Position numbers and translations under genes: made by a program. This document shows positions 1 through 64,000 of a DNA stretch of 64,000 bases, piece after piece. Origin of the DNA: Aquibium oceanicum (lineage in GTDB: Bacteria; Pseudomonadota; Alphaproteobacteria; Rhizobiales; Rhizobiaceae); the NCBI RefSeq assembly GCF_001889605.1, contig NZ_CP018171.1, forward strand, positions 372,001 to 436,000. The letters are read 5' to 3'. How positions within the stretch are numbered: the stretch's first letter is position 1; every line of letters starts with the position of its first letter. A model generated the notes under the pieces. That model worked only from the letters and a program-made list of their open reading frames with translations. It did not search any database and was not told the origin of the DNA.

Positions 1-2
1 CC

Positions 3-218
3 AGCGTCGTCGCTTCGGCCAGGCCTCCGGTCTTCTATGCACGAAAAAGAATCATCGAGAATGCGCTTGGCCGGTGGACCACGGAGGCATTGGCCGCCGC
101 TCTGGACCGCTTGCAGCAAGCCGTCCTCGCGACCCGCAGACGACCGGAACTGGCGCCCGAGATCGTCCGCCAGAGCCTGCTGGCCCTCGCGGTGACCGCG
201 GCGCGCGGGCGAGGCTGA
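3..218 (+). CDS. holA: DNA polymerase III delta subunit, C-terminal end (partial)
   Basis: The reading frame enters from the left edge and ends at TGA 216-218, leaving about 71 residues. The visible part (RPPVFYARKRIIENAL and a helical C-terminal stretch ending ALAVTAARGRG) looks like the C-terminal collar domain of the clamp-loader delta subunit, which opens the beta clamp during replication. The call leans on position: in Rhizobiales holA lies directly beside parB and converges on it as here, with only 28 bases between the two stops. No catalytic motif can be seen in this fragment, so the identity is an inference from sequence flavour and synteny. Confidence 0.75.
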   Translation, partial: SVVASARPPVFYARKRIIENALGRWTTEALAAALDRLQQAVLATRRRPELAPEIVRQSLLALAVTAARGRG

Positions 219-246
219 GGCCGCACCCGGCCTTCGGGTTCTCGGT

Positions 247-1125
247 TCAGCCTGCCTGCAGTCGACGGCAGAGATCGTCGAGTTGCTCGAGCGTCGAGTA
301 GCTGATGCGAACCTCACCACCCTTCTCTCGGTGATGGATCGCCACGCCCAGCCCCATTGCATCGGAAAGGAGTTTTTCCAGTGCGATGGTGTCGGCATCC
401 TTCTCCTTAGGAGCAGCACTGCTCTTGGTTTCGGGCGCCCGCCCCGGGGCCGGCGCCTGTGCGAGAGCCTCGGCCTGCCGGACAGACAGGCCCTCGCTGA
501 CGATCCGTTCGGCCAGCGCCTTCGGGTTTTCCGCAGTAACGAGCGTGCGGGCATGACCGGCGGACAAGGCACCGTCCGTGAGCATCTGCCGGACCTCTTC
601 AGGCAGCCGCAACAGGCGGAGCGTATTCGCGACATGGCTGCGGCTCTTGCCGATCACCTGGGCGAGGTCCGCTTGCGTGTACTGATGCTCCTCGATCAGG
701 CTCTGGTAGCCACCGGCTTCTTCCAGTGGGTTGAGGTCGCTTCGCTGGACATTTTCGATGATCGCAAGTTCGAGCGCGACGCGATCGTCCACTTCGCGCA
801 CGATGACCGGCACCTGGCTGAGCCCGGCAAGCTGCGCGGCGCGCCACCTGCGTTCGCCGGCAATGATCTCGAAACGGCTCGATCCGGAGGGCCGCACCAC
901 TATGGGCTGGACGACACCATGCTCCTTGATCGACTGGGCCAGGTCGGCCAACTCGGCCTCGGGAAACCGGCGGCGCGGGTTTCGCGGATTGGGCGTCAGG
1001 AACTCGATCGGAACCTTCCTGTCCGACGGAGCGCTTGCACGCTGCGGGTCGGCAGGCTTGTCCATTTCGCCGATCAACGCAGCGAGCCCGCGCCCCAGCC
1101 GCTTTCTCGAAAGATCTTCGCTCAT
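247..1125 (-). CDS. parB: Chromosome-partitioning protein ParB
   Basis: A 292-residue ParB/Spo0J protein, the CTP-dependent clamp that loads at parS and spreads along origin-proximal DNA. The start is set at ATG 1125 (MSEDLSRKRLGRG), which gives the N-terminal RKRLGRGLAALI motif used to engage ParA. Upstream in-frame codons extend into the end of parA without family similarity. The CTP-binding motifs are visible as GERRWRAA (about 90-97) and ENVQRSDLNP (about 124-133). A helix-turn-helix spans about 150-172 and a dimerisation domain follows. It lies 31 bases downstream of parA in one operon. Three parS-like sites lie 1.4-3.5 kb upstream. Confidence 0.97.
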   Translation of the reverse strand: MSEDLSRKRLGRGLAALIGEMDKPADPQRASAPSDRKVPIEFLTPNPRNPRRRFPEAELADLAQSIKEHGVVQPIVVRPSGSSRFEIIAGERRWRAAQLAGLSQVPVIVREVDDRVALELAIIENVQRSDLNPLEEAGGYQSLIEEHQYTQADLAQVIGKSRSHVANTLRLLRLPEEVRQMLTDGALSAGHARTLVTAENPKALAERIVSEGLSVRQAEALAQAPAPGRAPETKSSAAPKEKDADTIALEKLLSDAMGLGVAIHHREKGGEVRISYSTLEQLDDLCRRLQAG

Positions 1126-1156
1126 CGCAGGTAATATCCGGTCGAAGGTTGAAATT

Positions 1157-1954
1157 TCAGGCGGCGCGAAGCTGCCGTTCCCGACGAATGACCTCGGAAG
1201 CAAGCTGGAGATAGGCCTGGCTACCGCTGCACTTCAGGTCATAGAGGATCGCAGGCTTCCCGTAAGATGGCGCCTCTGAAACTCGCACGTTCCGGGGGAT
1301 GACGGTCTGGTAGACCTTCTCTCCCATGTGGAGCCGCACATCCTCGACGACCTGATTGGCGAGATTGTTGCGGCCGTCATACATCGTCAGAACGATCCCC
1401 TGGATCTGGAGCCCGGGATTGATGCTCGCTCGAACCTCGTCAATGGTTTCGAGGAGCTGGCTGAGGCCTTCCAACGCGAAGAACTCGCATTGCAAAGGCA
1501 CGAGGACCGAATCGGCCGCTGCCATCGCGTTGACTGTGAGAAGGTTGAGCGAAGGCGGGCAGTCGATCAGGACGTAGGAGTAATCGCCGGAGCTCGACTT
1601 TGGCCCATGTAGAGCCTTGCGCAGTCGCATAGCCCGATCGGGAGCGCCCGCGATCTCCATTTCCACCCCGAGCAGGTCCATGGTCGACGGTACGACCGAA
1701 AGCTCAGGCACGGCGGTCTTCATGGCCGCTTCGACAACCGACATATTGCCGACCAGCACGTCATAGGAAGAGCGATCACGATCCTTACGATCGATACCAA
1801 GTCCGGTACTGGCGTTCCCCTGTGGATCGAGATCCACGATCAGCACGCGCTCACCGATCGCTGCCAGCGCGGTAGCGAGGTTTATAGCGGTCGTCGTCTT
1901 TCCGACGCCGCCTTTTTGATTCGCAATCGTGATGATGCGTGCGCCGCCCAGCAT
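1157..1954 (-). CDS. parA: Chromosome-partitioning ATPase ParA
   Basis: A 265-residue Soj/ParA-type ATPase that forms nucleoid-bound gradients and pulls ParB-parS complexes apart. The deviant Walker A box KGGVGKT is at residues 14-20 with the signature lysine. The switch/Walker A' region DLDPQGN is at 41-47, and a hydrophobic Walker B (VLIDCPPSL) follows near 130. It sits between rsmG (20 bases upstream) and parB, the classical alphaproteobacterial rsmG-parA-parB arrangement near the chromosomal origin. Confidence 0.97.
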   Translation of the reverse strand: MLGGARIITIANQKGGVGKTTTAINLATALAAIGERVLIVDLDPQGNASTGLGIDRKDRDRSSYDVLVGNMSVVEAAMKTAVPELSVVPSTMDLLGVEMEIAGAPDRAMRLRKALHGPKSSSGDYSYVLIDCPPSLNLLTVNAMAAADSVLVPLQCEFFALEGLSQLLETIDEVRASINPGLQIQGIVLTMYDGRNNLANQVVEDVRLHMGEKVYQTVIPRNVRVSEAPSYGKPAILYDLKCSGSQAYLQLASEVIRRERQLRAA

Positions 1955-1974
1955 CTGAGAAATCCTGCCTTGCG

Positions 1975-2616
1975 TTAGCCCTTGCGCCGGACGCTTCGAA
2001 TCTCAAGGATGACGCTTTCGACGTCGACGGCGCTCTGGTGTTGTATCAGATCGAGATTCCACGTGTCATGCGCTAGTTGGAGCTCTCCACGGTAATCCCG
2101 CCCTTTATGGAAGTAGCCTATCGTTTCCCTAGCCAACCAGGGCTCGGAGAGGCTCACCAAGGATGATAGGTTCGCAAGCGCTCTGGCGCTCATGGCTTGC
2201 GGCGCGGGATGCTCAGCAATGTAATCTTCCGCGCGTTCGCAGATGATTTCTGCGCGTGGAGCGAGGTCCGCCAGCGCACTGCGGAGGAACGCAGCCTTCT
2301 TGCCGTTGGATTCCACCAAGGAGAGGGACCGCGTCTTTTGCTCCTCGGCAAGAATCGCCAGAACCGCTCCAGGAAATCCACCCCCCGTTCCGATATCGAC
2401 CCAATGTGATATCGGTCCCTCTTTCGTGATGCCCGCTAGCTGGGCGCTGTCGAGAATGTGCCTGGTCCAGAGATCATTCAGCGTGGACGGAGCGGACAGA
2501 TTTATACGCGCGGCCCAGCGCAGAAAGATTCCTTCAAAAGCCTCCAGGCGTTCAAAAGTTTCACGTGAAACAACTCCTGCGACAGCCTGAAGCGAAGCAT
2601 ATCGGTCCCCAATCAC
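1975..2616 (-). CDS. rsmG: 16S rRNA (guanine-527-N7)-methyltransferase RsmG
   Basis: A 213-residue SAM-dependent methyltransferase (GidB family) that makes m7G527 in 16S rRNA; loss gives low-level streptomycin resistance in other bacteria. The SAM-binding glycine loop [10 protein letters not shown] is at about 74-83, preceded by the RHILDS motif of the family. The start ATG overlaps the stop of mnmG by four bases, implying translational coupling. A near-perfect parS site (2557-2572) lies inside the coding sequence near the N-terminus and encodes residues VSRETF. Confidence 0.96.
2557..2572. promoter_or_regulatory. parS site 1 (ParB loading site)
   Basis: The 16-mer AGTTTCACGTGAAACA matches the conserved bacterial parS palindrome TGTTTCACGTGAAACA at 15 of 16 positions and contains the uninterrupted 14-base palindrome GTTTCACGTGAAAC at 2558-2571. 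It lies inside rsmG, about 1.4 kb from parB. It is the best-matching of the sites found and the likely main ParB nucleation point. Confidence 0.9.
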
Positions 2617-4502
2617 GACGCGATACGCCGCCTGTTGCGCTCCTCCGCACGAATCGAGGCCACCAGAAATGCCAGCGCGGCGGGAGTCATCCCATCGATC
2701 TTCTGGGCATCGGCGACCGACCCCGGACGACGCCCGGCCAGCTTCTGCTTGAGTTCGTTCGAAAGACCAGACAAGCGCTGATAGTCGAAATCCGCCGGAA
2801 TCGCCATCGACTCCTCTCGCCGCAACAGAACAATGTCTGCCTCCTGCCTGTCGAGATAGACTGCATATTTTGCTTCAGTTTCAATAAGTTCCGCAACGTC
2901 CGGCCGCCAACCATTCAACTCCGGCCAGATCGCCGACAGTCGCCCGATGGTTACATCGGGATAGGCGAGCAGCTCATAGGCGCTGCGCCTAACGCCATCG
3001 GCATTGACCGACAATCCATGGCGCCGCGCTTCATTCGGCGTGAGCGACCTTTCCCTGGATATCGTCCTGGCGGCATCCACTTCCTGCATCTTCTGATCAA
3101 AGGCATTTTGGCGGGCAGCAGAAACCATGCCGAGGTCTATAGCCCTTGGTGTAAGACGCGAATCCGCATTGTCGGCCCGAAGGGTGAGGCGGAATTCCGC
3201 CCTCGACGTGAACATCCGGTAGGGTTCCGAGACGCCGCGGGAGACGAGATCGTCGATCAGCACCCCGATATAGGATTCGCTCCGGCTGAAAGTTGTACAA
3301 TCCTTATCGCCCGCGAATCGCGCCGCGTTGATACCGGCCACCAAGCCCTGCGCGGCCGCCTCTTCGTAACCCGTCGTCCCATTGATCTGACCCGCGAGAT
3401 AAACTCCCTCGACCGTGCGCAGTTGAAGAGTGGGATGCAGCTCCCGGGGATCGATGTGGTCGTACTCAATTGCATAACCGGGCTGAAGAATGACCGCTCT
3501 TTCCAGGCCCGGAATCGAGCGGACGAGCTGTAGCTGGACATCTTCTGGCAGAGACGTAGATATGCCATTCGGATAGATTGTATCATCATCCAGACCTTCC
3601 GGCTCGAGGAAGATCTGGTGCGCGTCGCGATCGGCGAACCGGACCACCTTGTCCTCGATCGATGGGCAATATCGAGGGCCTACGCCCTTGATATTGCCGG
3701 AATACATCGCTGACCGATCGAGGTTCCGCCTTATGATACCGTGCGTTTCCGTCGTCGTGCGGACAATACCGCATTCGATCTGCGGGTTTGTGATGCTCTT
3801 CGTCATATAGGAGAATGGCGACGGCGTATCGTCCGCCGCCTGCATCTCCAAACCGGCCCAGTCGATTGAATTCCGGTCCAGGCGTGGCGGAGTACCAGTC
3901 TTCAGGCGACCCATCCGCAAACCTTTCGAACGAAACCAATGACTTAACTTGACGCTGGCCTTTTCATTCATGCGCCCGGCAGGAAAATTCCGCTCGCCGA
4001 TATGGATGAGGCCTCCAAGGAAAGTACCCGTCGTGACGACGATCGCGCCGCAGAGAATACTCCTTCCATCACCCAGTAGGACGCCGCAGACCCGTCCGTC
4101 GGAGTGGATCAGTTCCTCTACCTCACCTGCCACAACGTCGAGACCGGCCTGCACGTTGATCTCTGACTGCATGGCAACACGATAGAGTTTGCGATCGGCC
4201 TGTGTGCGAGGACCTCGAACCGCCGGGCCCTTCCGGCGATTGAGAAGACGGAACTGAATCCCCGCCGCATCCGCGACCCGACCCATGAGGCCGTCCATGG
4301 CGTCAATTTCGCGTACGAGGTGGCCTTTTCCAAGACCACCGATCGCCGGATTGCACGACATGACGCCGATCTTGTCCGGGTCCAGTGTAACCAGGGCGGT
4401 AAGAGCTCCGGACCGAGCGGAGGCGGAGGCGGCCTCGCATCCGGCGTGGCCACCACCTATGACCACGACATCGTAGCGCAAGGAATTGCTTTTAAAGTTC
4501 AC
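2613..4502 (-). CDS. mnmG: tRNA uridine-34 5-carboxymethylaminomethyl modification enzyme MnmG
   Basis: A 629-residue FAD enzyme (GidA) that with MnmE installs the cmnm5 group on wobble uridine-34 of several tRNAs. The dinucleotide-binding motif [11 protein letters not shown] is at about 15-25. The family signatures [20 protein letters not shown] (about 49-68) and the [17 protein letters not shown] block near 370 are both present. Length is typical for the family. It is in one leftward run with mnmE (partner enzyme, 79 bases upstream) and rsmG (4-base overlap downstream). Confidence 0.98.
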
Positions 4503-4533
4503 CGTCTACCCTAGCGTCTCGTATGAGCTGGAA

Positions 4534-4549
4534 TGTTTCACGTGAGTCA
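4534..4549. promoter_or_regulatory. parS-like site 2
   Basis: TGTTTCACGTGAGTCA matches the parS consensus at 14 of 16 positions; the AA of the right half is GT. It lies in the short gap between mnmE and mnmG, 35 bases (start to start) from an identical 16-mer. Pairing and proximity to parAB make real ParB binding likely, though the half-site mismatch may weaken it. Confidence 0.75.
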
Positions 4550-4568
4550 CGCCGGTTCCTCTCGGCAT

Positions 4569-4584
4569 TGTTTCACGTGAGTCA
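4569..4584. promoter_or_regulatory. parS-like site 3, overlapping the mnmE stop codon
   Basis: A second exact copy of TGTTTCACGTGAGTCA. Its last three bases are the reverse complement of the TGA stop of mnmE. It shares the same two consensus deviations with the site at 4534, so the pair probably arose by duplication or is kept by selection for that variant half-site. Confidence 0.75.
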
Positions 4585-5916
4585 TTTCCCGATACAGAAT
4601 CTCGAGAAGATTACATCCAGCACGTCTTCGACATCCACATCGCCTATGATCCTCCCCAAGGCAAGGCTGGCGCGCCGCATTAGTTCCGCTTTCAGCTCCA
4701 GATCAAGCGAGTCCTCGGTTAGCGCATTTCCGAGCAACCGTTCCGCCTCGACCAATTGGGCGACATGGCGCTCGCGGAAAGGGATTAAGTTCTGTGATGT
4801 GGAAACCGCCGTAACGGCATGTTCCCGGATGCGCTCTAGAAGAGCCTCCAGCCCCGCGCCCGTTTTGGCCGACACTTTCAGATCGGCAAGCGGACCCACC
4901 TCGATCGTTGTCAGGTCCGAATACCCGACGAGATCGGACTTGGTCCCCACCTTGATTTCGTTTTCGAACCGATCCTGGACGGTGGTGTCTGAAGAAGCCG
5001 AGAGATCGTGCAGCCGCAGTACCAGTTGTGCCGAACGGCCAGCTTCGCGCGCACGTTCTATACCTTGCTGCTCGACCGGACCTGCACCTTCCCGCAATCC
5101 CGCGGTATCGGTCAGCACAACTTTGACACCGCAGAGGTCGAGGTTAACTACGACGAGGTCTCGTGTCGTTCCAGGCTCCTCCGAAACGATCGCCGCGTCG
5201 CGGCGGATCAACGCGTTGAGAAGGCTGGATTTTCCCGCATTGGGTAGTCCGATCAGCGCGACCTGGTACCCATTGCGGATGATTTCCGAAGTGCGGTAAC
5301 CCTTGATGTGCTCAAGAATCTCGACACGGAGTTCCGCAATTCCCGCCCACACAGTCGATCCCACCGCGCCCGGGATGTCTTCCTCATCCGAGAAATCGAG
5401 TTCCGCTTCGATCATGGCGCGTGCATGAATAATCCGCTCACGCCAACTCTGGTAGAGCTCAGATGTTCTGCCGCTCGCATTGGCAATTGCAAAACGTCGC
5501 TGCGCTTCCGTCTCGGCTTCGATGAGGTCGGCGAGGGCCTCGGCGCCCGTCAGATCGAACTTGCCATTGACATGGGCCCGTCGCGCGAACTCGCCAGCTT
5601 CGGCCGTCCTGAGGCCGGGCAAAGCGGCAAACGTCCGGAACAAGGCCGCGATCACAGCTATACTGCCGTGGACCTGGAACTCGGCGCTGTCGTCCCCGGT
5701 AAAGCTGGCCGGGGCTGCGAAGTAGGAGACGAACCCGCGGTCGATCACCCCGCCGTCCAAGTCGCGGAGCGTTGCCAGCACCAGTTGCCGTGGTTCGGGT
5801 ACGGAACCGACAAGTGTCGTCAGGACCTCCCGCACGTGTGGGCCGGACAATCGGACGACCGCGACGGCCGACGGGAGGTTGCCGGAGGAAAGAGCGTAAA
5901 TCGTATCGCGGAACAT
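4582..5916 (-). CDS. mnmE: tRNA modification GTPase MnmE
   Basis: A 444-residue GTPase (TrmE) that partners MnmG in wobble-uridine modification, using a formyl-folate-binding N-terminal domain. The circularly inserted G domain shows G1 GLPNAGKS at 223-230, the GTTRD loop at 249-253, and DTAG at 270-273. The invariant C-terminal CIGK motif ends the protein (Cys441), so it is complete. It heads the mnmE-mnmG-rsmG-parA-parB run, 97 bases downstream of rho. Confidence 0.98.
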   Translation of the reverse strand: MFRDTIYALSSGNLPSAVAVVRLSGPHVREVLTTLVGSVPEPRQLVLATLRDLDGGVIDRGFVSYFAAPASFTGDDSAEFQVHGSIAVIAALFRTFAALPGLRTAEAGEFARRAHVNGKFDLTGAEALADLIEAETEAQRRFAIANASGRTSELYQSWRERIIHARAMIEAELDFSDEEDIPGAVGSTVWAGIAELRVEILEHIKGYRTSEIIRNGYQVALIGLPNAGKSSLLNALIRRDAAIVSEEPGTTRDLVVVNLDLCGVKVVLTDTAGLREGAGPVEQQGIERAREAGRSAQLVLRLHDLSASSDTTVQDRFENEIKVGTKSDLVGYSDLTTIEVGPLADLKVSAKTGAGLEALLERIREHAVTAVSTSQNLIPFRERHVAQLVEAERLLGNALTEDSLDLELKAELMRRASLALGRIIGDVDVEDVLDVIFSRFCIGK

Positions 5917-6013
5917 CGTACAACCCGCCCGCCATAGATGTGACGATCTTTACATCGACTTCCTAAATATAGGAAATTCAGCTCCGATCACGGATCGTCA
6001 TCGGACAAACAGA

Positions 6014-7279
6014 TCAAGTATTCATGGAATCGAAGAAGTCAGAGTTGCTCTTCGTCTGCTTCAACTTGTCGATCAGGAACTCGATCGCGTCGGTCGTTCC
6101 CATCGGGGAAAGGATGCGACGCAATACGAATATCTTCTGCAGATCCTGACGCTGGACAAGAAGATCTTCCTTACGGGTGCCGGACTTGAGAATGTCCATG
6201 GCGGGGAAGATGCGCTTGTCGGCCACCTTGCGGTCGAGCACAATCTCGGAGTTGCCGGTACCCTTGAACTCTTCGAAGATCACCTCGTCCATGCGGCTGC
6301 CGGTATCGATGAGCGCGGTCGCGATGATCGTGAGCGATCCGCCTTCCTCGATGTTGCGCGCGGCACCGAAGAAGCGCTTCGGCCGCTGCAGGGCGTTGGC
6401 GTCGACACCGCCCGTCAGCACCTTGCCGGACGACGGCACGACGGTATTGTAGGCGCGGCCGAGACGGGTGATGGAATCGAGCAGGATCACGACGTCGCGG
6501 CCGTGCTCGACCAGGCGCTTGGCCTTTTCGATGACGATCTCGGCGACCTGGACGTGGCGGACCGCCGGTTCGTCGAAGGTCGACGACACTACCTCGCCGC
6601 GCACGGAGCGCTGCATGTCGGTGACTTCCTCCGGCCGCTCGTCGATCAGGAGCACGATCAGGAAGCATTCCGGATGGTTCGATGTGATCGAATGGGCGAT
6701 GTTCTGGAGCAGGACGGTCTTGCCGGTGCGCGGCGGCGCGACGATCAGGCCGCGCTGGCCCTTGCCGAGCGGTGCGACCAGATCGATGACGCGCGAGGAG
6801 ATGTCTTTGGTCGTCGGGTTCTCGAGCTCCATCTTCAGCCGCTCGTTCGGATAGAGCGGCGTCAGATTGTCGAAATGGATCTTGTGCCTGATCTTCTCGG
6901 GATCGTCGAAGTTGATCGTGTTGACCTTCAGCAGCGCGAAGTAGCGTTCGCCTTCCTTGGGGCTGCGGATGGGGCCTTCGACGGTATCGCCAGTCTTCAG
7001 CGAGAAGCGGCGGATCTGCGAGGGCGAGATGTAGATGTCGTCCGGGCCGGGCAGGTAGTTAGCGTTCGCCGACCTCAGGAAGCCGAACCCGTCCTGCAGG
7101 ACCTCGACGACGCCATCCCCGATGATCTCGATGTCCTGCGCGGCGAGTTTCTTCAGGATCGCGAACATCAGCTCCTGCTTGCGCATCACGCTGGCGTTTT
7201 CGACTTCCAGCGATTCGGCGAACGCAATGAGATCGGTCGGCTTCTTGTTCTTGAATTCCTGTAGTTTCATTTCCTGCAT
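6014..7279 (-). CDS. rho: Transcription termination factor Rho
   Basis: A 421-residue hexameric RNA helicase/ATPase. An N-terminal Rho_N helix region (1-45) precedes the RNA-binding cold-shock-like domain (DGFGFLRS near 63-70, then residues to about 125). The ATPase core carries the P-loop APPRTGKT at 181-188 and a Q-loop/R-loop region towards the end. Start [10 protein letters not shown] matches the usual rhizobial start. The 146-base leader between rho and hemJ (7280-7425) contains no gene; rho leaders are often autoregulatory, but I see no decisive structure. Confidence 0.98.
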
Positions 7280-7425
7280 GGAAAAACTCTGAATGTGCGA
7301 GGGGATACAGCGGGATGCGGCGACTGCCGGCGGCGAACTGGATACGGCTCGGCTGCGCTGTACAGGGAGGAAGCCGGTCTTTTATAGCCGACACGACGCC
7401 AGCGCAAGAAGGCTTTTTGACGGTC

Positions 7426-7959
7426 TCAGAACGGTTTCACGATCACGAGGATCACGATCGCGATCATCAGCACCGTCGGGCCTTCGTTCATCAGACGCCA
7501 GTGCCGCGCCGGCTTGTCGTTTCGATCCTCCGCGAACTTCCTGACCGCGGCCGAGAAGTAGCCGTGAAGTCCCGACAAGAGAATAACCAGAAGGATCTTC
7601 ACGTGGAGCCATCCGGCCTGGAACCGGAAGCCGTCCCAGGCGAGCCAGAGCCCGAAGACCCAGGTGACGGTCATCGCCGGATTGATGATGACCCTCAGGA
7701 GCCGTTGCTCCATCACCTTGAAGGTCTCGGACTGCACCGAGCCGGGCTCGGCATCGCAATGATAGATGAACAGACGCGGCAGGTAGAGCATCCCGGCCAT
7801 CCACGAGATCACCGCGATGACATGGATGGCCTTGGCCCAGAGATAGAAACTGTCCGGGTCGATTGCAAACAGCAGCGCCGTCAAGGCGAGAAAGATCGCG
7901 ATCGCGACGGCTGCGCGACGCGCGGCGGTGCGTCCGCCTGTCGATCCGCTGTTTTCCAT
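7426..7959 (-). CDS. hemJ: Protoporphyrinogen IX oxidase HemJ (integral membrane)
   Basis: A 177-residue membrane protein of the HemJ/UPF0093 family, which oxidises protoporphyrinogen IX in bacteria lacking HemG or HemY. Four hydrophobic spans are visible. The family motif KAIHVIAVISWMAGMLYLPR near residues 41-60 includes the conserved haem-ligand histidine (AIHV), and a second conserved lysine lies before WLHVKILL. The start is ATG 7959, five bases after the hemE stop. Longer upstream open frame is antisense-like and overlaps hemE, so it was not used. Adjacent hemE supports the pathway assignment. Confidence 0.94.
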   Translation of the reverse strand: MENSGSTGGRTAARRAAVAIAIFLALTALLFAIDPDSFYLWAKAIHVIAVISWMAGMLYLPRLFIYHCDAEPGSVQSETFKVMEQRLLRVIINPAMTVTWVFGLWLAWDGFRFQAGWLHVKILLVILLSGLHGYFSAAVRKFAEDRNDKPARHWRLMNEGPTVLMIAIVILVIVKPF

Positions 7960-7964
7960 TGGCT

Positions 7965-8999
7965 CTAGCGCCCTCTCACCTGGGCGATCATCGCCTCGAC
8001 ATGCTCGATGGGGGTCTCGGGCGTGATGCCATGTCCGAGATTGAAGACGAAGGGGCCGTCCGAAAGCGCGTCCAGGATCGCCGCCACACCATCCGACAGC
8101 GCCTCGCCGCCGGCGACGAGCCGCATCGGGTCTAGATTGCCCTGAACGGTCCCTTGCGCCTGCAAACGGCGCGCCTGGGAGAGCGGCACGGCCCAGTCGA
8201 GCCCGAGTGCCTGCACGCCGGTGCTTGCCTTGTAGCCGTCGTAGAGGCTGCCAGCGCCTTTCGGAAAGCCGATGATCGGGGTTTCCGGGTGCGCCTGCCT
8301 GATCTTCTTCACCATCCTGGCGACGGGCGCCTCGCAGATTGTGCGAAACGAAGCCTCGTCGAGCACACCCGACCAGCTGTCGAAGATCTGGACGGCGTCC
8401 GCGCCATTGTCGATCTGCCGGATGAGATACTCCGCAGAGACGTCCGCCAGGACATCGAGAAGCTTCGCGAAGGCCTGCGGATGCTCGTAGGCGAACAGCC
8501 GAGCCGGCGCCTTCTCGGGCGTGCCCTTCCCGGCAATCATGTAGGTGGCGACCGTCCAAGGGGCGCCGCAGAACCCGAGAAGCGTCGTCTCGGCCGGAAG
8601 TTCGTGCCGCAGACGCCTCACGGTCTCGTAGACGGGGGCGAGTCGCTCGTGGAACGCATCCGTCCTCAGCTCTTCGATGCCCGTCTCATCGATCGGCGTC
8701 ATCAGCGGTCCTTGCCCCTCTTCGAAGCGCAGATCCCTTCCGAGCGCATGGGGAACGACGAGAATGTCGGAAAACAGGATCGATGCGTCGAAGCCAAAGC
8801 GCCGGATCGGCTGCAGGGTCACTTCGACGGCGAGATCGGGATTGTAACAGAGATCGAGGAAGCTCCCGGCTTCTTTCCGCACTTCCCGGTACTCGGGCAG
8901 ATAGCGGCCAGCCTGGCGCATCATCCAGATCGGAGGAGGATAGACAGTCTCGCCCTTCAGGACGCGCATCATCCGTCGTTCGACTGCCATCTGCGTCAC
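7965..8999 (-). CDS. hemE: Uroporphyrinogen decarboxylase
   Basis: A 344-residue HemE, which removes four carboxyls from uroporphyrinogen III to give coproporphyrinogen III. The signature [17 protein letters not shown] is at 24-40 with the substrate-binding Arg, and [12 protein letters not shown] with GNLDP motifs follow further on. ATG 8999 is used; an in-frame ATG three codons later (MAVERR) is an alternative. Its promoter must lie in the 9000-9391 interval, which is also the candidate replication origin; origin and hemE promoter overlap in Caulobacter too. Confidence 0.97.
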
Positions 9000-9391
9000 C
9001 TCTCCGCCCTCAATGAAAAAGAGAATCTCTTTTTTAAGGAATCTGATTGTTCTTAGACTCTGTCAGAATCGGGGATATCGGCTTTTCCCCATCCGCGCCA
9101 GCGCGGGTACCTCCGATCGCGCGCGTGCATAGTGTCGCGGCGGCGGTGGTGATAGCGGGGATTGTCCAGAATTCCTGTTCACAAACAGGGAGTTGATCCG
9201 GCACCGCTTATTGCGATCGTGCAGGCTTGTTCCGGACGACTTCTACCGCCCGCCTTTTCCTCCCCAGCCCGGGAGACAATTCCACACCCATCCGAATTGT
9301 GGATGAAACGGCTTCTGATACAGTCGCGCCGGCCGCACCTCGCGGTCTCGCCAAACCATCCCCTGATTCCCACAGGACAGGCCTTTCCCCT
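9000..9391. other. Candidate chromosomal replication origin (oriC) between hemE and the DUF299 gene
   Basis: This 392-base interval has no convincing gene. It holds a 19-base dyad (9016-9034) in an AT-rich patch (9012-9055) and four GANTC methylation sites at 9023, 9039, 9056 and 9066. DnaA-box-like words are TGTGGATGA at 9298-9306 (8 of 9 to TGTGGATAA) and the weaker TTGTCCAGA near 9162. Genes run leftward on its left and rightward on its right. In Caulobacter the origin lies in exactly this hemE/DUF299 gap, and rhizobial origins map beside hemE. It must also contain the promoters of both flanking genes. Confidence 0.65.
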
Positions 9392-10213
9392 GTGAACAAG
9401 CCGCGAAACTTCTTTCATCTCCACCTCATATCGGATGCCACCGGCGAGACGCTGCTGGCCGCCGGCCGGGCGGCGTCGGCCCAGTACAAGGATGCGCGTG
9501 CGATCGAGCATATCTATCCGCTGATCCGCACGGAGCGGCAGCTTGCCGCCGTGCTTCAGGAGATCGACAGCGAACCGGGGATCGTCCTCTACACGATCGT
9601 CGACCAGCCGCTGGCCCGCATGATCGACGAGAGCTGCGCGGCAATGGGCCTGCCTTGCGTTTCGGTACTCGAACCCGTGCTCACCGTCTTCCAGTCCTAT
9701 CTGGGAGAACCGGCCGGCCGACGCGTCGGCGCGCAGCACGTGCTCGATGCCGAATATTTTCGCCGCATCGACGCGCTGAACTTCACCATGGAGCATGACG
9801 ACGGGCAGCTGCCGACGGACATAGACGAGGCCGACATCGTGCTCGTCGGTATTTCAAGGACGTCGAAGACACCGACGAGCATTTATCTCGCCAACCGCGG
9901 CATCAAGACCGCGAACCTGCCGATCGTCCTGGGCGTCGACATCCCCGACAGCCTGAAGAAGGCGAAACGGACGCTGATCGTCGGGTTGATCGCCTCCGCC
10001 GAACGCATCTCGCACGTGCGCCAGAACCGGATTCTCGGCACCGGCGCTGGGTACGATGCGGAACGTTATGCCGATCGCACGGTGATTTCGGAGGAGCTGA
10101 CCTACGCCAGGCAGATCTGCAACCGCTACGGCTGGCCCATGATCGATGTCAGCCGCCGCTCCATCGAGGAAACCGCGGCCGCCATCCTTGCGTTGCGCGG
10201 TCGCAGCCGCTAG
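9392..10213 (+). CDS. DUF299 kinase/pyrophosphorylase regulating PEP synthase or pyruvate phosphate dikinase
   Basis: A 273-residue bifunctional ADP-dependent kinase/Pi-dependent pyrophosphorylase of the PPSRP/PDRP family, which switches PEP synthase or PPDK by threonine phosphorylation. The P-loop GISRTSKT is at about 153-160, and the N-terminal [13 protein letters not shown] block is typical. GTG 9392 is chosen because homologues begin at (M/V)[14 protein letters not shown]; in-frame sequence upstream to 9227 is unrelated and overlaps the origin region. Next to the putative origin it is the RP001-type neighbour known from Caulobacter. Confidence 0.93.
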
Positions 10214-10237
10214 CGGGACCGGCCAAGGAGAACGAAA

Positions 10238-10837
10238 ATGCGCGACCAGATCATCCTCGCCTCGGGCAGCCCATTCCGGCGCCAGTTGCTGGAAAATGCC
10301 GGCGTGACCTTTCAGGTAGTCAGGGCGGATCTCGACGAGCGATCCCTCGAGGCCCCCTTGGCGAATTCAGGCGCAGGTGCGGAGGACATCGCCTCCGTCC
10401 TGGCGGAAGCGAAGGCCACATCGGTGAGCGAGGCGCATGCCGGCGCCTTCGTGATCGGCTCGGACCAGACTCTGTCGCTGGAAGACGAGGTCTTCCACAA
10501 GCCCGAGGACATGGAGGGCGCGCGCCGCCATCTGCTGCGGCTGTCGGGGAAGACGCATTATCTCAACAGCGCGGTGGTGATCGTCCGCGACGGCGAGACG
10601 ATCTGGCGTCATGTGGCGGTAGCCGCCATGACCATGCGCGAGCTCGATCCGGGCTTCGTCGGACGCTATCTGTCGGCCGTGGGCGACGACGCGCTTTCGA
10701 GCGTCGGCGCCTATCAGGTCGAGGGTCGCGGAATCCAGCTCTTCGAAAAGATCGAGGGGGATTATTTCACCATCGTCGGTCTTCCGCTTCTGCCGCTGCT
10801 CGCGGAACTCAGGGCATTGGGCGCGATCGATGGCTGA
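10238..10837 (+). CDS. maf: Maf-family nucleotide pyrophosphatase
   Basis: A 199-residue Maf/YceF-type protein that hydrolyses modified or non-canonical nucleoside triphosphates. Hallmarks are the N-terminal [12 protein letters not shown] (7-18), the catalytic-Asp loop IGSDQ (73-77), and the later SVGAYQVEG stretch. AAGGAGAACGAAA precedes the ATG as a strong ribosome-binding site. It overlaps aroE by eight bases, and the maf-aroE-coaE-dnaQ order is common in rhizobia. Confidence 0.94.
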
Positions 10838-11672
10838 CGCACGGACGCGGGCATTCGTCTGCGGGCATCCGGTGGCGCATTCGCGGTCGCCGCTGATCCA
10901 CCGATACTGGCTTAGAACGCTCGGCCTGACCGGCGAATACGTCGCGGTCGACGTGGCGCCATCCGAATTCGATCCGTTCATCAGGGGACTTGCGGCGGCG
11001 GGCTACGCTGGCGGCAACGTCACCATCCCCCACAAGGAGGCCGCCTTCGCGGCGACCGACCGCATCGACGAAGCCGCGAGGATCGTCGGGGCGATCAACA
11101 CCGTCTGGCTGGAGGATGGCCGCCTGTGCGGGACGAACACGGACTGGTCCGGCTTTTCCGCCAATCTCGATGCCCGTGCACCGCAATGGAGCGCTGGCGG
11201 CACGGCGGTCGTGCTCGGTGCCGGCGGAAGCGCGCGCGCGATCGTCCATGCGCTGTCGGCGAAGGGTTACCGGGAGATAAGGGTGGTCAACCGAAGCCCC
11301 GCGCGAGCGAGGGAACTCGCCGATCGCTTCGGGCCGAAGGTAACCGCGCACGGCTGGGCCGCCGTGCCCGAACTTCTCGCGGATGCCGACCTGCTCGTAA
11401 ACACCACGCCGCTCGGTATGGCGGGAGACGCCGGCGAAGCGATCGATCTCGCGCCACTGCCCGATCATGCAGTCGTCACCGACATCGTCTACGTTCCATT
11501 GATCACGCCGCTGCTCGCTGCCGCGCGCGCACGGGGACTGACCATCGTCGACGGGCTCGGAATGCTTCTCCACCAGGCCGTGCCCGGCTTCGAGCGCTGG
11601 TTCGGTACCCGGCCTTGTGTGACCGAGGAGCTGAGGACGCTCGTCGTCGCCGATATGGACCTGCGCAAGTGA
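10830..11672 (+). CDS. aroE: Shikimate dehydrogenase
   Basis: A 280-residue NADP-dependent AroE that reduces 3-dehydroshikimate to shikimate in aromatic amino acid synthesis. Substrate site residues are in NVTIPHKEA (catalytic Lys69) and GTNTDWSGF (Asp105). The NADP-binding GAGGSAR loop is at 130-136. The start overlaps maf by eight bases, and its TGA overlaps the coaE GTG start (GTGA), so the genes are translationally coupled. Confidence 0.97.
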
Positions 11673-12262
11673 TCATCCTCGGACTGACCGGCTCGATCGG
11701 AATGGGCAAGTCGACGACGGCGAAAATGTTCGCCGATTTCGGCGTTCCAGTGAACGACGCGGATGCCACGGTGCACGAACTCTACCGCGGAGTGGCAGTG
11801 CCGCTGATCGGCGAGGCGTTTCCCGAGGCCATCAGGGACGGCGTTGTTGATCGCACGCGGCTGGCGCAGTCCGTCCTGGGAAACGGCGAGGCGATGCGGA
11901 AGCTGGAGGCGATCGTGCATCCGCTCGTCCGCGAAGCAGAAGCCGAATTCGTCAGGCTTCAAGAGTCGCGAGGCGCCCCGCTGATCGTGCTGGACATCCC
12001 GCTGCTCTTCGAGGCCGGCGGCGCCGACCGAGTGGACCGGATCGTCGTCGTCACCGCCTCTCCCGAGGTACAGCGCGAGCGCGTGCTGAAGCGCCCAGGC
12101 ATGACGGAACAAAAGTTCGAGGCCATCCGCGCGAAGCAGATGCCGGATGCCGAGAAGCGCGCCCGGGCGGATTTCGTCATCGACACCGGGCAGGGCATGG
12201 AGCCGGCGCGCCAGGCGGTGGCGGCAATAATCGGTGAACTGACGGGCCACCGCCCCGCTTGA
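11669..12262 (+). CDS. coaE: Dephospho-CoA kinase
   Basis: A 197-residue CoaE that phosphorylates dephospho-CoA in the last step of coenzyme A synthesis. The P-loop [12 protein letters not shown] is at residues 5-16, with DADATVHEL, the DIPLLFE block and the LKR lid motif following. The GTG start overlaps the aroE stop by four bases (GTGA); the long in-frame extension upstream is antisense-like and lies inside aroE, so it was rejected. Confidence 0.96.
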
Positions 12263-12325
12263 ACGGGTACATTTCCGCTCGAAATCGGCTAAGCTCGTCG
12301 CGATCACGAATCGGAGCCGGGCGTT

Positions 12326-13072
12326 TTGCGGGAAATTATCTTCGACACCGAAACCACGGGTCTCGACCCGCTGGAGGATCGCGTCATCGAGATCGGCGGC
12401 GTCGAGCTCGTGAACCGCTTCCCCTCGGGCCGCTCGATCCATTTCTACATTCACCCCAGCAGCCGGGAGATTCATCCGGAAGCCCAGGCTGTGCACGGCA
12501 TCAGCATGGCCGATCTTGCCGGGAAGCCCACCTTCGCCGAGATCGTCGGAGAGTTCCTGGCTTTCATCGACGGCGCCAAGCTCGTCGCCCACAACGCGAC
12601 CTTCGACATGAACTTCCTGAACCAGGAGCTGAAGCGGGTCGGCATCGAGCCACTGCTTCCCGACCGCGTCGTCGACACGCTGGCGATGGCACGCCGCAAG
12701 CATCCGATGGGCCCGAATTCACTGGATGCCCTGTGCAAGCGCTATGCGATCGACAACAGCCGCCGCACCAAGCACGGCGCGCTGCTCGATTCGGAGCTGC
12801 TGGCGGAAGTCTACATCGAACTCGTCGGCGGCAAGCAGGCCGCGCTCGGACTGGAAGTCGTCGAGGCGGCGGTCGAGATCGATGCGGGCGGGATGAGTGT
12901 GGTCGCGGCGGTCGCGCGGCGCCGGATCCCGCTTGCTCCGCGGCTTCTGCCGACAGAGCGCGCCGCACACGCGGCGATGGTCGAGGGGCTGGGAGACGCG
13001 GCGATCTGGAAGCGGATCGCGATGCCGGAGGGCCGGGAACCGGCCTCCGGCTTCACGCATGCTGCGGAATAG
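12326..13072 (+). CDS. dnaQ: DNA polymerase III epsilon subunit (3'-5' proofreading exonuclease)
   Basis: A 248-residue DEDDh exonuclease. Exo I is DTETTGLDP (7-15, with Asp7 and Glu9). Exo II is HNATFDMNFLN near 92-102, and the Exo III histidine motif (TKHGALLDSELLAEVY) follows. The C-terminal tail (about 180-248) is the polymerase-binding segment. The start codon is TTG at 12326, which places the Exo I motif at the expected distance from the N-terminus; no ATG or GTG fits better. Confidence 0.95.
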   Translation: MREIIFDTETTGLDPLEDRVIEIGGVELVNRFPSGRSIHFYIHPSSREIHPEAQAVHGISMADLAGKPTFAEIVGEFLAFIDGAKLVAHNATFDMNFLNQELKRVGIEPLLPDRVVDTLAMARRKHPMGPNSLDALCKRYAIDNSRRTKHGALLDSELLAEVYIELVGGKQAALGLEVVEAAVEIDAGGMSVVAAVARRRIPLAPRLLPTERAAHAAMVEGLGDAAIWKRIAMPEGREPASGFTHAAE

Positions 13073-13087
13073 CCGGGTCGACTGGCC

Positions 13088-13591
13088 TCAGCTGACCTGG
13101 ACCTTGGAGCGCGCCTGGTCCTCTGCGATTTTCTGCTGGAACATCTGCGCGAAGTCGATCGGATCGAGCATCAGCGGCGGGAAGCCGCCGTTGCGGGTCG
13201 CTTCGGCGATGATCTGGCGCGCGAACGGGAACAGAAGCCGCGGGCACTCGATGAAGAGCACCGGCAGGACGTGCTCCTTCGGAAAGTTCGCGACCCGGAA
13301 GACGCCGCCATAGATCAGTTCGACGTTGAACAGGACGGTCTCGTCGACGGTCGCCTTGGCATTCAGCGTCAGCGTCACGTCGTATTCGGTGCCCGACATC
13401 GGGTTCGCGTTGACGTTGACGTTGATTGCGATGTTCGGAGCCTTGTCGCGACCGCGCAGCGAACCCGGTGCGCCGGGGCTCTCGAAGGAGAGATCCTTGA
13501 CATACTGTGCAAGCACGTTCAGCGACGGCTGGGCGCCGTTGCCGGCAGTGGCCGCGCCTGCCGTTCCGTTCTCGTTGGTCTCGTTCGCCAT
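13088..13591 (-). CDS. secB: Protein-export chaperone SecB
   Basis: A 167-residue SecB that holds precursor proteins unfolded and delivers them to SecA. The core beta-sheet pattern ([41 protein letters not shown]) is visible, along with the [18 protein letters not shown]-terminal signature. An alphaproteobacteria-typical Ala/Gly/Asn-rich N-terminal extension precedes it. It is convergent with dnaQ, with only 15 bases between the stops. Confidence 0.96.
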
Positions 13592-13707
13592 CCGGTCGTT
13601 CCTTCTTTGATACCGCCGCCCGGGCGGCGCAATTTGGGCGGTTGGCTATCACGCACATTGTGGCGATACAAGGCTGAACGGGCGTTTCGCCGTCTCGCCG
13701 GTGCGGG

Positions 13708-14187
13708 TCAGTCGCGCTTCCACGGCGAGTTCGGGTCGGTGGAGCGCGAGTACTCCTCCTCGTCGAGATCGATGGTCCGGCTGTCTTTTTGCCGCGCGCG
13801 GCCGAGATCCATGCCGCGAATATCGACATTGGCGACGATGCGCGCGCTGAGGAAGCGCCAGGCGGCATCGCGGAAGGCCGGCACGAAGAGCAGGAATCCC
13901 ATGGCATCGGTCACGAATCCCGGAAGCAGCAGGAGGAGCCCGGCAAGCAGGATCATCACGCCGTGGACGAGTTCGCGCTGCGGCACGCGTCCGGCATCGA
14001 CCTCCTGGCGGATACGGCTCAGAAGGCCGAAACCCTGCACGCGAAGGAGGATGGAACCGACCAGTGCCGTGACCAGCACCATCGCCAGCGTGGCGACGAC
14101 CCCGATCCGGCTGCCGACCAGCACGAAAGCGGCGATCTCCATGAGCGGGACCGCGACGAAGAGGATGAAGAGGAAGGGAAATCGCAC
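13708..14187 (-). CDS. fxsA: FxsA family inner-membrane protein
   Basis: A 159-residue FxsA-family protein (in E. coli an inner-membrane protein that eases F exclusion of phage T7; cellular role unclear). Three to four hydrophobic spans cover about 4-40 and 76-105; the G-rich loop between them (ALVGSILLRVQGFGLL) and the LLLPGFVTDAMGFLL motif are typical. It is divergent from the Tim44-like gene and upstream of secB, as in many rhizobia. Confidence 0.88.
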   Translation of the reverse strand: MRFPFLFILFVAVPLMEIAAFVLVGSRIGVVATLAMVLVTALVGSILLRVQGFGLLSRIRQEVDAGRVPQRELVHGVMILLAGLLLLLPGFVTDAMGFLLFVPAFRDAAWRFLSARIVANVDIRGMDLGRARQKDSRTIDLDEEEYSRSTDPNSPWKRD

Positions 14188-14373
14188 GTCGGAATCTTTC
14201 CGGGGCTTTGGGGTGGAGAAAAGGCGTCAACCCTATAGGTAGTTAGCGCCGCATTGGATTTGAATGATAGACCGGCGCGTTCTATATGGGCGTAATGAGG
14301 TTGCGCGGCGTCTGATCAGGATACGGGTTTTTTCGGCCCTGGCGCGGCCCGACAGGATTGTTTGGCGGACGAG

Positions 14374-15078
14374 ATGGAATTCTTGGACTTCGGGACACTG
14401 TTCTTCATCGTGGCTGCGGTCGTGATATTCCTGCAGCTGCGGAATGTCCTCGGCCGCCGCACCGGCAGCGAGAAACCGCCCTTCGATCCTTACACCGCAA
14501 ACCGTACCCGTGAAACCGAGGGGCCTTCGCCTCAGGACAACGTGGTTTCCCTGCCACGCCGCAAGGCGACGGGCGACACCGAATCGGCCTATGCGGACAT
14601 CGACAAGACCGCCGCGCCCGGCACGGATTTGAACAAGGGTCTGCGGGCGATCCGGGATGCCGATCCCAGCTTCGATCCCAAGGTCTTCCTGGATGGCGCC
14701 AAGATGGCCTACGAGATGATCGTCATGGCCTATGCCGATGGCGACCGGAAGACGCTGAAGAACCTCCTGTCCCGCGAAGTCTACGACGGTTTCGTGCAGG
14801 CGATCGCAGAGCGGGAGACCCGCTCGGAGAAGATCCAGTCCTCCTTCGTCGGCATCGAAAAGGCCGACATCGTTTCGGCCGAAATGAAGGGCACCGAAGC
14901 GCACGTCACGCTTCGCATCGTGAGCGAACTCATCTCGGCGACCCGCGACAGCGCCGGTTCGGTCATCGACGGCGACCCCGAGACGGTCGCCGAAGTGAAG
15001 GATGTCTGGACCTTCGCCCGCGATACGCGTTCGCGCGATCCCAACTGGAAGCTCGTGGCCACCGAAGCCGAAGACTGA
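14374..15078 (+). CDS. Tim44/TimA-like membrane-anchored protein
   Basis: A 234-residue protein with an N-terminal transmembrane anchor (about 4-20), a charged low-complexity linker to about 70, and a C-terminal Tim44-like domain (about 90-234, with MAYEMIVMAYADGD and the TRDSAGSVIDGDPE stretch). Mitochondrial Tim44 tethers Hsp70 to the import channel; bacterial homologues are inner-membrane proteins with less certain roles. ATG 14374 (MEFLDFGTLFF) is preferred over a TTG four codons upstream because homologues start there. It is followed by mltA and smr, a conserved trio. Confidence 0.87.
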   Translation: MEFLDFGTLFFIVAAVVIFLQLRNVLGRRTGSEKPPFDPYTANRTRETEGPSPQDNVVSLPRRKATGDTESAYADIDKTAAPGTDLNKGLRAIRDADPSFDPKVFLDGAKMAYEMIVMAYADGDRKTLKNLLSREVYDGFVQAIAERETRSEKIQSSFVGIEKADIVSAEMKGTEAHVTLRIVSELISATRDSAGSVIDGDPETVAEVKDVWTFARDTRSRDPNWKLVATEAED

Positions 15079-15094
15079 CAGGCGAGGGGAAGAG

Positions 15095-16198
15095 GTGCCG
15101 CTATCCTCGCTCTTCCGACCCGTGGAGTTCGCGGATATCCCCGGCTGGGATAGCGACCGCACCGCGCCAGCCTTCGAAGCGTTCCGGCGGTCGGCCGGGC
15201 ATGCTGCTCTCGTAAAGCCCTACAGGACCGGTTCGCTCGGTATCGAAGCAAGTGCGTTCGCCGCCGCCTACGAGGCGGCGATTGGTTGCGAGGCGCTCGA
15301 CGATGCGGCCTCGACCGCGTTCTTCGAGCGCTGGTTCGTCCCCCATCTCATTCGCCCGGAAAATGGTAGCCGCGGTTTTGTGACCGGCTTCTACGAGCCG
15401 GAGGCGGTGGCCTCGCCGACACGCACCGAACAGTTCCGGTATCCGATCTATTCTCGCCCCGCGGACCTCGTCGATCTGGACGAGCACAACAGATCGCCGG
15501 AACTCGATCCCTATCTCGCCTTCGGCAGATCCATGGAGGGGAGGATCGTGGAATACCACGATCGAAAGGCGATCGAGGAAGGAGCGCTGGCCGGCCAGGG
15601 CCTCGAGATCGCCTGGCTGGAAGATCCCGTCGATGTCTTCTTCATCCATGTCCAGGGCGCGGCGCGGCTGAACATGCCGTCGAGCGTCAAGCGGATCACC
15701 TACGCGGCGAAATCCGGCCAGCGGTTCACCGGACCGGGCGGCGTTCTGGCCGATATGGGCGAACTGCGCCGGGAAGACGTCACCATGCAGTCGATCCGGC
15801 AATGGTTCCGGGATCACGCGGACCGGATCGACGAAATCCTGTGGCGCAACCGCTCCTTCATCTTCTTTCGGGAGGCTGAGGTCACCGACCCGCGGCTCGG
15901 GCCGGTGGCGGCCGCGAAGGTGCCGCTGACGGCGGGTCGCTCGATCGCGGTCGACCGGCTGCTCCACACGTTCGGAACGCCTCTGTTCATCCATGCTCCG
16001 GCCCTGGCGGCTTTTGGAGAGGCTCCGTTCCGAAGGTTGATGATCGCGCAGGACACGGGTTCGGCGATCGTCGGCCCCGCCCGCGGCGATCTTTTCGCCG
16101 GATCGGGCGACGCTGCCGGCGAGATCGCCGGCGTCGTGCGCAGCGAGGCGGATTTCTATGTGTTCGTCCCCCGGGCACTTGCGAGCGCCGAACCATGA
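15095..16198 (+). CDS. mltA: Membrane-bound lytic murein transglycosylase A
   Basis: A 367-residue MltA-type glycosylase that cleaves peptidoglycan glycan strands with 1,6-anhydro product formation. The barrel region includes FVTGFYEPE and the family stretch QGAARLNMPSS; the 3D domain ends with the catalytic Asp motif (AQDTGSAIVGPARGDLF). GTG 15095 is chosen for its GGGGAAGAG ribosome-binding site just after the Tim44-like stop. I see no lipobox or signal peptide at this start, as is common for the rhizobial member at this locus. Confidence 0.92.
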   Translation: MPLSSLFRPVEFADIPGWDSDRTAPAFEAFRRSAGHAALVKPYRTGSLGIEASAFAAAYEAAIGCEALDDAASTAFFERWFVPHLIRPENGSRGFVTGFYEPEAVASPTRTEQFRYPIYSRPADLVDLDEHNRSPELDPYLAFGRSMEGRIVEYHDRKAIEEGALAGQGLEIAWLEDPVDVFFIHVQGAARLNMPSSVKRITYAAKSGQRFTGPGGVLADMGELRREDVTMQSIRQWFRDHADRIDEILWRNRSFIFFREAEVTDPRLGPVAAAKVPLTAGRSIAVDRLLHTFGTPLFIHAPALAAFGEAPFRRLMIAQDTGSAIVGPARGDLFAGSGDAAGEIAGVVRSEADFYVFVPRALASAEP

Positions 16199-16761
16199 GC
16201 CGGAGAACGGGCTCCCGCCGCGATCTCAGCGAGGATGACCGCATCCTCTGGAATCAGGTCGCGCGCACCGCGGTCCCGCTGAAGGGGAAGACGCTGCCGG
16301 AGGAGATGCTGGACCCGATGGTCGATGCATCGGCTGCCTTTCACGACGTCCTCGAGGCCGCCGCCGCAGCGCCGCCGCCGCAGAGGCCCCGTAAGTCGCA
16401 GGAGCATGTTCATACGCCCCGCACGATCGATCAGCCGACCCGGCAGAAGCTCGCCAAGGGGCGGCTGCCGCTGGAAGCGCGCGTCGACCTGCACGGCATG
16501 ACGCAGGGCGAGGCGCATGCGCTGCTGCTCGGCTTCCTCCACCGCGCCCATGCGATGGGTATCCGCCATGTCCTGGTCATCACCGGCAAGGGCTCGTCGC
16601 TCGGCAGCGAGGGCGTCCTGCGCAAGGCCGTGCCTGCCTGGTTCGCGACGCCATCGTTCAGGCCGCTGGTCGGCGGCTACGAATTCGCCGCGCGTCATCA
16701 TGGAGGGGCCGGGGCTCTCTATGTGCGGCTGCGCCGGCAGTCGGATGTTTCCTCGCGATGA
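16195..16761 (+). CDS. Smr/MutS2 C-terminal-domain protein
   Basis: A 188-residue protein whose C-terminal half is an Smr domain, usually an endonuclease acting on nucleic acid. The VDLHG motif is at 97-101 and the ITGKG loop at 129-133. The N-terminal half is charged and proline-rich. It overlaps mltA by four bases (ATGA) and the XRE regulator gene by four, so the three are co-translated. The substrate is unknown. Confidence 0.9.
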   Translation: MSRRTGSRRDLSEDDRILWNQVARTAVPLKGKTLPEEMLDPMVDASAAFHDVLEAAAAAPPPQRPRKSQEHVHTPRTIDQPTRQKLAKGRLPLEARVDLHGMTQGEAHALLLGFLHRAHAMGIRHVLVITGKGSSLGSEGVLRKAVPAWFATPSFRPLVGGYEFAARHHGGAGALYVRLRRQSDVSSR

Positions 16762-17120
16762 CGCCCTTCGGACTGCGCATGCGCGAGATGCGCCGCGAAA
16801 GAAAAGTCACGCAGAAGGAAATGGCGCGTTCGCTCGGCGTCAGCGCGGCTTATCTGTCAGCGCTGGAACGCGGGCACAGGGGGCGCCCCAACTGGATCCT
16901 GATGCAGAAGATCATCGGCTACTTCAACATCATCTGGGATGATGCCGAAGAGCTCGTACGCTTGGCCGAACACTCGCATCCACGCGTCGTCATAGATACC
17001 GCCGGCCTCTCTCCGTCCGCGACGGAACTGGCTAACCTGCTGGCGGCTGAGATCGGTCTGCTGGACGAGGAGGTCCTGGTCGATCTCATCGATCGGCTGC
17101 GTTCGGCTGGCCGGCGATAG
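16758..17120 (+). CDS. XRE-family helix-turn-helix transcriptional regulator
   Basis: A 120-residue DNA-binding protein. The HTH_3 domain covers about 5-65 (MREMRRERKVTQKEMARSL, then SAAYLSALERG). A short helical C-terminal region follows that may dimerise. It ends a coupled operon after smr. Its last 35 bases overlap the end of the convergent DUF1402 gene. Target genes cannot be told from the sequence. Confidence 0.9.
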   Translation: MTPFGLRMREMRRERKVTQKEMARSLGVSAAYLSALERGHRGRPNWILMQKIIGYFNIIWDDAEELVRLAEHSHPRVVIDTAGLSPSATELANLLAAEIGLLDEEVLVDLIDRLRSAGRR

Positions 17121-18099
17121 ACGGCGACTTGCCGGACTCTGGAAAGAGCGCGCGCAGGTCCGGCAGCTTGTCGTTCACCAGCCAGCCGTAATAGTTTTCC
17201 TCCGGCAACCGCGGTGGTTCGCCTTTCGCCTTGCGTGCCAGATTTTCCGCCTTCAGCGCACGGGCGCGGCCCTCCGGATCGCCGACATTGTAGAGCGTGG
17301 CAGTGATGCCCGGATTTCCCGAGATATCGTAGCCGGCGATCGATGCGTAGGCGTCGATCGACTTGCGGAGCGTCGCCGCGACATAGGTGAGCGTCAGGTC
17401 CGGATCCATGATCGTCCGGTAGACCTCTTGCGGATTGCGATGATCGAGCGTCGGAAGGCCGGTCTCCTTGTGAACGACGTCCGTCATGGTCAGCGCGGTG
17501 AGGGGATTGAGCTGTCCGATGCCGAATGTCTGGCCCGCGTAGAAGGGCTGGAAGAAGACGGCGCTGAGCCGGTCGGCGGGAAAGGACTTGCCGTCCACGG
17601 TCTTGCCCCGGAAGACCGTCGTCCAGACGCGCTCGCGGCAGGTCCAGAGGTCGTAGCTTCCGGTCTTATCGGTGCACACGCCGAACTCCGGCCTGGCGAT
17701 GAAGCTCTCGATGCTCTCCCCGTCGTAAGAGAAGCTGAAGTTCGAGTTAAGATAGGAGACCGCCTTGACGTAATAGGTCTGCAGCCGATCGTAGGCGTCG
17801 ACGTTGTAGGTGTGCTCGCCGACGATCGCTCCGGCGACATGGAGCGGATCGAGCCCAAAATGGGCGGACGCCTCCCTGATTTTACTGCGAAGCGATCCGT
17901 CGGTTTCCAGAAGGTGCAGGACCTTCTGGTACTTCCGCTCGTATGTGGTCTTCAGCGCCTTGGTCCGCGATGCCGATCCGGACGGCACCGGCGGCTGTTC
18001 GGCGTACCGGTTACCCGGAGGAACCTCGGTCAGCGCGAGCGCGGGAACCACGCCCCACGCCAGCGCCACACCGATGGATACAGTCAGACATTTCCCCAT
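17086..18099 (-). CDS. DUF1402 family secreted protein
   Basis: A 337-residue protein with an N-terminal signal peptide (MGKCLTVSIGVALAWGVVPALA). ATG 18099 is chosen because it puts the signal peptide at the N-terminus; an ATG 26 codons upstream does not. The mature part matches the DUF1402 family seen in alphaproteobacteria, with an N-terminal HFGLDPLHVAGAIVGEHTYN stretch and the AGQTFGIGQLNPLTAL stretch. The latter recalls lysozyme-like transglycosylase folds (E-H-T and GIGQLNP), so a periplasmic cell-wall role is possible; this is an inference. Confidence 0.82.
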   Translation of the reverse strand: MGKCLTVSIGVALAWGVVPALALTEVPPGNRYAEQPPVPSGSASRTKALKTTYERKYQKVLHLLETDGSLRSKIREASAHFGLDPLHVAGAIVGEHTYNVDAYDRLQTYYVKAVSYLNSNFSFSYDGESIESFIARPEFGVCTDKTGSYDLWTCRERVWTTVFRGKTVDGKSFPADRLSAVFFQPFYAGQTFGIGQLNPLTALTMTDVVHKETGLPTLDHRNPQEVYRTIMDPDLTLTYVAATLRKSIDAYASIAGYDISGNPGITATLYNVGDPEGRARALKAENLARKAKGEPPRLPEENYYGWLVNDKLPDLRALFPESGKSPSIAGQPNAADR

Positions 18100-18264
18100 G
18101 CACCCACGTCCGCATACCGCCAAAAAAATCTCCGGGACCCTAGTCAAACTGGTCCGGGGTGTCGAGCGCACCGCCAAAGCAATGGCCCACCGTCGCCATA
18201 CACGTCGTCAAACCTGCGTGATGACCTGCATCCGGCCCGTGTCACACGGCACGAAAACCTGTTC

Positions 18265-18287
18265 GGCAGGGCGACATGCGCCCTGCC
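18265..18287 (-). terminator. Hairpin downstream of hslU, possible terminator
   Basis: Perfect 9-base arms GGCAGGGCG (18265-18273) and CGCCCTGCC (18279-18287) enclose a 5-base loop 23 bases beyond the hslU stop. The U-tract on the leftward transcript is weak (GTTTTCG ten bases on), so it may be a Rho-aided or 3'-end-protecting structure. Confidence 0.5.
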
Positions 18288-18309
18288 TTTCACGGTTTCC
18301 GCAATGGGC

Positions 18310-19611
18310 TTACAGGATGAAACGGGACAAATCCGTGTTCTTCGCCAGATCGCCCACATTCCTGTCGACATATTCGGCGTCGATCACAACCTGCGAGCCG
18401 GAGCGGTCCGGGGCATCGAAGGAAATGTCGTCGAGGACCCGCTCCATGACCGTCTGCAGTCTGCGGGCACCGATGTTCTCCACGCTGGCGTTGAGATCGA
18501 CCGCGATCTGCGCGAGCCGGTCGATGGCGTCCTCGGTGAATTCGAGATCGACGCCTTCGGTTTTCATCAGCGCGATGTACTGCTTGATGAGGCTCGCTTC
18601 CGTTTCGGTGAGGATGCGGACGAAGTCGTCCTTCTCGAGGGCCCTCAGTTCGACGCGGATCGGCAGGCGGCCCTGGAGTTCCGGCAGCAGGTCAGACGGC
18701 TTGGAGACGTGAAAGGCACCCGAGGCGATGAAGAGGATGTGATCGGTCTTCACCGGCCCGTACTTGGTCGCCACGGTCGTTCCCTCGACGAGCGGCAGCA
18801 GGTCGCGCTGAACGCCTTCGCGCGATACGCCGGCGCCGACCCCGCCTTCGCGCGTGGCGATCTTGTCGATCTCGTCGAGAAAGACGATGCCGTCGTTCTG
18901 GGTCGATTCCAGCGCGCGCTGGACCACCTCGTCCTGGTCGAGCAGCTTGTCCGATTCGTCGTTGATCAGATGGCCGTAGGATTCCTTCACGGTCGTCTTG
19001 CGGGTCTTGGTGCGTCCGCCCATCGCCTTCGACAGCATGTCGTTGATGTTGAGCACGCCGATGTTGGCACCCGGCATACCGGGGATATCGAACCCGGCGG
19101 GCGACGTGTCCGCCACCTCGATCTCGATTTCCTTGTCATCCATCTCGCCGCTGCGTAGCTTCTTGCGGAAACTGTCCTTCGTCGCCGGGCTGGCGGTCTT
19201 GCCGACGAGCGCATCGAGCACGCGCTCCTCCGCGTTGACATGCGCGCGCGCCTTGACATCCTCGCGCATCTTTTCCTTCACGAGGCCGATCGCGATCTCC
19301 ACCAGATCGCGGATGATCTGCTCCACGTCGCGGCCGACATAGCCGACTTCGGTGAATTTCGTCGCCTCGACCTTGGTGAATGGCGCGCCGGCGAGACGAG
19401 CGAGGCGGCGCGAGATCTCGGTCTTGCCGACGCCGGTCGGTCCGATCATCAGGATGTTCTTCGGCATCACCTCTTCGCGCATGTTGCCTTCGAGCTGCTG
19501 ACGGCGCCAGCGGTTGCGCAACGCGATGGCCACGGCGCGCTTGGCGTCCTTCTGGCCGATGATGTAGCGGTCGAGTTCCGACACGATTTCACGGGGAGAA
19601 AAATGGGTCAT
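18310..19611 (-). CDS. hslU: HslUV protease ATPase subunit
   Basis: A 433-residue AAA+ unfoldase (ClpY) that feeds substrates to the HslV peptidase. Walker [10 protein letters not shown] is at about 57-65, the pore GYVGRDVE motif at about 90-97, and Walker B ([12 protein letters not shown]) near 248-259. An intermediate I domain separates them. The C-terminal tail RFIL, which docks into HslV, is intact. It overlaps the DUF2157-like gene upstream by four bases, and hslV lies at the head of the same leftward run. Confidence 0.97.
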
Positions 19612-20774
19612 CTACTGTACGATCGAACCTTGAGGGGAGGGAGACGGTCGAGAACCGATGTGGGGAGAGTAGGGCGGACGATCAAGCGGCGTATGTGCTG
19701 CCATCCCGCGCCGAACGTGATGATGAGCGCCCCGATGACCAGCAGGATGAGAGCGAAGGGCGGAATTCCCGTGCTGTTGGCCGTCGAGTTCACCAGGTAA
19801 TAGATCCCGAGCGATCCGAAATAGGCGAGCGTGGGGACGAGCAGCGACCGGCGATCGATCGCCAGGGCGACATAGACGAAGCCGATGATGAGCAGCGTCA
19901 GCATGACCGTGGCACTCTCATCCGGCTCGGCCTGACCGAACGCGACGTCCTGGCCCGTCGCGAGGATGAAGAGAGGGTGGACGAGCATCGGCGCCGAGAC
20001 AACGTGAAGCCAGAATGCGCAGTCCGACCAGCTGGTCCGTCGCTCCCGGTCATGGAGGTCGAGCGCCACTGCGATACCGAAAACGACGAGGCCGCACACG
20101 AGCGGCATGTAGAGCGAGGCGCGCAGGAGGTCGGGAACGTCCTCGATCCGCGGCGCAGCAACCGTACCGGCGGCGATGCCGTCGTAGAGGATCATTGCCG
20201 TCTGCAGGAAGGCGAGCAGCGTTGCCGATACCGCCACGACACCGGCGAGAATCGGGACCCGGAACCGCCAGAAATAGACGGCGGCCGCGGCGATGATGCC
20301 GCCGAACAGGAGATAGCCCGCCGGCGCGGCCGTCTGGCGCAGCGCGAGCACCTGCCAGAGCGATTCCGGCTGGCGGATCGGATAACGCTCCTGGATGAGG
20401 AGCCAGAGCACGACCGTCGTCGCGGCCATGAAAGCGAGGCTCAGCACTGTCGACGACAGCTTCATGCGGTGCTGCCGCGTCACGATCTCTGCTATTGCCC
20501 AGGCAAATGCGGCCGCCAGCGCGGCGATCCACAAGGTACGGCCTGCCAGCAGCGTCGACAGCATGAAATAGAAGCCGGCGGACAGGAGGACGATACCGAC
20601 GGTGACGAACAGGTCGTTGCCGCCGCCGATCAGGCGCAAGTTCTCTTCGGGGTTGGCCTCGTCTTCTTCCTCCGCATGGAACCGGGAGCGGTCCATGGTC
20701 AGAAGCGTGTCGCGCTGTTCGCTGGTGATGACCCCGCCGGCCACCGCGCGTTCGAGTGTCTCGTGGCTGATCAT
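19608..20774 (-). CDS. DUF2157-like polytopic membrane protein
   Basis: A 388-residue protein with about ten hydrophobic spans from residue 55 on. It is preceded by a short soluble N-terminal region ([22 protein letters not shown]) of the type found in DUF2157 proteins. It overlaps hslU downstream and the GNAT gene upstream by four bases each, so it is cotranscribed with the heat-shock protease genes. No catalytic motif is seen. Function unknown. Confidence 0.75.
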
Positions 20775-21289
20775 CCGGTCTCGCCGCTCGCGACATGACG
20801 CATGATCAGGCTGTCGCCTGTCTTGCCGGCAAGTTCGGCAACCGGTCGGAAGCCGGCTTTCTCGTAGGCGCGAACAGCGCGGATGTTGTTCGGGTCGGGA
20901 TCGATGATGATCTGGCTGAAGCCGGTGTCCCGCAATCTCGCGACGAAGGCGATCAGAGCCTCGGTACCGAGACCTTTGGAGAGGTCGCTGGCGCTGCCTA
21001 TCGAAAGATCGACCCCGATCGTCTCGGCAGGCAGGTCGGCGAGCCAGGGGTTTTCCGCGAGCCAGGTTCCGTTCTGGTGGTGGCCGACGAACCAGTACTG
21101 GATGTAGCCGATGTCACGGTCGCCTTTGTAGAAGATGAAGGGCCTCGTGGTATCGCGCTCTTCCACCATATCCTGAATGTAGCCGAGTTCGATTTCCGGA
21201 TCGCCCCACCATTCACGCCAGTGCGGTTCGCGCATCCATCGTCCCAGAAGCGGCAGATCGACGGACGCTACGGGCCGAAAGGAAATCAT
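20771..21289 (-). CDS. GNAT acetyltransferase, AacA4/Aac(6')-like
   Basis: A 172-residue Gcn5-type acetyltransferase with the pattern of aminoglycoside 6'-acetyltransferase-like proteins (PLLGRWMREPHWREWWG near the N-terminus, DLSIG and GLGTEALIAF acetyl-CoA region, and a C-terminal NIRAVRAYEKAGF helix). A GNAT gene between hslV and hslU is a recurrent rhizobial arrangement. Substrate unknown; it need not confer resistance. Confidence 0.88.
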   Translation of the reverse strand: MISFRPVASVDLPLLGRWMREPHWREWWGDPEIELGYIQDMVEERDTTRPFIFYKGDRDIGYIQYWFVGHHQNGTWLAENPWLADLPAETIGVDLSIGSASDLSKGLGTEALIAFVARLRDTGFSQIIIDPDPNNIRAVRAYEKAGFRPVAELAGKTGDSLIMRHVASGETG

Positions 21290-21295
21290 CGGCGG

Positions 21296-21850
21296 TCAGG
21301 CCGCATCCAGTATTTCGACCACCACGCTCGAATTGGTATAGACGCAGATGTCGGACGCGATCTGCATCGCCTTTCGCGCGATTTCCTCGGCATCCCTGTC
21401 GGTGTCCATCAAGGCACGAGCGGCGGCGAGTGCATAATTGCCGCCTGAGCCGATCGCCATCACCCCGTGCTCCGGCTCCAGCACGTCGCCAGTGCCTGTG
21501 AGCGCCAGCGTCACGTTCTTGTCGGCCACAAGCATCATGGCTTCGAGCCGGCGGAGGTAGCGGTCGGTTCGCCAGTCCTTGGCGAGCTCCACGCAAGCCC
21601 GCGTCAGCTGGTCGGGATACTGCTCCAGCTTGGTTTCCAGCCGTTCGAGCAGAGTAAAGGCGTCCGCGGTTGCGCCCGCGAAGCCGGCGATCACGTTGCC
21701 TTTGCCCAGCCGGCGCACCTTGCGGGCATTGCCCTTCATGATGGTCTGGCCGAGGCTGACCTGTCCGTCGCCGGCGATCACCACCTTGCCGCCCTTGCGC
21801 ACGGTCACGATCGTCGTGGCGTGCATCGAATTCTCGTTTGCCATTGTCAC
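21296..21850 (-). CDS. hslV: HslUV protease peptidase subunit
   Basis: A 184-residue proteasome-like peptidase (ClpQ). Processing before the TTIV sequence at residues 12-15 would expose the catalytic N-terminal threonine. Further hallmarks are [10 protein letters not shown] and [15 protein letters not shown], and the [17 protein letters not shown] block. It heads the leftward hslV-GNAT-membrane protein-hslU group. Its promoter lies in the 180-base divergent gap with hisB (21851-22030). Confidence 0.97.
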
Positions 21851-22030
21851 TCCGGGAACGCGGACGACCTCCGCGTGCTGGGGAAGGATTACACTGATGA
21901 CGCCTTATTTATGCGCGGCCCTGCCGATTGCAAACGCGGCATCGAGCGGGCTCGATTCCGCCGTGCGAACTGGCATTCGCCCGACCATGCTGTTAGAAGG
22001 CAGCCGCCAGCCGCTCGAGAGGATCAGGAG

Positions 22031-22642
22031 ATGGATGCAGCCGCGACCGGACGCAAGGCGTCGGTGAGCCGCAAGACGAACGAGACGTCGATCGAGGTGA
22101 CCGTCGATCTTGATGGCGCCGGCCGATACGATGTCGCGACGGGCGTCGGTTTTTTCGATCACATGCTCGAACAGCTCTCGCGCCACTCCCTGATCGACAT
22201 GGTCGTCAAGGCCAAGGGCGACCTGCACATCGACGATCACCACACGGTCGAGGATACCGGCATTGCCCTCGGACAGGCGATCGCGCGGGCCCTCGGCGAC
22301 CGGAAAGGGATCGCGCGGTACGCCTCGATCGACCTCGCGATGGACGAGACCCTAACCAGGGCCGCGGTGGACGTCTCGGGACGGCCCTTCCTCGTCTGGA
22401 ACGTGTGCTTCTGCTCGCCGAAAATCGGCATGTTCGACACCGAGCTGGTACGCGAATTCTTCCAGGCGCTTGCGCAAAATGCCGGGATCACGATGCATGT
22501 GACGAACCACTACGGAGCGAACAACCACCATATCGCGGAGACCTGCTTCAAGGCGGTCGCCCGGGTGCTGCGCACGGCGATCGAAGCCGATACGCGCCAG
22601 GCGGGAACGGTGCCGTCCACCAAGGGTACGCTGAACGGATAG
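22031..22642 (+). CDS. hisB: Imidazoleglycerol-phosphate dehydratase
   Basis: A 203-residue monofunctional HisB, which dehydrates imidazole-glycerol phosphate to imidazole-acetol phosphate. The metal-binding histidine motifs [14 protein letters not shown] and NNHHIAE(T)CFKA are present, along with [16 protein letters not shown] 22031 follows a CAGGAG ribosome-binding site. It opens a rightward operon hisB-DUF2628-hisH-hisA-uma2-hisF-hisE-coaA. Confidence 0.97.
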
Positions 22643-22654
22643 GAACCCGCCAGA

Positions 22655-23134
22655 ATGGCTATCTATGTCGTCATGGAGCCGCCGCGCAGCCGGCCTGATT
22701 CCGATCCGGTCTACGTGCGGGACGGGTACTCGTTGTTCGCTTTCCTTCTGCCACTTGTCTGGCTGCTCTGGAACAGGCTCTGGATCGAAACGCTCGTCTT
22801 CCTCGCCATCACGCTTGGTCTCGGCTACCTCGGTGAACAGGCGGGTGCGGCGGAAGTCGCGGTCGCCGGCTTCTCGATCCTGCTTGCGATCTTCATCGGG
22901 ATCGAGGGTGCTGTGTTTCGATTGTGGGCGATGCGCCGGCGCGGCTGGACGGAGTGGGGCGTGGTCGAGGCGCATGACCGCGAGGATGCCGAGGCACGCT
23001 ACGTGAGCGAGAGCCTTGCGCCGGCCGAAAAGCCCGTCCTCGCCGTTCCCATGCGGCCCGGCGCGCCGCAGCCGCGCGGCACCGACACCGGCGCGCCCGA
23101 ACTCGGACTGTTCGGCTATCCGGGAAGGAACTGA
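22655..23134 (+). CDS. DUF2628 family membrane protein
   Basis: A 159-residue protein with about three hydrophobic spans (30-45, 48-66, 70-88) and a polar C-terminal half rich in Pro/Gly. The N-terminal [10 protein letters not shown] and [16 protein letters not shown] pattern is typical of DUF2628, which in alphaproteobacteria sits between hisB and hisH as here. It is two bases from the hisH start. Function unknown. Confidence 0.85.
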
Positions 23135-23136
23135 CG

Positions 23137-23787
23137 GTGCGTGTCGCCATCATCGATTATGGATCGGGCAACCTCCGCTCCGCGACCAAAGCCTTCGAGC
23201 GCGCCGCGCGCGAGGCAGGGATTTCCGCCGAGATCGACCTGACCGACGATACGGAGCGGGTTCGCCGCGCCGATCGCATCGTACTGCCGGGCGTCGGCGC
23301 CTATGCCGACTGCGTGGCTGGCCTCCGCGCCGTGGCCGGCATGTGGGAAGCGATCGAGGAGGCGACCGGAAAAGGCGGAAAACCCTTTCTCGGGATCTGC
23401 GTCGGCATGCAGCTGATGTCGGAACGCGGGCTGGAGAAGACCGTCAGCCGCGGCTTCGGCTGGATCGCGGGCGACGTGAAGGAGATAGAGCCGACCGATC
23501 CGTCGCTCAAGATCCCGCAGATCGGCTGGAACACGATTCACGTGAAACATCCGCATCCGCTGTTCGACGGCATCCCGACCGGAGCGGACGGGCAGCACGC
23601 CTATTTCGTCCACTCCTACCATCTGGCGGCGAAGGACCCCGATGACGTGCTCGCGGTCACCGACTACGGCGGCGAGGTGACGGCAGCGGTGTCGCGCGGT
23701 AATCTCGCGGGCACGCAGTTCCATCCCGAGAAGAGCCAGATGCTCGGCCTGGCTCTGATTGCGAACTTTCTGAGGTGGAAGCCTTGA
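23137..23787 (+). CDS. hisH: Imidazole glycerol phosphate synthase glutaminase subunit
   Basis: A 216-residue class I glutamine amidotransferase that gives ammonia to HisF. The nucleophile loop GICVGMQ carries Cys88; the triad His196 and Glu198 lie in [12 protein letters not shown] 23137 is the start ([12 protein letters not shown]). The HisH-HisF pair is split here by hisA and a Uma2 gene. A parS-like 16-mer lies inside it at 23534-23549. Confidence 0.97.
23534..23549. promoter_or_regulatory. parS-like match inside hisH
   Basis: CGATTCACGTGAAACA matches the parS consensus at 14 of 16 positions and keeps the palindromic core TTCACGTGAA. It lies about 14 kb from the putative origin and 22 kb from parB. 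It encodes TIHVK in hisH and could be coincidental, but outlying parS sites are known in many genomes. Confidence 0.4.
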
Positions 23788-24539
23788 TCCTCTTTCCGGC
23801 GATCGACCTGAAGGATGGCCAGTGCGTGCGCCTGAAGCTCGGCGACATGGCGACCGCGACCGTCTACAACGCCGACCCCGCGGCGCAGGCGAAAGCCTTC
23901 GAAGAGCAGGGCTTCGAATGGCTGCACGTCGTCGATCTCAATGGCGCCTTCGAAGGCCAGAGCGTCAACGGCGCGGCGGTCGAGGCGATTCTGAAGGCGA
24001 CCAAAAACCCGGTGCAGCTTGGCGGCGGCATCCGCACGCTGGCCCACATCGAAGGCTGGCTCGAAAAAGGTCTCGCCAGGGTGATCCTGGGGACGGTCGC
24101 GGTTCGCGATCCGGACCTCGTCAGGGAAGCCTGCAGGCGCTTTCCCGGCAAGGTCGCCGTCGGCATCGACGCCAAAGGCGGCAAGGTGGCGGTCGAGGGC
24201 TGGGCCGAGGCCTCTTCGCTCGGCGTGATCGAACTGGCGAGGAAATTCGAAGGCGCCGGAGTGGCGGCCATCGTCTACACCGACATCGACCGCGACGGGG
24301 TGCTGACCGGCATCAACTGGGAATCGACGATCGAGCTCGCCGACGCCGTATCGATCCCCGTCATCGCCTCGGGCGGCCTCGCCTCGATCGCCGACATCGT
24401 GCGCATGACCATGCCGGACGCCGCGAAACTCGAAGGCGCGATCTCCGGCCGCGCGCTCTACGACGGGCGGATCGATCCGGCCGAGGCGCTGGCGATCCTG
24501 TCGGGCAATTCAAAGCCGCCGCGCGGCATGCTAGACTGA
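23784..24539 (+). CDS. hisA: Phosphoribosylformimino-5-aminoimidazole carboxamide ribotide isomerase
   Basis: A 251-residue TIM-barrel isomerase (ProFAR isomerase). The first catalytic aspartate is in [10 protein letters not shown] (Asp8), and the second in YTDIDRDG. Paired phosphate loops GGGIRT and ASGGLAS are visible. TTG 23784 overlaps the hisH stop (TTGA) and gives the family N-terminus MILFPAIDL; a GTG three codons upstream is the alternative. Confidence 0.96.
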
Positions 24540-24543
24540 GAGC

Positions 24544-25110
24544 ATGAACATCCAGTCGAGACTGCCGACCACACCGGACGAATTCCTGCGCTGGAACGAG
24601 GGGCGCGAGGGCAAGCGGGAATTCGTCGGGGGGAGGGTCGAAGAGATGATGGTTGGGGTCTCGAAGTACCACGCGGTTGTCGTTGCGCGGCTGATCCATC
24701 AGATCAATGTTCAACTCGGTCTCAAGGAATATGTGACGAGTTCCGCCGAGTTCGGCGTCGTCACCGCCGGCGGCGTCCGATACCCGGATGTCATGGTCGA
24801 TCGAATGTCCGGCGCCGGAACCGATCTCGCTGCCAATGAGCCGCTGTTGATCGCGGAGGTGCTGTCGCCGTCCTCCTACACCCGCGATTTTGGCGAGAAA
24901 GTAATTGACTACGGTACCGTGGACTCGCTGCTTCATTATCTGGTCCTCTCCCAGGACGAGGCGCGTGTATGGGTATGGTCTAGGGAAGCGGATGGCATCT
25001 GGAGCGGACCGGCGCAGTATGCCGGACCAAAGGAGCGAATTCATATGGCGCGACTTAACCTCTCTATCGACATCGGCGACATCTATTCGGGCCTGTTTGA
25101 CCCTTCATGA
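24544..25110 (+). CDS. Uma2/DUF820 family putative restriction-like endonuclease
   Basis: A 188-residue member of the Uma2 (DUF820) family, which has the PD-(D/E)xK nuclease fold. Visible catalytic-type elements are PDVMVD (about 80-85), EVLSPSS (about 101-107) and the lysine of FGEKVIDY (about 115). The N-terminal [25 protein letters not shown] block is typical. It is wedged between hisA (4 bases) and hisF (4-base overlap) and so is expressed with the histidine operon. No substrate is established for the family; the link to histidine synthesis is unexplained. Confidence 0.85.
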
Positions 25111-25901
25111 CCCTCAAATCCCGCGTCATCCCCTGCCTGGACGTCAAGGACGGCCGTGTCGTCAAGGGCGTCAACTTTGTCGACCTCGTCGATGCCGGAG
25201 ATCCAGTCGAGGCCGCCAAGGCGTATGACGCGGCGGGTGCCGACGAACTCTGCTTCCTCGATATCACCGCATCCTCCGACAATCGCGAGACGATTTTCGA
25301 CGTCGTCGCCCGCACGGCGGAACAATGCTTCATGCCGCTCACCGTCGGCGGCGGTGTCCGCCAGATCGCCGACGTGCGCAAGTTGCTCCTGGCCGGGGCC
25401 GACAAGGTGTCGATCAACACCGCCGCGGTGAAGGACCCGGATTTCGTCGCCGCGGCGGCCGACAAGTTCGGCAACCAGTGCATCGTGGTGGCCATCGACG
25501 CCAAGAAGGTCTCGGCCGCCGGCGAGGCGGATCGCTGGGAAATCTTCACCCATGGCGGACGCACCCCGACGGGCATCGATGCGATCGAGTTCGCCCGCAA
25601 GGTCGTCGACCTCGGCGCCGGGGAGATCCTGCTCACCTCCATGGACCGCGACGGAACCAAGGCGGGCTACGACCTGCCGCTCACCCGCGCCGTCGCCGAT
25701 GCGGTCCGCGTTCCGGTGATCGCCTCGGGCGGGGTCGGAAAGCTCGATCACCTGGTCGAAGGCATCCGCGACGGGCATGCGACGGCGGTTCTCGCCGCCT
25801 CGATCTTCCATTTCGGCACTTACACCATCGCCGCGGCGAAGGCGCATATGGCGGCGGCCGGGCTCGCCATGCGACTCGACTCGCCCGCCCAACCGCACTA
25901 A
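25107..25901 (+). CDS. hisF: Imidazole glycerol phosphate synthase cyclase subunit
   Basis: A 264-residue TIM-barrel cyclase that uses HisH-derived ammonia to make imidazole-glycerol phosphate and AICAR. The catalytic Asp12 lies in [16 protein letters not shown] and the second in VVAIDAKKV. Phosphate loops GGGVRQ and ASGGVGK are present. It overlaps the Uma2 gene by four bases and is nine bases from hisE. Confidence 0.97.
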
Positions 25902-25910
25902 ACGCCCGCC

Positions 25911-26240
25911 ATGGCCGAATTTTCGCTCGCCGACCTCGAACGGACCATCCGGGAACGCGCCCTCTCGGGCGACGCGCAATCCTGGACCGCGAAGCTTTTC
26001 GCAGCGGGGATGGAGAAGGCCGCCAAGAAGATGGGCGAGGAGGCGGTGGAGACGGTGATTGCCGCCGTCGGCCGCGACCGGGACGGTCTCGTGTCGGAAA
26101 GTGCCGATCTCCTCTACCATTGGCTGGTGGTGCTCGCCGTCGCCGACATTCCGCTGTCGCAGGTACTGCAGGAACTCGAGCGCCGCACGGGCCAGTCCGG
26201 CGTGGCCGAGAAGGCCTCGCGGTCTACGGACCGGGCATGA
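25911..26240 (+). CDS. hisE: Phosphoribosyl-ATP pyrophosphatase
   Basis: A 109-residue HisE of the all-alpha MazG-like superfamily that hydrolyses PR-ATP to PR-AMP in the second step of histidine synthesis. The motif [14 protein letters not shown] with its metal-binding glutamates and the [13 protein letters not shown] helix are present. It is monofunctional (not fused to HisI). Its stop overlaps the coaA start (ATGA). Confidence 0.96.
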
Positions 26241-27238
26241 GGATGGAGCGGTCGGTTCTCGATGAGGCGCCGGGGGCGATGGATCAGCTTGCGCCGAACC
26301 TGAGATACTCGCCCTATCGCATCTTCACGGCGGAGAGATGGGCCGGGTTCCGTGCCGACACCCCGCTGACGCTCAGCGAGGACGAGGTCCAGCGCCTGAG
26401 CTCCCTCAACGATCCCATCGATCTCGACGAAGTCGCGCGGGTCTACCTGTCTATGTCGCGCCTGCTGTCCGCCCATGTCGAAGCCTCGCAGCTGCTGTTT
26501 CGCCAGCGCCAGGTGTTCTTCAACGCCGACGACGCGGTGAAGACCCCGTTCATCATCGGCATCGCCGGGTCGGTCGCCGTCGGAAAGTCGGCCACCGCGC
26601 GTATCCTGAAGGAGCTGCTCGCCCGCTGGCCCTCCAGCCCGAAGGTGGATCTGGTGACGACGGACGGCTTCCTCTATCCCAACGAGGTGCTGCGCCGCGA
26701 GAACCTGATGGAACGCAAGGGGTTTCCCGACAGCTACGACGTCGGCGCGTTGCTGCGGTTTTTGTCCGGTATCAAGTCCGGGGAGCGAAACGTTCCCGCG
26801 CCGCTCTATTCGCACCTCACCTATGACGTGCTGCCCGGCGAATACGCGCTGATCGACCGGCCCGACATCCTGATCTTCGAGGGCATCAACGTGCTCCAGA
26901 CACGCGAACTGCCCAAGGACGGGCGCGCGGTTCCCGTGGTGTCGGACTTCTTCGACTTCTCCATCTTTCTCGACGCCGACGAGAACCTGATCCACAAATG
27001 GTACATCGACCGCTTCATGCGGCTGAGGGAAACGGCGTTCCGCAACCCCGACTCCTTCTTTCACCGGTACTCCTCGCTCTCGGCCGATTCCGCCCGCGCG
27101 ATCGCCGAAGGGTTGTGGAGCAACATCAACCTGAAGAACCTGCGCGAAAACATCCTGCCGACACGCCCGCGTGCCGACCTGATCCTGCGCAAGGGCGCCA
27201 ACCACCGGGTCGAGGAAGTGGCGCTGCGCAAGCTCTGA
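26237..27238 (+). CDS. coaA: Pantothenate kinase (type I)
   Basis: A 333-residue bacterial type I pantothenate kinase that commits pantothenate to coenzyme A. The P-loop GSVAVGKS is at about 111-118. The substrate region includes TTDGFLYPN, the FEGINVLQ motif, and [20 protein letters not shown] near the end. ATG 26237 overlaps the hisE stop; an in-frame ATG two codons on is possible. A his-coaA link is typical for rhizobia. With coaE at 11.7 kb, two CoA steps are in this window. Confidence 0.97.
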
Positions 27239-27453
27239 GGCGAAAAAACCATACGTTCATGCGGGGCTTTCCCTTGTTTCGGCCCCGGCTCGACGGTGAT
27301 CCGGGACGGACGGGGAGCCGGGTCGCATGACGTGACGGGTCAGCCCCCGGACCCTCGCCAACCCGAGCCAGCGCCTGCGACCGCCGTCCGCAAGTCATTG
27401 CGGGGAGGCGAGCGAGGCGGCGGATTTCTCGTCAAGGTTCAGGCTTCTGGCCG

Positions 27454-27846
27454 TCACGACGTGTCGGGCGCGGGCATCGCCGGCACCGTGCGTCCCGAGC
27501 GCGCAGGCGTGCGCGGCAGCAGCAGGGGGCGGGTTTCGACAGTGGCGAAACGCGCCCGGCGCCGGGCCAGCGCCAGCAGCGAACGAAGCATCCGAGCCAG
27601 CACCCTGAAATCGGCGGCGAGCCGCTTGGCGCGGTCTCCCGCGGGCGACCCCGCGATGGCCGCCGGCGCACCGGCCGGCAGGCCGATGACGAAGGATCGG
27701 GCGACGGCTTCGCCTTGCGTCAGGAAGACGAGGGCGGGCAGCTGGAGACACAAGGGCAGGCCGGCCGCGCGGTCGGCGAGACCGGCGAAGGAGACGAGCA
27801 GCGCCAGGATCTGCTCCAGAACATCGCCCTCCCTTCTCCAGTCCAT
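27454..27846 (-). CDS. Conserved-looking hypothetical protein
   Basis: A 130-residue Ala/Leu/Arg-rich protein. A ribosome-binding site GGAGGA lies about nine bases before ATG 27846. The N-terminal 60 residues (EQILALLVSFAGLADRAAG, then LPALVFLTQGEAVARSFV) form two amphipathic or weakly hydrophobic helices; the C-terminal tail is Arg/Pro-rich. No family was recognised with confidence; similar proteins are, as far as I recall, seen near alkB in rhizobia. The opposite strand is also open here for a long way, but its product is of antisense type. Confidence 0.6.
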   Translation of the reverse strand: MDWRREGDVLEQILALLVSFAGLADRAAGLPLCLQLPALVFLTQGEAVARSFVIGLPAGAPAAIAGSPAGDRAKRLAADFRVLARMLRSLLALARRRARFATVETRPLLLPRTPARSGRTVPAMPAPDTS

Positions 27847-27988
27847 CCGTCACGTCCTCCGGTGTTCGCGCAGAGATTGTCGCAAGTCCGGGAAGAGCGT
27901 GGATAAAAAAACTCTCGGCGGCGATCGATTGAGAGCGAGGCAGGGCCGCATCGCGGCCGCGATGCGGCGGGGGGAGTGCGGGGACGGT

Positions 27989-28624
27989 CTAAATCTGTCC
28001 CCGCGTGACGCGGCGCAGGGTGAGGTTGATGCGGCCCTCGTTCTTCAAAAGCATCGAGGTGCCGGGATAGATTCGGTCGACGCCGTGGAAGGCGAGCCGC
28101 CCTTCGCCGCCGAGCACCACCAGATCGCCGCTACCGAGCCGCACCGAGGCTGTCGGCGCGTTCCGCGCAGTTCCGCCAACTCTGAAGAGGCAGTCGTCGC
28201 CGAGCGACAGCGACACGACCGGCGCGCCGAGTTCCTGCTCGTCGCGATCCTGGTGCAGCCCCATCTTCGCATCGGCCGAATAGAAGTTCACGAGGCAGGC
28301 TTGGGGCAGCAGCGGGAAATTCGCGACGTCGTCCCAGATGTCGAGCAGCATCTTGGGGATCGCCGGCCACGCCTCGCCCGTCACCGGATGCGTCGCCTGA
28401 TAGCGGTATCCGCGCTCCTTGTCGGTGACCCAGCCAAGCGCCCCGCAATTGGTCATGCGCACGCTCATCGGTTTTCCGGTGCGCGGCATCGCGGGGACGT
28501 AGAGCGGCGCCTGGGCGACGACGGCGCGGATCTCTTCGAGCAGCGCCTTCTGGGCCGATGCGTCGAGGTAGCCGGGATGAAGGTGCACACCGGGTGCGAG
28601 GGCCTGCACGCTTCGCTCCGTCAA
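27989..28624 (-). CDS. alkB: Alpha-ketoglutarate-dependent dioxygenase AlkB
   Basis: A 211-residue Fe(II)/2-oxoglutarate dioxygenase that directly reverses N1-methyladenine and N3-methylcytosine damage. Iron ligands are visible as HQDRD (His124, Asp126) and His180 in LAFHGVDR; 2-oxoglutarate-binding arginine is in GRINLTLRR near 198-204. The substrate region has MPRTGKPMSVRMTNCG. It is not fused to Ada; a probable ada start lies at the right end of this window. Confidence 0.96.
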   Translation of the reverse strand: MTERSVQALAPGVHLHPGYLDASAQKALLEEIRAVVAQAPLYVPAMPRTGKPMSVRMTNCGALGWVTDKERGYRYQATHPVTGEAWPAIPKMLLDIWDDVANFPLLPQACLVNFYSADAKMGLHQDRDEQELGAPVVSLSLGDDCLFRVGGTARNAPTASVRLGSGDLVVLGGEGRLAFHGVDRIYPGTSMLLKNEGRINLTLRRVTRGQI

Positions 28625-28747
28625 GGAACATGGATATTCGTGGGCAGATGTGGCGCCGCCGCCGGCAGCGCAATCCGAAAACGGCGTTTGCGAATAAAAA
28701 AAAGTCGGCGGTCGCCCGCCGGCCCATGATCGCGCGGAACGCAGAAC

Positions 28748-29899
28748 CTACTTGTCCACGCCGCCCCAGATTGCTTCCGCCGTCTTTACCACCAGCTCCA
28801 GCTTGCGCTTCTGGTCGTCCGCCGTGACCTTGTTGCCTTCCTCGGTGGAGGCGAAGCCGCATTGGGGGGCGATGCCGAGCTGGTCGAGGTCGGCGTATTG
28901 CGAGGCCGCCTCGAACTTGCGCTTCAGGTCCTCGATGTCCTCGAGCTCGCCGGTCTTGGTGGTGATGAAGCCGGGGAGCACGCGCTTGCTGCCCTTGGGG
29001 AGCAGGCGCAGCGGCTCCAGCCCGCCGGCGCGCTCGCTATCGTACTCCATGAAGTAGATGTCGACGCCGGTCTTGTTGAAGATCGCGTCGGCGGCGGGAT
29101 CGTAGGCGCCCTCGGCGGCATAGGTCGAGACGAAATTGCCGCGGCACATGTGCATGCCGATGACCATGTCCTCGGGGCGGTCCTTGATCGCCTCGTGCAT
29201 CATCCAGGCGTAGCGGTCGATCAGCCAGTCGGGATCGAAGCCTTCGGCCTTCTTTGCCTCCCGGTGCTTGGGGTCGCACAGATAGGCGAAGAAGATGTCG
29301 TCCATCTGAAGGTAGCGGCATCCGGCGTCGTAGAAGACCTTGACGGCCTTGGCGTAGGTCTTCGCGAGGTCGGCGAACAGCGCCTCGGCATCCTCCTGGT
29401 ACTCCTTCGGATGGATGTCCGCCTTCGCGGTGCGGAAGTGGCAGCAGCTGGGGCCCGGGATCGAGATCTTCGGCGTCACCTTGGTGTTGGCCGCGACGAA
29501 CTTGAAGTGCTCGATCATCGGATGGTCTTCGGGAAAATCGAGCTTGCCGGTGATGGTGGGGAAAATGGGGCGCAGCTTGACGCCGTGGAACTGGACGCCT
29601 TCCTCGCGCTCCTCGAGGTCGAGCCCGGTGAGGCCGCCCATGAAGTCGTAGTGCCAGAACGAGCGGCGGATCTCGCCGTCGGTCACGGCGAGCAGCCCGA
29701 CTTCCTCCTGCAGCTTGATGGCGTCGCGGATCGCCTCGTCCTCGGCGGCCTTCAACTCCGCGGCATCGATGGACCGGTCGTCATAGAACTTCTTTCGCGC
29801 GTCCTTGACGGACTGCGGGCGCAAGAGGCTCCCCACATGGTCGGCGCGGTAGGGCGGCTTGGAAACGCTGGTGGAAGGCAATGTCTTCTTCTCCCTCAT
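28748..29899 (-). CDS. MetE-like cobalamin-independent methyltransferase (stand-alone C-terminal domain)
   Basis: A 383-residue protein matching the C-terminal catalytic domain of 5-methyltetrahydropteroyltriglutamate-homocysteine methyltransferase, without the duplicated N-terminal half of true MetE. All four zinc ligands are visible: His250 and Cys252 in HMCRGN, Glu285 in MEYDSE, and Cys347 in PQCGFA. Such single-domain proteins use varied methyl donors. ATG 29899 has no clear ribosome-binding site. A TTG at 29881 is preceded by AGGGAGAAG and may be the real start, removing six residues. No SAM or B12 riboswitch is seen upstream. Confidence 0.88.
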   Translation of the reverse strand: MREKKTLPSTSVSKPPYRADHVGSLLRPQSVKDARKKFYDDRSIDAAELKAAEDEAIRDAIKLQEEVGLLAVTDGEIRRSFWHYDFMGGLTGLDLEEREEGVQFHGVKLRPIFPTITGKLDFPEDHPMIEHFKFVAANTKVTPKISIPGPSCCHFRTAKADIHPKEYQEDAEALFADLAKTYAKAVKVFYDAGCRYLQMDDIFFAYLCDPKHREAKKAEGFDPDWLIDRYAWMMHEAIKDRPEDMVIGMHMCRGNFVSTYAAEGAYDPAADAIFNKTGVDIYFMEYDSERAGGLEPLRLLPKGSKRVLPGFITTKTGELEDIEDLKRKFEAASQYADLDQLGIAPQCGFASTEEGNKVTADDQKRKLELVVKTAEAIWGGVDK

Positions 29900-30034
29900 G
29901 GACAGGCTGGGTCGATGTACCGCATAGGCCCCGGCAGGCGCGGACTCAAGAGCCAGCCACGGCCCGATCGTCGCGCATTCCTGCGGGCGTCAACCATATG
30001 CGCGCGTCGGACGCCGACATGCCAACATGCCCAC

Positions 30035-30065
30035 TGGCAACGCAAATGGTTTTATCGTATAACAA
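30035..30065 (+). promoter_or_regulatory. Promoter with overlapping imperfect palindrome upstream of the TRAP binding-protein gene
   Basis: TGGCAA (30035-30040), a 17-base spacer and TATAAC (30058-30063) form a plausible sigma-70 promoter 26 bases before the ATG. TTATCGTATAACAA (30052-30065) covers the -10 element and resembles FCD-type GntR operators with their GTNTNAC-like half-sites. This is a pattern match only. Confidence 0.4.
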
Positions 30066-30089
30066 TGCAGGACCAAGGGAGGAATTCCA

Positions 30090-31121
30090 ATGAAAATGCT
30101 GAAATGCTCCATAGCCGCTGCCGTCGCGTTCGGCGCGATGACCGTGTCGACCTTCGCGCAGGACGTCACCTTGCGCTTCCACCAGATGCTGCCGCCGCAG
30201 GCGACCATCCCGGCCAAGGCGATCAAGCCGTGGGCGGAAAAGGTGATGAGCGAATCGGGCGGCCGCATCAAGGTCGAGCAGTTCGACGCCATGGCGCTCG
30301 GCGGCAAGCCGCCTGAACTCTACGACCAGGCCAAGGACGGCGCCGTAGACCTGATCTGGACCGTGATCGGCTACACGCCGGGCCGCTTCCCCACCACCGA
30401 GGCCTTCGAGCTTCCGTTCATGATGACCACGGGCGAGGCCACGTCGCGCGCTTTGCAGGAATACTGCGAAAAGAACTGCATGGACGAGTTCTCGGACGTG
30501 AAGGTGATCGCCTGGCACGCCCACGGACCCGGTCTCATCCACTCCAAGGACCCGGTCAACACGCTCGAGGACATGAACGGCCTCAAGATCCGTGGCGGTT
30601 CGCGCGTCATCAACCAGATGCTCGAAAAACTGGGCGCCACGCCCGTCGGCATGCCGGTTCCCGCCGTCTCGGAAGCCCTTTCCAAGGGCGTCATCACGGC
30701 GACGACCATTCCCTGGGAAGTGACACCGGCCCTCAAGGTCAGCGAACTGGTGAAGAACCACACCACGTTCTCGGGCAAGAACGGCCTCTACACCCAGACC
30801 TTCGTGGTGGCCATGAACAAGGCATCCTACGACGCCCTGCCGGATGATCTGAAGAAGGTCATCGACGACAATTCGGGCATGGAGACCGCCGCGTTCTTCG
30901 GTCGTGTCATGGACGAAGGCGATACCGCCGGCAAGGCGATCGCCGAGAAGCTCGGCAACAACATCATCGTGCTCGACGAAGCCGAGACGCAGCGCTGGAA
31001 GGATGCCGCCGAGCCGCTGATCGAAGGCTGGGAAGCCGAGATGGACGGCAAGGGCAAGGACGGCAAGGCCCTCGTCGAGGAAGCCCGCTCGCTGGTCGAC
31101 AAGTATTCCGGCAACATGTAA
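30090..31121 (+). CDS. TRAP transporter periplasmic solute-binding protein (DctP family)
   Basis: A 343-residue periplasmic receptor with a signal peptide (1-23, cleaved after TFA). The DctP/SBP_7 features are visible: LRFHQMLPPQATIPAKAIKPWAE near the N-terminus, then the ligand-anchoring arginine in GLKIRGGSR and PVPAVSEALSKGVI. GGGAGGA precedes the ATG. No DctQ or DctM membrane subunits are nearby; it is an orphan here and must rely on subunits encoded elsewhere. Its neighbour, a D-lyxose-isomerase-like gene, hints at a sugar or sugar-acid ligand, by inference only. Confidence 0.9.
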   Translation: MKMLKCSIAAAVAFGAMTVSTFAQDVTLRFHQMLPPQATIPAKAIKPWAEKVMSESGGRIKVEQFDAMALGGKPPELYDQAKDGAVDLIWTVIGYTPGRFPTTEAFELPFMMTTGEATSRALQEYCEKNCMDEFSDVKVIAWHAHGPGLIHSKDPVNTLEDMNGLKIRGGSRVINQMLEKLGATPVGMPVPAVSEALSKGVITATTIPWEVTPALKVSELVKNHTTFSGKNGLYTQTFVVAMNKASYDALPDDLKKVIDDNSGMETAAFFGRVMDEGDTAGKAIAEKLGNNIIVLDEAETQRWKDAAEPLIEGWEAEMDGKGKDGKALVEEARSLVDKYSGNM

Positions 31122-31148
31122 GCCGCGAAAATACATTCCTGAACATCG

Positions 31149-31172
31149 ACGGCCGCGGGAAACCGCGGCCGT
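31149..31172 (+). terminator. Rho-independent terminator after the TRAP binding-protein gene
   Basis: Perfect 10-base arms ACGGCCGCGG and CCGCGGCCGT around a GAAA tetraloop, followed by TTCCGTT, 27 bases after the stop. This separates the binding-protein gene, which is often made in excess, from the catabolic genes downstream. Confidence 0.8.
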
Positions 31173-31245
31173 TTCCGTTCCAGGGTCTTTCTCCCGCCGC
31201 CCTGCTCGGTGATAATCTCGCCCTGAACGGACTGCGGGAGGGAGC

Positions 31246-31932
31246 ATGAAGCGTTCGACCGTGAACCGGATTCTTGCCGAAGCGGACGAGTTCATCCGCT
31301 CCTTCGGATACCGCCTGCCGCCGTTCGCCTACTGGTCGCCCGCCCAGATGAAGGCGCGCCGCGACGAAATCGTGGGGATCGTCGATGCGCGGCTCGGTTG
31401 GGACATCACCGATTACGGCAAGGGCGATTTCGAGCGGCTCGGCCTGTTTCTCTTCACCGTGCGCAACGGCAACGTGGCCGACCTGCAGCGCGGCCTTGGC
31501 ATGCTTTATGCGGAAAAGATCATGATCTCCCGGCGCGACCAGCTCTCGCCGATGCACCGCCACGTCATCAAGGCCGAGGACATCGTCAACCGGGGCGGCG
31601 GCACGCTGGCGCTCGAGCTTTTCGCCTCCGCCCCCGACGGTTCGATCGACCGGGCCTCCGGCGTGACGGTGCCCACCGACGGGATCCTCCGGACGCTCCC
31701 GGCGGGCGGCGTGCTGACGCTCGCACCGGGTGAGAGCGTCACGCTGCTTCCGGGCGTGTGGCACGCCTTCTGGGCGGCTGAAAAGGACGTGCTGGTCGGC
31801 GAGGTCTCGACGGTGAACGACGATCTGACCGACAATGTCTTCGCCGAACCGCTCGAGCGGTTCTCCGGGATCGAGGAGGACGTCGAGCCGCTCCATCTGC
31901 TCGTCTCCGACTACGAGCGGTGGCTCGGCTGA
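31246..31932 (+). CDS. D-lyxose ketol-isomerase-like cupin protein
   Basis: A 228-residue cupin of the D-lyxose isomerase family, which converts D-lyxose and D-xylulose (also mannose and fructose in some members). The metal site is visible as His104 and His106 in SPMHRH, Glu111 in KAEDIV, and a later histidine in PGVWHAFW. GGGAGGGAGC precedes the ATG. It is 30 bases from the kinase gene and with the dehydrogenase gene forms a small sugar-catabolic set. Confidence 0.85.
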   Translation: MKRSTVNRILAEADEFIRSFGYRLPPFAYWSPAQMKARRDEIVGIVDARLGWDITDYGKGDFERLGLFLFTVRNGNVADLQRGLGMLYAEKIMISRRDQLSPMHRHVIKAEDIVNRGGGTLALELFASAPDGSIDRASGVTVPTDGILRTLPAGGVLTLAPGESVTLLPGVWHAFWAAEKDVLVGEVSTVNDDLTDNVFAEPLERFSGIEEDVEPLHLLVSDYERWLG

Positions 31933-31962
31933 TCCCGTGGAGGATGCAAGGGAGGTAATAGC

Positions 31963-32577
31963 ATGTCCGACATCGCCCATCTCGCGGCCGCCATCTTTCG
32001 CAAGGGCGCGGGCTGCGAGCGCGTTCTCGTCGCTATCGCCGGACCGCCGGGCGTCGGAAAGTCGACGCTTGCCGAGGCGCTGGTTCCCCTTTTGCCGGAA
32101 GGCACTGCCTGCGTGCTGCCGATGGACGCGTTCCACCTCGACAACAGCGTACTCCAGGCGCGCGGACTGATGGCCAGCAAGGGTGCGCCGGAAACGTTCG
32201 ACTTCGGCGGATTTCACGCCACGCTGCGGCGCGTTCGTGACCGCGAAGCCGACGTCGTCATTCCGCTGTTCGACCGCGCCGGGGATTTTTCGCGCGCCGG
32301 CGCGGCGGTCGTCGGCGGCGCGGTGAAGTTCGTGCTGGTCGAGGGGAACTACCTGCTGTCGGACGAGGAGCCGTGGTCGCGGCTGGCGCCGGTGTTCGAC
32401 TTTGCCGTCTTCCTCGACGTGGCCGAAGCCGAACTGGAGCGGCGGCTCATCGAGCGATGGCTCTCGCACGGCCACGGCCCGGAACAGGCGCGCGAGCGTG
32501 CCTTTTCCAACGATTTGCCCAATGCGCGTCGCGTTCTGGCACGCCGACGCGCCGCGGATATGGAATTGAAGTTCTAG
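31963..32577 (+). CDS. P-loop nucleoside/fructose-type kinase (FrcK/PRK-like)
   Basis: A 204-residue kinase of the uridine kinase/phosphoribulokinase/pantothenate-kinase-like superfamily. The P-loop GPPGVGKST is at about 27-35. The substrate region PMDAFHLDN and the VEGNYLL motif with its acidic residue follow, and a lid with paired arginines (ERRLIERWLSHG) is present. It is similar in style to FrcK of rhizobial fructose-uptake operons. After an isomerase gene it probably phosphorylates the ketose or a related sugar; the substrate is not proven. Confidence 0.82.
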   Translation: MSDIAHLAAAIFRKGAGCERVLVAIAGPPGVGKSTLAEALVPLLPEGTACVLPMDAFHLDNSVLQARGLMASKGAPETFDFGGFHATLRRVRDREADVVIPLFDRAGDFSRAGAAVVGGAVKFVLVEGNYLLSDEEPWSRLAPVFDFAVFLDVAEAELERRLIERWLSHGHGPEQARERAFSNDLPNARRVLARRRAADMELKF

Positions 32578-32616
32578 GCGCGTCGCCATCGGACGCCGGA
32601 CGGGCAGGGAGAACAC

Positions 32617-33588
32617 ATGAAAATAGGCTTCATCGGGCTTGGCAATGTCGGCGGCAAGCTCGCCGGATCGCTTCTGCGCAACGGCTTCGATCTGACGGTG
32701 CGCGACCTCGACCGGGCCGCTGCCACCCGCTTCCTGGAGGCGGGTGCTGCATGGGGCGAGAGCCCGCGCGCGATGGCGCAGGAATGCGACATGGTGATCA
32801 CCTGCCTGCCCTCGCCGGCCGCGTCCGCGAAGGTGCTGGAAGCCGACGACGGCATCCTCGCCGGCCTCGGAGAGGGAAAAATCTGGTCGGAGATGTCGAC
32901 CACCGACACGGCCGAGATCACGCGGCTGGCGGCGAAGGTCGAGGCGCTCGGCGCCGCTGCCATCGATTGCCCGGTTTCGGGCGGCGTGCACCGCGCGGCG
33001 ACCGGCAATATCTCGATCTTCGCCGGCTGCGACCGCGCCGTGTTCGAGCGGGTCCTGCCGGTGCTGAAGGTGCTCGGCCGCCGCATCCTGCACACGGGGC
33101 CGGTCGGCACGGCCTCGACGCTGAAGGTCATGACCAACTATCTCGCCACCGCCAACCTTCTCACGCTGTGCGAGGCGCTGGTGACCATGAAGGCGGCAGG
33201 CATGGATCTCGCCACCACCTACGAGGCGATCAAAATATCGTCCGGCACGTCCTTCGTGCACGAGACGGAGAGCCAGCTGATCCTCTCCGGCTCGCGCGAC
33301 GTCGACTTCTCGATGGACCTCGTGATGAAGGACATCGGCCTGTTCCAGACGATCGCGGAACGCAACGGCATTCCGCTGGAGATATCGCCGCTGATGATCG
33401 ACATTTTTCGCGACGGACAGCGCCGCTACGGCGAACGGGCGAATTCGGACGACATCATCCGGCGGCTGGAGGAGGCGACGGGTCTTTCCATACTCGCTCC
33501 GGGCTTTCCGCAGGAACTGGTCGACGACGAACCCGAAGAACCGGGATACGAGGTCTTTCCGCCCGGTCGAGCGGCAGGAGCGGAGTGA
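32617..33588 (+). CDS. NAD(P)-dependent oxidoreductase of the 3-hydroxyisobutyrate dehydrogenase family
   Basis: A 323-residue beta-hydroxyacid dehydrogenase. The Rossmann motif GFIGLGNVGGKLA starts at residue 4. The substrate signature is DCPVSGGVHRAATG (about 117-130), and the catalytic lysine lies in LKVMTNYLATANL (about 169). Members act on 3-hydroxyisobutyrate, tartronate semialdehyde, glycerate-type substrates and others. Position after isomerase and kinase genes suggests a sugar-acid role; the specific substrate is open. It converges on the formamidase gene. Confidence 0.87.
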   Translation: MKIGFIGLGNVGGKLAGSLLRNGFDLTVRDLDRAAATRFLEAGAAWGESPRAMAQECDMVITCLPSPAASAKVLEADDGILAGLGEGKIWSEMSTTDTAEITRLAAKVEALGAAAIDCPVSGGVHRAATGNISIFAGCDRAVFERVLPVLKVLGRRILHTGPVGTASTLKVMTNYLATANLLTLCEALVTMKAAGMDLATTYEAIKISSGTSFVHETESQLILSGSRDVDFSMDLVMKDIGLFQTIAERNGIPLEISPLMIDIFRDGQRRYGERANSDDIIRRLEEATGLSILAPGFPQELVDDEPEEPGYEVFPPGRAAGAE

Positions 33589-33600
33589 GCGGCGGGTCTC

Positions 33601-34536
33601 CTATTCGAAGACGATGCGCGGAAAATAGAAGGACACGACCCAGTTCGGCGCGTCGACGATCTCGCTGATCCTGAGATCGCCGCAGACCGAGCAGAGCATG
33701 TAGGCCTCCTCCGGCGCCATGCCGCGCGTGGCGGCCAGAAGATCGATCATGCCCGAGACCGCGTTGCGCGCTGCCTCCATGAGGTCAGGCCCGACGCCCG
33801 TCGTCACCTCGTAGCCCGCGCCGTCGAGATGGCGCGTCACCGGGCCGGGCGTGGTGAAGCGCGGCATGGGCGGCGCCTTGCGCTTGATCAGGTCGAAGGT
33901 GAACGCGGCGTCCATGGCGCTTTCGATCGCCGTGCCGCAGATCTCGCCGTCGCCCTGTGCGGCATGCGTGTCGCCGACCGAAAACAGCGCGCCGCGAACC
34001 TCCACTGGCAGATAGAGCACTGTGCCGGCCGAGAGATCGCGTATGTCGAGATTGCCGCCGACCCGGCGCGGCGGAACGATCGAATGCAGTCCGGGTTGCG
34101 CGGGCGCAACGCCGATCGTGCCGGCGAACGGCTTCAGCGGAATGTGGGCGTGGCGGCCGAACATCGCGGGCTTGGCGGCTCGGCTGTCGTATTCCCACAG
34201 ATGCAGGCGCGGATCGCTGAACTGGTCGGCGAGCAGGCCGAAGCCGGGGATGATCGCCGTCCAGCCGAAGCCGGACGGTTCGAAATTTCCGATCGTCACC
34301 TTGAGGCAGTCGCCCGGCTCCGCCCCGTCGATGAAGACCGGGCCGGTGACCGGATTGACCCGGTCGAAATCGAGCGCCTTCACGTCGGCGTCGACCGAGG
34401 CTGGCCCGAAATGTCCGTAAGCGGCATCGCGGCACTCGAAGCGTACCGACTCGCCGGGGGCGATCGTCATCGCCGGCGGAAGGGAGTTGTCCCATCCGCA
34501 ATGGCAGCTTGCCGAATGGATCGTCCTGTGCCCCAT
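33601..34536 (-). CDS. Acetamidase/formamidase family protein
   Basis: A 311-residue member of the FmdA_AmdA family, which hydrolyses short amides. Typical elements are the PGESVRFECRDA block near the N-terminus, then DGAEPGDCLKVTI, FSVGDTHAAQGDGE (metal-type residues) and the C-terminal MLCSVCGDLRISEIVD. ATG 34536 (MGHRTIHSASCHCGW) is favoured, as sequence upstream runs towards a repeat and is not family-like. It stands alone between a dehydrogenase gene and a repeat element. Confidence 0.9.
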   Translation of the reverse strand: MGHRTIHSASCHCGWDNSLPPAMTIAPGESVRFECRDAAYGHFGPASVDADVKALDFDRVNPVTGPVFIDGAEPGDCLKVTIGNFEPSGFGWTAIIPGFGLLADQFSDPRLHLWEYDSRAAKPAMFGRHAHIPLKPFAGTIGVAPAQPGLHSIVPPRRVGGNLDIRDLSAGTVLYLPVEVRGALFSVGDTHAAQGDGEICGTAIESAMDAAFTFDLIKRKAPPMPRFTTPGPVTRHLDGAGYEVTTGVGPDLMEAARNAVSGMIDLLAATRGMAPEEAYMLCSVCGDLRISEIVDAPNWVVSFYFPRIVFE

Positions 34537-34652
34537 CGCCACGGCGCGGTTCCTTCTGTCGCGGAGTTCGCTCGGCAAAGTGCCATTTTGCGCTGCCGAA
34601 TGCACCCCTGGCAGCGCTGATTTTCAGGAGCCGGCAGGAGCTCCCGCGGCAC

Positions 34653-34811
34653 CCCTCCCCCTTGAGGGGGGTGGTTGGGGGTGGGGGTCCACCCGAAGGG
34701 CGGAACGAGGAACAGGTTCGGTGGAGCTTGGCTCCAAAGCCGGAACGAAAATGCTCTTTCCCTCGCGCTTCGCGCGGACCCCCACCCTGGCCCTCCCCTC
34801 AAGGGGGAGGG
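34653..34811. repeat. Long imperfect inverted-repeat element (MITE/RIME-like)
   Basis: About 36-38-base arms at 34653-34690 and 34776-34811 (left begins CCCTCCCCCTTGAGGGG; right ends CCCCTCAAGGGGGAGGG) flank an 85-base centre. Each arm is itself partly palindromic (CCCCCTTGAGGGG). The 327-base gap 34537-34863 between the formamidase and aminotransferase genes holds this and no gene. Similar G/C-run inverted repeats are scattered through rhizobial genomes; mobility here is an inference. Confidence 0.75.
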
Positions 34812-34863
34812 ACGATGGCGGGGCGGTTCGCGTCACACCTTCAAAGTCCGACTTGCCGCAGTC

Positions 34864-36234
34864 TCAGCCGAGAACGTCCTTTACGGCGTCCGCCGTCTTG
34901 CCGACGATTTCGTCGGCTTCGGCGCGGGTGAGGCAGAGGGGTGGGGCGAAGCCAAGGATGTCGCCTTGCGGCATGGCGCGGGCGATGACGCCTTTCTTCA
35001 GCAGCGCCGCGGCAACGGCGGGGCCGATCTTGCGCGCCGGGTCAAAGAAGGTCCGCTTGTCCTTGTCGTCGACGAACTCGACCGCGCACAGCATGCCTTC
35101 GCCGCGCACGTCGCCGACATTTGCGTGGCGGCCAAGCGCATCCTTCATCGCGCCGTTCAGGTAGGCGCCCGTCTCGCCGGCGTTCTTCACCAGGCCGAGG
35201 CTGTCGATCAGCTCGAGGTTGGCGACGCCGGCCGCGGCGCCGATCGGATGCGCGGAATAGGTCCAGCCGTGGCCGATCGGGCCGTTCTCGTCTGTGCCGC
35301 GCTCCAGCACCTCCCAGACCCTCTTCGAGATGATCGAGCCCGACAGCGGCGCATAGGCGGAGGTCAACCCCTTGGCGATGGTGATAATGTCGGCCTCGAT
35401 GCCGAAATGGTCGGACCCGAACATGGTGCCCAGCCGTCCGAAGCCCGTCACGACCTCGTCGGCGATGAGCAGGATGTCGTGCTTCTTCAGAACGGTCTGG
35501 ATGGCTTCCCAATAGCCCGCCGGCGGCGGGACGATGCCGCCCGTGCCGAGTACGGGCTCGCCGATGAAGGCGGCGATGGTGTCGGCGCCCTCGCGCTCGA
35601 TGAGCGCCTCGAGTTCCGCCACGCAATGCGCAACGAAGTCGGCTTCGCTCATCGCCAGGTCGGGTCGGCGGTAGAAGTACGGCGCCTCGGTGTGCAGGAT
35701 ACGATCGAGCGGCAGGTCGAACTTGTCGTGGAAGAGCTTCAGCCCCGTCAGCGACCCGGTGACCAGGCCGGAGCCGTGATAGCCGCGCCAGCGCGATACG
35801 ATCTTCTTCTTCTCAGGCCGCCCCAGGATGTTGTTGTAGTACCAGACGAGCTTGACGTTGGTCTCGTTGGCGTCGGATCCGCCGAGGCCGAAATAGACCT
35901 TGGACATGTTCTTCGGCGCCCGCTCCAGCACCATCTTCGCCAGCGTGACGGAGGCTTCCGTGCCGTGGCCGACGTAAGCGTGATAGTAGGCGAGTTCCTT
36001 GGCCTGCGCGGCGATCGCCTCGGCGATCTCGGGGCGGCCATAGCCGACGTTGACGCAGTAGAGGCCGGCAAAGGCGTCGAGCAGGCGGTTGCCGTCGCGG
36101 TCCTCGATGAACACGCCCTTGCCGCCGGTGACGATGCGGTTCGGCGTCTCGCCGCGCGCATGCTGGGCGAGGTGCGTCGAGGGATGGAAGAAATGGTCCC
36201 GGTCCCATTGGTCGATCAGGTCGTTCTTCAGCAT
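34864..36234 (-). CDS. Class III (omega) aminotransferase
   Basis: A 456-residue PLP-dependent aminotransferase of the omega-amino acid:pyruvate/diamine class. The PLP-binding Lys288 is in TIAKGLTSAYAPLSG and the pyridine-contact Asp259 in LIADEVVTGFGR. The glycine-serine phosphate loop GGSDANET is near 118-125. It begins 34 bases after the remnant of an aldehyde dehydrogenase gene on the same strand. Divergent from a DoeA-type hydrolase gene, it could be a DoeD-like diaminobutyrate aminotransferase, but taurine, putrescine or beta-alanine use cannot be excluded. Confidence 0.88.
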   Translation of the reverse strand: MLKNDLIDQWDRDHFFHPSTHLAQHARGETPNRIVTGGKGVFIEDRDGNRLLDAFAGLYCVNVGYGRPEIAEAIAAQAKELAYYHAYVGHGTEASVTLAKMVLERAPKNMSKVYFGLGGSDANETNVKLVWYYNNILGRPEKKKIVSRWRGYHGSGLVTGSLTGLKLFHDKFDLPLDRILHTEAPYFYRRPDLAMSEADFVAHCVAELEALIEREGADTIAAFIGEPVLGTGGIVPPPAGYWEAIQTVLKKHDILLIADEVVTGFGRLGTMFGSDHFGIEADIITIAKGLTSAYAPLSGSIISKRVWEVLERGTDENGPIGHGWTYSAHPIGAAAGVANLELIDSLGLVKNAGETGAYLNGAMKDALGRHANVGDVRGEGMLCAVEFVDDKDKRTFFDPARKIGPAVAAALLKKGVIARAMPQGDILGFAPPLCLTRAEADEIVGKTADAVKDVLG

Positions 36235-36268
36235 GTTTTCTCTCCTGTTCGTTCGATGGCCGGTGCGC

Positions 36269-36535
36269 TCAGGCGGCGTCGCGGCGGATGTATTCGATGT
36301 CCGTATAGGCTTCCATGCCGTGGCGCGACCCCTCGCGCCCGAGCCCGGCCTGCTTGACGCCGCCGAACGGCACCGGCGCGCCGGTGATCCTGGTGCGGTT
36401 TACCGCAGACCAGCCGCGCGCCTTTCGCGAGCCCGTCGGCGACCTGCGCCACCTGCATTTCGACCGCCCGTTCGCTCGCCAGCGGTCCGATGTGTGGGTT
36501 GGAAAGCCCGGGGGCGCACGTTGCCGACGGGCTTG
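36269..36535 (-). pseudogene. Aldehyde dehydrogenase remnant (GabD/DoeC-like), internally deleted
   Basis: Read leftward, 36535 to 36269 shows two pieces of an NAD(P) aldehyde dehydrogenase. The first, GLSNPHIGPLASERAVEMQ through ADGLAKGARLVCG, matches the region following the catalytic cysteine. The second, in another frame, is VNRTRITGAPVPFGGVKQAG then GREGSRHGMEAYTDIEYIRR up to the stop, matching the C-terminus. By comparison with GabD-type proteins about 90-100 residues are lost between them, plus all of the N-terminal part including catalytic Cys and Glu. Its stop is 34 bases before the aminotransferase start, so the two once formed an operon. Confidence 0.88.
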
Positions 36536-36589
36536 TAGGACGCCCGGACGGCCTCGTCCGTGTGGGCTACACTATTGGCATTGTCGGCT

Positions 36590-36603
36590 TGTTGTGCACA
36601 ACA
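36590..36603. promoter_or_regulatory. Perfect 14-base palindrome upstream of the DoeA-like gene, candidate GntR operator
   Basis: TGTTGTGCACAACA is a perfect palindrome 142 bases before the hydrolase ATG and 356 bases from the aminotransferase start, in the divergent control region. A GntR-type regulator gene closes the rightward operon, so this is its natural candidate operator. Binding is inferred. Confidence 0.5.
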
Positions 36604-36744
36604 TCAATCCCGCGAGCTACGCTGTCAACGGATTGTTCTTGCGATCCCTGCGAAAGCATCTGCTAGCCGGACATACGGTGAAGTAGACGTACACATGAAG
36701 GCGACCGCGGTCAGGGCGATCCCCGCACCGCTCGAGGAGGAAGC

Positions 36745-37929
36745 ATGCCCGCTACACAATTGCCCTTCAGCACCGCCGAATACGACCGCCGCCTCGCCAA
36801 GGTGCGCGCCGCCATGGCAGCGAAGGAGATCGACGTCCTCTTCATCGAGGACCCGTCCAACATGGCGTGGCTGACCGGCTACGACGGCTGGTCCTTCTAT
36901 GTGCACCAGGGGGTGATCGTCTTCCACGACGAGGACCCGATCTGGTGGGGCAGGGCGCAGGATGCCAACGGCGCGGTCCGCACCGTGTGGATGGCCGACG
37001 AGCGGGTGGCGAGCTACACGGACAACTACATCCAGTCGCCGAAGCTGCATCCCATGGAGACGCTCGCCGCGCTGATGCGCGAGCGCGGCTACGGCGGCAA
37101 GCGCATCGGCCTTGAACTCGAGAACTATTATTTCTCCGCCAAGGCCTATCTGGTCCTCAAGGACGAGCTGCCCGACGCCAGCCTCATCGACGCCACCGCG
37201 CTGGTGAACTGGCAGCGCACGGTAAAGTCGGACGAGGAGATCGTCTTCATGCGCCGCGCGGCGCGCATCTCCGAGAAGATCGTCGACGGCATCATGGAGC
37301 GCGTCGAGCCGGGCCTGAAGAAGAACGACCTCGTCGCCGAGATCTATGGCGACGCCATCCGCGGCGTCGATGACGACTGGGGCGAGTATCCGGCGATCGT
37401 CCCGCTGCTGCCGAGCGGCTCCGATGCTGCCGCGCCCCACCTGACCTGGGACGGTCGGCGCTTCGACGAGGGGTCGGCGACCTTCTTCGAGATCGCCGGC
37501 TGCTACCGCCGCTACCACGTTCCGTTCTGCCGCACGGTCTTCCTCGGAACGCCGCCGCAATACCTGCTCGAAGCCGAAAAAGCGCTGGCCGAGGGGCTGG
37601 AGGAAGGTCTCGAAGCCGCCCGCGCCGGCAACCGGGCGGGACAGGTGGCCGATGCGCTCTACAAATCGCTGGAAAAGGCCGGCATCAAGCGCGAAGGGCG
37701 CTGCGGCTACCCGATCGGCATCTCCTACCCGCCGGACTGGGGCGAACGGACGATCTCGTTCCGCACCGAGGACGACACGATCCTGGAGCCGGGCATGACC
37801 TTCCATTTCATGCCGGGCCTCTGGATGAGCGACTGGGGTCTGGAGATCACCGAAAGCATCCTGATCCGCGACACCGGCGCCGCCGAGTGCCTGTGCAACC
37901 GGCCGCGCAAGCTGTTCGTGAAGAACTGA
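36745..37929 (+). CDS. M24-family hydrolase, ectoine hydrolase DoeA/EutD-like
   Basis: A 394-residue pita-bread-fold (peptidase M24) protein. It has the creatinase-like N-terminal domain (PSNMAWLTGYDGWSFYVHQG near 36-55) and a C-terminal domain with DDWGEYPAIVPLLPSG, FFEIAGCYRRYH and GYPIGISYPPDWGER. These blocks match what I recall of ectoine hydrolase (DoeA, EutD of Sinorhizobium), which opens the ectoine ring to N-acetyl-diaminobutyrate; ordinary prolidases lack them. GAGGAGGAAGC precedes the ATG. The following ArgE-type deacetylase gene fits the next step. Substrate is inferred. Confidence 0.8.
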   Translation: MPATQLPFSTAEYDRRLAKVRAAMAAKEIDVLFIEDPSNMAWLTGYDGWSFYVHQGVIVFHDEDPIWWGRAQDANGAVRTVWMADERVASYTDNYIQSPKLHPMETLAALMRERGYGGKRIGLELENYYFSAKAYLVLKDELPDASLIDATALVNWQRTVKSDEEIVFMRRAARISEKIVDGIMERVEPGLKKNDLVAEIYGDAIRGVDDDWGEYPAIVPLLPSGSDAAAPHLTWDGRRFDEGSATFFEIAGCYRRYHVPFCRTVFLGTPPQYLLEAEKALAEGLEEGLEAARAGNRAGQVADALYKSLEKAGIKREGRCGYPIGISYPPDWGERTISFRTEDDTILEPGMTFHFMPGLWMSDWGLEITESILIRDTGAAECLCNRPRKLFVKN

Positions 37930-37934
37930 CCCGA

Positions 37935-39095
37935 ATGACCACGCTGGCGCAAACCCGCGCGATCCTTTCCGACCTCATCGCCTTTTCGACCGTCTCGTCC
38001 GAGAGCAATCTGGAGCTGATCACCTACGTCGCGGATCTGCTGAGCAATGCCGGCGCCACGCTTTCGCTGTCGCGCAGCGAGAGCGGCACCAAGGCCAATC
38101 TCTTCGCCACCCTCGGACCCGCGGGCGACGGCGGCGTGATCCTGTCCGGCCACACCGACGTCGTTCCGGTGGCGGGCCAGGACTGGACAAGCGATCCCTT
38201 CGTCATGGGCGAGCGCGACGGCCTGCTCTTCGGCCGCGGAAGCTGCGACATGAAGGGCTTCATCGCCGCCGCGCTCGCCATGGCACCTCGGTTCGCCGCG
38301 GTGGAGCTGAAGCGCCCGCTGCATTTCGCCTTCACCCACGACGAGGAGGTGGGCTGCATGGGTGCGCGCACGCTGGTGGGCGAGATCGAGCGCATGGGCG
38401 TGAAGCCGTCGGTCGCCATCATCGGCGAGCCGACCTCCATGCGCGTCATCGAGGGACACAAGGGCTGCTACGAATACACCACCGAGTTCACCGGGCTCGA
38501 AGGCCATGCCTCGCGCCCGGAACTCGGGGTGAACGCGGTGGAATACGCCACGCGCTACATCAGCCGCCTGCTCGACCTGCGCGAGGCGCTGCAATCGCGC
38601 GCGCCGGCCGCAAGCCGTTTCACGCCGCCATGGACCACCCTGCAAGTCGGCCGCATCGCCGGCGGCGTCGCGCACAATGTCATTGCCGGCCAGTGCAGCG
38701 TCGACTGGGAGATGCGGCCGGTGCAGGCCGGCGATGCCGATTTCGTCAAGCGCGACATTGCGGACTATGTCGACACGGTCCTGAGGCCTGCCATGCATTC
38801 GGTCTCACCGCAGGCGGACATCGTCACCCGCACGATCGGCGAGGTGGCGGGCCTCGAGGTGGTGGACGAATCCGAAGCGCGCGACATCGTCTTCGAACTC
38901 ACCGGTACCACCGAGGCGGACGTCGTCGCCTTCGGCACCGAGGCGGGGCTGTTCCAGGCGCTCGGCATGTCGGTCGTCGTCTGCGGTCCGGGCTCGATCG
39001 CGCAGGCGCACAAGCCGGATGAATACATCGCGCTCGACCAGCTTTCGGCCTGTCTCGACATGCTGGAGAGATTGTGCGTCAAGATGGCGGCTTGA
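37935..39095 (+). CDS. ArgE-type M20 N-acyl-amino-acid deacetylase
   Basis: A 386-residue zinc deacetylase of the M20 family with acetylornithine deacetylase character. The metal site is visible as SGHTDVVPV (His73, Asp75), GRGSCDMKG (Asp105) and THDEEVGC (Glu137-138). ATG 37935 lies five bases after the hydrolase stop, so the genes are coupled. In an ectoine-breakdown setting it could deacetylate N-acetyl-diaminobutyrate, which is structurally close to N-acetylornithine; canonical DoeB is of a different (AstE-like) family. True acetylornithine deacetylation remains possible. Confidence 0.87.
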   Translation: MTTLAQTRAILSDLIAFSTVSSESNLELITYVADLLSNAGATLSLSRSESGTKANLFATLGPAGDGGVILSGHTDVVPVAGQDWTSDPFVMGERDGLLFGRGSCDMKGFIAAALAMAPRFAAVELKRPLHFAFTHDEEVGCMGARTLVGEIERMGVKPSVAIIGEPTSMRVIEGHKGCYEYTTEFTGLEGHASRPELGVNAVEYATRYISRLLDLREALQSRAPAASRFTPPWTTLQVGRIAGGVAHNVIAGQCSVDWEMRPVQAGDADFVKRDIADYVDTVLRPAMHSVSPQADIVTRTIGEVAGLEVVDESEARDIVFELTGTTEADVVAFGTEAGLFQALGMSVVVCGPGSIAQAHKPDEYIALDQLSACLDMLERLCVKMAA

Positions 39096-39115
39096 GGGGG
39101 GAAAGGCCGAAGCAG

Positions 39116-39838
39116 ATGGAGATCGCCCACCGCCTTGACGGGGAAGCATCGGAAGAGGGCGCGCGCGAACGCTTCGACCGGATCTACAGGACGCTCCGGA
39201 CGCGCATCTGCATGCTCGACCATCCGCCGCTGGAGCGGCTGCGCGAGGAGGACCTGGCGGCCGAGTTCAACGTCAGCCGTACCCCGATCCGCCGCGTCCT
39301 GGTGAAGCTGGAGGCGGAAGGCCTGCTGAGATCCGTGCACGGCGTCGGCACCATCGTCACGGACATCGAGATCGACAGCCTGGAGCAGGTCTACCAGCTT
39401 CGGGTGGAACTGGCGGAACTGATCGGCAAGCTCTCGCCGGTCGTGCCCGGAGAGGCGCGGATGGCCGATTTCCGCGCCCTGCTCGCGCGTTGCGACGACC
39501 TCGTCCGCCAGCCCGATCCGCGCGAATTCGCCCGCACCAACATGGATTTCTTCCACCTGCTCAACGGACTGACCGCCAACGAGCCGCTGCGGGAGATCAG
39601 CGAGCGTCTCTACTACCAGACGAGCCGCATCTGGCTGAAAACCGCGTCGAGGTTCAGCCGGTTCACGGAAATGATCGAGGAAGAGATCCGCATCTTCCAG
39701 CGGGAGGTCGCCGATATCGTTGCCGCGATCGAGATCGGGGATCTGGAGGTGGTGGGTCACATCCGGCGCTCCCACATAGCGATGAGTTTCGCGCGCCTGC
39801 GCAAGCATGCAAGCGGTATTGCGCCGGCTAACGAATAG
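39116..39838 (+). CDS. GntR-family (FCD) transcriptional regulator
   Basis: A 240-residue regulator with a winged helix-turn-helix at about 25-85 (RLREEDLAAEFNVSRTPIRR then LVKLEAEGLL) and an all-helical FCD effector domain thereafter, with histidine- and aspartate-type ligand positions (NMDFFHLLNG). The start is ATG 39116, 20 bases after the deacetylase stop. As the last gene of the operon it is the likely regulator of the cluster, perhaps through the palindrome at 36590. Confidence 0.92.
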   Translation: MEIAHRLDGEASEEGARERFDRIYRTLRTRICMLDHPPLERLREEDLAAEFNVSRTPIRRVLVKLEAEGLLRSVHGVGTIVTDIEIDSLEQVYQLRVELAELIGKLSPVVPGEARMADFRALLARCDDLVRQPDPREFARTNMDFFHLLNGLTANEPLREISERLYYQTSRIWLKTASRFSRFTEMIEEEIRIFQREVADIVAAIEIGDLEVVGHIRRSHIAMSFARLRKHASGIAPANE

Positions 39839-39858
39839 TCCCGGGGAGGGGTGGGGCC

Positions 39859-40422
39859 TCAGCCGCGCCGCTCTTCCAGCCAGCGCCAGAGATAGGGACC
39901 GAAGCCGGCCTCGACGTGGATGCGAGCGCGGTCCTCGGCCATGCGGTAGAGAATGGCGTTCACGCCGGCAAAGAGCAGGGCTGCCGAGGGACTTCCGGCG
40001 TCGAGATCGGCGCCCGTCGCCTCCGCGACCACGGCCCGCATCGACGGTCCTTCGATGTCGATCACGAAAAAGGCGTCACTGGCCGGACTGGCGGCCCAGC
40101 CCTCGTTCCAGCCAAGGGCAATGGCGAGGGGCTCGCTGGAGGCGAAAAGGGCGCGGTCGCGTGCGAGACGAACGAGGTACGGGTCGCCTGTCACGATGCT
40201 CCACAATCCGGCTTCGGCGGCGTCGGGCGCGTGGATTTGGCGCGCTTCCGCTAGATCGCCGCTGACCAGCACCTGCGACAGCATCGGCACCGGTCGCGCC
40301 GACCAGCCCTCCCTCGCGATGCCGGCCTTGCTCCAGTCGGGATAGGGCGTCCACTTGTCCGCTGCGTCGTAGCCGGCGCGGAAACCCTGAGGAGCCGGCA
40401 CATTTTCCGCTCGCCTAGCCAT
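39859..40422 (-). CDS. soxG: Sarcosine oxidase gamma subunit
   Basis: A 187-residue SoxG, the small structural subunit of heterotetrameric sarcosine oxidase. The family pattern is visible in SGDLAEARQIHAPDA near the N-terminal half and EAGFGPYLWRWLEER at the C-terminus. Its start overlaps soxA by eight bases. It ends the soxBDAG operon and converges on the GntR gene, with 20 bases between the stops. Confidence 0.9.
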   Translation of the reverse strand: MARRAENVPAPQGFRAGYDAADKWTPYPDWSKAGIAREGWSARPVPMLSQVLVSGDLAEARQIHAPDAAEAGLWSIVTGDPYLVRLARDRALFASSEPLAIALGWNEGWAASPASDAFFVIDIEGPSMRAVVAEATGADLDAGSPSAALLFAGVNAILYRMAEDRARIHVEAGFGPYLWRWLEERRG

Positions 40423-43258
40423 TGATGCGCGCTCCTTCGGGATCGAAGGCGCAGACCGGCGCGATCGTTGCCTTCATCGTGACGCCGAGATGGAAGAGCT
40501 CGATCTCCTCGCCCATGCGAGACAGGCCGCGTTCGACCAGCGCGAGCGCGACGGGCCTGCCGAGCGAAGGGCTTTCGTAGCTCGAGGTGACGAAGCCGAT
40601 GGAGCGGCGCCTCCCCTTGGCGGTCTCGACGGCATGGGCGCCCGTGGGAAGCGGCGGCGCGCCGTCGGGCACCGTCAGCCCGACGCCCTGCGGCCGATCC
40701 TCGCGCACCGCATTCTCCGTGAACAGCGAGCGCTTGCCGACGAACTCTCCCTTGCGCCGGTCGCGCGGACCCATGACGCCGAGGTCGTGCGGCATGGTCG
40801 TGCCGTCCGTGTCCTTGCCGGCGATGATGTAGCCCTTTTCGGCGCGCAGCATGAGCAGCGCCTCCGACCCGAGCGTGACCGCCTCAAGCGTCCGCCCCGC
40901 CTCCTGCATCGCGTCGTTGAGGGCCTTCGCGCGGGACGACGGCACGGAGACCTCGTAGGATCGGTCGCCGGTGAAAGAGACGCGGGCCACGCGCGCCGGA
41001 CCGCCGGCGAAGCTTCCATCGGAAAAGCTCATGTGGGGCAGTGCCTCGTCCGACAGGTCGACGCCGAGCGACAGCGATGCGACCAGATCGCGCGAGCGCG
41101 GGCCGGTGGCCGTCAACGTTGCCCACTGCGGGGTGGAGTTGTGGATGAACACGCGGGCGCGGTCGAACCTGTCCTGCCGCCATTCCTCGAGCCGGGCGAC
41201 CACGCCCGGCACGTGCCCCGAGGAGCACGAGACGACGTAATGCTCGTCCGAGACCTTGGAGACCACGCCGTCGTCGTAGATCACGCCGCTTTCGGTCAGC
41301 ATGAAGCCGTAGCGGATGCGCCCTGGCTTCAGGGTAGAGATCGTCTGGTAGGAATTGTAGTCGACCAGCGCGCCGGCGTCCGGGCCGATGACCTCGATCT
41401 TGCCGAGCGGCGAGCCGTCGAGGATGCCGGCCGTCGCGCGCGCCTGCCGCGCTTCGCGGGCCACCTCGTCGGCGCCGGAACTCGTGCCGTACCAGGCGGG
41501 TCTTAGCCAGCCGCCATATTCGCGGAACACCGCGCCGGCGGCGCGATGCTCGTTTTCCAGCACCAGCCGGCGCACGGGATTGAAGAACTCGCCGCGCCGC
41601 CGCCCGGCCACAACGGTGAAGGGCACCGGCACGAAGGGCGGCCGATAGGTCGTGGTTCCGGTCTCGGCGATCGTCTGCCCGGTGATCGCGGCCATCGCGG
41701 CGAGCCCGTTCATGTTGGACGTCTTGCCCTGGTCGGTGGCCATGCCGAGCGTCGTGTAGCGCTTCAGATGCTCGACGGAGCGGAAATTCTCGCGCGCGGC
41801 GAGTTCGATGTCCTTGACGGTGACGTCGTTCTGGAAGTCGACCCATTGCCGCGCCTTGCCGGCGGGCGCCGGCCACGCCGGCTCGATCCCGTAGCGTTCG
41901 TCTTCGGTATCCGTCTTCGGCGCCTCGCCGTTCCCATCACCCGCCCGGTGCCCTTCGGCGACCACCTCCGACAGGGAAAACCGCCCGTTCGCGGCGCCGG
42001 CGACCACGATGCCGGCGACAGGGTCGCCGGGAACGAAGGCGGCGATGCTCTCGTCGAACCGCAGTTTCCCGCCGGCCTGGCAGAAGAGGTGCACCGTCGG
42101 CGTGAAGCCGCCCGAGACGAGGAGGCAGTCGGCCTCGATGCGCTCGCCGCCGACGGTCACGGCCTCCACGCCGCCGGTCCCGTGCACGGCTTCGATCCGC
42201 CCGCCCACCCGCACATCGGCTCCGGTCTCCGCCGACTGCCTCGTGTCTGCGACGATCACCGACGCGCCGGCCTCGCGCAGCGCGGCCGCCGCCGCATAGG
42301 CCATGTCGTTGTTTGTCGCGAGCACGATCCGTCCACCGACGAGCACGCCGTGGCGCCTCAGATAGACCAGGGCGGCTTCCGCCGACATGACCCCGGGGCG
42401 GTCGTTGTCGGGAAACACCAGCGGTCGCTCGATGGCCCCGGCGGCAAGCACGATCCGTTTCGCCCGCACGTGCCACAGCGCGTCAGGCGCCCCGGACCGG
42501 TGCTGCCACAGCGCGACGAGGTTGTGGTCGTAGACGCCGAAGGCGGTCGTGCTTGTAAGGACACTGTGGCCGGCAGCCGTCAGGTCTTTCGCCACCGCCT
42601 GTGCCCACTCCGTGCCGGAAAGTCCGTCGATCACGCCCCCGCGATGGTGCAGCGATCCGCCGAGCCGGTCCTGGTCGTCCACGAGCATCACGCGCTTCCC
42701 GGCCGCGGCAGCCGAACGGGCCGCCGCCAGCCCGGCCGGGCCGGCGCCGACGACGAGCAGGTCGCAATGGGCGCTGATCAGGGGACAGTCGGCCGGCGGC
42801 TCTGTCGCCGGGTCGAGCCGGCCGAGCCCCGCCATAGCGCGGATGCGCGGCTCGAACATGTGCCAGTCGGGCCACAGGAAAGTCTTGTAGTAGAAACCGG
42901 CAGGCAGGAATTGTCCGAACCGGTCGATCAGCGCGTTGCGGTCCCGCTCCGCGCCCGCTCCGGTGTTGACGGAGCGGACTTCCATTCCCTCGGCGAGAGT
43001 GTGTGTCGTGGCGCGCACATTCGGCGTGTGCACGCCGTCCAGCGCGACATCGACGACGGCATTGGGCTCCTCGCTCCAGGCACCAAAAATGCCGCGCGGG
43101 CGGTGATACTTGAAGCTACGCCCGACGACCCGCACCCCGTTGGCCAGCAGCGCCGAAGCGATCGTGTCGCCTTCGATGCCGGTCAGGGCCTTGTCGTCGA
43201 AGCTGAACCGCAGTTCGCGTGGCGGCGCGCCGGAAACGGCGATGCGCTTGCTGCTCAC
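40415..43258 (-). CDS. soxA: Sarcosine oxidase alpha subunit
   Basis: A 947-residue NAD-binding, folate-binding subunit of heterotetrameric sarcosine oxidase, which demethylates sarcosine to glycine and 5,10-methylene-tetrahydrofolate with H2O2 release. An N-terminal 2Fe-2S-ferredoxin-like domain (1-100, RSFKYHRPRGIFG) is followed by the NAD-binding VVGAGPAGLAAARS (about 170-183). The aminomethyltransferase (GcvT)-like folate domain fills about 570-947. Length is slightly under the usual 980-1000. It overlaps soxD by four bases. Confidence 0.95.
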   Translation of the reverse strand: MSSKRIAVSGAPPRELRFSFDDKALTGIEGDTIASALLANGVRVVGRSFKYHRPRGIFGAWSEEPNAVVDVALDGVHTPNVRATTHTLAEGMEVRSVNTGAGAERDRNALIDRFGQFLPAGFYYKTFLWPDWHMFEPRIRAMAGLGRLDPATEPPADCPLISAHCDLLVVGAGPAGLAAARSAAAAGKRVMLVDDQDRLGGSLHHRGGVIDGLSGTEWAQAVAKDLTAAGHSVLTSTTAFGVYDHNLVALWQHRSGAPDALWHVRAKRIVLAAGAIERPLVFPDNDRPGVMSAEAALVYLRRHGVLVGGRIVLATNNDMAYAAAAALREAGASVIVADTRQSAETGADVRVGGRIEAVHGTGGVEAVTVGGERIEADCLLVSGGFTPTVHLFCQAGGKLRFDESIAAFVPGDPVAGIVVAGAANGRFSLSEVVAEGHRAGDGNGEAPKTDTEDERYGIEPAWPAPAGKARQWVDFQNDVTVKDIELAARENFRSVEHLKRYTTLGMATDQGKTSNMNGLAAMAAITGQTIAETGTTTYRPPFVPVPFTVVAGRRRGEFFNPVRRLVLENEHRAAGAVFREYGGWLRPAWYGTSSGADEVAREARQARATAGILDGSPLGKIEVIGPDAGALVDYNSYQTISTLKPGRIRYGFMLTESGVIYDDGVVSKVSDEHYVVSCSSGHVPGVVARLEEWRQDRFDRARVFIHNSTPQWATLTATGPRSRDLVASLSLGVDLSDEALPHMSFSDGSFAGGPARVARVSFTGDRSYEVSVPSSRAKALNDAMQEAGRTLEAVTLGSEALLMLRAEKGYIIAGKDTDGTTMPHDLGVMGPRDRRKGEFVGKRSLFTENAVREDRPQGVGLTVPDGAPPLPTGAHAVETAKGRRRSIGFVTSSYESPSLGRPVALALVERGLSRMGEEIELFHLGVTMKATIAPVCAFDPEGARING

Positions 43259-43518
43259 GATTCTGCTCCCAGCGCCGACGAACCGACCACTTCGTGCGTG
43301 ACCGTATTCCGCTCCATCAGGAAAAACTCGCCGCAGGTCGTGTGCACCCAGATCTCCCGCGTCGGGCCCTTCGGGTTCTTCTTCAGGTGGAGATATTCGG
43401 CCCAGCGTTCCGCGCCGACCTCGCCCGCCGGCTCGGGCCGGGTCTTGCCGGCCTCGGCGGCGAAGTGGAACTCCGTCTCGTCGCGCGGGCCGCAGAAGGG
43501 ACAGGGAAAACGCTGCAT
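43255..43518 (-). CDS. soxD: Sarcosine oxidase delta subunit
   Basis: An 87-residue SoxD, the zinc-binding small subunit. PCPFCGPRDETEFHF at the N-terminus holds two cysteines and a histidine of the zinc site; the third cysteine is in HTTCGEFF near 62. It lies ten bases downstream of soxB and overlaps soxA by four, the standard order. Confidence 0.94.
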   Translation of the reverse strand: MQRFPCPFCGPRDETEFHFAAEAGKTRPEPAGEVGAERWAEYLHLKKNPKGPTREIWVHTTCGEFFLMERNTVTHEVVGSSALGAES

Positions 43519-43528
43519 GACCCGCCCC

Positions 43529-44782
43529 TCAGTGCGCGATGCCGGAGCCGGCCGCCTCGTCGACCAGGCGCCCGGTGGCGAAGCGGTCGAGGTCGAAGGG
43601 GCGGCTGATCTCGTGATGCGAGCCGGTGGCGATCAGGTGCGCCATCAGCCAGCCACCGGCGGGAATGGACTTGAAGCCGCCGGTGCCCCAGCCGCAGTTG
43701 AGAAAGAGCCCCGGCAGCGGGGAGGGCCCGATGATCGGCGAGGAGTCCGGCACCACGTCGACGTTTCCGGCCCATTGCCTGAGCATCTTCAGTTGCCCGA
43801 AGGAAGGAAACATCTCCAGCATGCCCGACAGCACGGTGCGCTGCATCGGCGGGTTGCCCCGCTGGGCGTAGGAGGGCACGCGGTCGAGCCCGCCGCCGAC
43901 CACGATCTCGCCCTTGTCGGATTGGAAGAGATAGGTGCCGGTGCCGAGATAGAGCACCACCGTGTCGAGGCATGGCTTCACCGGTTCCGACACCATCGCC
44001 TGCAGCGAATAGGACTGGATCGGCAGCGCGAAGCCGGCCTTGGCGGCCAGCACGCCGGAATGCCCGGCGACGGCGAGCCCAACCGCGCCGGCACGGATCG
44101 ATCCACGGCTCGTCTCGACGCCGGCGCAGCGGCCGTTCTCGACGATGAAGCCGGTCACCTCGCAATTCTGGACGATGTCGACGCCAAAACCGTCGGCGGC
44201 GCGCGCATAGCCCCAGGCGACGGCGTCGTGGCGGGCGACGCCCGCGCGACCCTGCCACACGCCGCCGAAGACGGGATAGCGCGCCTTCGGTCCTCGGTTA
44301 AGCAGCGGCGCCTTGTCGAACACGGCGTCCGGGCCGAGCAGTTCGGCATCCGTGCCGTTGATCTGCATGGCGTTGACGATGCGCGCGGCGATTTCCATCT
44401 CGGCTTCGGAATGCGCCACGGTGACCACGCCGCGCTGTGAGAACATGATGTTGTAGTTCAGCTCCCGCCCCAGCCCCTCGTAGAGCTTCAGCGCGAAGTC
44501 GTAGAGCGCCACGCTTTCGGGATAGAAGTAGTTGGAGCGGATGGTGGTGGTGTTGCGGCCGGTGTTGCCGCCGCCGAGCCAGCCCTTCTCGATGACCGCG
44601 ACGTTTCGCATGCCGTGGTTCTTCGCGAGATAATACGCGGTCGCCAGGCCGTGCCCGCCGCCGCCGATGATGACGGCATCGTATGCCGGCTTCGGATCGG
44701 GCGAGCGCCAGGCCGGCTGCCAGCCGGTATGGCCGCGCAGTCCTTCCCGGAACAGGTTGAAAGCCGAGTAGCGGCGCGTCAA
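43529..44782 (-). CDS. soxB: Sarcosine oxidase beta subunit
   Basis: A 417-residue FAD/FMN subunit carrying the sarcosine-oxidising site. The FAD-binding motif VIIGGGGHGLATAYYL is at about 37-52, followed by GWLGGGNTGRNTT. Later blocks (IIGPSPLPGLFLNCGWGTGG) match the DAO family. TTG 44782 gives the canonical start (T)RRYSAFNLFREGL and the usual 417-residue length. The frame is open to 44926 but that stretch is not family-like. First gene of soxBDAG. No glyA or formate/folate gene is in the window. Confidence 0.95.
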   Translation of the reverse strand: MTRRYSAFNLFREGLRGHTGWQPAWRSPDPKPAYDAVIIGGGGHGLATAYYLAKNHGMRNVAVIEKGWLGGGNTGRNTTTIRSNYFYPESVALYDFALKLYEGLGRELNYNIMFSQRGVVTVAHSEAEMEIAARIVNAMQINGTDAELLGPDAVFDKAPLLNRGPKARYPVFGGVWQGRAGVARHDAVAWGYARAADGFGVDIVQNCEVTGFIVENGRCAGVETSRGSIRAGAVGLAVAGHSGVLAAKAGFALPIQSYSLQAMVSEPVKPCLDTVVLYLGTGTYLFQSDKGEIVVGGGLDRVPSYAQRGNPPMQRTVLSGMLEMFPSFGQLKMLRQWAGNVDVVPDSSPIIGPSPLPGLFLNCGWGTGGFKSIPAGGWLMAHLIATGSHHEISRPFDLDRFATGRLVDEAAGSGIAH

Positions 44783-44972
44783 GCAATGTCTCCCGTCGGC
44801 GACTTCGAAGAGCTCTCTGTCTACACGGCCTGCCGGCGCGGGCAAGCAGGGCGGCGCCGCGTCCTGCCGCTGGAACGACATGGCAAGCGGCCGGCAAACG
44901 CTGTAGATGAAAGGAAACGGCCGCACGATGGATGGCCGACGAAGGATCGCGGTTCAGGGAGGAACGAAGCCG

Positions 44973-46505
44973 ATGAGCGCCACGCAGACCCTCGCACGCA
45001 CGCTGCGCCTCGCCGACGAGGACAACATCGTCGTCGCGGCTGGCAGGATCGAGCCGGACACCGACATCGCGCCGGGGGTCGTCGCGCGCCAGCGCGTTCC
45101 CTTCGGCCACAAGATCGCCGCGCGGCCGATCGCCCTCGGCGAACCGGTGATGAAGTTCGGACAGATCATCGGCTTCGCCTCGAAGCCGATCGAGCCGGGC
45201 GACTGGGTGCACGAGCACAATGTCGAGATGCACGATTTCGCCCGCGACTACCGCTTCGCCGAGGCCGCGCGGCCCGAGAACATCTTGCCGGTCGAGGAAC
45301 AGGCGACCTTCGAAGGCTTCCGCCGTGCCAACGGCCGGGCCGGCACGCGCAACTATGTCGGCATCCTGACCTCCGTGAACTGCTCGGCCTCCGTCGCCCG
45401 CTTCATGGCCGAGGCGGCGACGCGATCGGGCATGCTGGACGAATTCGAGAATGTCGACGGTGTCGTCTCCTTCACCCATGGCACCGGCTGCGGCATGGCG
45501 GGTTCCGGCGAGGGCTTCGAACTCCTCAAGCGCACGCAGTGGGGCTATTCCGCCAACCCTAATCTCGGCGGCGTGCTGCTCGTCGGGCTCGGCTGCGAGG
45601 TGTTCCAGATCGGCCGGATGAAGCAGCTTTATGGCATCGAGGAGAGCGAGACCTTCCGCACCATGACCATCCAGGAGAGCGGCGGCACGAGGAAGACTAT
45701 CGAGCAGGGTCTGGAGCGCATCCGCGAGATGGTCGCCGCCGCAAACGCGGCGACGCGGGAGACGATCCCGGTTTCGGAACTGACGCTGGCGCTGCAATGC
45801 GGCGGGTCCGACGGTTACTCCGGCATCACGGCCAACCCGGCGCTCGGCGTCGCGGCCGACATTCTCGTGCACAATGGCGGCACCGCCATTCTTTCCGAGA
45901 CCCCGGAGATCTATGGCGCCGAGCACCTTTTGACCCGGCGGGCGAAGAACCGTGAGGTCGGCGAGAAGCTGGTCGAGCGCATAAAGTGGTGGGAAGACTA
46001 CACCGCGCGCAACGGCGGCGAGATGAACAACAATCCCTCGCCGGGCAACAAGGCTGGCGGGCTGACGACCATCCTCGAAAAATCGCTCGGCGCGGCCGCC
46101 AAGGGCGGCTCCACCACGCTCAATGCCGTCTACGAATATGCCGAGCCGGTGACGGAGAAGGGTTTCGTCTTCATGGACACGCCGGGTTACGATCCGGTCT
46201 CGGCGACGGGCCAGGTCGCGGGCGGTGCCAACATGCTTTGTTTCACGACGGGGCGCGGTTCCGCTTATGGCTGCAAGCCGGTGCCGTCGATCAAGCTCGC
46301 CACCAACACGCCGATGTACGAGCGCATGGTCGACGACATGGACATCAACTGCGGCGACATCCTGGAAGGGGTGTCGGTGCGCGAGAAGGGCGAGGCGATC
46401 TTCGCCGAAATCCTCGCCGTCGCCTCGGGCAAGCGGACGAAATCCGAAGAGCTCGGCTATGGCGATTCCGAGTTCGTGCCGTGGCAGATCGGCGCGGTGA
46501 TGTAG
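44973..46505 (+). CDS. UxaA-family altronate/galactarate dehydratase
   Basis: A 510-residue sugar-acid dehydratase with an N-terminal SAF domain (about 1-95, including the iron-type DTDIAPG and HEHN motifs) and a large C-terminal domain (GRAGTRNYVGILTSVNCSAS, THGTGCGM, LQCGGSDGYSGITANPALG). This full-length architecture is that of altronate dehydratase (UxaA), which makes 2-keto-3-deoxy-gluconate; related family members act on galactarate or other sugar acids. GGGAGGAACG precedes ATG 44973. It is divergent from soxB across 190 bases. No kdgK or uxaB lies next to it. Confidence 0.88.
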   Translation: MSATQTLARTLRLADEDNIVVAAGRIEPDTDIAPGVVARQRVPFGHKIAARPIALGEPVMKFGQIIGFASKPIEPGDWVHEHNVEMHDFARDYRFAEAARPENILPVEEQATFEGFRRANGRAGTRNYVGILTSVNCSASVARFMAEAATRSGMLDEFENVDGVVSFTHGTGCGMAGSGEGFELLKRTQWGYSANPNLGGVLLVGLGCEVFQIGRMKQLYGIEESETFRTMTIQESGGTRKTIEQGLERIREMVAAANAATRETIPVSELTLALQCGGSDGYSGITANPALGVAADILVHNGGTAILSETPEIYGAEHLLTRRAKNREVGEKLVERIKWWEDYTARNGGEMNNNPSPGNKAGGLTTILEKSLGAAAKGGSTTLNAVYEYAEPVTEKGFVFMDTPGYDPVSATGQVAGGANMLCFTTGRGSAYGCKPVPSIKLATNTPMYERMVDDMDINCGDILEGVSVREKGEAIFAEILAVASGKRTKSEELGYGDSEFVPWQIGAVM

Positions 46506-46512
46506 AAGCCGG

Positions 46513-47373
46513 CTATCGCTTCCGGATGGCCTCGACGAGCGCGACGGCGGGCATGTAATCGTCCGGTGATACCCGCACGAAGCCGCCCTGCCGCTCCGCC
46601 TCGAGATATTCGTAGAGATCGGGCTCCGACGGCCTGAGCTCGACCAGGAAGTTGCGGAGCCTGGTCTTCAGGTCGCCCGGCAGGTCCTTGCGAACTGCGT
46701 GGGGGCCGAAGCGCAGCGTGTCGGACCTCCACGCGATCTCGACTTCCTGCGGATCCAGTCCCGCCGCCGTCAGGCGGCCGAGCGTGCCACTCGCGAGATC
46801 CGGCCCGCCCACGGCGCGGTCCACGACCCAGCCGACCAGTTCCTGCGTTTCGCCCGCGAGGAAGGCCTTTTCGGCTTCCGACGTGCTGGCGCCGCTCGTC
46901 GGAGCACTGGCCTCTTCGGCTCCCCAAAGGGACAGGACCCCCACATCGTCGCGCGGTCCGGAGGAGACTGTCGATGTCCCGGGTCCGCTCGCCCCCTTGC
47001 GCCTGATCAGGACCGCCTTCACCCCGCTCGCGCCGTCGCGCCCGGACGGCGCCACCAGCGGTTCGATGCATCCGCAGAGCTTCCAGGCGACCGCGTAGGC
47101 GCTGGCGGAGTAGATCGCGTAGTCGATGTCGGACCGGACCTGCGCCTCGATCAGCGTCGGAAAATCCGGCGCCGCGAAGACCGTCACCGGCATGCCGAGC
47201 GCCTGCGCATAGGCGCGCTCGATGGCCGAGGCACCTTCGATGGCCGGGCCGGCGCCCAGCATGCCGATCCGCAGGCCGGCGGGACGGGCGGTATCCTGCG
47301 CCCAGGTGGCCGAACACGCGCCGGCCGCGAAGGCCAGCGTTCCAGCCACGAGCGCGAACATCGCGCGAATCAT
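46513..47373 (-). CDS. PhnD-like phosphate/phosphonate-type periplasmic binding protein
   Basis: A 286-residue protein with a signal peptide (1-26, ending SATWAQ). The mature part follows the PhnD/SBP_bac_12 pattern: [20 protein letters not shown], then [13 protein letters not shown] with the ligand-pocket serines. No ATPase or permease gene is adjacent, so it is an orphan. It is divergent from deoB with 133 bases between. Its ligand is unknown. Confidence 0.78.
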
Positions 47374-47506
47374 GATCGCTCCTGCCTTGCCGGGTTTCGG
47401 CCGGACTATGCAGCCGCGGGCTTGCCGTTTGGTTTACGAATTGCCAATTGCCGGCTTCATTCCTATCTGTGCAGTCGTTTTTCCCTCCGGAAGCGGATTT
47501 TTCCCG

Positions 47507-48745
47507 ATGGCCCGCGCCTTTCTTTTCGTCCTCGATTCCTTCGGCATCGGCGGTGCGCCCGATGCCAAGGCATTCGGCGATTTCGGCTCCGACACGCTCG
47601 GCCACATCGCCCGAGCCGCGGCGCGGGGCGAGGCGGATCGGCCGGGCCTGCGCGGCGGACCACTGAACCTTCCCAACATGCTGGCACTCGGCCTGGGCGA
47701 AGCCGCCGAACTCGCGTCCGGGTCCTATCCGGACGGCGTCGAGCGGACCGAGCCGAGAGGCTTCTTCGGAGCGGCGCAGGAGGTTTCAAGCGGCAAGGAC
47801 ACACCTTCCGGCCATTGGGAGATCGCTGGCGTGCCCGTGCCCTTCGACTGGGGCTATTTCCCCGACGAGACGCCGTCGTTTCCGAAGGACCTGACCGATA
47901 CGATCATCGCGCAGGCGAAACTTCCCGGCATTCTGGGCAATTGTCATGCCTCCGGGACGGAAATCATCGCCAGGCTCGGCGAGGAACATGTCCGTACCGG
48001 CAAGCCGATCTGCTACACCTCGGCGGACTCGGTGTTCCAGATCGCCGCGCACGAGGAGCACTTCGGGCTCGAACGGCTCTACGAGCTGTGCGAGATCGTG
48101 CGGAAGCTCGTCGATCCGCTCAACATCGGGCGGGTGATCGCGCGGCCCTTCCTGGGCGAGACGGCGGCCGACTTCGAGCGCACTGCCAATCGACGCGACT
48201 ATGCCGTGCCGCCCGCCGAGCCGACGCTGCTCGACCGGGTGACGGACGCCGGCCACAAAGTCATCGCGGTGGGCAAGATCGGCGACATCTTCGCTCACCA
48301 AGGTGTGTCGGAGGTGCGCAAGGCGGCGGGCAACATGGGGCTGTTCGACAAGGCGCTCGGCGCCATGGAAGACGCCAGCGACGGCGATCTCGTCTTCGCC
48401 AACTTCGTCGATTTCGATTCCCTGTTCGGTCACCGGCGCGACGTGGCTGGCTACGCGGCGGCACTGGAGGATTTCGACCGGCGGCTTCCCGAGGCGCTGG
48501 CGAAGCTGAAGGATGGCGACCTGCTGGTTCTGACCGCCGACCACGGCTGCGATCCGACCTGGAAGGGCACCGACCACACGCGCGAGCGCGTGCCGGTCCT
48601 CTGCTTCGGGCCGGGCTATGCGGACGGTCCGATCGGCGTGCGCCAGACCTTCGCCGACATCGGCGAAACCGTCGCCGCGCATCTCGGGCTGGCGCCCGGA
48701 CCTCACGGTACCTCCTTCCTGCCCGAAACCCCTCGGCATGCCTGA
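47507..48745 (+). CDS. deoB: Phosphopentomutase
   Basis: A 412-residue DeoB that interconverts ribose-1- and ribose-5-phosphate (and deoxy forms) in nucleoside salvage. It belongs to the alkaline phosphatase superfamily: metal site Asp10 in [21 protein letters not shown] with the phosphorylated threonine, and [19 protein letters not shown] late in the chain. ATG 47507 is chosen because it gives the family N-terminus. It overlaps mutM by eight bases. Confidence 0.97.
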
Positions 48746-49631
48746 GCTTCCCGAGGTCGAAACGGTCCGGCGCGGGCTCGCCCCGACGCTGGAAGGCGCG
48801 CGCATCCTTTCCGTCGAGCAACGCCGCCCGGACCTGCGCTTTCCCTTTCCGCCGGATTTCGTCGGCCGCCTCACGGGCCGCCGTGTGGAGGCGCTGTCGC
48901 GGCGGGCGAAATACCTCATCGCCCAACTCGACGACGGGCTGGGCCTCATCAGCCATCTCGGCATGTCCGGTTCCTGGCGCATCGAGGCGGGCGACACGGC
49001 CGTGGTTCCCGGCGAGTTCCTGTACGAGCGCTCCAAGGCGGCGGCGCACGACCACGTCGTGTTACACCTCGAGGAGCGAACGGGCGGGCTGAGCCGCATC
49101 GTCTTCAACGATCCGCGCCGCTTCGGCTTCATGCTGTTCGCCGAACCTGGTCATCTCCAGGACCACCCGCTGCTTGCGGATCTGGGCGTGGAGCCGACCG
49201 GCAACGAACTGAGCGGAGATCTGCTCGCCCGCCTCTTCCGCGACAAGCGCGCGCCGCTGAAGGCGGCGCTGCTCGACCAGCGGCTGATCGCAGGGCTCGG
49301 CAACATCTACGTCTGCGAGGCGCTCTGGCGCGCCGCGCTCTCGCCGCGCCGCCTGGCGGGCACGCTGGTGACGAAGAGCGGCGCGCCGACGAAGGCGGCG
49401 GATCGGCTGGCGACGGCGGTGCGGGAGGTGATCGCCGACGCGATCGAAGCCGGTGGCTCGTCGCTGCGCGACTACGTCCACGCCGACGGATCGCTGGGCT
49501 ATTTCCAGCACTCCTTCGCCGTCTACGGGCGCGAGGGCGAGTCATGTCCCAAGCTCACCTGCAACGGCGTGATCCAGCGGATCGTGCAGTCCGGACGCTC
49601 GACCTTCTATTGCCCGGTCTGCCAGCGGTAG
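48738..49631 (+). CDS. mutM: Formamidopyrimidine-DNA glycosylase
   Basis: A 297-residue Fpg that excises 8-oxoguanine and ring-opened purines and nicks the strand. The catalytic Pro2 and Glu3 are in MPELPEVE, the conserved lysine in SRRAKYL, and the H2TH region in [15 protein letters not shown]. The C-terminal zinc finger (CPKLTCNG with YCPVCQR) is intact. It is translationally coupled to deoB by an eight-base overlap and is convergent with htpX, with one base between the stops. Confidence 0.97.
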
Positions 49632-49632
49632 C

Positions 49633-50748
49633 TCACCACCACAGCCCGCCGCGGCGGATGCGCAGGCGCGGCGGGCCGTCGGGCTCGGCCAGCGGTCCGT
49701 CATGAGACGGGCTGTCGTGGCGCTCGGTCGGGACAGGATGATCCGCCGCCATGAGCGAGGCGATGCGATGATAATCGACCGGGCGGCGCGCCCGTCCCGC
49801 ATCGGGTATGAAGCTGCGGCGCGGCCGGGGCGGCTGCGAGACCGCCTCCGCCAGATGCGACGGTTCCCGCAGGCCGCGCGCGGACTTCAGCGCCATCAGG
49901 CGCCGGATGCGCTCTTCGGTGATCGGGTGGCTGCGCAGCACGGAGGCGTCCGGCATTCGGCTGCCCGGCAGCACCAGGCCTTCCCAGATGCGGCGCTGCG
50001 CCCGCTCCAGCTTCAGGAGGGCGGAAGCGAGGCCGTCCGGATCGCCTGTGAGGATCGCGGCGTTGAGGTCGGCATCATACTCGCGCGTGCGCGACAGGGC
50101 GAGTTGCAGCAGCCCGCCGATCGTCGGCGACGCAATCAGGATCAGGACCGCTGGCCACGGCACCTGCGCCTCGTACCCGCCAGCGAAGCCGAGCACGTTC
50201 AGCACCAGGGTGAAAATGCCGACCGTCGACATGATCGAGGTGAAGCGCGACACCATGTCGGCGAAGGCCATGACCTTCACGTCCTCGTTGGCGATGTGGC
50301 TGATCTCGTGGGCCAGCACGCCGGCCAGTTCGCGCGCCGTCATGCGGCGTACCAGAGCGTCGGTCACCGCGATGGCGGATTCCTCGCGCCGGCCGACGGC
50401 GAAGGCGTTCATCAGTTTCGACGGCACGACGTGAAGCACGGGGACGGAAGGCAGATCGGCGCGGCGGGCCAGTTCCTCCACAAGCGCCACGCCTTCCGGA
50501 AACTCGCGGCGCGTGAGCGGACGCGCATTGTACATCGACAGCACCATTTTGGGGCTGACGCGGCGCACCATCCACATCGACACGGCGCCGAACACGAGCG
50601 CGTAGACCACGCCGGTGCCGCCGGCGAACACGAAGGCGGTGACGGCGAGCAGAAGCAGGCTCCCCGCGCCGAGCAGCCAGGTGTGCAGCGTGTTCATCGC
50701 GCGGTGGCGGCGCTGCTCGAAGAGGTCGAGATCGGGTGTCGCGTTCAT
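49633..50748 (-). CDS. htpX: HtpX-like M48 zinc metalloprotease
   Basis: A 371-residue membrane metalloprotease that degrades misfolded membrane proteins. Two hydrophobic spans near 24-62 precede the zinc motif HEISH (147-151); the third ligand glutamate is in REYDADLNAA. Two further spans follow the zinc motif. The C-terminal 70 residues (proline/arginine-rich) extend beyond typical HtpX of 290-300 residues and look disordered. The start is ATG 50748. It is divergent from dnaK, consistent with shared heat-shock control. Confidence 0.92.
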   Translation of the reverse strand: MNATPDLDLFEQRRHRAMNTLHTWLLGAGSLLLLAVTAFVFAGGTGVVYALVFGAVSMWMVRRVSPKMVLSMYNARPLTRREFPEGVALVEELARRADLPSVPVLHVVPSKLMNAFAVGRREESAIAVTDALVRRMTARELAGVLAHEISHIANEDVKVMAFADMVSRFTSIMSTVGIFTLVLNVLGFAGGYEAQVPWPAVLILIASPTIGGLLQLALSRTREYDADLNAAILTGDPDGLASALLKLERAQRRIWEGLVLPGSRMPDASVLRSHPITEERIRRLMALKSARGLREPSHLAEAVSQPPRPRRSFIPDAGRARRPVDYHRIASLMAADHPVPTERHDSPSHDGPLAEPDGPPRLRIRRGGLWW

Positions 50749-50870
50749 GGAAGGGATATGGGGAGCAGGAACCGCTTTGCCGAGTGGGCGCCGGGCTGCC
50801 GGATATCGGAAGTGCGCGAGCCGCCGTTCTCTCTGCGTCGAAAACGCTGACAAAGCATTCCAAAGGCGCG

Positions 50871-50899
50871 CTTGCGCGACAAAAAACCTGTTCTTATAT
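50871..50899 (+). promoter_or_regulatory. Candidate RpoH (sigma-32) promoter of dnaK
   Basis: CTTGCG (50871-50876), a 17-base spacer and TTATAT (50894-50899) match the rhizobial RpoH pattern (CTTGnn with a CTATAT-like -10) in the dnaK leader, 122 bases before the ATG. The match is by eye. Confidence 0.5.
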
Positions 50900-51021
50900 A
50901 CGCCGCAACGCTTCTGAGCCGTGCCGGAATCGCATGGGGAGGGGGCGAAATCCTGAAGACAGGGGCTGCCGCATGGAACGCCGGTACGGGTCCTGACAGC
51001 CTGCTTAGCGGAGAGAAGAAC

Positions 51022-52938
<1,917 letters not shown>

Positions 52939-52965
52939 TCGCGATCAGCCTCGCCATTCGTTCAG

Positions 52966-52991
52966 AAAAGCCCGGCCGACGCCGGGCTTTT
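52966..52991 (+). terminator. Rho-independent terminator after dnaK
   Basis: Perfect 11-base arms AAAAGCCCGGC and GCCGGGCTTTT around a CGAC loop, ending in TTTT, 27 bases after the stop. The symmetric A/T ends would allow action in both directions. It separates dnaK from the acyltransferase and dnaJ genes. Confidence 0.9.
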
Positions 52992-53011
52992 CGCGTTTCG
53001 GGCGCGGCTGT

Positions 53012-53035
53012 CCGTTAAGCTTAACGGAAGCTTAA
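53012..53035. promoter_or_regulatory. CtrA-box-like TTAA-N7-TTAA overlapping a 16-base palindrome
   Basis: CCGTTAAGCTTAACGG (53012-53027) is a perfect palindrome, and TTAA-CGGAAGC-TTAA (53021-53035) matches the full alphaproteobacterial CtrA consensus. It lies 74 bases before the acyltransferase ATG, between the dnaK terminator and the gene. Three TTAA words occur in 21 bases of otherwise GC-rich DNA. Confidence 0.55.
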
Positions 53036-53108
53036 GGTCGACCGCTGGCCGCTCCTTTCCTACACATCTCCCTGAGCTTACGAGTCGTGAAGCGAGGGGC
53101 CGAAACAC

Positions 53109-54212
53109 ATGCATTATCGCATCTTCGAGACATGGCGGCTGACCGCTGCGATCTTGATCATGCTGTGGCACTTCATGCGCTTCGCGCCTCCGGGAACGGA
53201 GGACATCAGCGCCTTCCTCTATCGGCTGATGCCGCTGATGGAGATGTTCTTCATGATCTCGGGTTTCCTGATCATGGAGCGCTACGGCGACGTGCTGCTG
53301 ACGGAACCCGGCTCGTTCCGGCGCTATCTCATCCGCCGCATCGCGCGCTTCTATCCGCTCTATCTCGTGACGCTGGCCTTCTTCGTCGCCATTGCCTTCG
53401 CGGTCGATCTCGGCCTGGTGCATTCGGACAGCCCGGAGCGCTATGCCTGGAGCGCGCTGCCCGCCAACATCCTCCTCATGCATGCCTGGGGCTTAACCGA
53501 CCTTTTGACCTTCAACTACGTGTCCTGGTCGATGTCGGCCGAGTGGTTCTGCTACCTGCTGCTGCCGGTGATCGTGCTCGCCTTCCGCTTCGGCGGCAAG
53601 CGGGGTCTGGCCGCGGTGGCGCTGGTCTCGATCGTGGCGCTGGAGGCGGCGACGGCGGCGGGCGTGATACCCTTCGAAAGCTGGCTCCGGGCCGACACCT
53701 GGGGTGCCTACAGGGCCTTCGCCGATTTCGCGCTGGGCGCGCTGGTCGCCATGGCGGTACGCGACAGCCGCTGGCGGCTGCGCAGCCACGTGCCGGGCTG
53801 GACCCTGTTTGCGATCTCGATCGTGGCGATGGCCACGTTGCAGCCGGCCTACGTCGTCGTGGCGCTGCTCGGCGCCGCGATGTACCTCGCGGCGCTGGCC
53901 GAGCGCTCGGAACCGGAAAACTCGAACTATCTCCGGTTCCTGCATCCGGTCGGCAAGGTGTCGCTCGGCATCTATCTCATCCACCCGGTGATCGAATCCC
54001 TCTTCATCGCGCTGCTGTGGAAGAAGCTGCTCGAACCGCTCGGGTTCGTGGATTTCTACGTCTACTGGTTCTTTCCGGCGCTGCTGGTGATTGCCGTCTC
54101 GATCCTGTCTGACCGCTACTTCGAAAGGCCGATGGCGAAGGTCATCAACAACCTGGCCGGCGGAGGCACCACCGCCCGCGTGGCCGAGACGTCTCCCGCG
54201 CGTGTGGTCTAG
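53109..54212 (+). CDS. Acyltransferase family 3 membrane protein
   Basis: A 367-residue polytopic protein of the Acyl_transf_3 family (OafA/exopolysaccharide O-acetylase type). Features are the N-terminal ETWRLTAAILIMLWHF (with the conserved histidine), FMISGFLIMERYG, RYLIRRIARFYPLYL with the arginine motif, and YVSWSMSAEWFCYLLLP. About ten hydrophobic spans are present. The likely role is acylation of a surface polysaccharide; the acceptor is unknown. It interrupts the usual dnaK-dnaJ pair and has its own upstream site resembling a CtrA box. Confidence 0.9.
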   Translation: MHYRIFETWRLTAAILIMLWHFMRFAPPGTEDISAFLYRLMPLMEMFFMISGFLIMERYGDVLLTEPGSFRRYLIRRIARFYPLYLVTLAFFVAIAFAVDLGLVHSDSPERYAWSALPANILLMHAWGLTDLLTFNYVSWSMSAEWFCYLLLPVIVLAFRFGGKRGLAAVALVSIVALEAATAAGVIPFESWLRADTWGAYRAFADFALGALVAMAVRDSRWRLRSHVPGWTLFAISIVAMATLQPAYVVVALLGAAMYLAALAERSEPENSNYLRFLHPVGKVSLGIYLIHPVIESLFIALLWKKLLEPLGFVDFYVYWFFPALLVIAVSILSDRYFERPMAKVINNLAGGGTTARVAETSPARVV

Positions 54213-54383
54213 AACCGTCGAAACAGACCGCGGGAGATAAAAAAGCGGCGAAACGGAGGAAAAATTCCGTATCTGCGCCGCGCTGCTATGGCGCGACGTG
54301 CAAGCTGTCACTAAATCGTGGCCTGCGGGTCGCGACGCCGCGCATCCGATCTTTCTCTCGATTGCCAGGACACTCCGAGCACC

Positions 54384-55511
54384 ATGAAGGCCGACTTTTA
54401 CGAGACCTTGGGCGTACAGAAGGGCGCCGACGAAAAGGAACTCAAGGCGGCATTCCGCAAGCTGGCCATGCAGTGCCATCCGGACCGTAATCCCGGTGAT
54501 GCGGATGCCGAGCGCAAGTTCAAGGAAATCAACGAGGCCTACGAGTTCCTCAAGGACCCGCAGAAACGCGCCGCTTACGACCGGTTCGGCCACGCGGCCT
54601 TCGAGCAGGGCGGCATGGGTGGTGGCGCGGGCTTCGCCGGCGCGGGCGGTTTCTCCGATATCTTCGAGGACATCTTCGGCGAGATGATGGGCGGCGGCCG
54701 ACGCCGCTCCAGCGGCGGGCGCGAACGCGGCGCCGACCTCCGCTACAACATGGAAATCACGCTGGAGGAAGCCTTCTCCGGCAAGACGGCACAGATCCAC
54801 GTGCCGAGTTCGGTGACCTGCACCGAGTGCTCCGGCTCCGGCGCGAAACCCGGCACGCAGCCCGTCACCTGCGCCATGTGCTCGGGCTCCGGCCGGGTGC
54901 GCGCCGCGCAGGGCTTCTTCTCCATCGAGAGGACCTGCCCGACCTGCCACGGTCGCGGCCAGATCATCAAGGATCCGTGCGAGAAGTGCGCCGGCCAGGG
55001 CCGCGTCACCGAGGAACGCTCGCTTTCGGTCAACATTCCGGCAGGCATCGAGGACGGCACGCGCATCAGGCTTACGGGCGAGGGCGAGGCGGGCATGCGC
55101 GGCGGCCCGTCCGGCGATCTCTACATCTTCCTCTCCGTCGCGCCGCACGAATTCTTCCAGCGCGAAGGCGAGAACCTCTACTGCACGGCGCCGATTTCCA
55201 TGACCTCGGCGGCACTGGGCGGTTCCTTCGAGGTGGCGACGCTCGACGGCACCCAGACGCGCGTCAAGGTGCCGGAAGGCACGCAGAACGGCCGCAAGTT
55301 CCGCGTGAAGGGCAAGGGCATGCCCGTGCTGCGCCAGAATGCCGTGGGCGACCTCATCATCCAGGTTGCGGTGGAAACGCCTCAGAACCTGTCCAAGCGC
55401 CAGCGCGAACTGCTGCAGGAGTTCGAGGAGCTGTCGTCGAAGGAGAACAGCCCGCAGTCGAACGGGTTCTTCAACCGCATGAAGGACTTTTTCGAGTCGT
55501 TCGGAAACTGA
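54384..55511 (+). CDS. dnaJ: Chaperone protein DnaJ (Hsp40)
   Basis: A 375-residue class I DnaJ. The J domain has HPD at 32-34; a Gly/Phe-rich linker (75-115) and four zinc-binding CxxCxGxG repeats ([32 protein letters not shown]) follow, and the C-terminal substrate domain is complete. ATG 54384 gives the family start [11 protein letters not shown]. The 171-base gap before it presumably holds its promoter; no clear sigma site was found. Confidence 0.98.
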
Positions 55512-55629
55512 ACCGCCGGTGCACTCGCGCGTTCCTGAAATCGAAGAACGAAGGGAAGCCCGGGCGGTGTAAAAGCCCGAACCGGCTCCCTATATCCTGG
55601 CAGCAGGGGCAGCGCACAGGAGAACGCCA

Positions 55630-56238
55630 ATGGCGCGCGAAAATGCAGTGCTGAAAGGCCTCGCCGGACGTTTCGACGACGAACTCCGGTTTTTCCGGGG
55701 CTGGCTGGACAAGCCGAAAGCCGTCGGGTCGATCATTCCAACGAGTTCCGTGACCGCCCGGCGCATGGCGTCGGTGATAGACCTTTCCTCCGGTCTCCCG
55801 GTGCTGGAACTGGGCCCCGGCACGGGCGTCATCACCAAAGCCATCCTGGATCGCGGCGTTGCGCCGGAGAACCTCTACTCGGTCGAATTCTCGCAGGATT
55901 TCGCCGCGCATGTGCGCAGGCTGTTTCCGAAGGTCAACGTCATCCAGGGCGACGCCTTCAACCTCAACGAGACGCTGGGCGACAAGAGGGACCTCGTCTT
56001 CGATGCCGTCGTCTCCGGTGTTCCGCTGCTGAATTTCCCCGTCCCCCAGCGCATTGCCTATCTGGAAGATCTGCTGTCCCGCATTCCCCTTGGAAGGCCG
56101 GTCGTCCAGCTGACCTATGGACCGCGCTCGCCCATCCCTCCGGGGCGCGGCAGCTACACGGTGGAGCATTTCGATTTCGTCATGCGCAACATTCCGCCGA
56201 CGCGGCTGTGGATCTACCGCAGGCGGCCGCACGCATAG
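55630..56238 (+). CDS. pmtA: Phospholipid N-methyltransferase PmtA (rhizobial type)
   Basis: A 202-residue SAM-dependent methyltransferase that converts phosphatidylethanolamine to phosphatidylcholine in rhizobia. The SAM loop LELGPGTG is at about 59-66, after GSIIPTSSVTARRMAS; the C-terminal NIPPTRLWIYRR ending is characteristic. GGAGAACGCC precedes the ATG. It is cotranscribed or closely linked with dnaJ, a frequent rhizobial order. Confidence 0.92.
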   Translation: MARENAVLKGLAGRFDDELRFFRGWLDKPKAVGSIIPTSSVTARRMASVIDLSSGLPVLELGPGTGVITKAILDRGVAPENLYSVEFSQDFAAHVRRLFPKVNVIQGDAFNLNETLGDKRDLVFDAVVSGVPLLNFPVPQRIAYLEDLLSRIPLGRPVVQLTYGPRSPIPPGRGSYTVEHFDFVMRNIPPTRLWIYRRRPHA

Positions 56239-56274
56239 AGCGCGCCGCCTTTTCCGACCCTGCCCGGTCGGTGA

Positions 56275-56781
56275 TCAGTTCTGCATCCAGTCGAGATAGT
56301 CGGCGAGCTCGTTGGCCCGCCGCGCGGTCGCCTGGTTGATGCAGGACGAGCCGATCGGGCTCGCGATCGTCCCGCCCTCGAAGAAGATACGCGGCCAGGC
56401 GCAGTTCGCGTCGCGGTAGGCGATCCACTTGCGCTGGGTCTCGCGCAAGGCGTCGAAGGCGGGTGTTTCGAGGCCGTCCTTCAGCGCGGCGTAGTGCGAA
56501 TTGAGAAGCCCGTCCCAGACCGCGATCTCGCGGGCGTAGCAACCGACCATTCCGGCCGTTGCCTGGCCCTGCGGTTCCTCGAGGCAGGGGTCCGCCACCG
56601 TGCCGATACATTCGTCGCGGCTCGCAGGATCGTCCTGGCTCGAGGCATTGTAGTCCCGCACGCCTTCCAGGCAGGACTGGATCGCGATCTGGTCCTCCGG
56701 TAGGGGGTCGTCGGCGGCAGAGAGGCTGCCTGTCCCTGCGAGGAAGAGGCAGGCGGCCGCGACCGTAACCAATCTATGCAT
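56275..56781 (-). CDS. LprI/DUF1311 family secreted protein
   Basis: A 168-residue protein with a signal peptide (1-22, ending SLSAA). Its four-helix C-terminal region (LRETQRKWIAYRDANCAW) and spaced cysteines match the DUF1311/LprI family, some members of which inhibit lysozyme. It converges on pmtA and is divergent from the FMN reductase gene. A periplasmic role is likely; lysozyme inhibition is only a family possibility. Confidence 0.85.
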   Translation of the reverse strand: MHRLVTVAAACLFLAGTGSLSAADDPLPEDQIAIQSCLEGVRDYNASSQDDPASRDECIGTVADPCLEEPQGQATAGMVGCYAREIAVWDGLLNSHYAALKDGLETPAFDALRETQRKWIAYRDANCAWPRIFFEGGTIASPIGSSCINQATARRANELADYLDWMQN

Positions 56782-56865
56782 ATCCGTTCTCCCGCTCGCG
56801 AATGCGGTTTCCTTGCCGGCCGCGAATCCCTATACACCGAAGCAGTTTCGCAAAGCGGACGGCCG

Positions 56866-57456
56866 ATGACACCAAGAATTCTCGTCTTCGCTGGATCGAA
56901 CCGGAGCGGCGCCTATTCCGGCAGGACCGCCGAAGCGGCGACCAGGGAACTGGCGATGCAGGGCGCCGAGGTGACCCGCATCTCGCTCGCCGACTATCCG
57001 CTGCCGATCATGGACGAGGATCTCGAGGAGGAGAAGGGCATCCCGGAGAACGCGGTGAAGCTCGCCCGGCTCTTCGCGGCGCACGACGCTCTCCTGATCT
57101 GCACGCCCGAATACAACGGCTCGATGCCGCCGCTGCTCAAGAACACGATCGACTGGGTGAGCCGCGTGAGCAAGGATGCGGGCAAGCCGCTGAAGCCCTA
57201 CCCCGGCAGGGTGGTCGGCATCTGCTCGTCGTCGGCCGGTCATTTCGCCGGCATTCGGTCGGCAAACCACCTCCGGGCGGTGCTCTCGCACATCGGCATG
57301 GAGGTGATCGCGCCGCAGGTCTCCGTGCCGAACGGCGGCGACGCCTTCGACGAGGATGGTGAATTCCGGGACGAACGGCTGAGGAAGGGCATGGCGCGGC
57401 TCTGTAGCACCCTGATGCAGCACGCCAGGCTGCTTTCCACCAGGGTCGAGCCTTGA
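56866..57456 (+). CDS. NADPH-dependent FMN reductase family protein
   Basis: A 196-residue flavodoxin-like reductase. The FMN phosphate loop FAGSNRSGAYS is at about 8-18, and CTPEYNGSMPPLLKNTIDWVSR is the ring-binding signature. It probably reduces quinones, azo compounds or chromate using NAD(P)H. The start is ATG 56866 (MTPRILVFAG). Its stop overlaps the next gene's TTG start. Confidence 0.9.
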   Translation: MTPRILVFAGSNRSGAYSGRTAEAATRELAMQGAEVTRISLADYPLPIMDEDLEEEKGIPENAVKLARLFAAHDALLICTPEYNGSMPPLLKNTIDWVSRVSKDAGKPLKPYPGRVVGICSSSAGHFAGIRSANHLRAVLSHIGMEVIAPQVSVPNGGDAFDEDGEFRDERLRKGMARLCSTLMQHARLLSTRVEP

Positions 57457-58043
57457 TCGCCTACTATCTGACGCATCCGCAGGTGGATATGGAAACGGCG
57501 CGACCCGTGCCGCTGTGGCGCCTTTCTGCCATCGGCCGCGGTCGCGTGGAAGCCATGCGCGCGAAGCCCTGGCTCGGCACGCTGAGCCGCATCGTGGCAA
57601 GCGCGGAGACGAAGGCGGTCGAGGCGGCCGCGATCCTCGCCGCCCATCTCGGCATTCCGATGAATGTGGTGGAAGAGATGGGCGAGAACGACCGTTCCTC
57701 GACCGGCTTTCTCGAGCCCGCCGCCTTCGAGGCCGCGGCCGACCGGTTCTTCGCCGAGCCCGAAGCGAGCTGGAACGGCTGGGAACGCGCGGTCGATGCT
57801 TCCCGGCGCATCGTCAGGGCGGTGGACGGCGCGCTGCGGGATCATGATCCGGAACGGCCCATCTTGTTCGTCGGCCATGGAGCGGTGGGGTCGCTCCTGA
57901 AAGCGAGCCTGGCGGGGCGTCCGATCTCCCGCGTCGAGGACCAGCCTGCCGGCGGGGGCAACATCTTCGCCTTCCGGCTTTCCAATCGCCAGCTCCTGTG
58001 CGACTGGACGCCGATGGAAGAATTCGAGGGAGTACGCGGATGA
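57453..58043 (+). CDS. Histidine-phosphatase-fold protein lacking the RHG motif
   Basis: A 196-residue member of the phosphoglycerate-mutase-like clan. The usual N-terminal catalytic RHG is replaced by THP (YYLTHPQVD, residues 4-12), so the phosphohistidine residue (His8) remains but the adjacent arginine is lost. The later catalytic histidine remains ([10 protein letters not shown]). The TTG start overlaps the reductase stop (TTGA) and its own stop overlaps pyrF (ATGA). The substrate is unknown and activity may be altered. Confidence 0.83.
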
Positions 58044-58744
58044 CGGAGCCAGGCAAAGCCAGCGACCGGCTGATCGTCGGCCTCGATCTGCCGAGCGTCG
58101 ATGCGGCGCAAAAGATCGTTCGTGACCTGGACGGCGTCTGCACCTTCTACAAGGTCGGGTACCGCCTCGCCTTCGCCGGCGGGCTGGAATTCGCGCGCGA
58201 TCTCGCGGCCGAGGGCAAGAAGGTCTTCCTCGACCTGAAACTCCTCGACATCGACAACACGGTGGCCGAGGGGGTGGAGAGCATCGTCAAGCTCGGCGTG
58301 ACGATGCTGACGCTGCATGCCTATCCAAAGGCGATGCGCGCGGCGGTGGAAGCGGCCAGGGGCAGCGACCTTTGCCTGCTCGGTGTGACGGTGCTCACCT
58401 CCATGGACCAGCAGGATCTCGTCGAGGCCGGCTACCAGTACGAACCCCACGCGCTCGTGATGCGCCGCGCCGAGCAGGCGCGCGCAGCCGGCATGGGTGG
58501 CGTCGTCTGTGCCGCGAGCGAAGCCCATGCCGTTCGCGGCATCGTCGGTTCCGACATGGCCGTGGTCACGCCGGGCATCCGGCCGGCAGGTGCGGCCCAT
58601 GGCGACCAGAAGCGCGTGATGACGCCCGCCGCGGCGATCCGCGCGGGATCGAGTCATCTCGTCGTCGCCCGCCCCATCGTGGCCGCGCCCGACCCGCGCG
58701 CCGCCGCGCAATCGATACTGGATGAAATGGCAACGGCCGCCTGA
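58040..58744 (+). CDS. pyrF: Orotidine 5'-phosphate decarboxylase
   Basis: A 234-residue PyrF that converts OMP to UMP in pyrimidine synthesis. The catalytic K-x-D signature is in [14 protein letters not shown]; the phosphate loop TPGIRPAG is at about 176-183. The start is ATG 58040 with a four-base overlap with the phosphatase-like gene, so it is the third gene of a coupled operon. Confidence 0.97.
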
Positions 58745-58761
58745 GGCCGGGAGGAGGAAGA

Positions 58762-59055
58762 ATGCCCAAAGCCTACTGGATTGCCCATGTCGACGTGCGC
58801 GACCCCGAGCGGTACAAGGATTACGTGGCGACCGCCAAGCCGGCCTTCGAGAAGTACGGCGCGAATTTCCTGGCGCGTGGCGGCACCTACGAAGCCATGG
58901 AAGGCCGCGGGCGCGGCCGCAACGTGGTGATCGAGTTTCCCTCGCTGCAGGCGGCGCGCGACTGCTACAACTCGGCCGAATACCAGGCGGCCAAGGCGAT
59001 CCGCCAGACGGTGGCCGACGCCGAGATGGTCATCGTGGAGGGCTACGAAGGCTGA
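58762..59055 (+). CDS. DUF1330 family protein
   Basis: A 97-residue single-domain alpha/beta (dimeric ferredoxin-like) protein of the DUF1330 family. It is recognised by the AKAYWIAHVDVRDPERYKDY start and the RNVVIEFPSLQAARDCYNS and YQAAKAIR blocks. GGAGGAGGAAG precedes the ATG. It is 17 bases after pyrF. Function unknown; dimeric ligand- or substrate-binding is typical of the fold. Confidence 0.92.
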   Translation: MPKAYWIAHVDVRDPERYKDYVATAKPAFEKYGANFLARGGTYEAMEGRGRGRNVVIEFPSLQAARDCYNSAEYQAAKAIRQTVADAEMVIVEGYEG

Positions 59056-59576
59056 CCCATCCGGTAGCCTGCCGGCTGCGCCCCGCGCGGCCGGACGACA
59101 TCGAGGCGCTGATCGAAGCCGAGACGGCGGCTGCGAAGCTCTTCGGCGAGCACGGCTACCCGCAACTCGCGGAGGAGGCGCCGCCGTCGCCGGCAGCTTT
59201 AGAGGAGTCTCTCGATCGGCACGACGTCATCGTCGCCGCCGATGATGCCGACCGCGCGATCGGCTATGCGATGGCGCTCGTGATCGGCGACACCTACTGG
59301 CTGTGCGAGCTCTCCGTTCACCCGGCGCATGGGCGCCGTGGCGTCGGGACGGCGCTGCTGTCGGCATTCCTGGACGCAGCCCGCCGGTGCGGCTGCCGCC
59401 GGGCGGGGCTGTCGACCTTTCGGCGCGTTCCCTTCAATGCGCCTTTTTATGCGCGGCACGGGTTCGTCGAATCCGGCGCCGATGAAGCGGATTCGGCCCT
59501 GCGGGATCGGTTCCAGCGGGAGGTTCCCGATGGCATCGACCCTTCCGAGCGCGTCATGATGCTTCGAGTGCTTTGA
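59052..59576 (+). CDS. GNAT acetyltransferase with apparent CTG start
   Basis: A 174-residue GNAT acetyltransferase (LRPARPDDIEALIEAETAAA start, acetyl-CoA loop HPAHGRRGVGTALLSAF, PFNAPFYARHGF ending). There is no ATG, GTG or TTG in frame at a sensible place; the only fitting start is CTG 59052, which overlaps the DUF1330 stop as CTGA. In-frame sequence further upstream is out-of-frame DUF1330. The arrangement mirrors the ATGA couplings of its neighbours. Substrate unknown. Confidence 0.78.
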   Translation: MTHPVACRLRPARPDDIEALIEAETAAAKLFGEHGYPQLAEEAPPSPAALEESLDRHDVIVAADDADRAIGYAMALVIGDTYWLCELSVHPAHGRRGVGTALLSAFLDAARRCGCRRAGLSTFRRVPFNAPFYARHGFVESGADEADSALRDRFQREVPDGIDPSERVMMLRVL

Positions 59577-59712
59577 TAATCCTGCGCAATTGCTCGCTCC
59601 CGGGCAACGAATCCTCTTCTATTGCATTGCAGCAGAATACCGGTACCGTACCGTTCACAACTCATTAGCCGAACGGCGCGAAGCTGGGCGGTCCGGGCGG
59701 GAAGGGTAAGAC

Positions 59713-61002
59713 ATGTTCTATCAGCTCTACGCGTTGAGTCATGCTGCGGCGCAGCCCTACCGCGCCTTCGCCGACGCAGCGCGGCTGTTCTATTCGAACC
59801 CGCTCAATCCCCTCTCGCACACGCCTTTCGGTCGCACCGCCGCGGCGATGGCGGAACTGTTCGAGCGGACGACCCGCCGCTATGGGAAGCCGGAATTCGG
59901 TCTGACGTCGACGGTAGTGGACTGGAAGCAGGTGAAGGTCTCCGAGGAAATCGTCTGGAGCCGTCCCTTCTGCGACCTGATCCACTTCGAACGGGCCATA
60001 CCGGCCGGCCGGCGCCCCGACCCCAAGCTCCTGATCGTGGCACCCATGTCGGGGCACTACGCCACGCTGTTGCGCGGCACGGTGGAAGCCATGCTTCCCC
60101 ATGCGGACGTCTACATCACCGACTGGGCGGATGCCCGCATGGTGCCGCTGTCGGAGGGTCGCTTCGACCTCGACGACTATATCGACTACGTCATCGACAT
60201 GCTGCACGAGCTTGGCCCGAACGTGCACGTCATGGGCGTGTGCCAGCCGGCGGTGCCCGTCATCGCGGCGGTGGCGCTGATGGAAGCGCGCGGCGATCCG
60301 ATGTCGCCCTCGACCATGACGCTGATGGGCGGTCCGATCGACACGCGCAAGAACCCAACCGCGGTCAATTTGCTGGCCGAGGAGAAGGGCATCGAGTGGT
60401 TCCGAAAGAACGTCATCATGCAGGTGCCGTGGCCGGAACCCGGTTTCATGCGCGACGTCTATCCAGGCTTCCTGCAGCTTTCCGGGTTCATGAGCATGAA
60501 CCTCGACCGGCACATCATCGCCCACAAGGACTTCTTCATGCACTTGGTCAAGCATGACGGGGACTCGGCCGAGAAGCACCGCGACTTCTACGACGAGTAT
60601 CTTGCCGTGATGGACCTGACGGCGGAGTTCTATCTCCAGACGGTGGAAACTGTCTTCGTCAACCACGATCTGCCGAAAGGCACGATGAAGCACCGGGGAG
60701 AGCCGGTCGACCTGACCGCGATTCGCTCGGTCGCCCTGATGACCGTCGAGGGCGAAAACGACGACATTTCGGGCCTCGGGCAGACGAAGGCCGCCCAGAC
60801 CCTGTGCGTCAACATCCCGGCCGACTATCGCGTGCACTACATGCAGCCCGCGGTCGGGCACTACGGCGTCTTCAACGGCTCCCGCTTCCGTTCCGAGATC
60901 GTGCCGCGCATCGCCGACTTCATCACCAGCTACGGCAAGGAAAGCCGCACGGCCATCCGTCCCCGGCTCGTGAAATCGGACAAAGCCAAGGCGCAGAACT
61001 GA
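59713..61002 (+). CDS. phaZ: Intracellular polyhydroxyalkanoate depolymerase
   Basis: A 429-residue PhaZ-type enzyme that mobilises stored polyhydroxybutyrate. The alpha/beta-hydrolase elbow reads GVCQPA (175-180) with Cys177 as the nucleophile, the lipase-box variant of intracellular depolymerases. Asp and His candidates follow (VEGENDDISG near 350 and VGHYGVFNG near 378). The N-terminal MFYQLYALSHAAAQP is characteristic. It stands alone with a hairpin at its 3' end. Confidence 0.93.
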   Translation: MFYQLYALSHAAAQPYRAFADAARLFYSNPLNPLSHTPFGRTAAAMAELFERTTRRYGKPEFGLTSTVVDWKQVKVSEEIVWSRPFCDLIHFERAIPAGRRPDPKLLIVAPMSGHYATLLRGTVEAMLPHADVYITDWADARMVPLSEGRFDLDDYIDYVIDMLHELGPNVHVMGVCQPAVPVIAAVALMEARGDPMSPSTMTLMGGPIDTRKNPTAVNLLAEEKGIEWFRKNVIMQVPWPEPGFMRDVYPGFLQLSGFMSMNLDRHIIAHKDFFMHLVKHDGDSAEKHRDFYDEYLAVMDLTAEFYLQTVETVFVNHDLPKGTMKHRGEPVDLTAIRSVALMTVEGENDDISGLGQTKAAQTLCVNIPADYRVHYMQPAVGHYGVFNGSRFRSEIVPRIADFITSYGKESRTAIRPRLVKSDKAKAQN

Positions 61003-61009
61003 TTCTTGA

Positions 61010-61042
61010 TTTCGGATGGAAGCGATCTGCGTCCATCCGAAA
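61010..61042. terminator. Bidirectional hairpin between phaZ and a convergent gene
   Basis: Perfect 11-base arms TTTCGGATGGA (61010-61020) and TCCATCCGAAA (61032-61042) with an 11-base loop lie between two convergent stops. The A/T-rich ends suit termination in both directions, though the U-runs are short. Confidence 0.6.
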
Positions 61043-61065
61043 CGAGACAGGCCGGGTAGTCTATG

Positions 61066-61551
61066 TCAGGCGATGACGCGCCGGCTGCGCCGGAACGCCT
61101 GAAATCCCGCGATCACGAACAGCAGGAGAACCACCGCCTGAACCGCTGCGAAGGGCGGTTCGGAGCCGGTCGGTGCCAGCAAGTGGAGCGGGCCGATCTT
61201 CAGGAACGACTGAACGACCAGCACGAAAACGTTGAGATAGAGCGCGAATAGCGCCGTGACGATGAAGACCGGGCGCCAGACTCCGGCGAGATGGTACCGG
61301 TAGTATGCGGCGAGCGCCACGGCGAGGAGCGCGGTCGATAGGAGACCGAAGGCAACGGCAGGCGTGATGGTGCTGAATGGCAGGAGAAAGCCGGTCAGCG
61401 TGGTCAGGGTTGTGGTGGCGAGGAAGACGTGCGTCCAGCGGACGTTCGCCGGGCGGCCAAGCAAGCCCGCCAGCCAGACGAGCCCGCTGACGATAGCGAC
61501 GAGGCTCAGCGCGACGTGAGCGACCGTGAATGCGAAAAGGCCAATGTTCAT
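61066..61551 (-). CDS. Small four-helix integral membrane protein
   Basis: A 161-residue hydrophobic protein with four clear transmembrane spans (about 5-27, 40-60, 66-86 and 95-117) plus one near the C-terminus (about 130-152). ATG 61551 (MNIGLFAFTVAHVALS) is chosen; the upstream in-frame codons are polar and not membrane-like. The histidine-bearing first helix resembles small DUF-type membrane proteins, but no family was identified. Function unknown. Confidence 0.75.
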   Translation of the reverse strand: MNIGLFAFTVAHVALSLVAIVSGLVWLAGLLGRPANVRWTHVFLATTTLTTLTGFLLPFSTITPAVAFGLLSTALLAVALAAYYRYHLAGVWRPVFIVTALFALYLNVFVLVVQSFLKIGPLHLLAPTGSEPPFAAVQAVVLLLFVIAGFQAFRRSRRVIA

Positions 61552-61686
61552 TGCAACCTCCGCGTCGAGACCCCTTAGTGGGACCTCCAACGGGGAAGAA
61601 AACGCCTGCTTCGCAGAATTGTAAATCCCGATTTCGCACCGCAGCGAAGATTCGCGCCAGCGAACCTTCGCGGCCGGTGAAAACCG

Positions 61687-61968
61687 TCAGTGCGTCGCGT
61701 TCGCGGCCGAAGGCGCGGGACGCATGCCCGGACGGGGAGCGCGCGGCTTCTTCTTGGGGCTTGCGATGATCCCTTCGCGCTGAGCCAGCTTGCGGGCCGC
61801 CTTGCGCGACCGCCGGACAGCTTCCGCCTTTTCGCGGGCACGCTTCTCGGATGGCTTCTCATAGGATCTGCGGGCTTTCATTTCTCGGAAGACGCCTTCC
61901 CGCTGCATCTTCTTCTTGAGCACCTTGAGTGCCTGGTCGACGTTGTTGTCTCTCACATGTACTTGCAA
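61687..61968 (-). CDS. rpsU: 30S ribosomal protein S21
   Basis: A 93-residue S21. The N-terminal [20 protein letters not shown] and the [20 protein letters not shown] block are diagnostic; the C-terminal tail ([15 protein letters not shown]) is longer than in E. coli, as is common in rhizobia. The start is TTG 61968, preceded on its strand by AAGGAAG. Two hairpins lie in the leader. Confidence 0.95.
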
Positions 61969-62291
61969 TGTTCTTCCTTCATCTGTGCGCCGGCTCCATG
62001 CCGGCGGCGTGAGGCGGGAACGAAAGGCCCATTCCCGAAACGGCGGTAGTATCCCAACCGGATCGGGAATGACACCCTGCGCGGCGATTTTGTTTCCTTA
62101 ACGGATGGCGCGCCCGTTGGATGCACGGCCTCCAGTGACCGAAAGTTGCGTGCCGCGCCTTATTCTCACGTATTTAATTCAAATTTTACCCTGTTCAACG
62201 GAGGCTTCTGAAGTTCCTCGCGGAAGCCGGAACCATGCCGGGACAGACTGGTTGTCCTCGCAACAGTAAGATCGAGACCTGGAGAAGAAAC
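61969..62291 (-). promoter_or_regulatory. rpsU 5' region with two inverted repeats
   Basis: In this 323-base gap no gene is seen. On the rpsU strand there is a 7-base-arm hairpin with a 5-base loop (CGCCGGC at 61988-61994 and GCCGGCG at 62000-62006) just above the ribosome-binding site, and a 9-base-arm stem (CATTCCCGA at 62030-62038 and TCGGGAATG at 62063-62071). These could form a regulatory leader. An AT-rich stretch (62166-62190) may hold promoter elements. Confidence 0.5.
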
Positions 62292-62522
62292 ATGGCTTCA
62301 CGAGAAAGCCACGACAAAGAGGAGGCGGCCCGCTTGCTGACGCGCGAACTGCGTTCCAAGCAAAATGCACGCTTTCTGCGGGGATTGCCCGCGTTCCAAC
62401 TTCGCGACGGCCTGCCAGACAAGATGCAGGGTCTTCTCGACCAGCTCGAGCAGACGGAGCGGACGTATGGCGGCGGCAATCAGGCCGGCGCGCTCGGCGC
62501 CGCCCATTTCCCTGAACGCTGA
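62292..62522 (+). CDS. Small hypothetical protein
   Basis: A 76-residue charged protein (MASRESHDKEEAARLLTREL to a Gly/Ala-rich end) with a GGAGAAGAAAC ribosome-binding site before ATG 62292. The central part (LDQLEQTERTYGGG) suggests a short helix. It converges on nth with 56 bases between the stops. No family recognised. The good ribosome-binding site supports it, but the short length leaves room for doubt. Confidence 0.55.
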   Translation: MASRESHDKEEAARLLTRELRSKQNARFLRGLPAFQLRDGLPDKMQGLLDQLEQTERTYGGGNQAGALGAAHFPER

Positions 62523-62578
62523 CACCCGTGTCGTTGCGCGAGACACCGAGACGATCATGCGGCGCGCCGAACGGCGCT

Positions 62579-63340
62579 TCAGAGGCTCGCCTCGGGTATC
62601 GGACCGAGCGGCACAAGCGGCGCGGGGATTGCGTTCGTCTTCTCGGCGGCCTTGCAAAGATCGGCGATGACGCAGCTTTGGCACTCCGGCTTGCGCGCCT
62701 TGCAAACGTAGCGTCCGTGCAGAATCAGCCAGTGATGCGCGTGGCGCATATATTCGACCGGGATCACCGCCAGTAACCCGGCCTCGACCTCCTCCGGGGT
62801 CTTGCCCGGCGCCAGCCCCAAGCGATTTCCGATCCTGAAGATATGCGTGTCGACGGCCATGGTCGGTTGTCCGAACGCCATGTTGAGCACGACGTTCGCC
62901 GTCTTCCGTCCGACGCCTGGAAGTTTGACGAGGAGGTCCCGGTCGCCGGGCACCTCGCCTGCGTGGTCGCGGATCAGCGCCTGCGACAACGCGATGACGT
63001 TTTTCGCCTTGTTGCGCCAGAGCCCGATGGTGCGGATGTGCTCGCCCACCCTCTCCTCGCCCAGTTCCAGCATCCGTTCCGGCGTGTCGGCGACGGAAAA
63101 GAGCGCGCGCGTCGCCTTGTTGACGCCGGCATCCGTCGACTGTGCCGAAAGCACGACGGCGACGAGCAGGGTGAACGGGTTCACGTGCTCCAGTTCGCCC
63201 TGCGGCTCCGGCCGCTGGACGGCGAAGCGGCGGAAAATCTCGCGGACTTCATCGGGCGAATAGGCGCACTTTCGCCGTCTCTTCGCGGAGGGTCGTTTCG
63301 CCGTGCGGGGTGCGGCGTTTTTGGTCTTGGGCTTTTGCAT
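62579..63340 (-). CDS. nth: Endonuclease III
   Basis: A 253-residue base-excision glycosylase/AP lyase for oxidised pyrimidines. The helix-hairpin-helix LPGVGRKTANV holds catalytic Lys146, and Asp164 is in VDTHIFRI. The 4Fe-4S ligands follow the C-x6-C-x2-C-x5-C spacing (CKARKPEC then CVIADLC). A basic N-terminal extension (KPKTKNAAPRTAKRP) precedes the domain. ATG 63340 is used; the frame is open further upstream but overlaps the divergent DUF2244 gene. Confidence 0.97.
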   Translation of the reverse strand: MQKPKTKNAAPRTAKRPSAKRRRKCAYSPDEVREIFRRFAVQRPEPQGELEHVNPFTLLVAVVLSAQSTDAGVNKATRALFSVADTPERMLELGEERVGEHIRTIGLWRNKAKNVIALSQALIRDHAGEVPGDRDLLVKLPGVGRKTANVVLNMAFGQPTMAVDTHIFRIGNRLGLAPGKTPEEVEAGLLAVIPVEYMRHAHHWLILHGRYVCKARKPECQSCVIADLCKAAEKTNAIPAPLVPLGPIPEASL

Positions 63341-63362
63341 CCGCCCTCTATAATTCCCTGTC

Positions 63363-63848
63363 ATGCACGAAACAAACGCCGCGGACGAGCCGATTTTCAG
63401 CGCGCTGCTGACGCCGCACCGTTCGCTCGGCCCCAGGGGTTTCGCCATCCTCATGGGCATCATCGGCACCATCTCGTTCTCGATCGGCCTTCTTTTCTGG
63501 TCCATCGGCGCCTGGCCGATCGTCGGCTTCTTCGGGCTCGACGTGCTCCTCATCTACGGCGCGTTCCGGATGAACTATCGCGCTGCGCGTGCCCGCGAGG
63601 AGGTAAGTGTTTCGCGCACGCGGCTCGACATCCGCAAGTTCGCGCCGTCGGGGCGCAGCGAGTCGCATCAGTTCAACCCGTTCTGGGCGAAATTCGCGGT
63701 GTCGCGCCATGAGGAAATCGGCATCACGCGGATGGCCGTCGAGGGTCAGGGCCGCAATGTCACGATCGGCAGCTTCCTCAATCCGGACGACCGCGAAAGC
63801 TTCGCGACCGCCTTCGGCCGCGCGCTCGCGACGGCGAAGGCCGGCTGA
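63363..63848 (+). CDS. DUF2244 family membrane protein
   Basis: A 161-residue protein with two adjacent transmembrane spans (about 26-46 and 48-66) and a soluble C-terminal domain with HQFNPFWAKFAVSR, which marks the DUF2244 family. It is divergent from nth (22 bases between starts), as in many rhizobia. Function unknown. Confidence 0.92.
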   Translation: MHETNAADEPIFSALLTPHRSLGPRGFAILMGIIGTISFSIGLLFWSIGAWPIVGFFGLDVLLIYGAFRMNYRAARAREEVSVSRTRLDIRKFAPSGRSESHQFNPFWAKFAVSRHEEIGITRMAVEGQGRNVTIGSFLNPDDRESFATAFGRALATAKAG

Positions 63849-63921
63849 TCTCTGATCCGGCAAGTTTCGGGTGGAGAGGGTTTCCGGTTCGCGCGATAGT
63901 CGCGGCCAAGGAGACACCGCC

Positions 63922-64000
63922 ATGAACGCCCAGACCGCAATCCTCCAGAAAGACGTCACGCCCGCTCCGCACGCCGCCGATTTCGGCGACTACGAGGTCG
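63922..64000 (+). CDS. Start of a gene at the right edge, probably ada (partial)
   Basis: Only about 26 residues are visible (MNAQTAILQKDVTPAPHAADFGDYEV), after an AAGGAGACACC ribosome-binding site. In rhizobia the gene after nth-DUF2244 is often the Ada-type methylated-DNA methyltransferase/AraC regulator, whose N-terminus looks similar, but the fragment is too short to be sure. If right, it fits with alkB at 28 kb as an alkylation-repair pair. Confidence 0.45.
   Translation, partial: MNAQTAILQKDVTPAPHAADFGDYEV

Follow-up and report, generated by a model that had tools for sequence, protein, structure and literature searches.

Introduction

The chromosomal origin of Caulobacter crescentus, Cori, is described as an AT-rich stretch of 404 bp that lies between hemE and COG1806/DUF299 and carries DnaA boxes (PMC1914354). 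The same paper predicts an origin between hemE and COG1806 in Rickettsia, and gives the Caulobacter and Rickettsia origins as 383-404 bp long. Five of the seven DnaA boxes in Cori have been called weak (PMC8959179), and the G- and W-boxes described for Caulobacter provide a parallel for origins with weak boxes (PMC4468827).

In this study, we analysed a stretch of 64,000 nucleotides of Aquibium oceanicum, referred to here as the window, which corresponds to positions 372,001-436,000 of contig 1. The genome has 5,324,561 bases in two contigs, of 5,158,483 bases (contig 1) and 166,078 bases (contig 2). The oriC of Sinorhizobium meliloti reportedly adjoins hemE and is DnaA-dependent, a finding attributed to Sibley et al. 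in 2006; S. meliloti entered our comparison by description, not by sequence. A first-pass annotation of the window had placed a probable oriC between hemE and the DUF299 gene. We examined this gap in the window, in relatives and on the scale of the chromosome.

Results

A gene-free gap lies between hemE and the Kinase-PPPase gene

The window contains 392 bases without a recognised gene at positions 9000-9391, or 381.0-381.4 kb of contig 1. As the first-pass annotation had stated, the gap lies between hemE and the DUF299 (Kinase-PPPase) gene. The start codon of the latter is inferred to be the GTG at 9392, and the proteins of relatives align from the first residue. To the left of the gap, parB, parA, rsmG/gidB, mnmG, mnmE, rho, a UPF0093 (hemJ-like) gene and hemE are on the minus strand. 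To the right, the Kinase-PPPase gene and maf are on the plus strand. The divergence of gene direction described earlier was therefore seen in all ten genes checked with Pfam (8/8 minus on the left and 2/2 plus on the right), and parABS was likewise found nearby, with parB and parA at 247-1954 and parS-like places around the gap. The GC content of the gap is 57.1%, compared with 64.9% for the window. The closest hemE relatives (best 80 of at least 596) include records of Mesorhizobium, Nitratireductor and Aquamicrobium, and judged from these the chromosome is probably of the Rhizobiaceae kind. The coordinates of the features are listed in Table 1.

Table 1. Genes and sequence features of the window (a dot marks features given without a strand).
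Feature	Position	Strand	Remarks
parB	247..1203	-	Pfam
parA	1157..1954	-	Pfam
parS-like site	2557..2572	.	one mismatch
Two parS-like sites	4534..4584 (4534-4549, 4569-4584)	.	two mismatches each
hemE, uroporphyrinogen decarboxylase (URO-D)	7965..8999	-	PF01208
Proposed chromosomal oriC, hemE/COG1806 gap	9000..9391	.	neighbourhood and gap length kept in relatives
AT-rich, DNA-unwinding-element-like stretch	9009..9061	.	least stable 50-mer inside, 9012-9061
Inverted repeat AAAAAGAGA-A-TCTCTTTTT	9016..9034	.	by eye; imperfect in congeners
Four GANTC (CcrM-type) sites	9023..9070 (9023, 9039, 9056, 9066)	.	enriched in relatives
Near-invariant block, consensus TTCTNNTTCTNAGANTCNGT, with GANTC	9044..9063	+	not a DnaA box
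Weak DnaA-box-like TTTTCCCCA	9083..9091	+	two mismatches; identical in three congeners
Weak DnaA-box-like TTGTCCAGA	9162..9170	+	two mismatches; not found in congeners
Best DnaA box, candidate, TCATCCACA	9298..9306	-	one mismatch; 6/9 positions with 95% identity or more over 71 rows
Box-like ATTCCCACA	9366..9374	+	three mismatches by eye; CNACA core among conserved columns
Weak DnaA-box-like TTGTTCACA	9391..9399	-	two mismatches; overlaps GTG of next gene; identical in three congeners
Kinase-PPPase (ppsR-like, DUF299/COG1806)	9392..10213	+	PF03618
parS-like site	23534..23549	.	two mismatches

The arrangement and length of the gap are kept in relatives

The locus was compared with the best 80 of at least 596 confirmed hemE matches, which were obtained from a scan of genome contigs. 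The Kinase-PPPase gene divergently adjoins hemE in 71 of these 80. Together with the window this gives 72 gaps, 66 of which are 375-414 bases long, with the gap ends of the relatives extrapolated from protein matches rather than taken from annotated start codons. The related rows are not independent, so the ratios given for them show conservation of the locus and not many separate events. Among the remaining nine loci, maf adjoins hemE in seven, and two (L012 and L033) have hemE without these neighbours; the gap statistics leave out all nine. The alignment of 71 rows leaves out L015, which has a gap of 748 bases, and the tests performed on 70 gaps (13-mer and trios) leave out L014 and L015. 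Within the genus, the locus was obtained from three of the four other genomes, referred to as congeners; the fourth, which is 69% complete, gave no hemE.

The seven hemE-maf gaps (L041, L050, L059, L061, L065, L074 and L079) are 421-670 bases long. Their counts of DnaA boxes within one mismatch are 5, 0, 0, 1, 5, 2 and 1, with none in L050 and L059, and the exact form TTCTNAGANTC of the conserved block described below was found in L059 only. The Kinase-PPPase protein had no match in the five genomes of this group that were searched (L041, L050, L061, L074 and L079).

Two records drew attention in their own right. The contig of L039 has an origin region of the rhizobial hemE/Kinase-PPPase type under the title Bacillus subtilis SK6B4, suggesting that the record is mislabelled or contaminated. 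Genome G348, which is metagenome-assembled, has two hemE genes (L012 and L187); besides the one at the origin there is a second at another locus, which is either a paralog or contamination.

The hemE side of the gap is AT-rich and contains clustered GANTC sites

The lowest-stability 80-mer of the 64-kb window is 9009-9088 and the lowest 50-mer is 9012-9061, which bears out the AT-rich patch seen in the first pass. By 30-mer stability, the gap ranks second in the window, behind 62159. On predicted stability, the gap would therefore have the AT-rich unwinding region that characterises hemE-linked origins. The dyad noted earlier in the same patch is present by eye at 9016-9034; in the three congeners it is imperfect, also by eye, and is thus not the conserved feature.

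Five GANTC sites were observed in the gap versus 0.57 expected at the window rate, the fifth being at 9365. The other four span 48 bases, making them the tightest four in the window (the next tightest span 163), in agreement with the clustering that had been pointed out. When the window sequence was shuffled by dinucleotides, at least four GANTC sites appeared in the first 110 bases at a rate of 0.0058, and at least five in the whole gap at a rate of 0.08. It is therefore the clustering, and not the total, that is unusual. Across the gaps compared, the first 110 bases contain a mean of 2.64 GANTC sites, compared with 0.30 at the rate of the loci and 0.66 in dinucleotide shuffles.

A near-invariant block is the most conserved part of the gap

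At least 95% identity across the 71 rows was found at 25 positions of the gap. The block at 9044-9063 accounts for 13 of them, the DnaA box at 9298 for six and the core 9370-9374 for four. In the block, T is invariant in 71/71 rows at 9044, 9047, 9050 and 9053, i.e., at every third base, and the GANTC at 9056-9060 is kept in 68/71 rows with G, C or A as the free base. The window itself departs from TTCTNNTTCTNAGANTCNGT at 9045 and 9046. The three congeners vary in the middle of the block (CTACTATGACTCTGT and similar) and retain GACTCTGT. The exact form TTCTNAGANTC is present in 65 of the 72 gaps and never on the opposite strand, and it was found at 3 places outside the gaps in 881,779 bases of loci. 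The gaps without it are L006, L027, L029, L049, L064, L078 and L084, the first four of which retain GANTC.

The genome contains a single exact copy of the 14-mer TTCTNAGANTCTGT of the block, and three further places match it with one mismatch. Across the order, it was found in 13/199 genomes (5/7 within its own family and 8/192 outside), and the reversed control in 10/199, with 0 in the family. As a marker outside the family, TTCTNAGANTCTGT was rejected because the reversed control matches as often. An 11-base form of the block was also rejected as a genome-wide marker, since it is too short and its reversed control often matches as well. Among the titles and abstract openings listed in a literature search, no description of the block or of GANTC clusters in rhizobial origins was found, and the conserved block may be new.

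DnaA boxes are enriched across the gaps and weak in the window

The near-perfect DnaA word reported at 9298 was verified; 9298-9306 differs from TTATCCACA at one position. There are four such words in the window, and 0.02 would be expected in the gap at the window rate. The strict DnaA box TTWTNCACA was not found in the gap, and it occurs 33 times in the genome versus 55 for the reversed pattern. The gap of the window has a single box within one mismatch, and its count of three within two mismatches is among the four lowest of the 72 gaps. Across these gaps, DnaA boxes within one mismatch have a mean of 2.81 per gap versus 0.05 per 395 bases elsewhere in the loci, an enrichment of about 56-fold over the surrounding DNA, and versus 0.09 in base shuffles. 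Within two mismatches, the mean is 5.85 per gap, compared with 0.79 outside and 1.08 after base shuffling.

In the congeners, TTTTCCCCA and TTGTTCACA were present at matching places in 3/3, and the place of the best box has TCATCCACA in two and TCGTCCACA in the third. Judged from these sequences, the genus seems to have settled on weak DnaA boxes. Two further stretches are shared at this scale. The stretch 9071-9091, GGGGATATCGGCTTTTCCCCA, is identical in 3/3 congeners and mostly not conserved in the wider alignment, and 9313-9325, TTCTGATACAGTC, which follows the best DnaA box, is near-identical in the three congeners and several rows of the Mesorhizobium group.

CtrA sites of the form TTAA-N7-TTAA were absent from the gap, and the window has one, at 53021. 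The IHF consensus used had no match within one mismatch in the gap, where the best match has two mismatches; with the same consensus, matches within one mismatch were found in 54/72 gaps versus 22/72 shuffled gaps.

Comparison of the gap with DnaA-trios and E. coli 13-mers

On the minus strand, the invariant T positions of the block give an A at every third base. DnaA-trios are described as having to sit on the 5' tail adjoining a DnaA box (PMC8287927). The block has the same period of three, but its strand and side are opposite to the published rule, and no DnaA box within two mismatches was found in the window on the side of the block that trios require. We applied a rule that asks for at least three NAN trios 5' of a DnaA box, on its bound strand and no more than 16 bp away. 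Two matches were obtained in the gap of the window, both on the minus strand, at boxes 9298-9306 and 9162-9170; the former box is paired with TATCAGAAG at 9312-9320. The trio rate over 70 gaps exceeded that of shuffled gaps two- to fourfold, with a shuffling that breaks up the DnaA boxes as well.

The unwinding element of E. coli oriC has 13-mers with GATC. Positions 9023-9035 fit GANTCTNTTNTTT exactly, which is the E. coli 13-mer with GATC read as GANTC and the last T dropped. In base shuffles, the local likeness to MG1655 oriC was reached by 47/2000 shuffled blocks, by 44/2000 shuffled oriC sequences and by 1/1000 shuffled AT-rich stretches. GANTCTNTTNTTT within one mismatch was found in about one third of 70 gaps versus 2% of shuffles, which lose the GANTC density. 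E. coli-like 13-mers were rejected as a rule for the family, there being no general T-run after GANTC, and the flanking genes of E. coli oriC differ from those of the Aquibium gap. We regard the 13-mer likeness as a lead only.

parS-like sites and the support interval of an octamer strand switch surround the gap

The 16-mers resembling parS within two mismatches were found at five places in 5.32 Mb. All are located at 359,841-395,549 of contig 1, a span of 36 kb around the gap, and a reversed control pattern was found nowhere. We also examined GGGNAGGG, a candidate for the FtsK-orienting octamer in this genome, using the first 100 places per strand, which cover the first 1.35 Mb only. Left of the gap it occurs 12 times on the plus and 33 times on the minus strand, and right of it 88 and 41 times, respectively (Fisher p 1.5e-6), and none of 2000 label shuffles matched the observed change. 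The two-unit support interval of the switch, 245-407 kb, contains the gap and excludes dnaA, which is at 626 kb, 245 kb from the gap. The best-scoring single break falls at 272-273 kb, with the interval of the gap ranking second by 0.12 log units. The opposite switch was observed at about 2.89-2.97 Mb, near the position antipodal to the gap (2.960 Mb). Reversed GGGNAGGG gave counts of a similar order and imbalance (356/443 vs 443/531), a comparison of strand totals and not of positions.

The GC-skew check proposed in the first pass, made on sampled stretches only, did not favour the gap. The skew was weak; the rise falls at 1.00-1.13 Mb in the best two-break model and at 4.5-4.75 Mb in another that fits well, and a rise at the gap was found in none of the eight models listed. 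The terminus side is visible in the same data. We gave GC skew little weight because 20-kb stretches scatter beyond the difference between the arms. A search of 44 stretches of contig 1 with the 28-mer dif of E. coli revealed no dif-like site, the closest match differing at 10 positions.

Discussion

The gap at 9000-9391 is very probably a DnaA-dependent chromosomal origin, oriC, as read from its sequence. The proposal made in the first pass is supported by the gene neighbourhood and the near-fixed gap length in 71/80 relatives (best 80 of at least 596), by the DnaA-box enrichment across gaps, by the clustering of parS and by a GGGNAGGG switch interval that contains the gap. The place of the gap, its composition, its conservation, the parS clustering and the strand switch are direct observations. 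The locus would be a further case of the known hemE-linked alphaproteobacterial oriC and is in this respect not surprising. It resembles Cori in its flanking genes, in a gene-free length of about 400 bp, in being AT-rich and, more tentatively, in its candidate DnaA boxes. Cori carries the non-coding RNA ccnA. Five CtrA sites and an IHF site are described in Cori (PMC1914354), whereas none was found in the gap within the limits used. Most of the 72 gaps have more and stronger DnaA boxes than that of the window. Among the relatives, the block is present in L051 and L081, rows of Ensifer and Sinorhizobium.

The weakness of these boxes is one reason to ask whether replication in fact starts at another ori-proximal place, such as beside parAB or beside mnmE-rho, with the gap as a neighbour only. 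The octamer interval is 162 kb wide, and by 50-mer and 80-mer stability the mnmE-rho gap, which begins at about 5,932, ranks second lowest in the window. However, the only exact match of the 14-mer TTCTNAGANTCTGT in the genome falls in the hemE/Kinase-PPPase gap, the DnaA-box enrichment holds for this gap in comparison with the remainder of the locus of each relative (about 13 kb in most cases), and contig 1 has no two strict DnaA boxes within 2 kb of each other, the one such pair (1.3 kb apart) being on contig 2. An origin beside repABC or linked to dnaA had been named in the first pass among the outcomes that would speak against the gap. As far as tested, neither was seen; the sole RepC match in the genome is on contig 2 (166 kb), and dnaA is outside the octamer interval. 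We consider an origin elsewhere in this region highly improbable.

It could also be argued that the gap is merely a shared regulatory region and that the block is the hemE promoter, perhaps of the GcrA/CcrM type. In 60/65 gaps, the first base of the block is 31-54 bases upstream of the hemE start codon, a promoter-like distance. The methylation-dependent site of GcrA is GANTC in promoters. GcrA binding is described as dependent on adenine methylation (PMC3667746), and in Caulobacter hemE transcription is itself reported to be part of origin control (PMC8959179). This explanation appears very improbable, as it leaves the DnaA-box enrichment, the near-fixed gap length and the parS clustering unexplained. 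Genome G349 (a Pseudaminobacter soli record; L033 and L186) also speaks against it. There, a hemJ-like/Kinase-PPPase stretch without hemE retains the block variant ATTCTACGACTCTGT, together with a cluster of three GANTC sites and two DnaA boxes, the exact block pattern being absent. A hemE found elsewhere in this genome (L033) lacks the exact block over 1.5 kb of upstream sequence, as read on one strand. The block thus seems to stay with the origin, in what is a single case and one in which the same promoter could serve hemJ and rho. Genome G348 was unsuitable for this comparison, as another hemE sits at the origin.

Following established origin biology, we infer how an oriC at this gap would work. 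DnaA would occupy the best box at 9298 first and then cooperatively fill the weak boxes at 9083, 9366 and 9391. The DnaA oligomer would open the AT-rich stretch by hemE, at about 9009-9061, where the helicase would load and from where two forks would leave in opposite directions. ParB on the nearby parS sites would then separate the new origins. The block at 9044-9063 would mark the edge of the opening region and most likely contact the initiator on opened DNA or bind an accessory protein.

A more specific role of the block can be put forward only tentatively. That it serves Rhizobiaceae origins as a dedicated element bordering the unwinding region, to which another protein or DnaA on opened DNA would bind, is possible and on the whole rather unlikely. 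The boldest form of this idea, that the cell senses origin methylation through the CcrM site of the block in the way that GATC sites serve E. coli, is very unlikely. In Agrobacterium, depletion or excess of CcrM is described as having no clear effect on ori1 and affecting only ori2 (PMC11514494), and for Caulobacter a review describes CcrM as not required for initiation, though its overexpression disturbs chromosome content (PMC6090056). Both results weaken the methylation reading.

The position of the origin sets the replichores and the gene-dosage order of the chromosome. In the aligned relatives, the most conserved element of this origin is a GANTC-bearing block by the unwinding region, and not a DnaA box.
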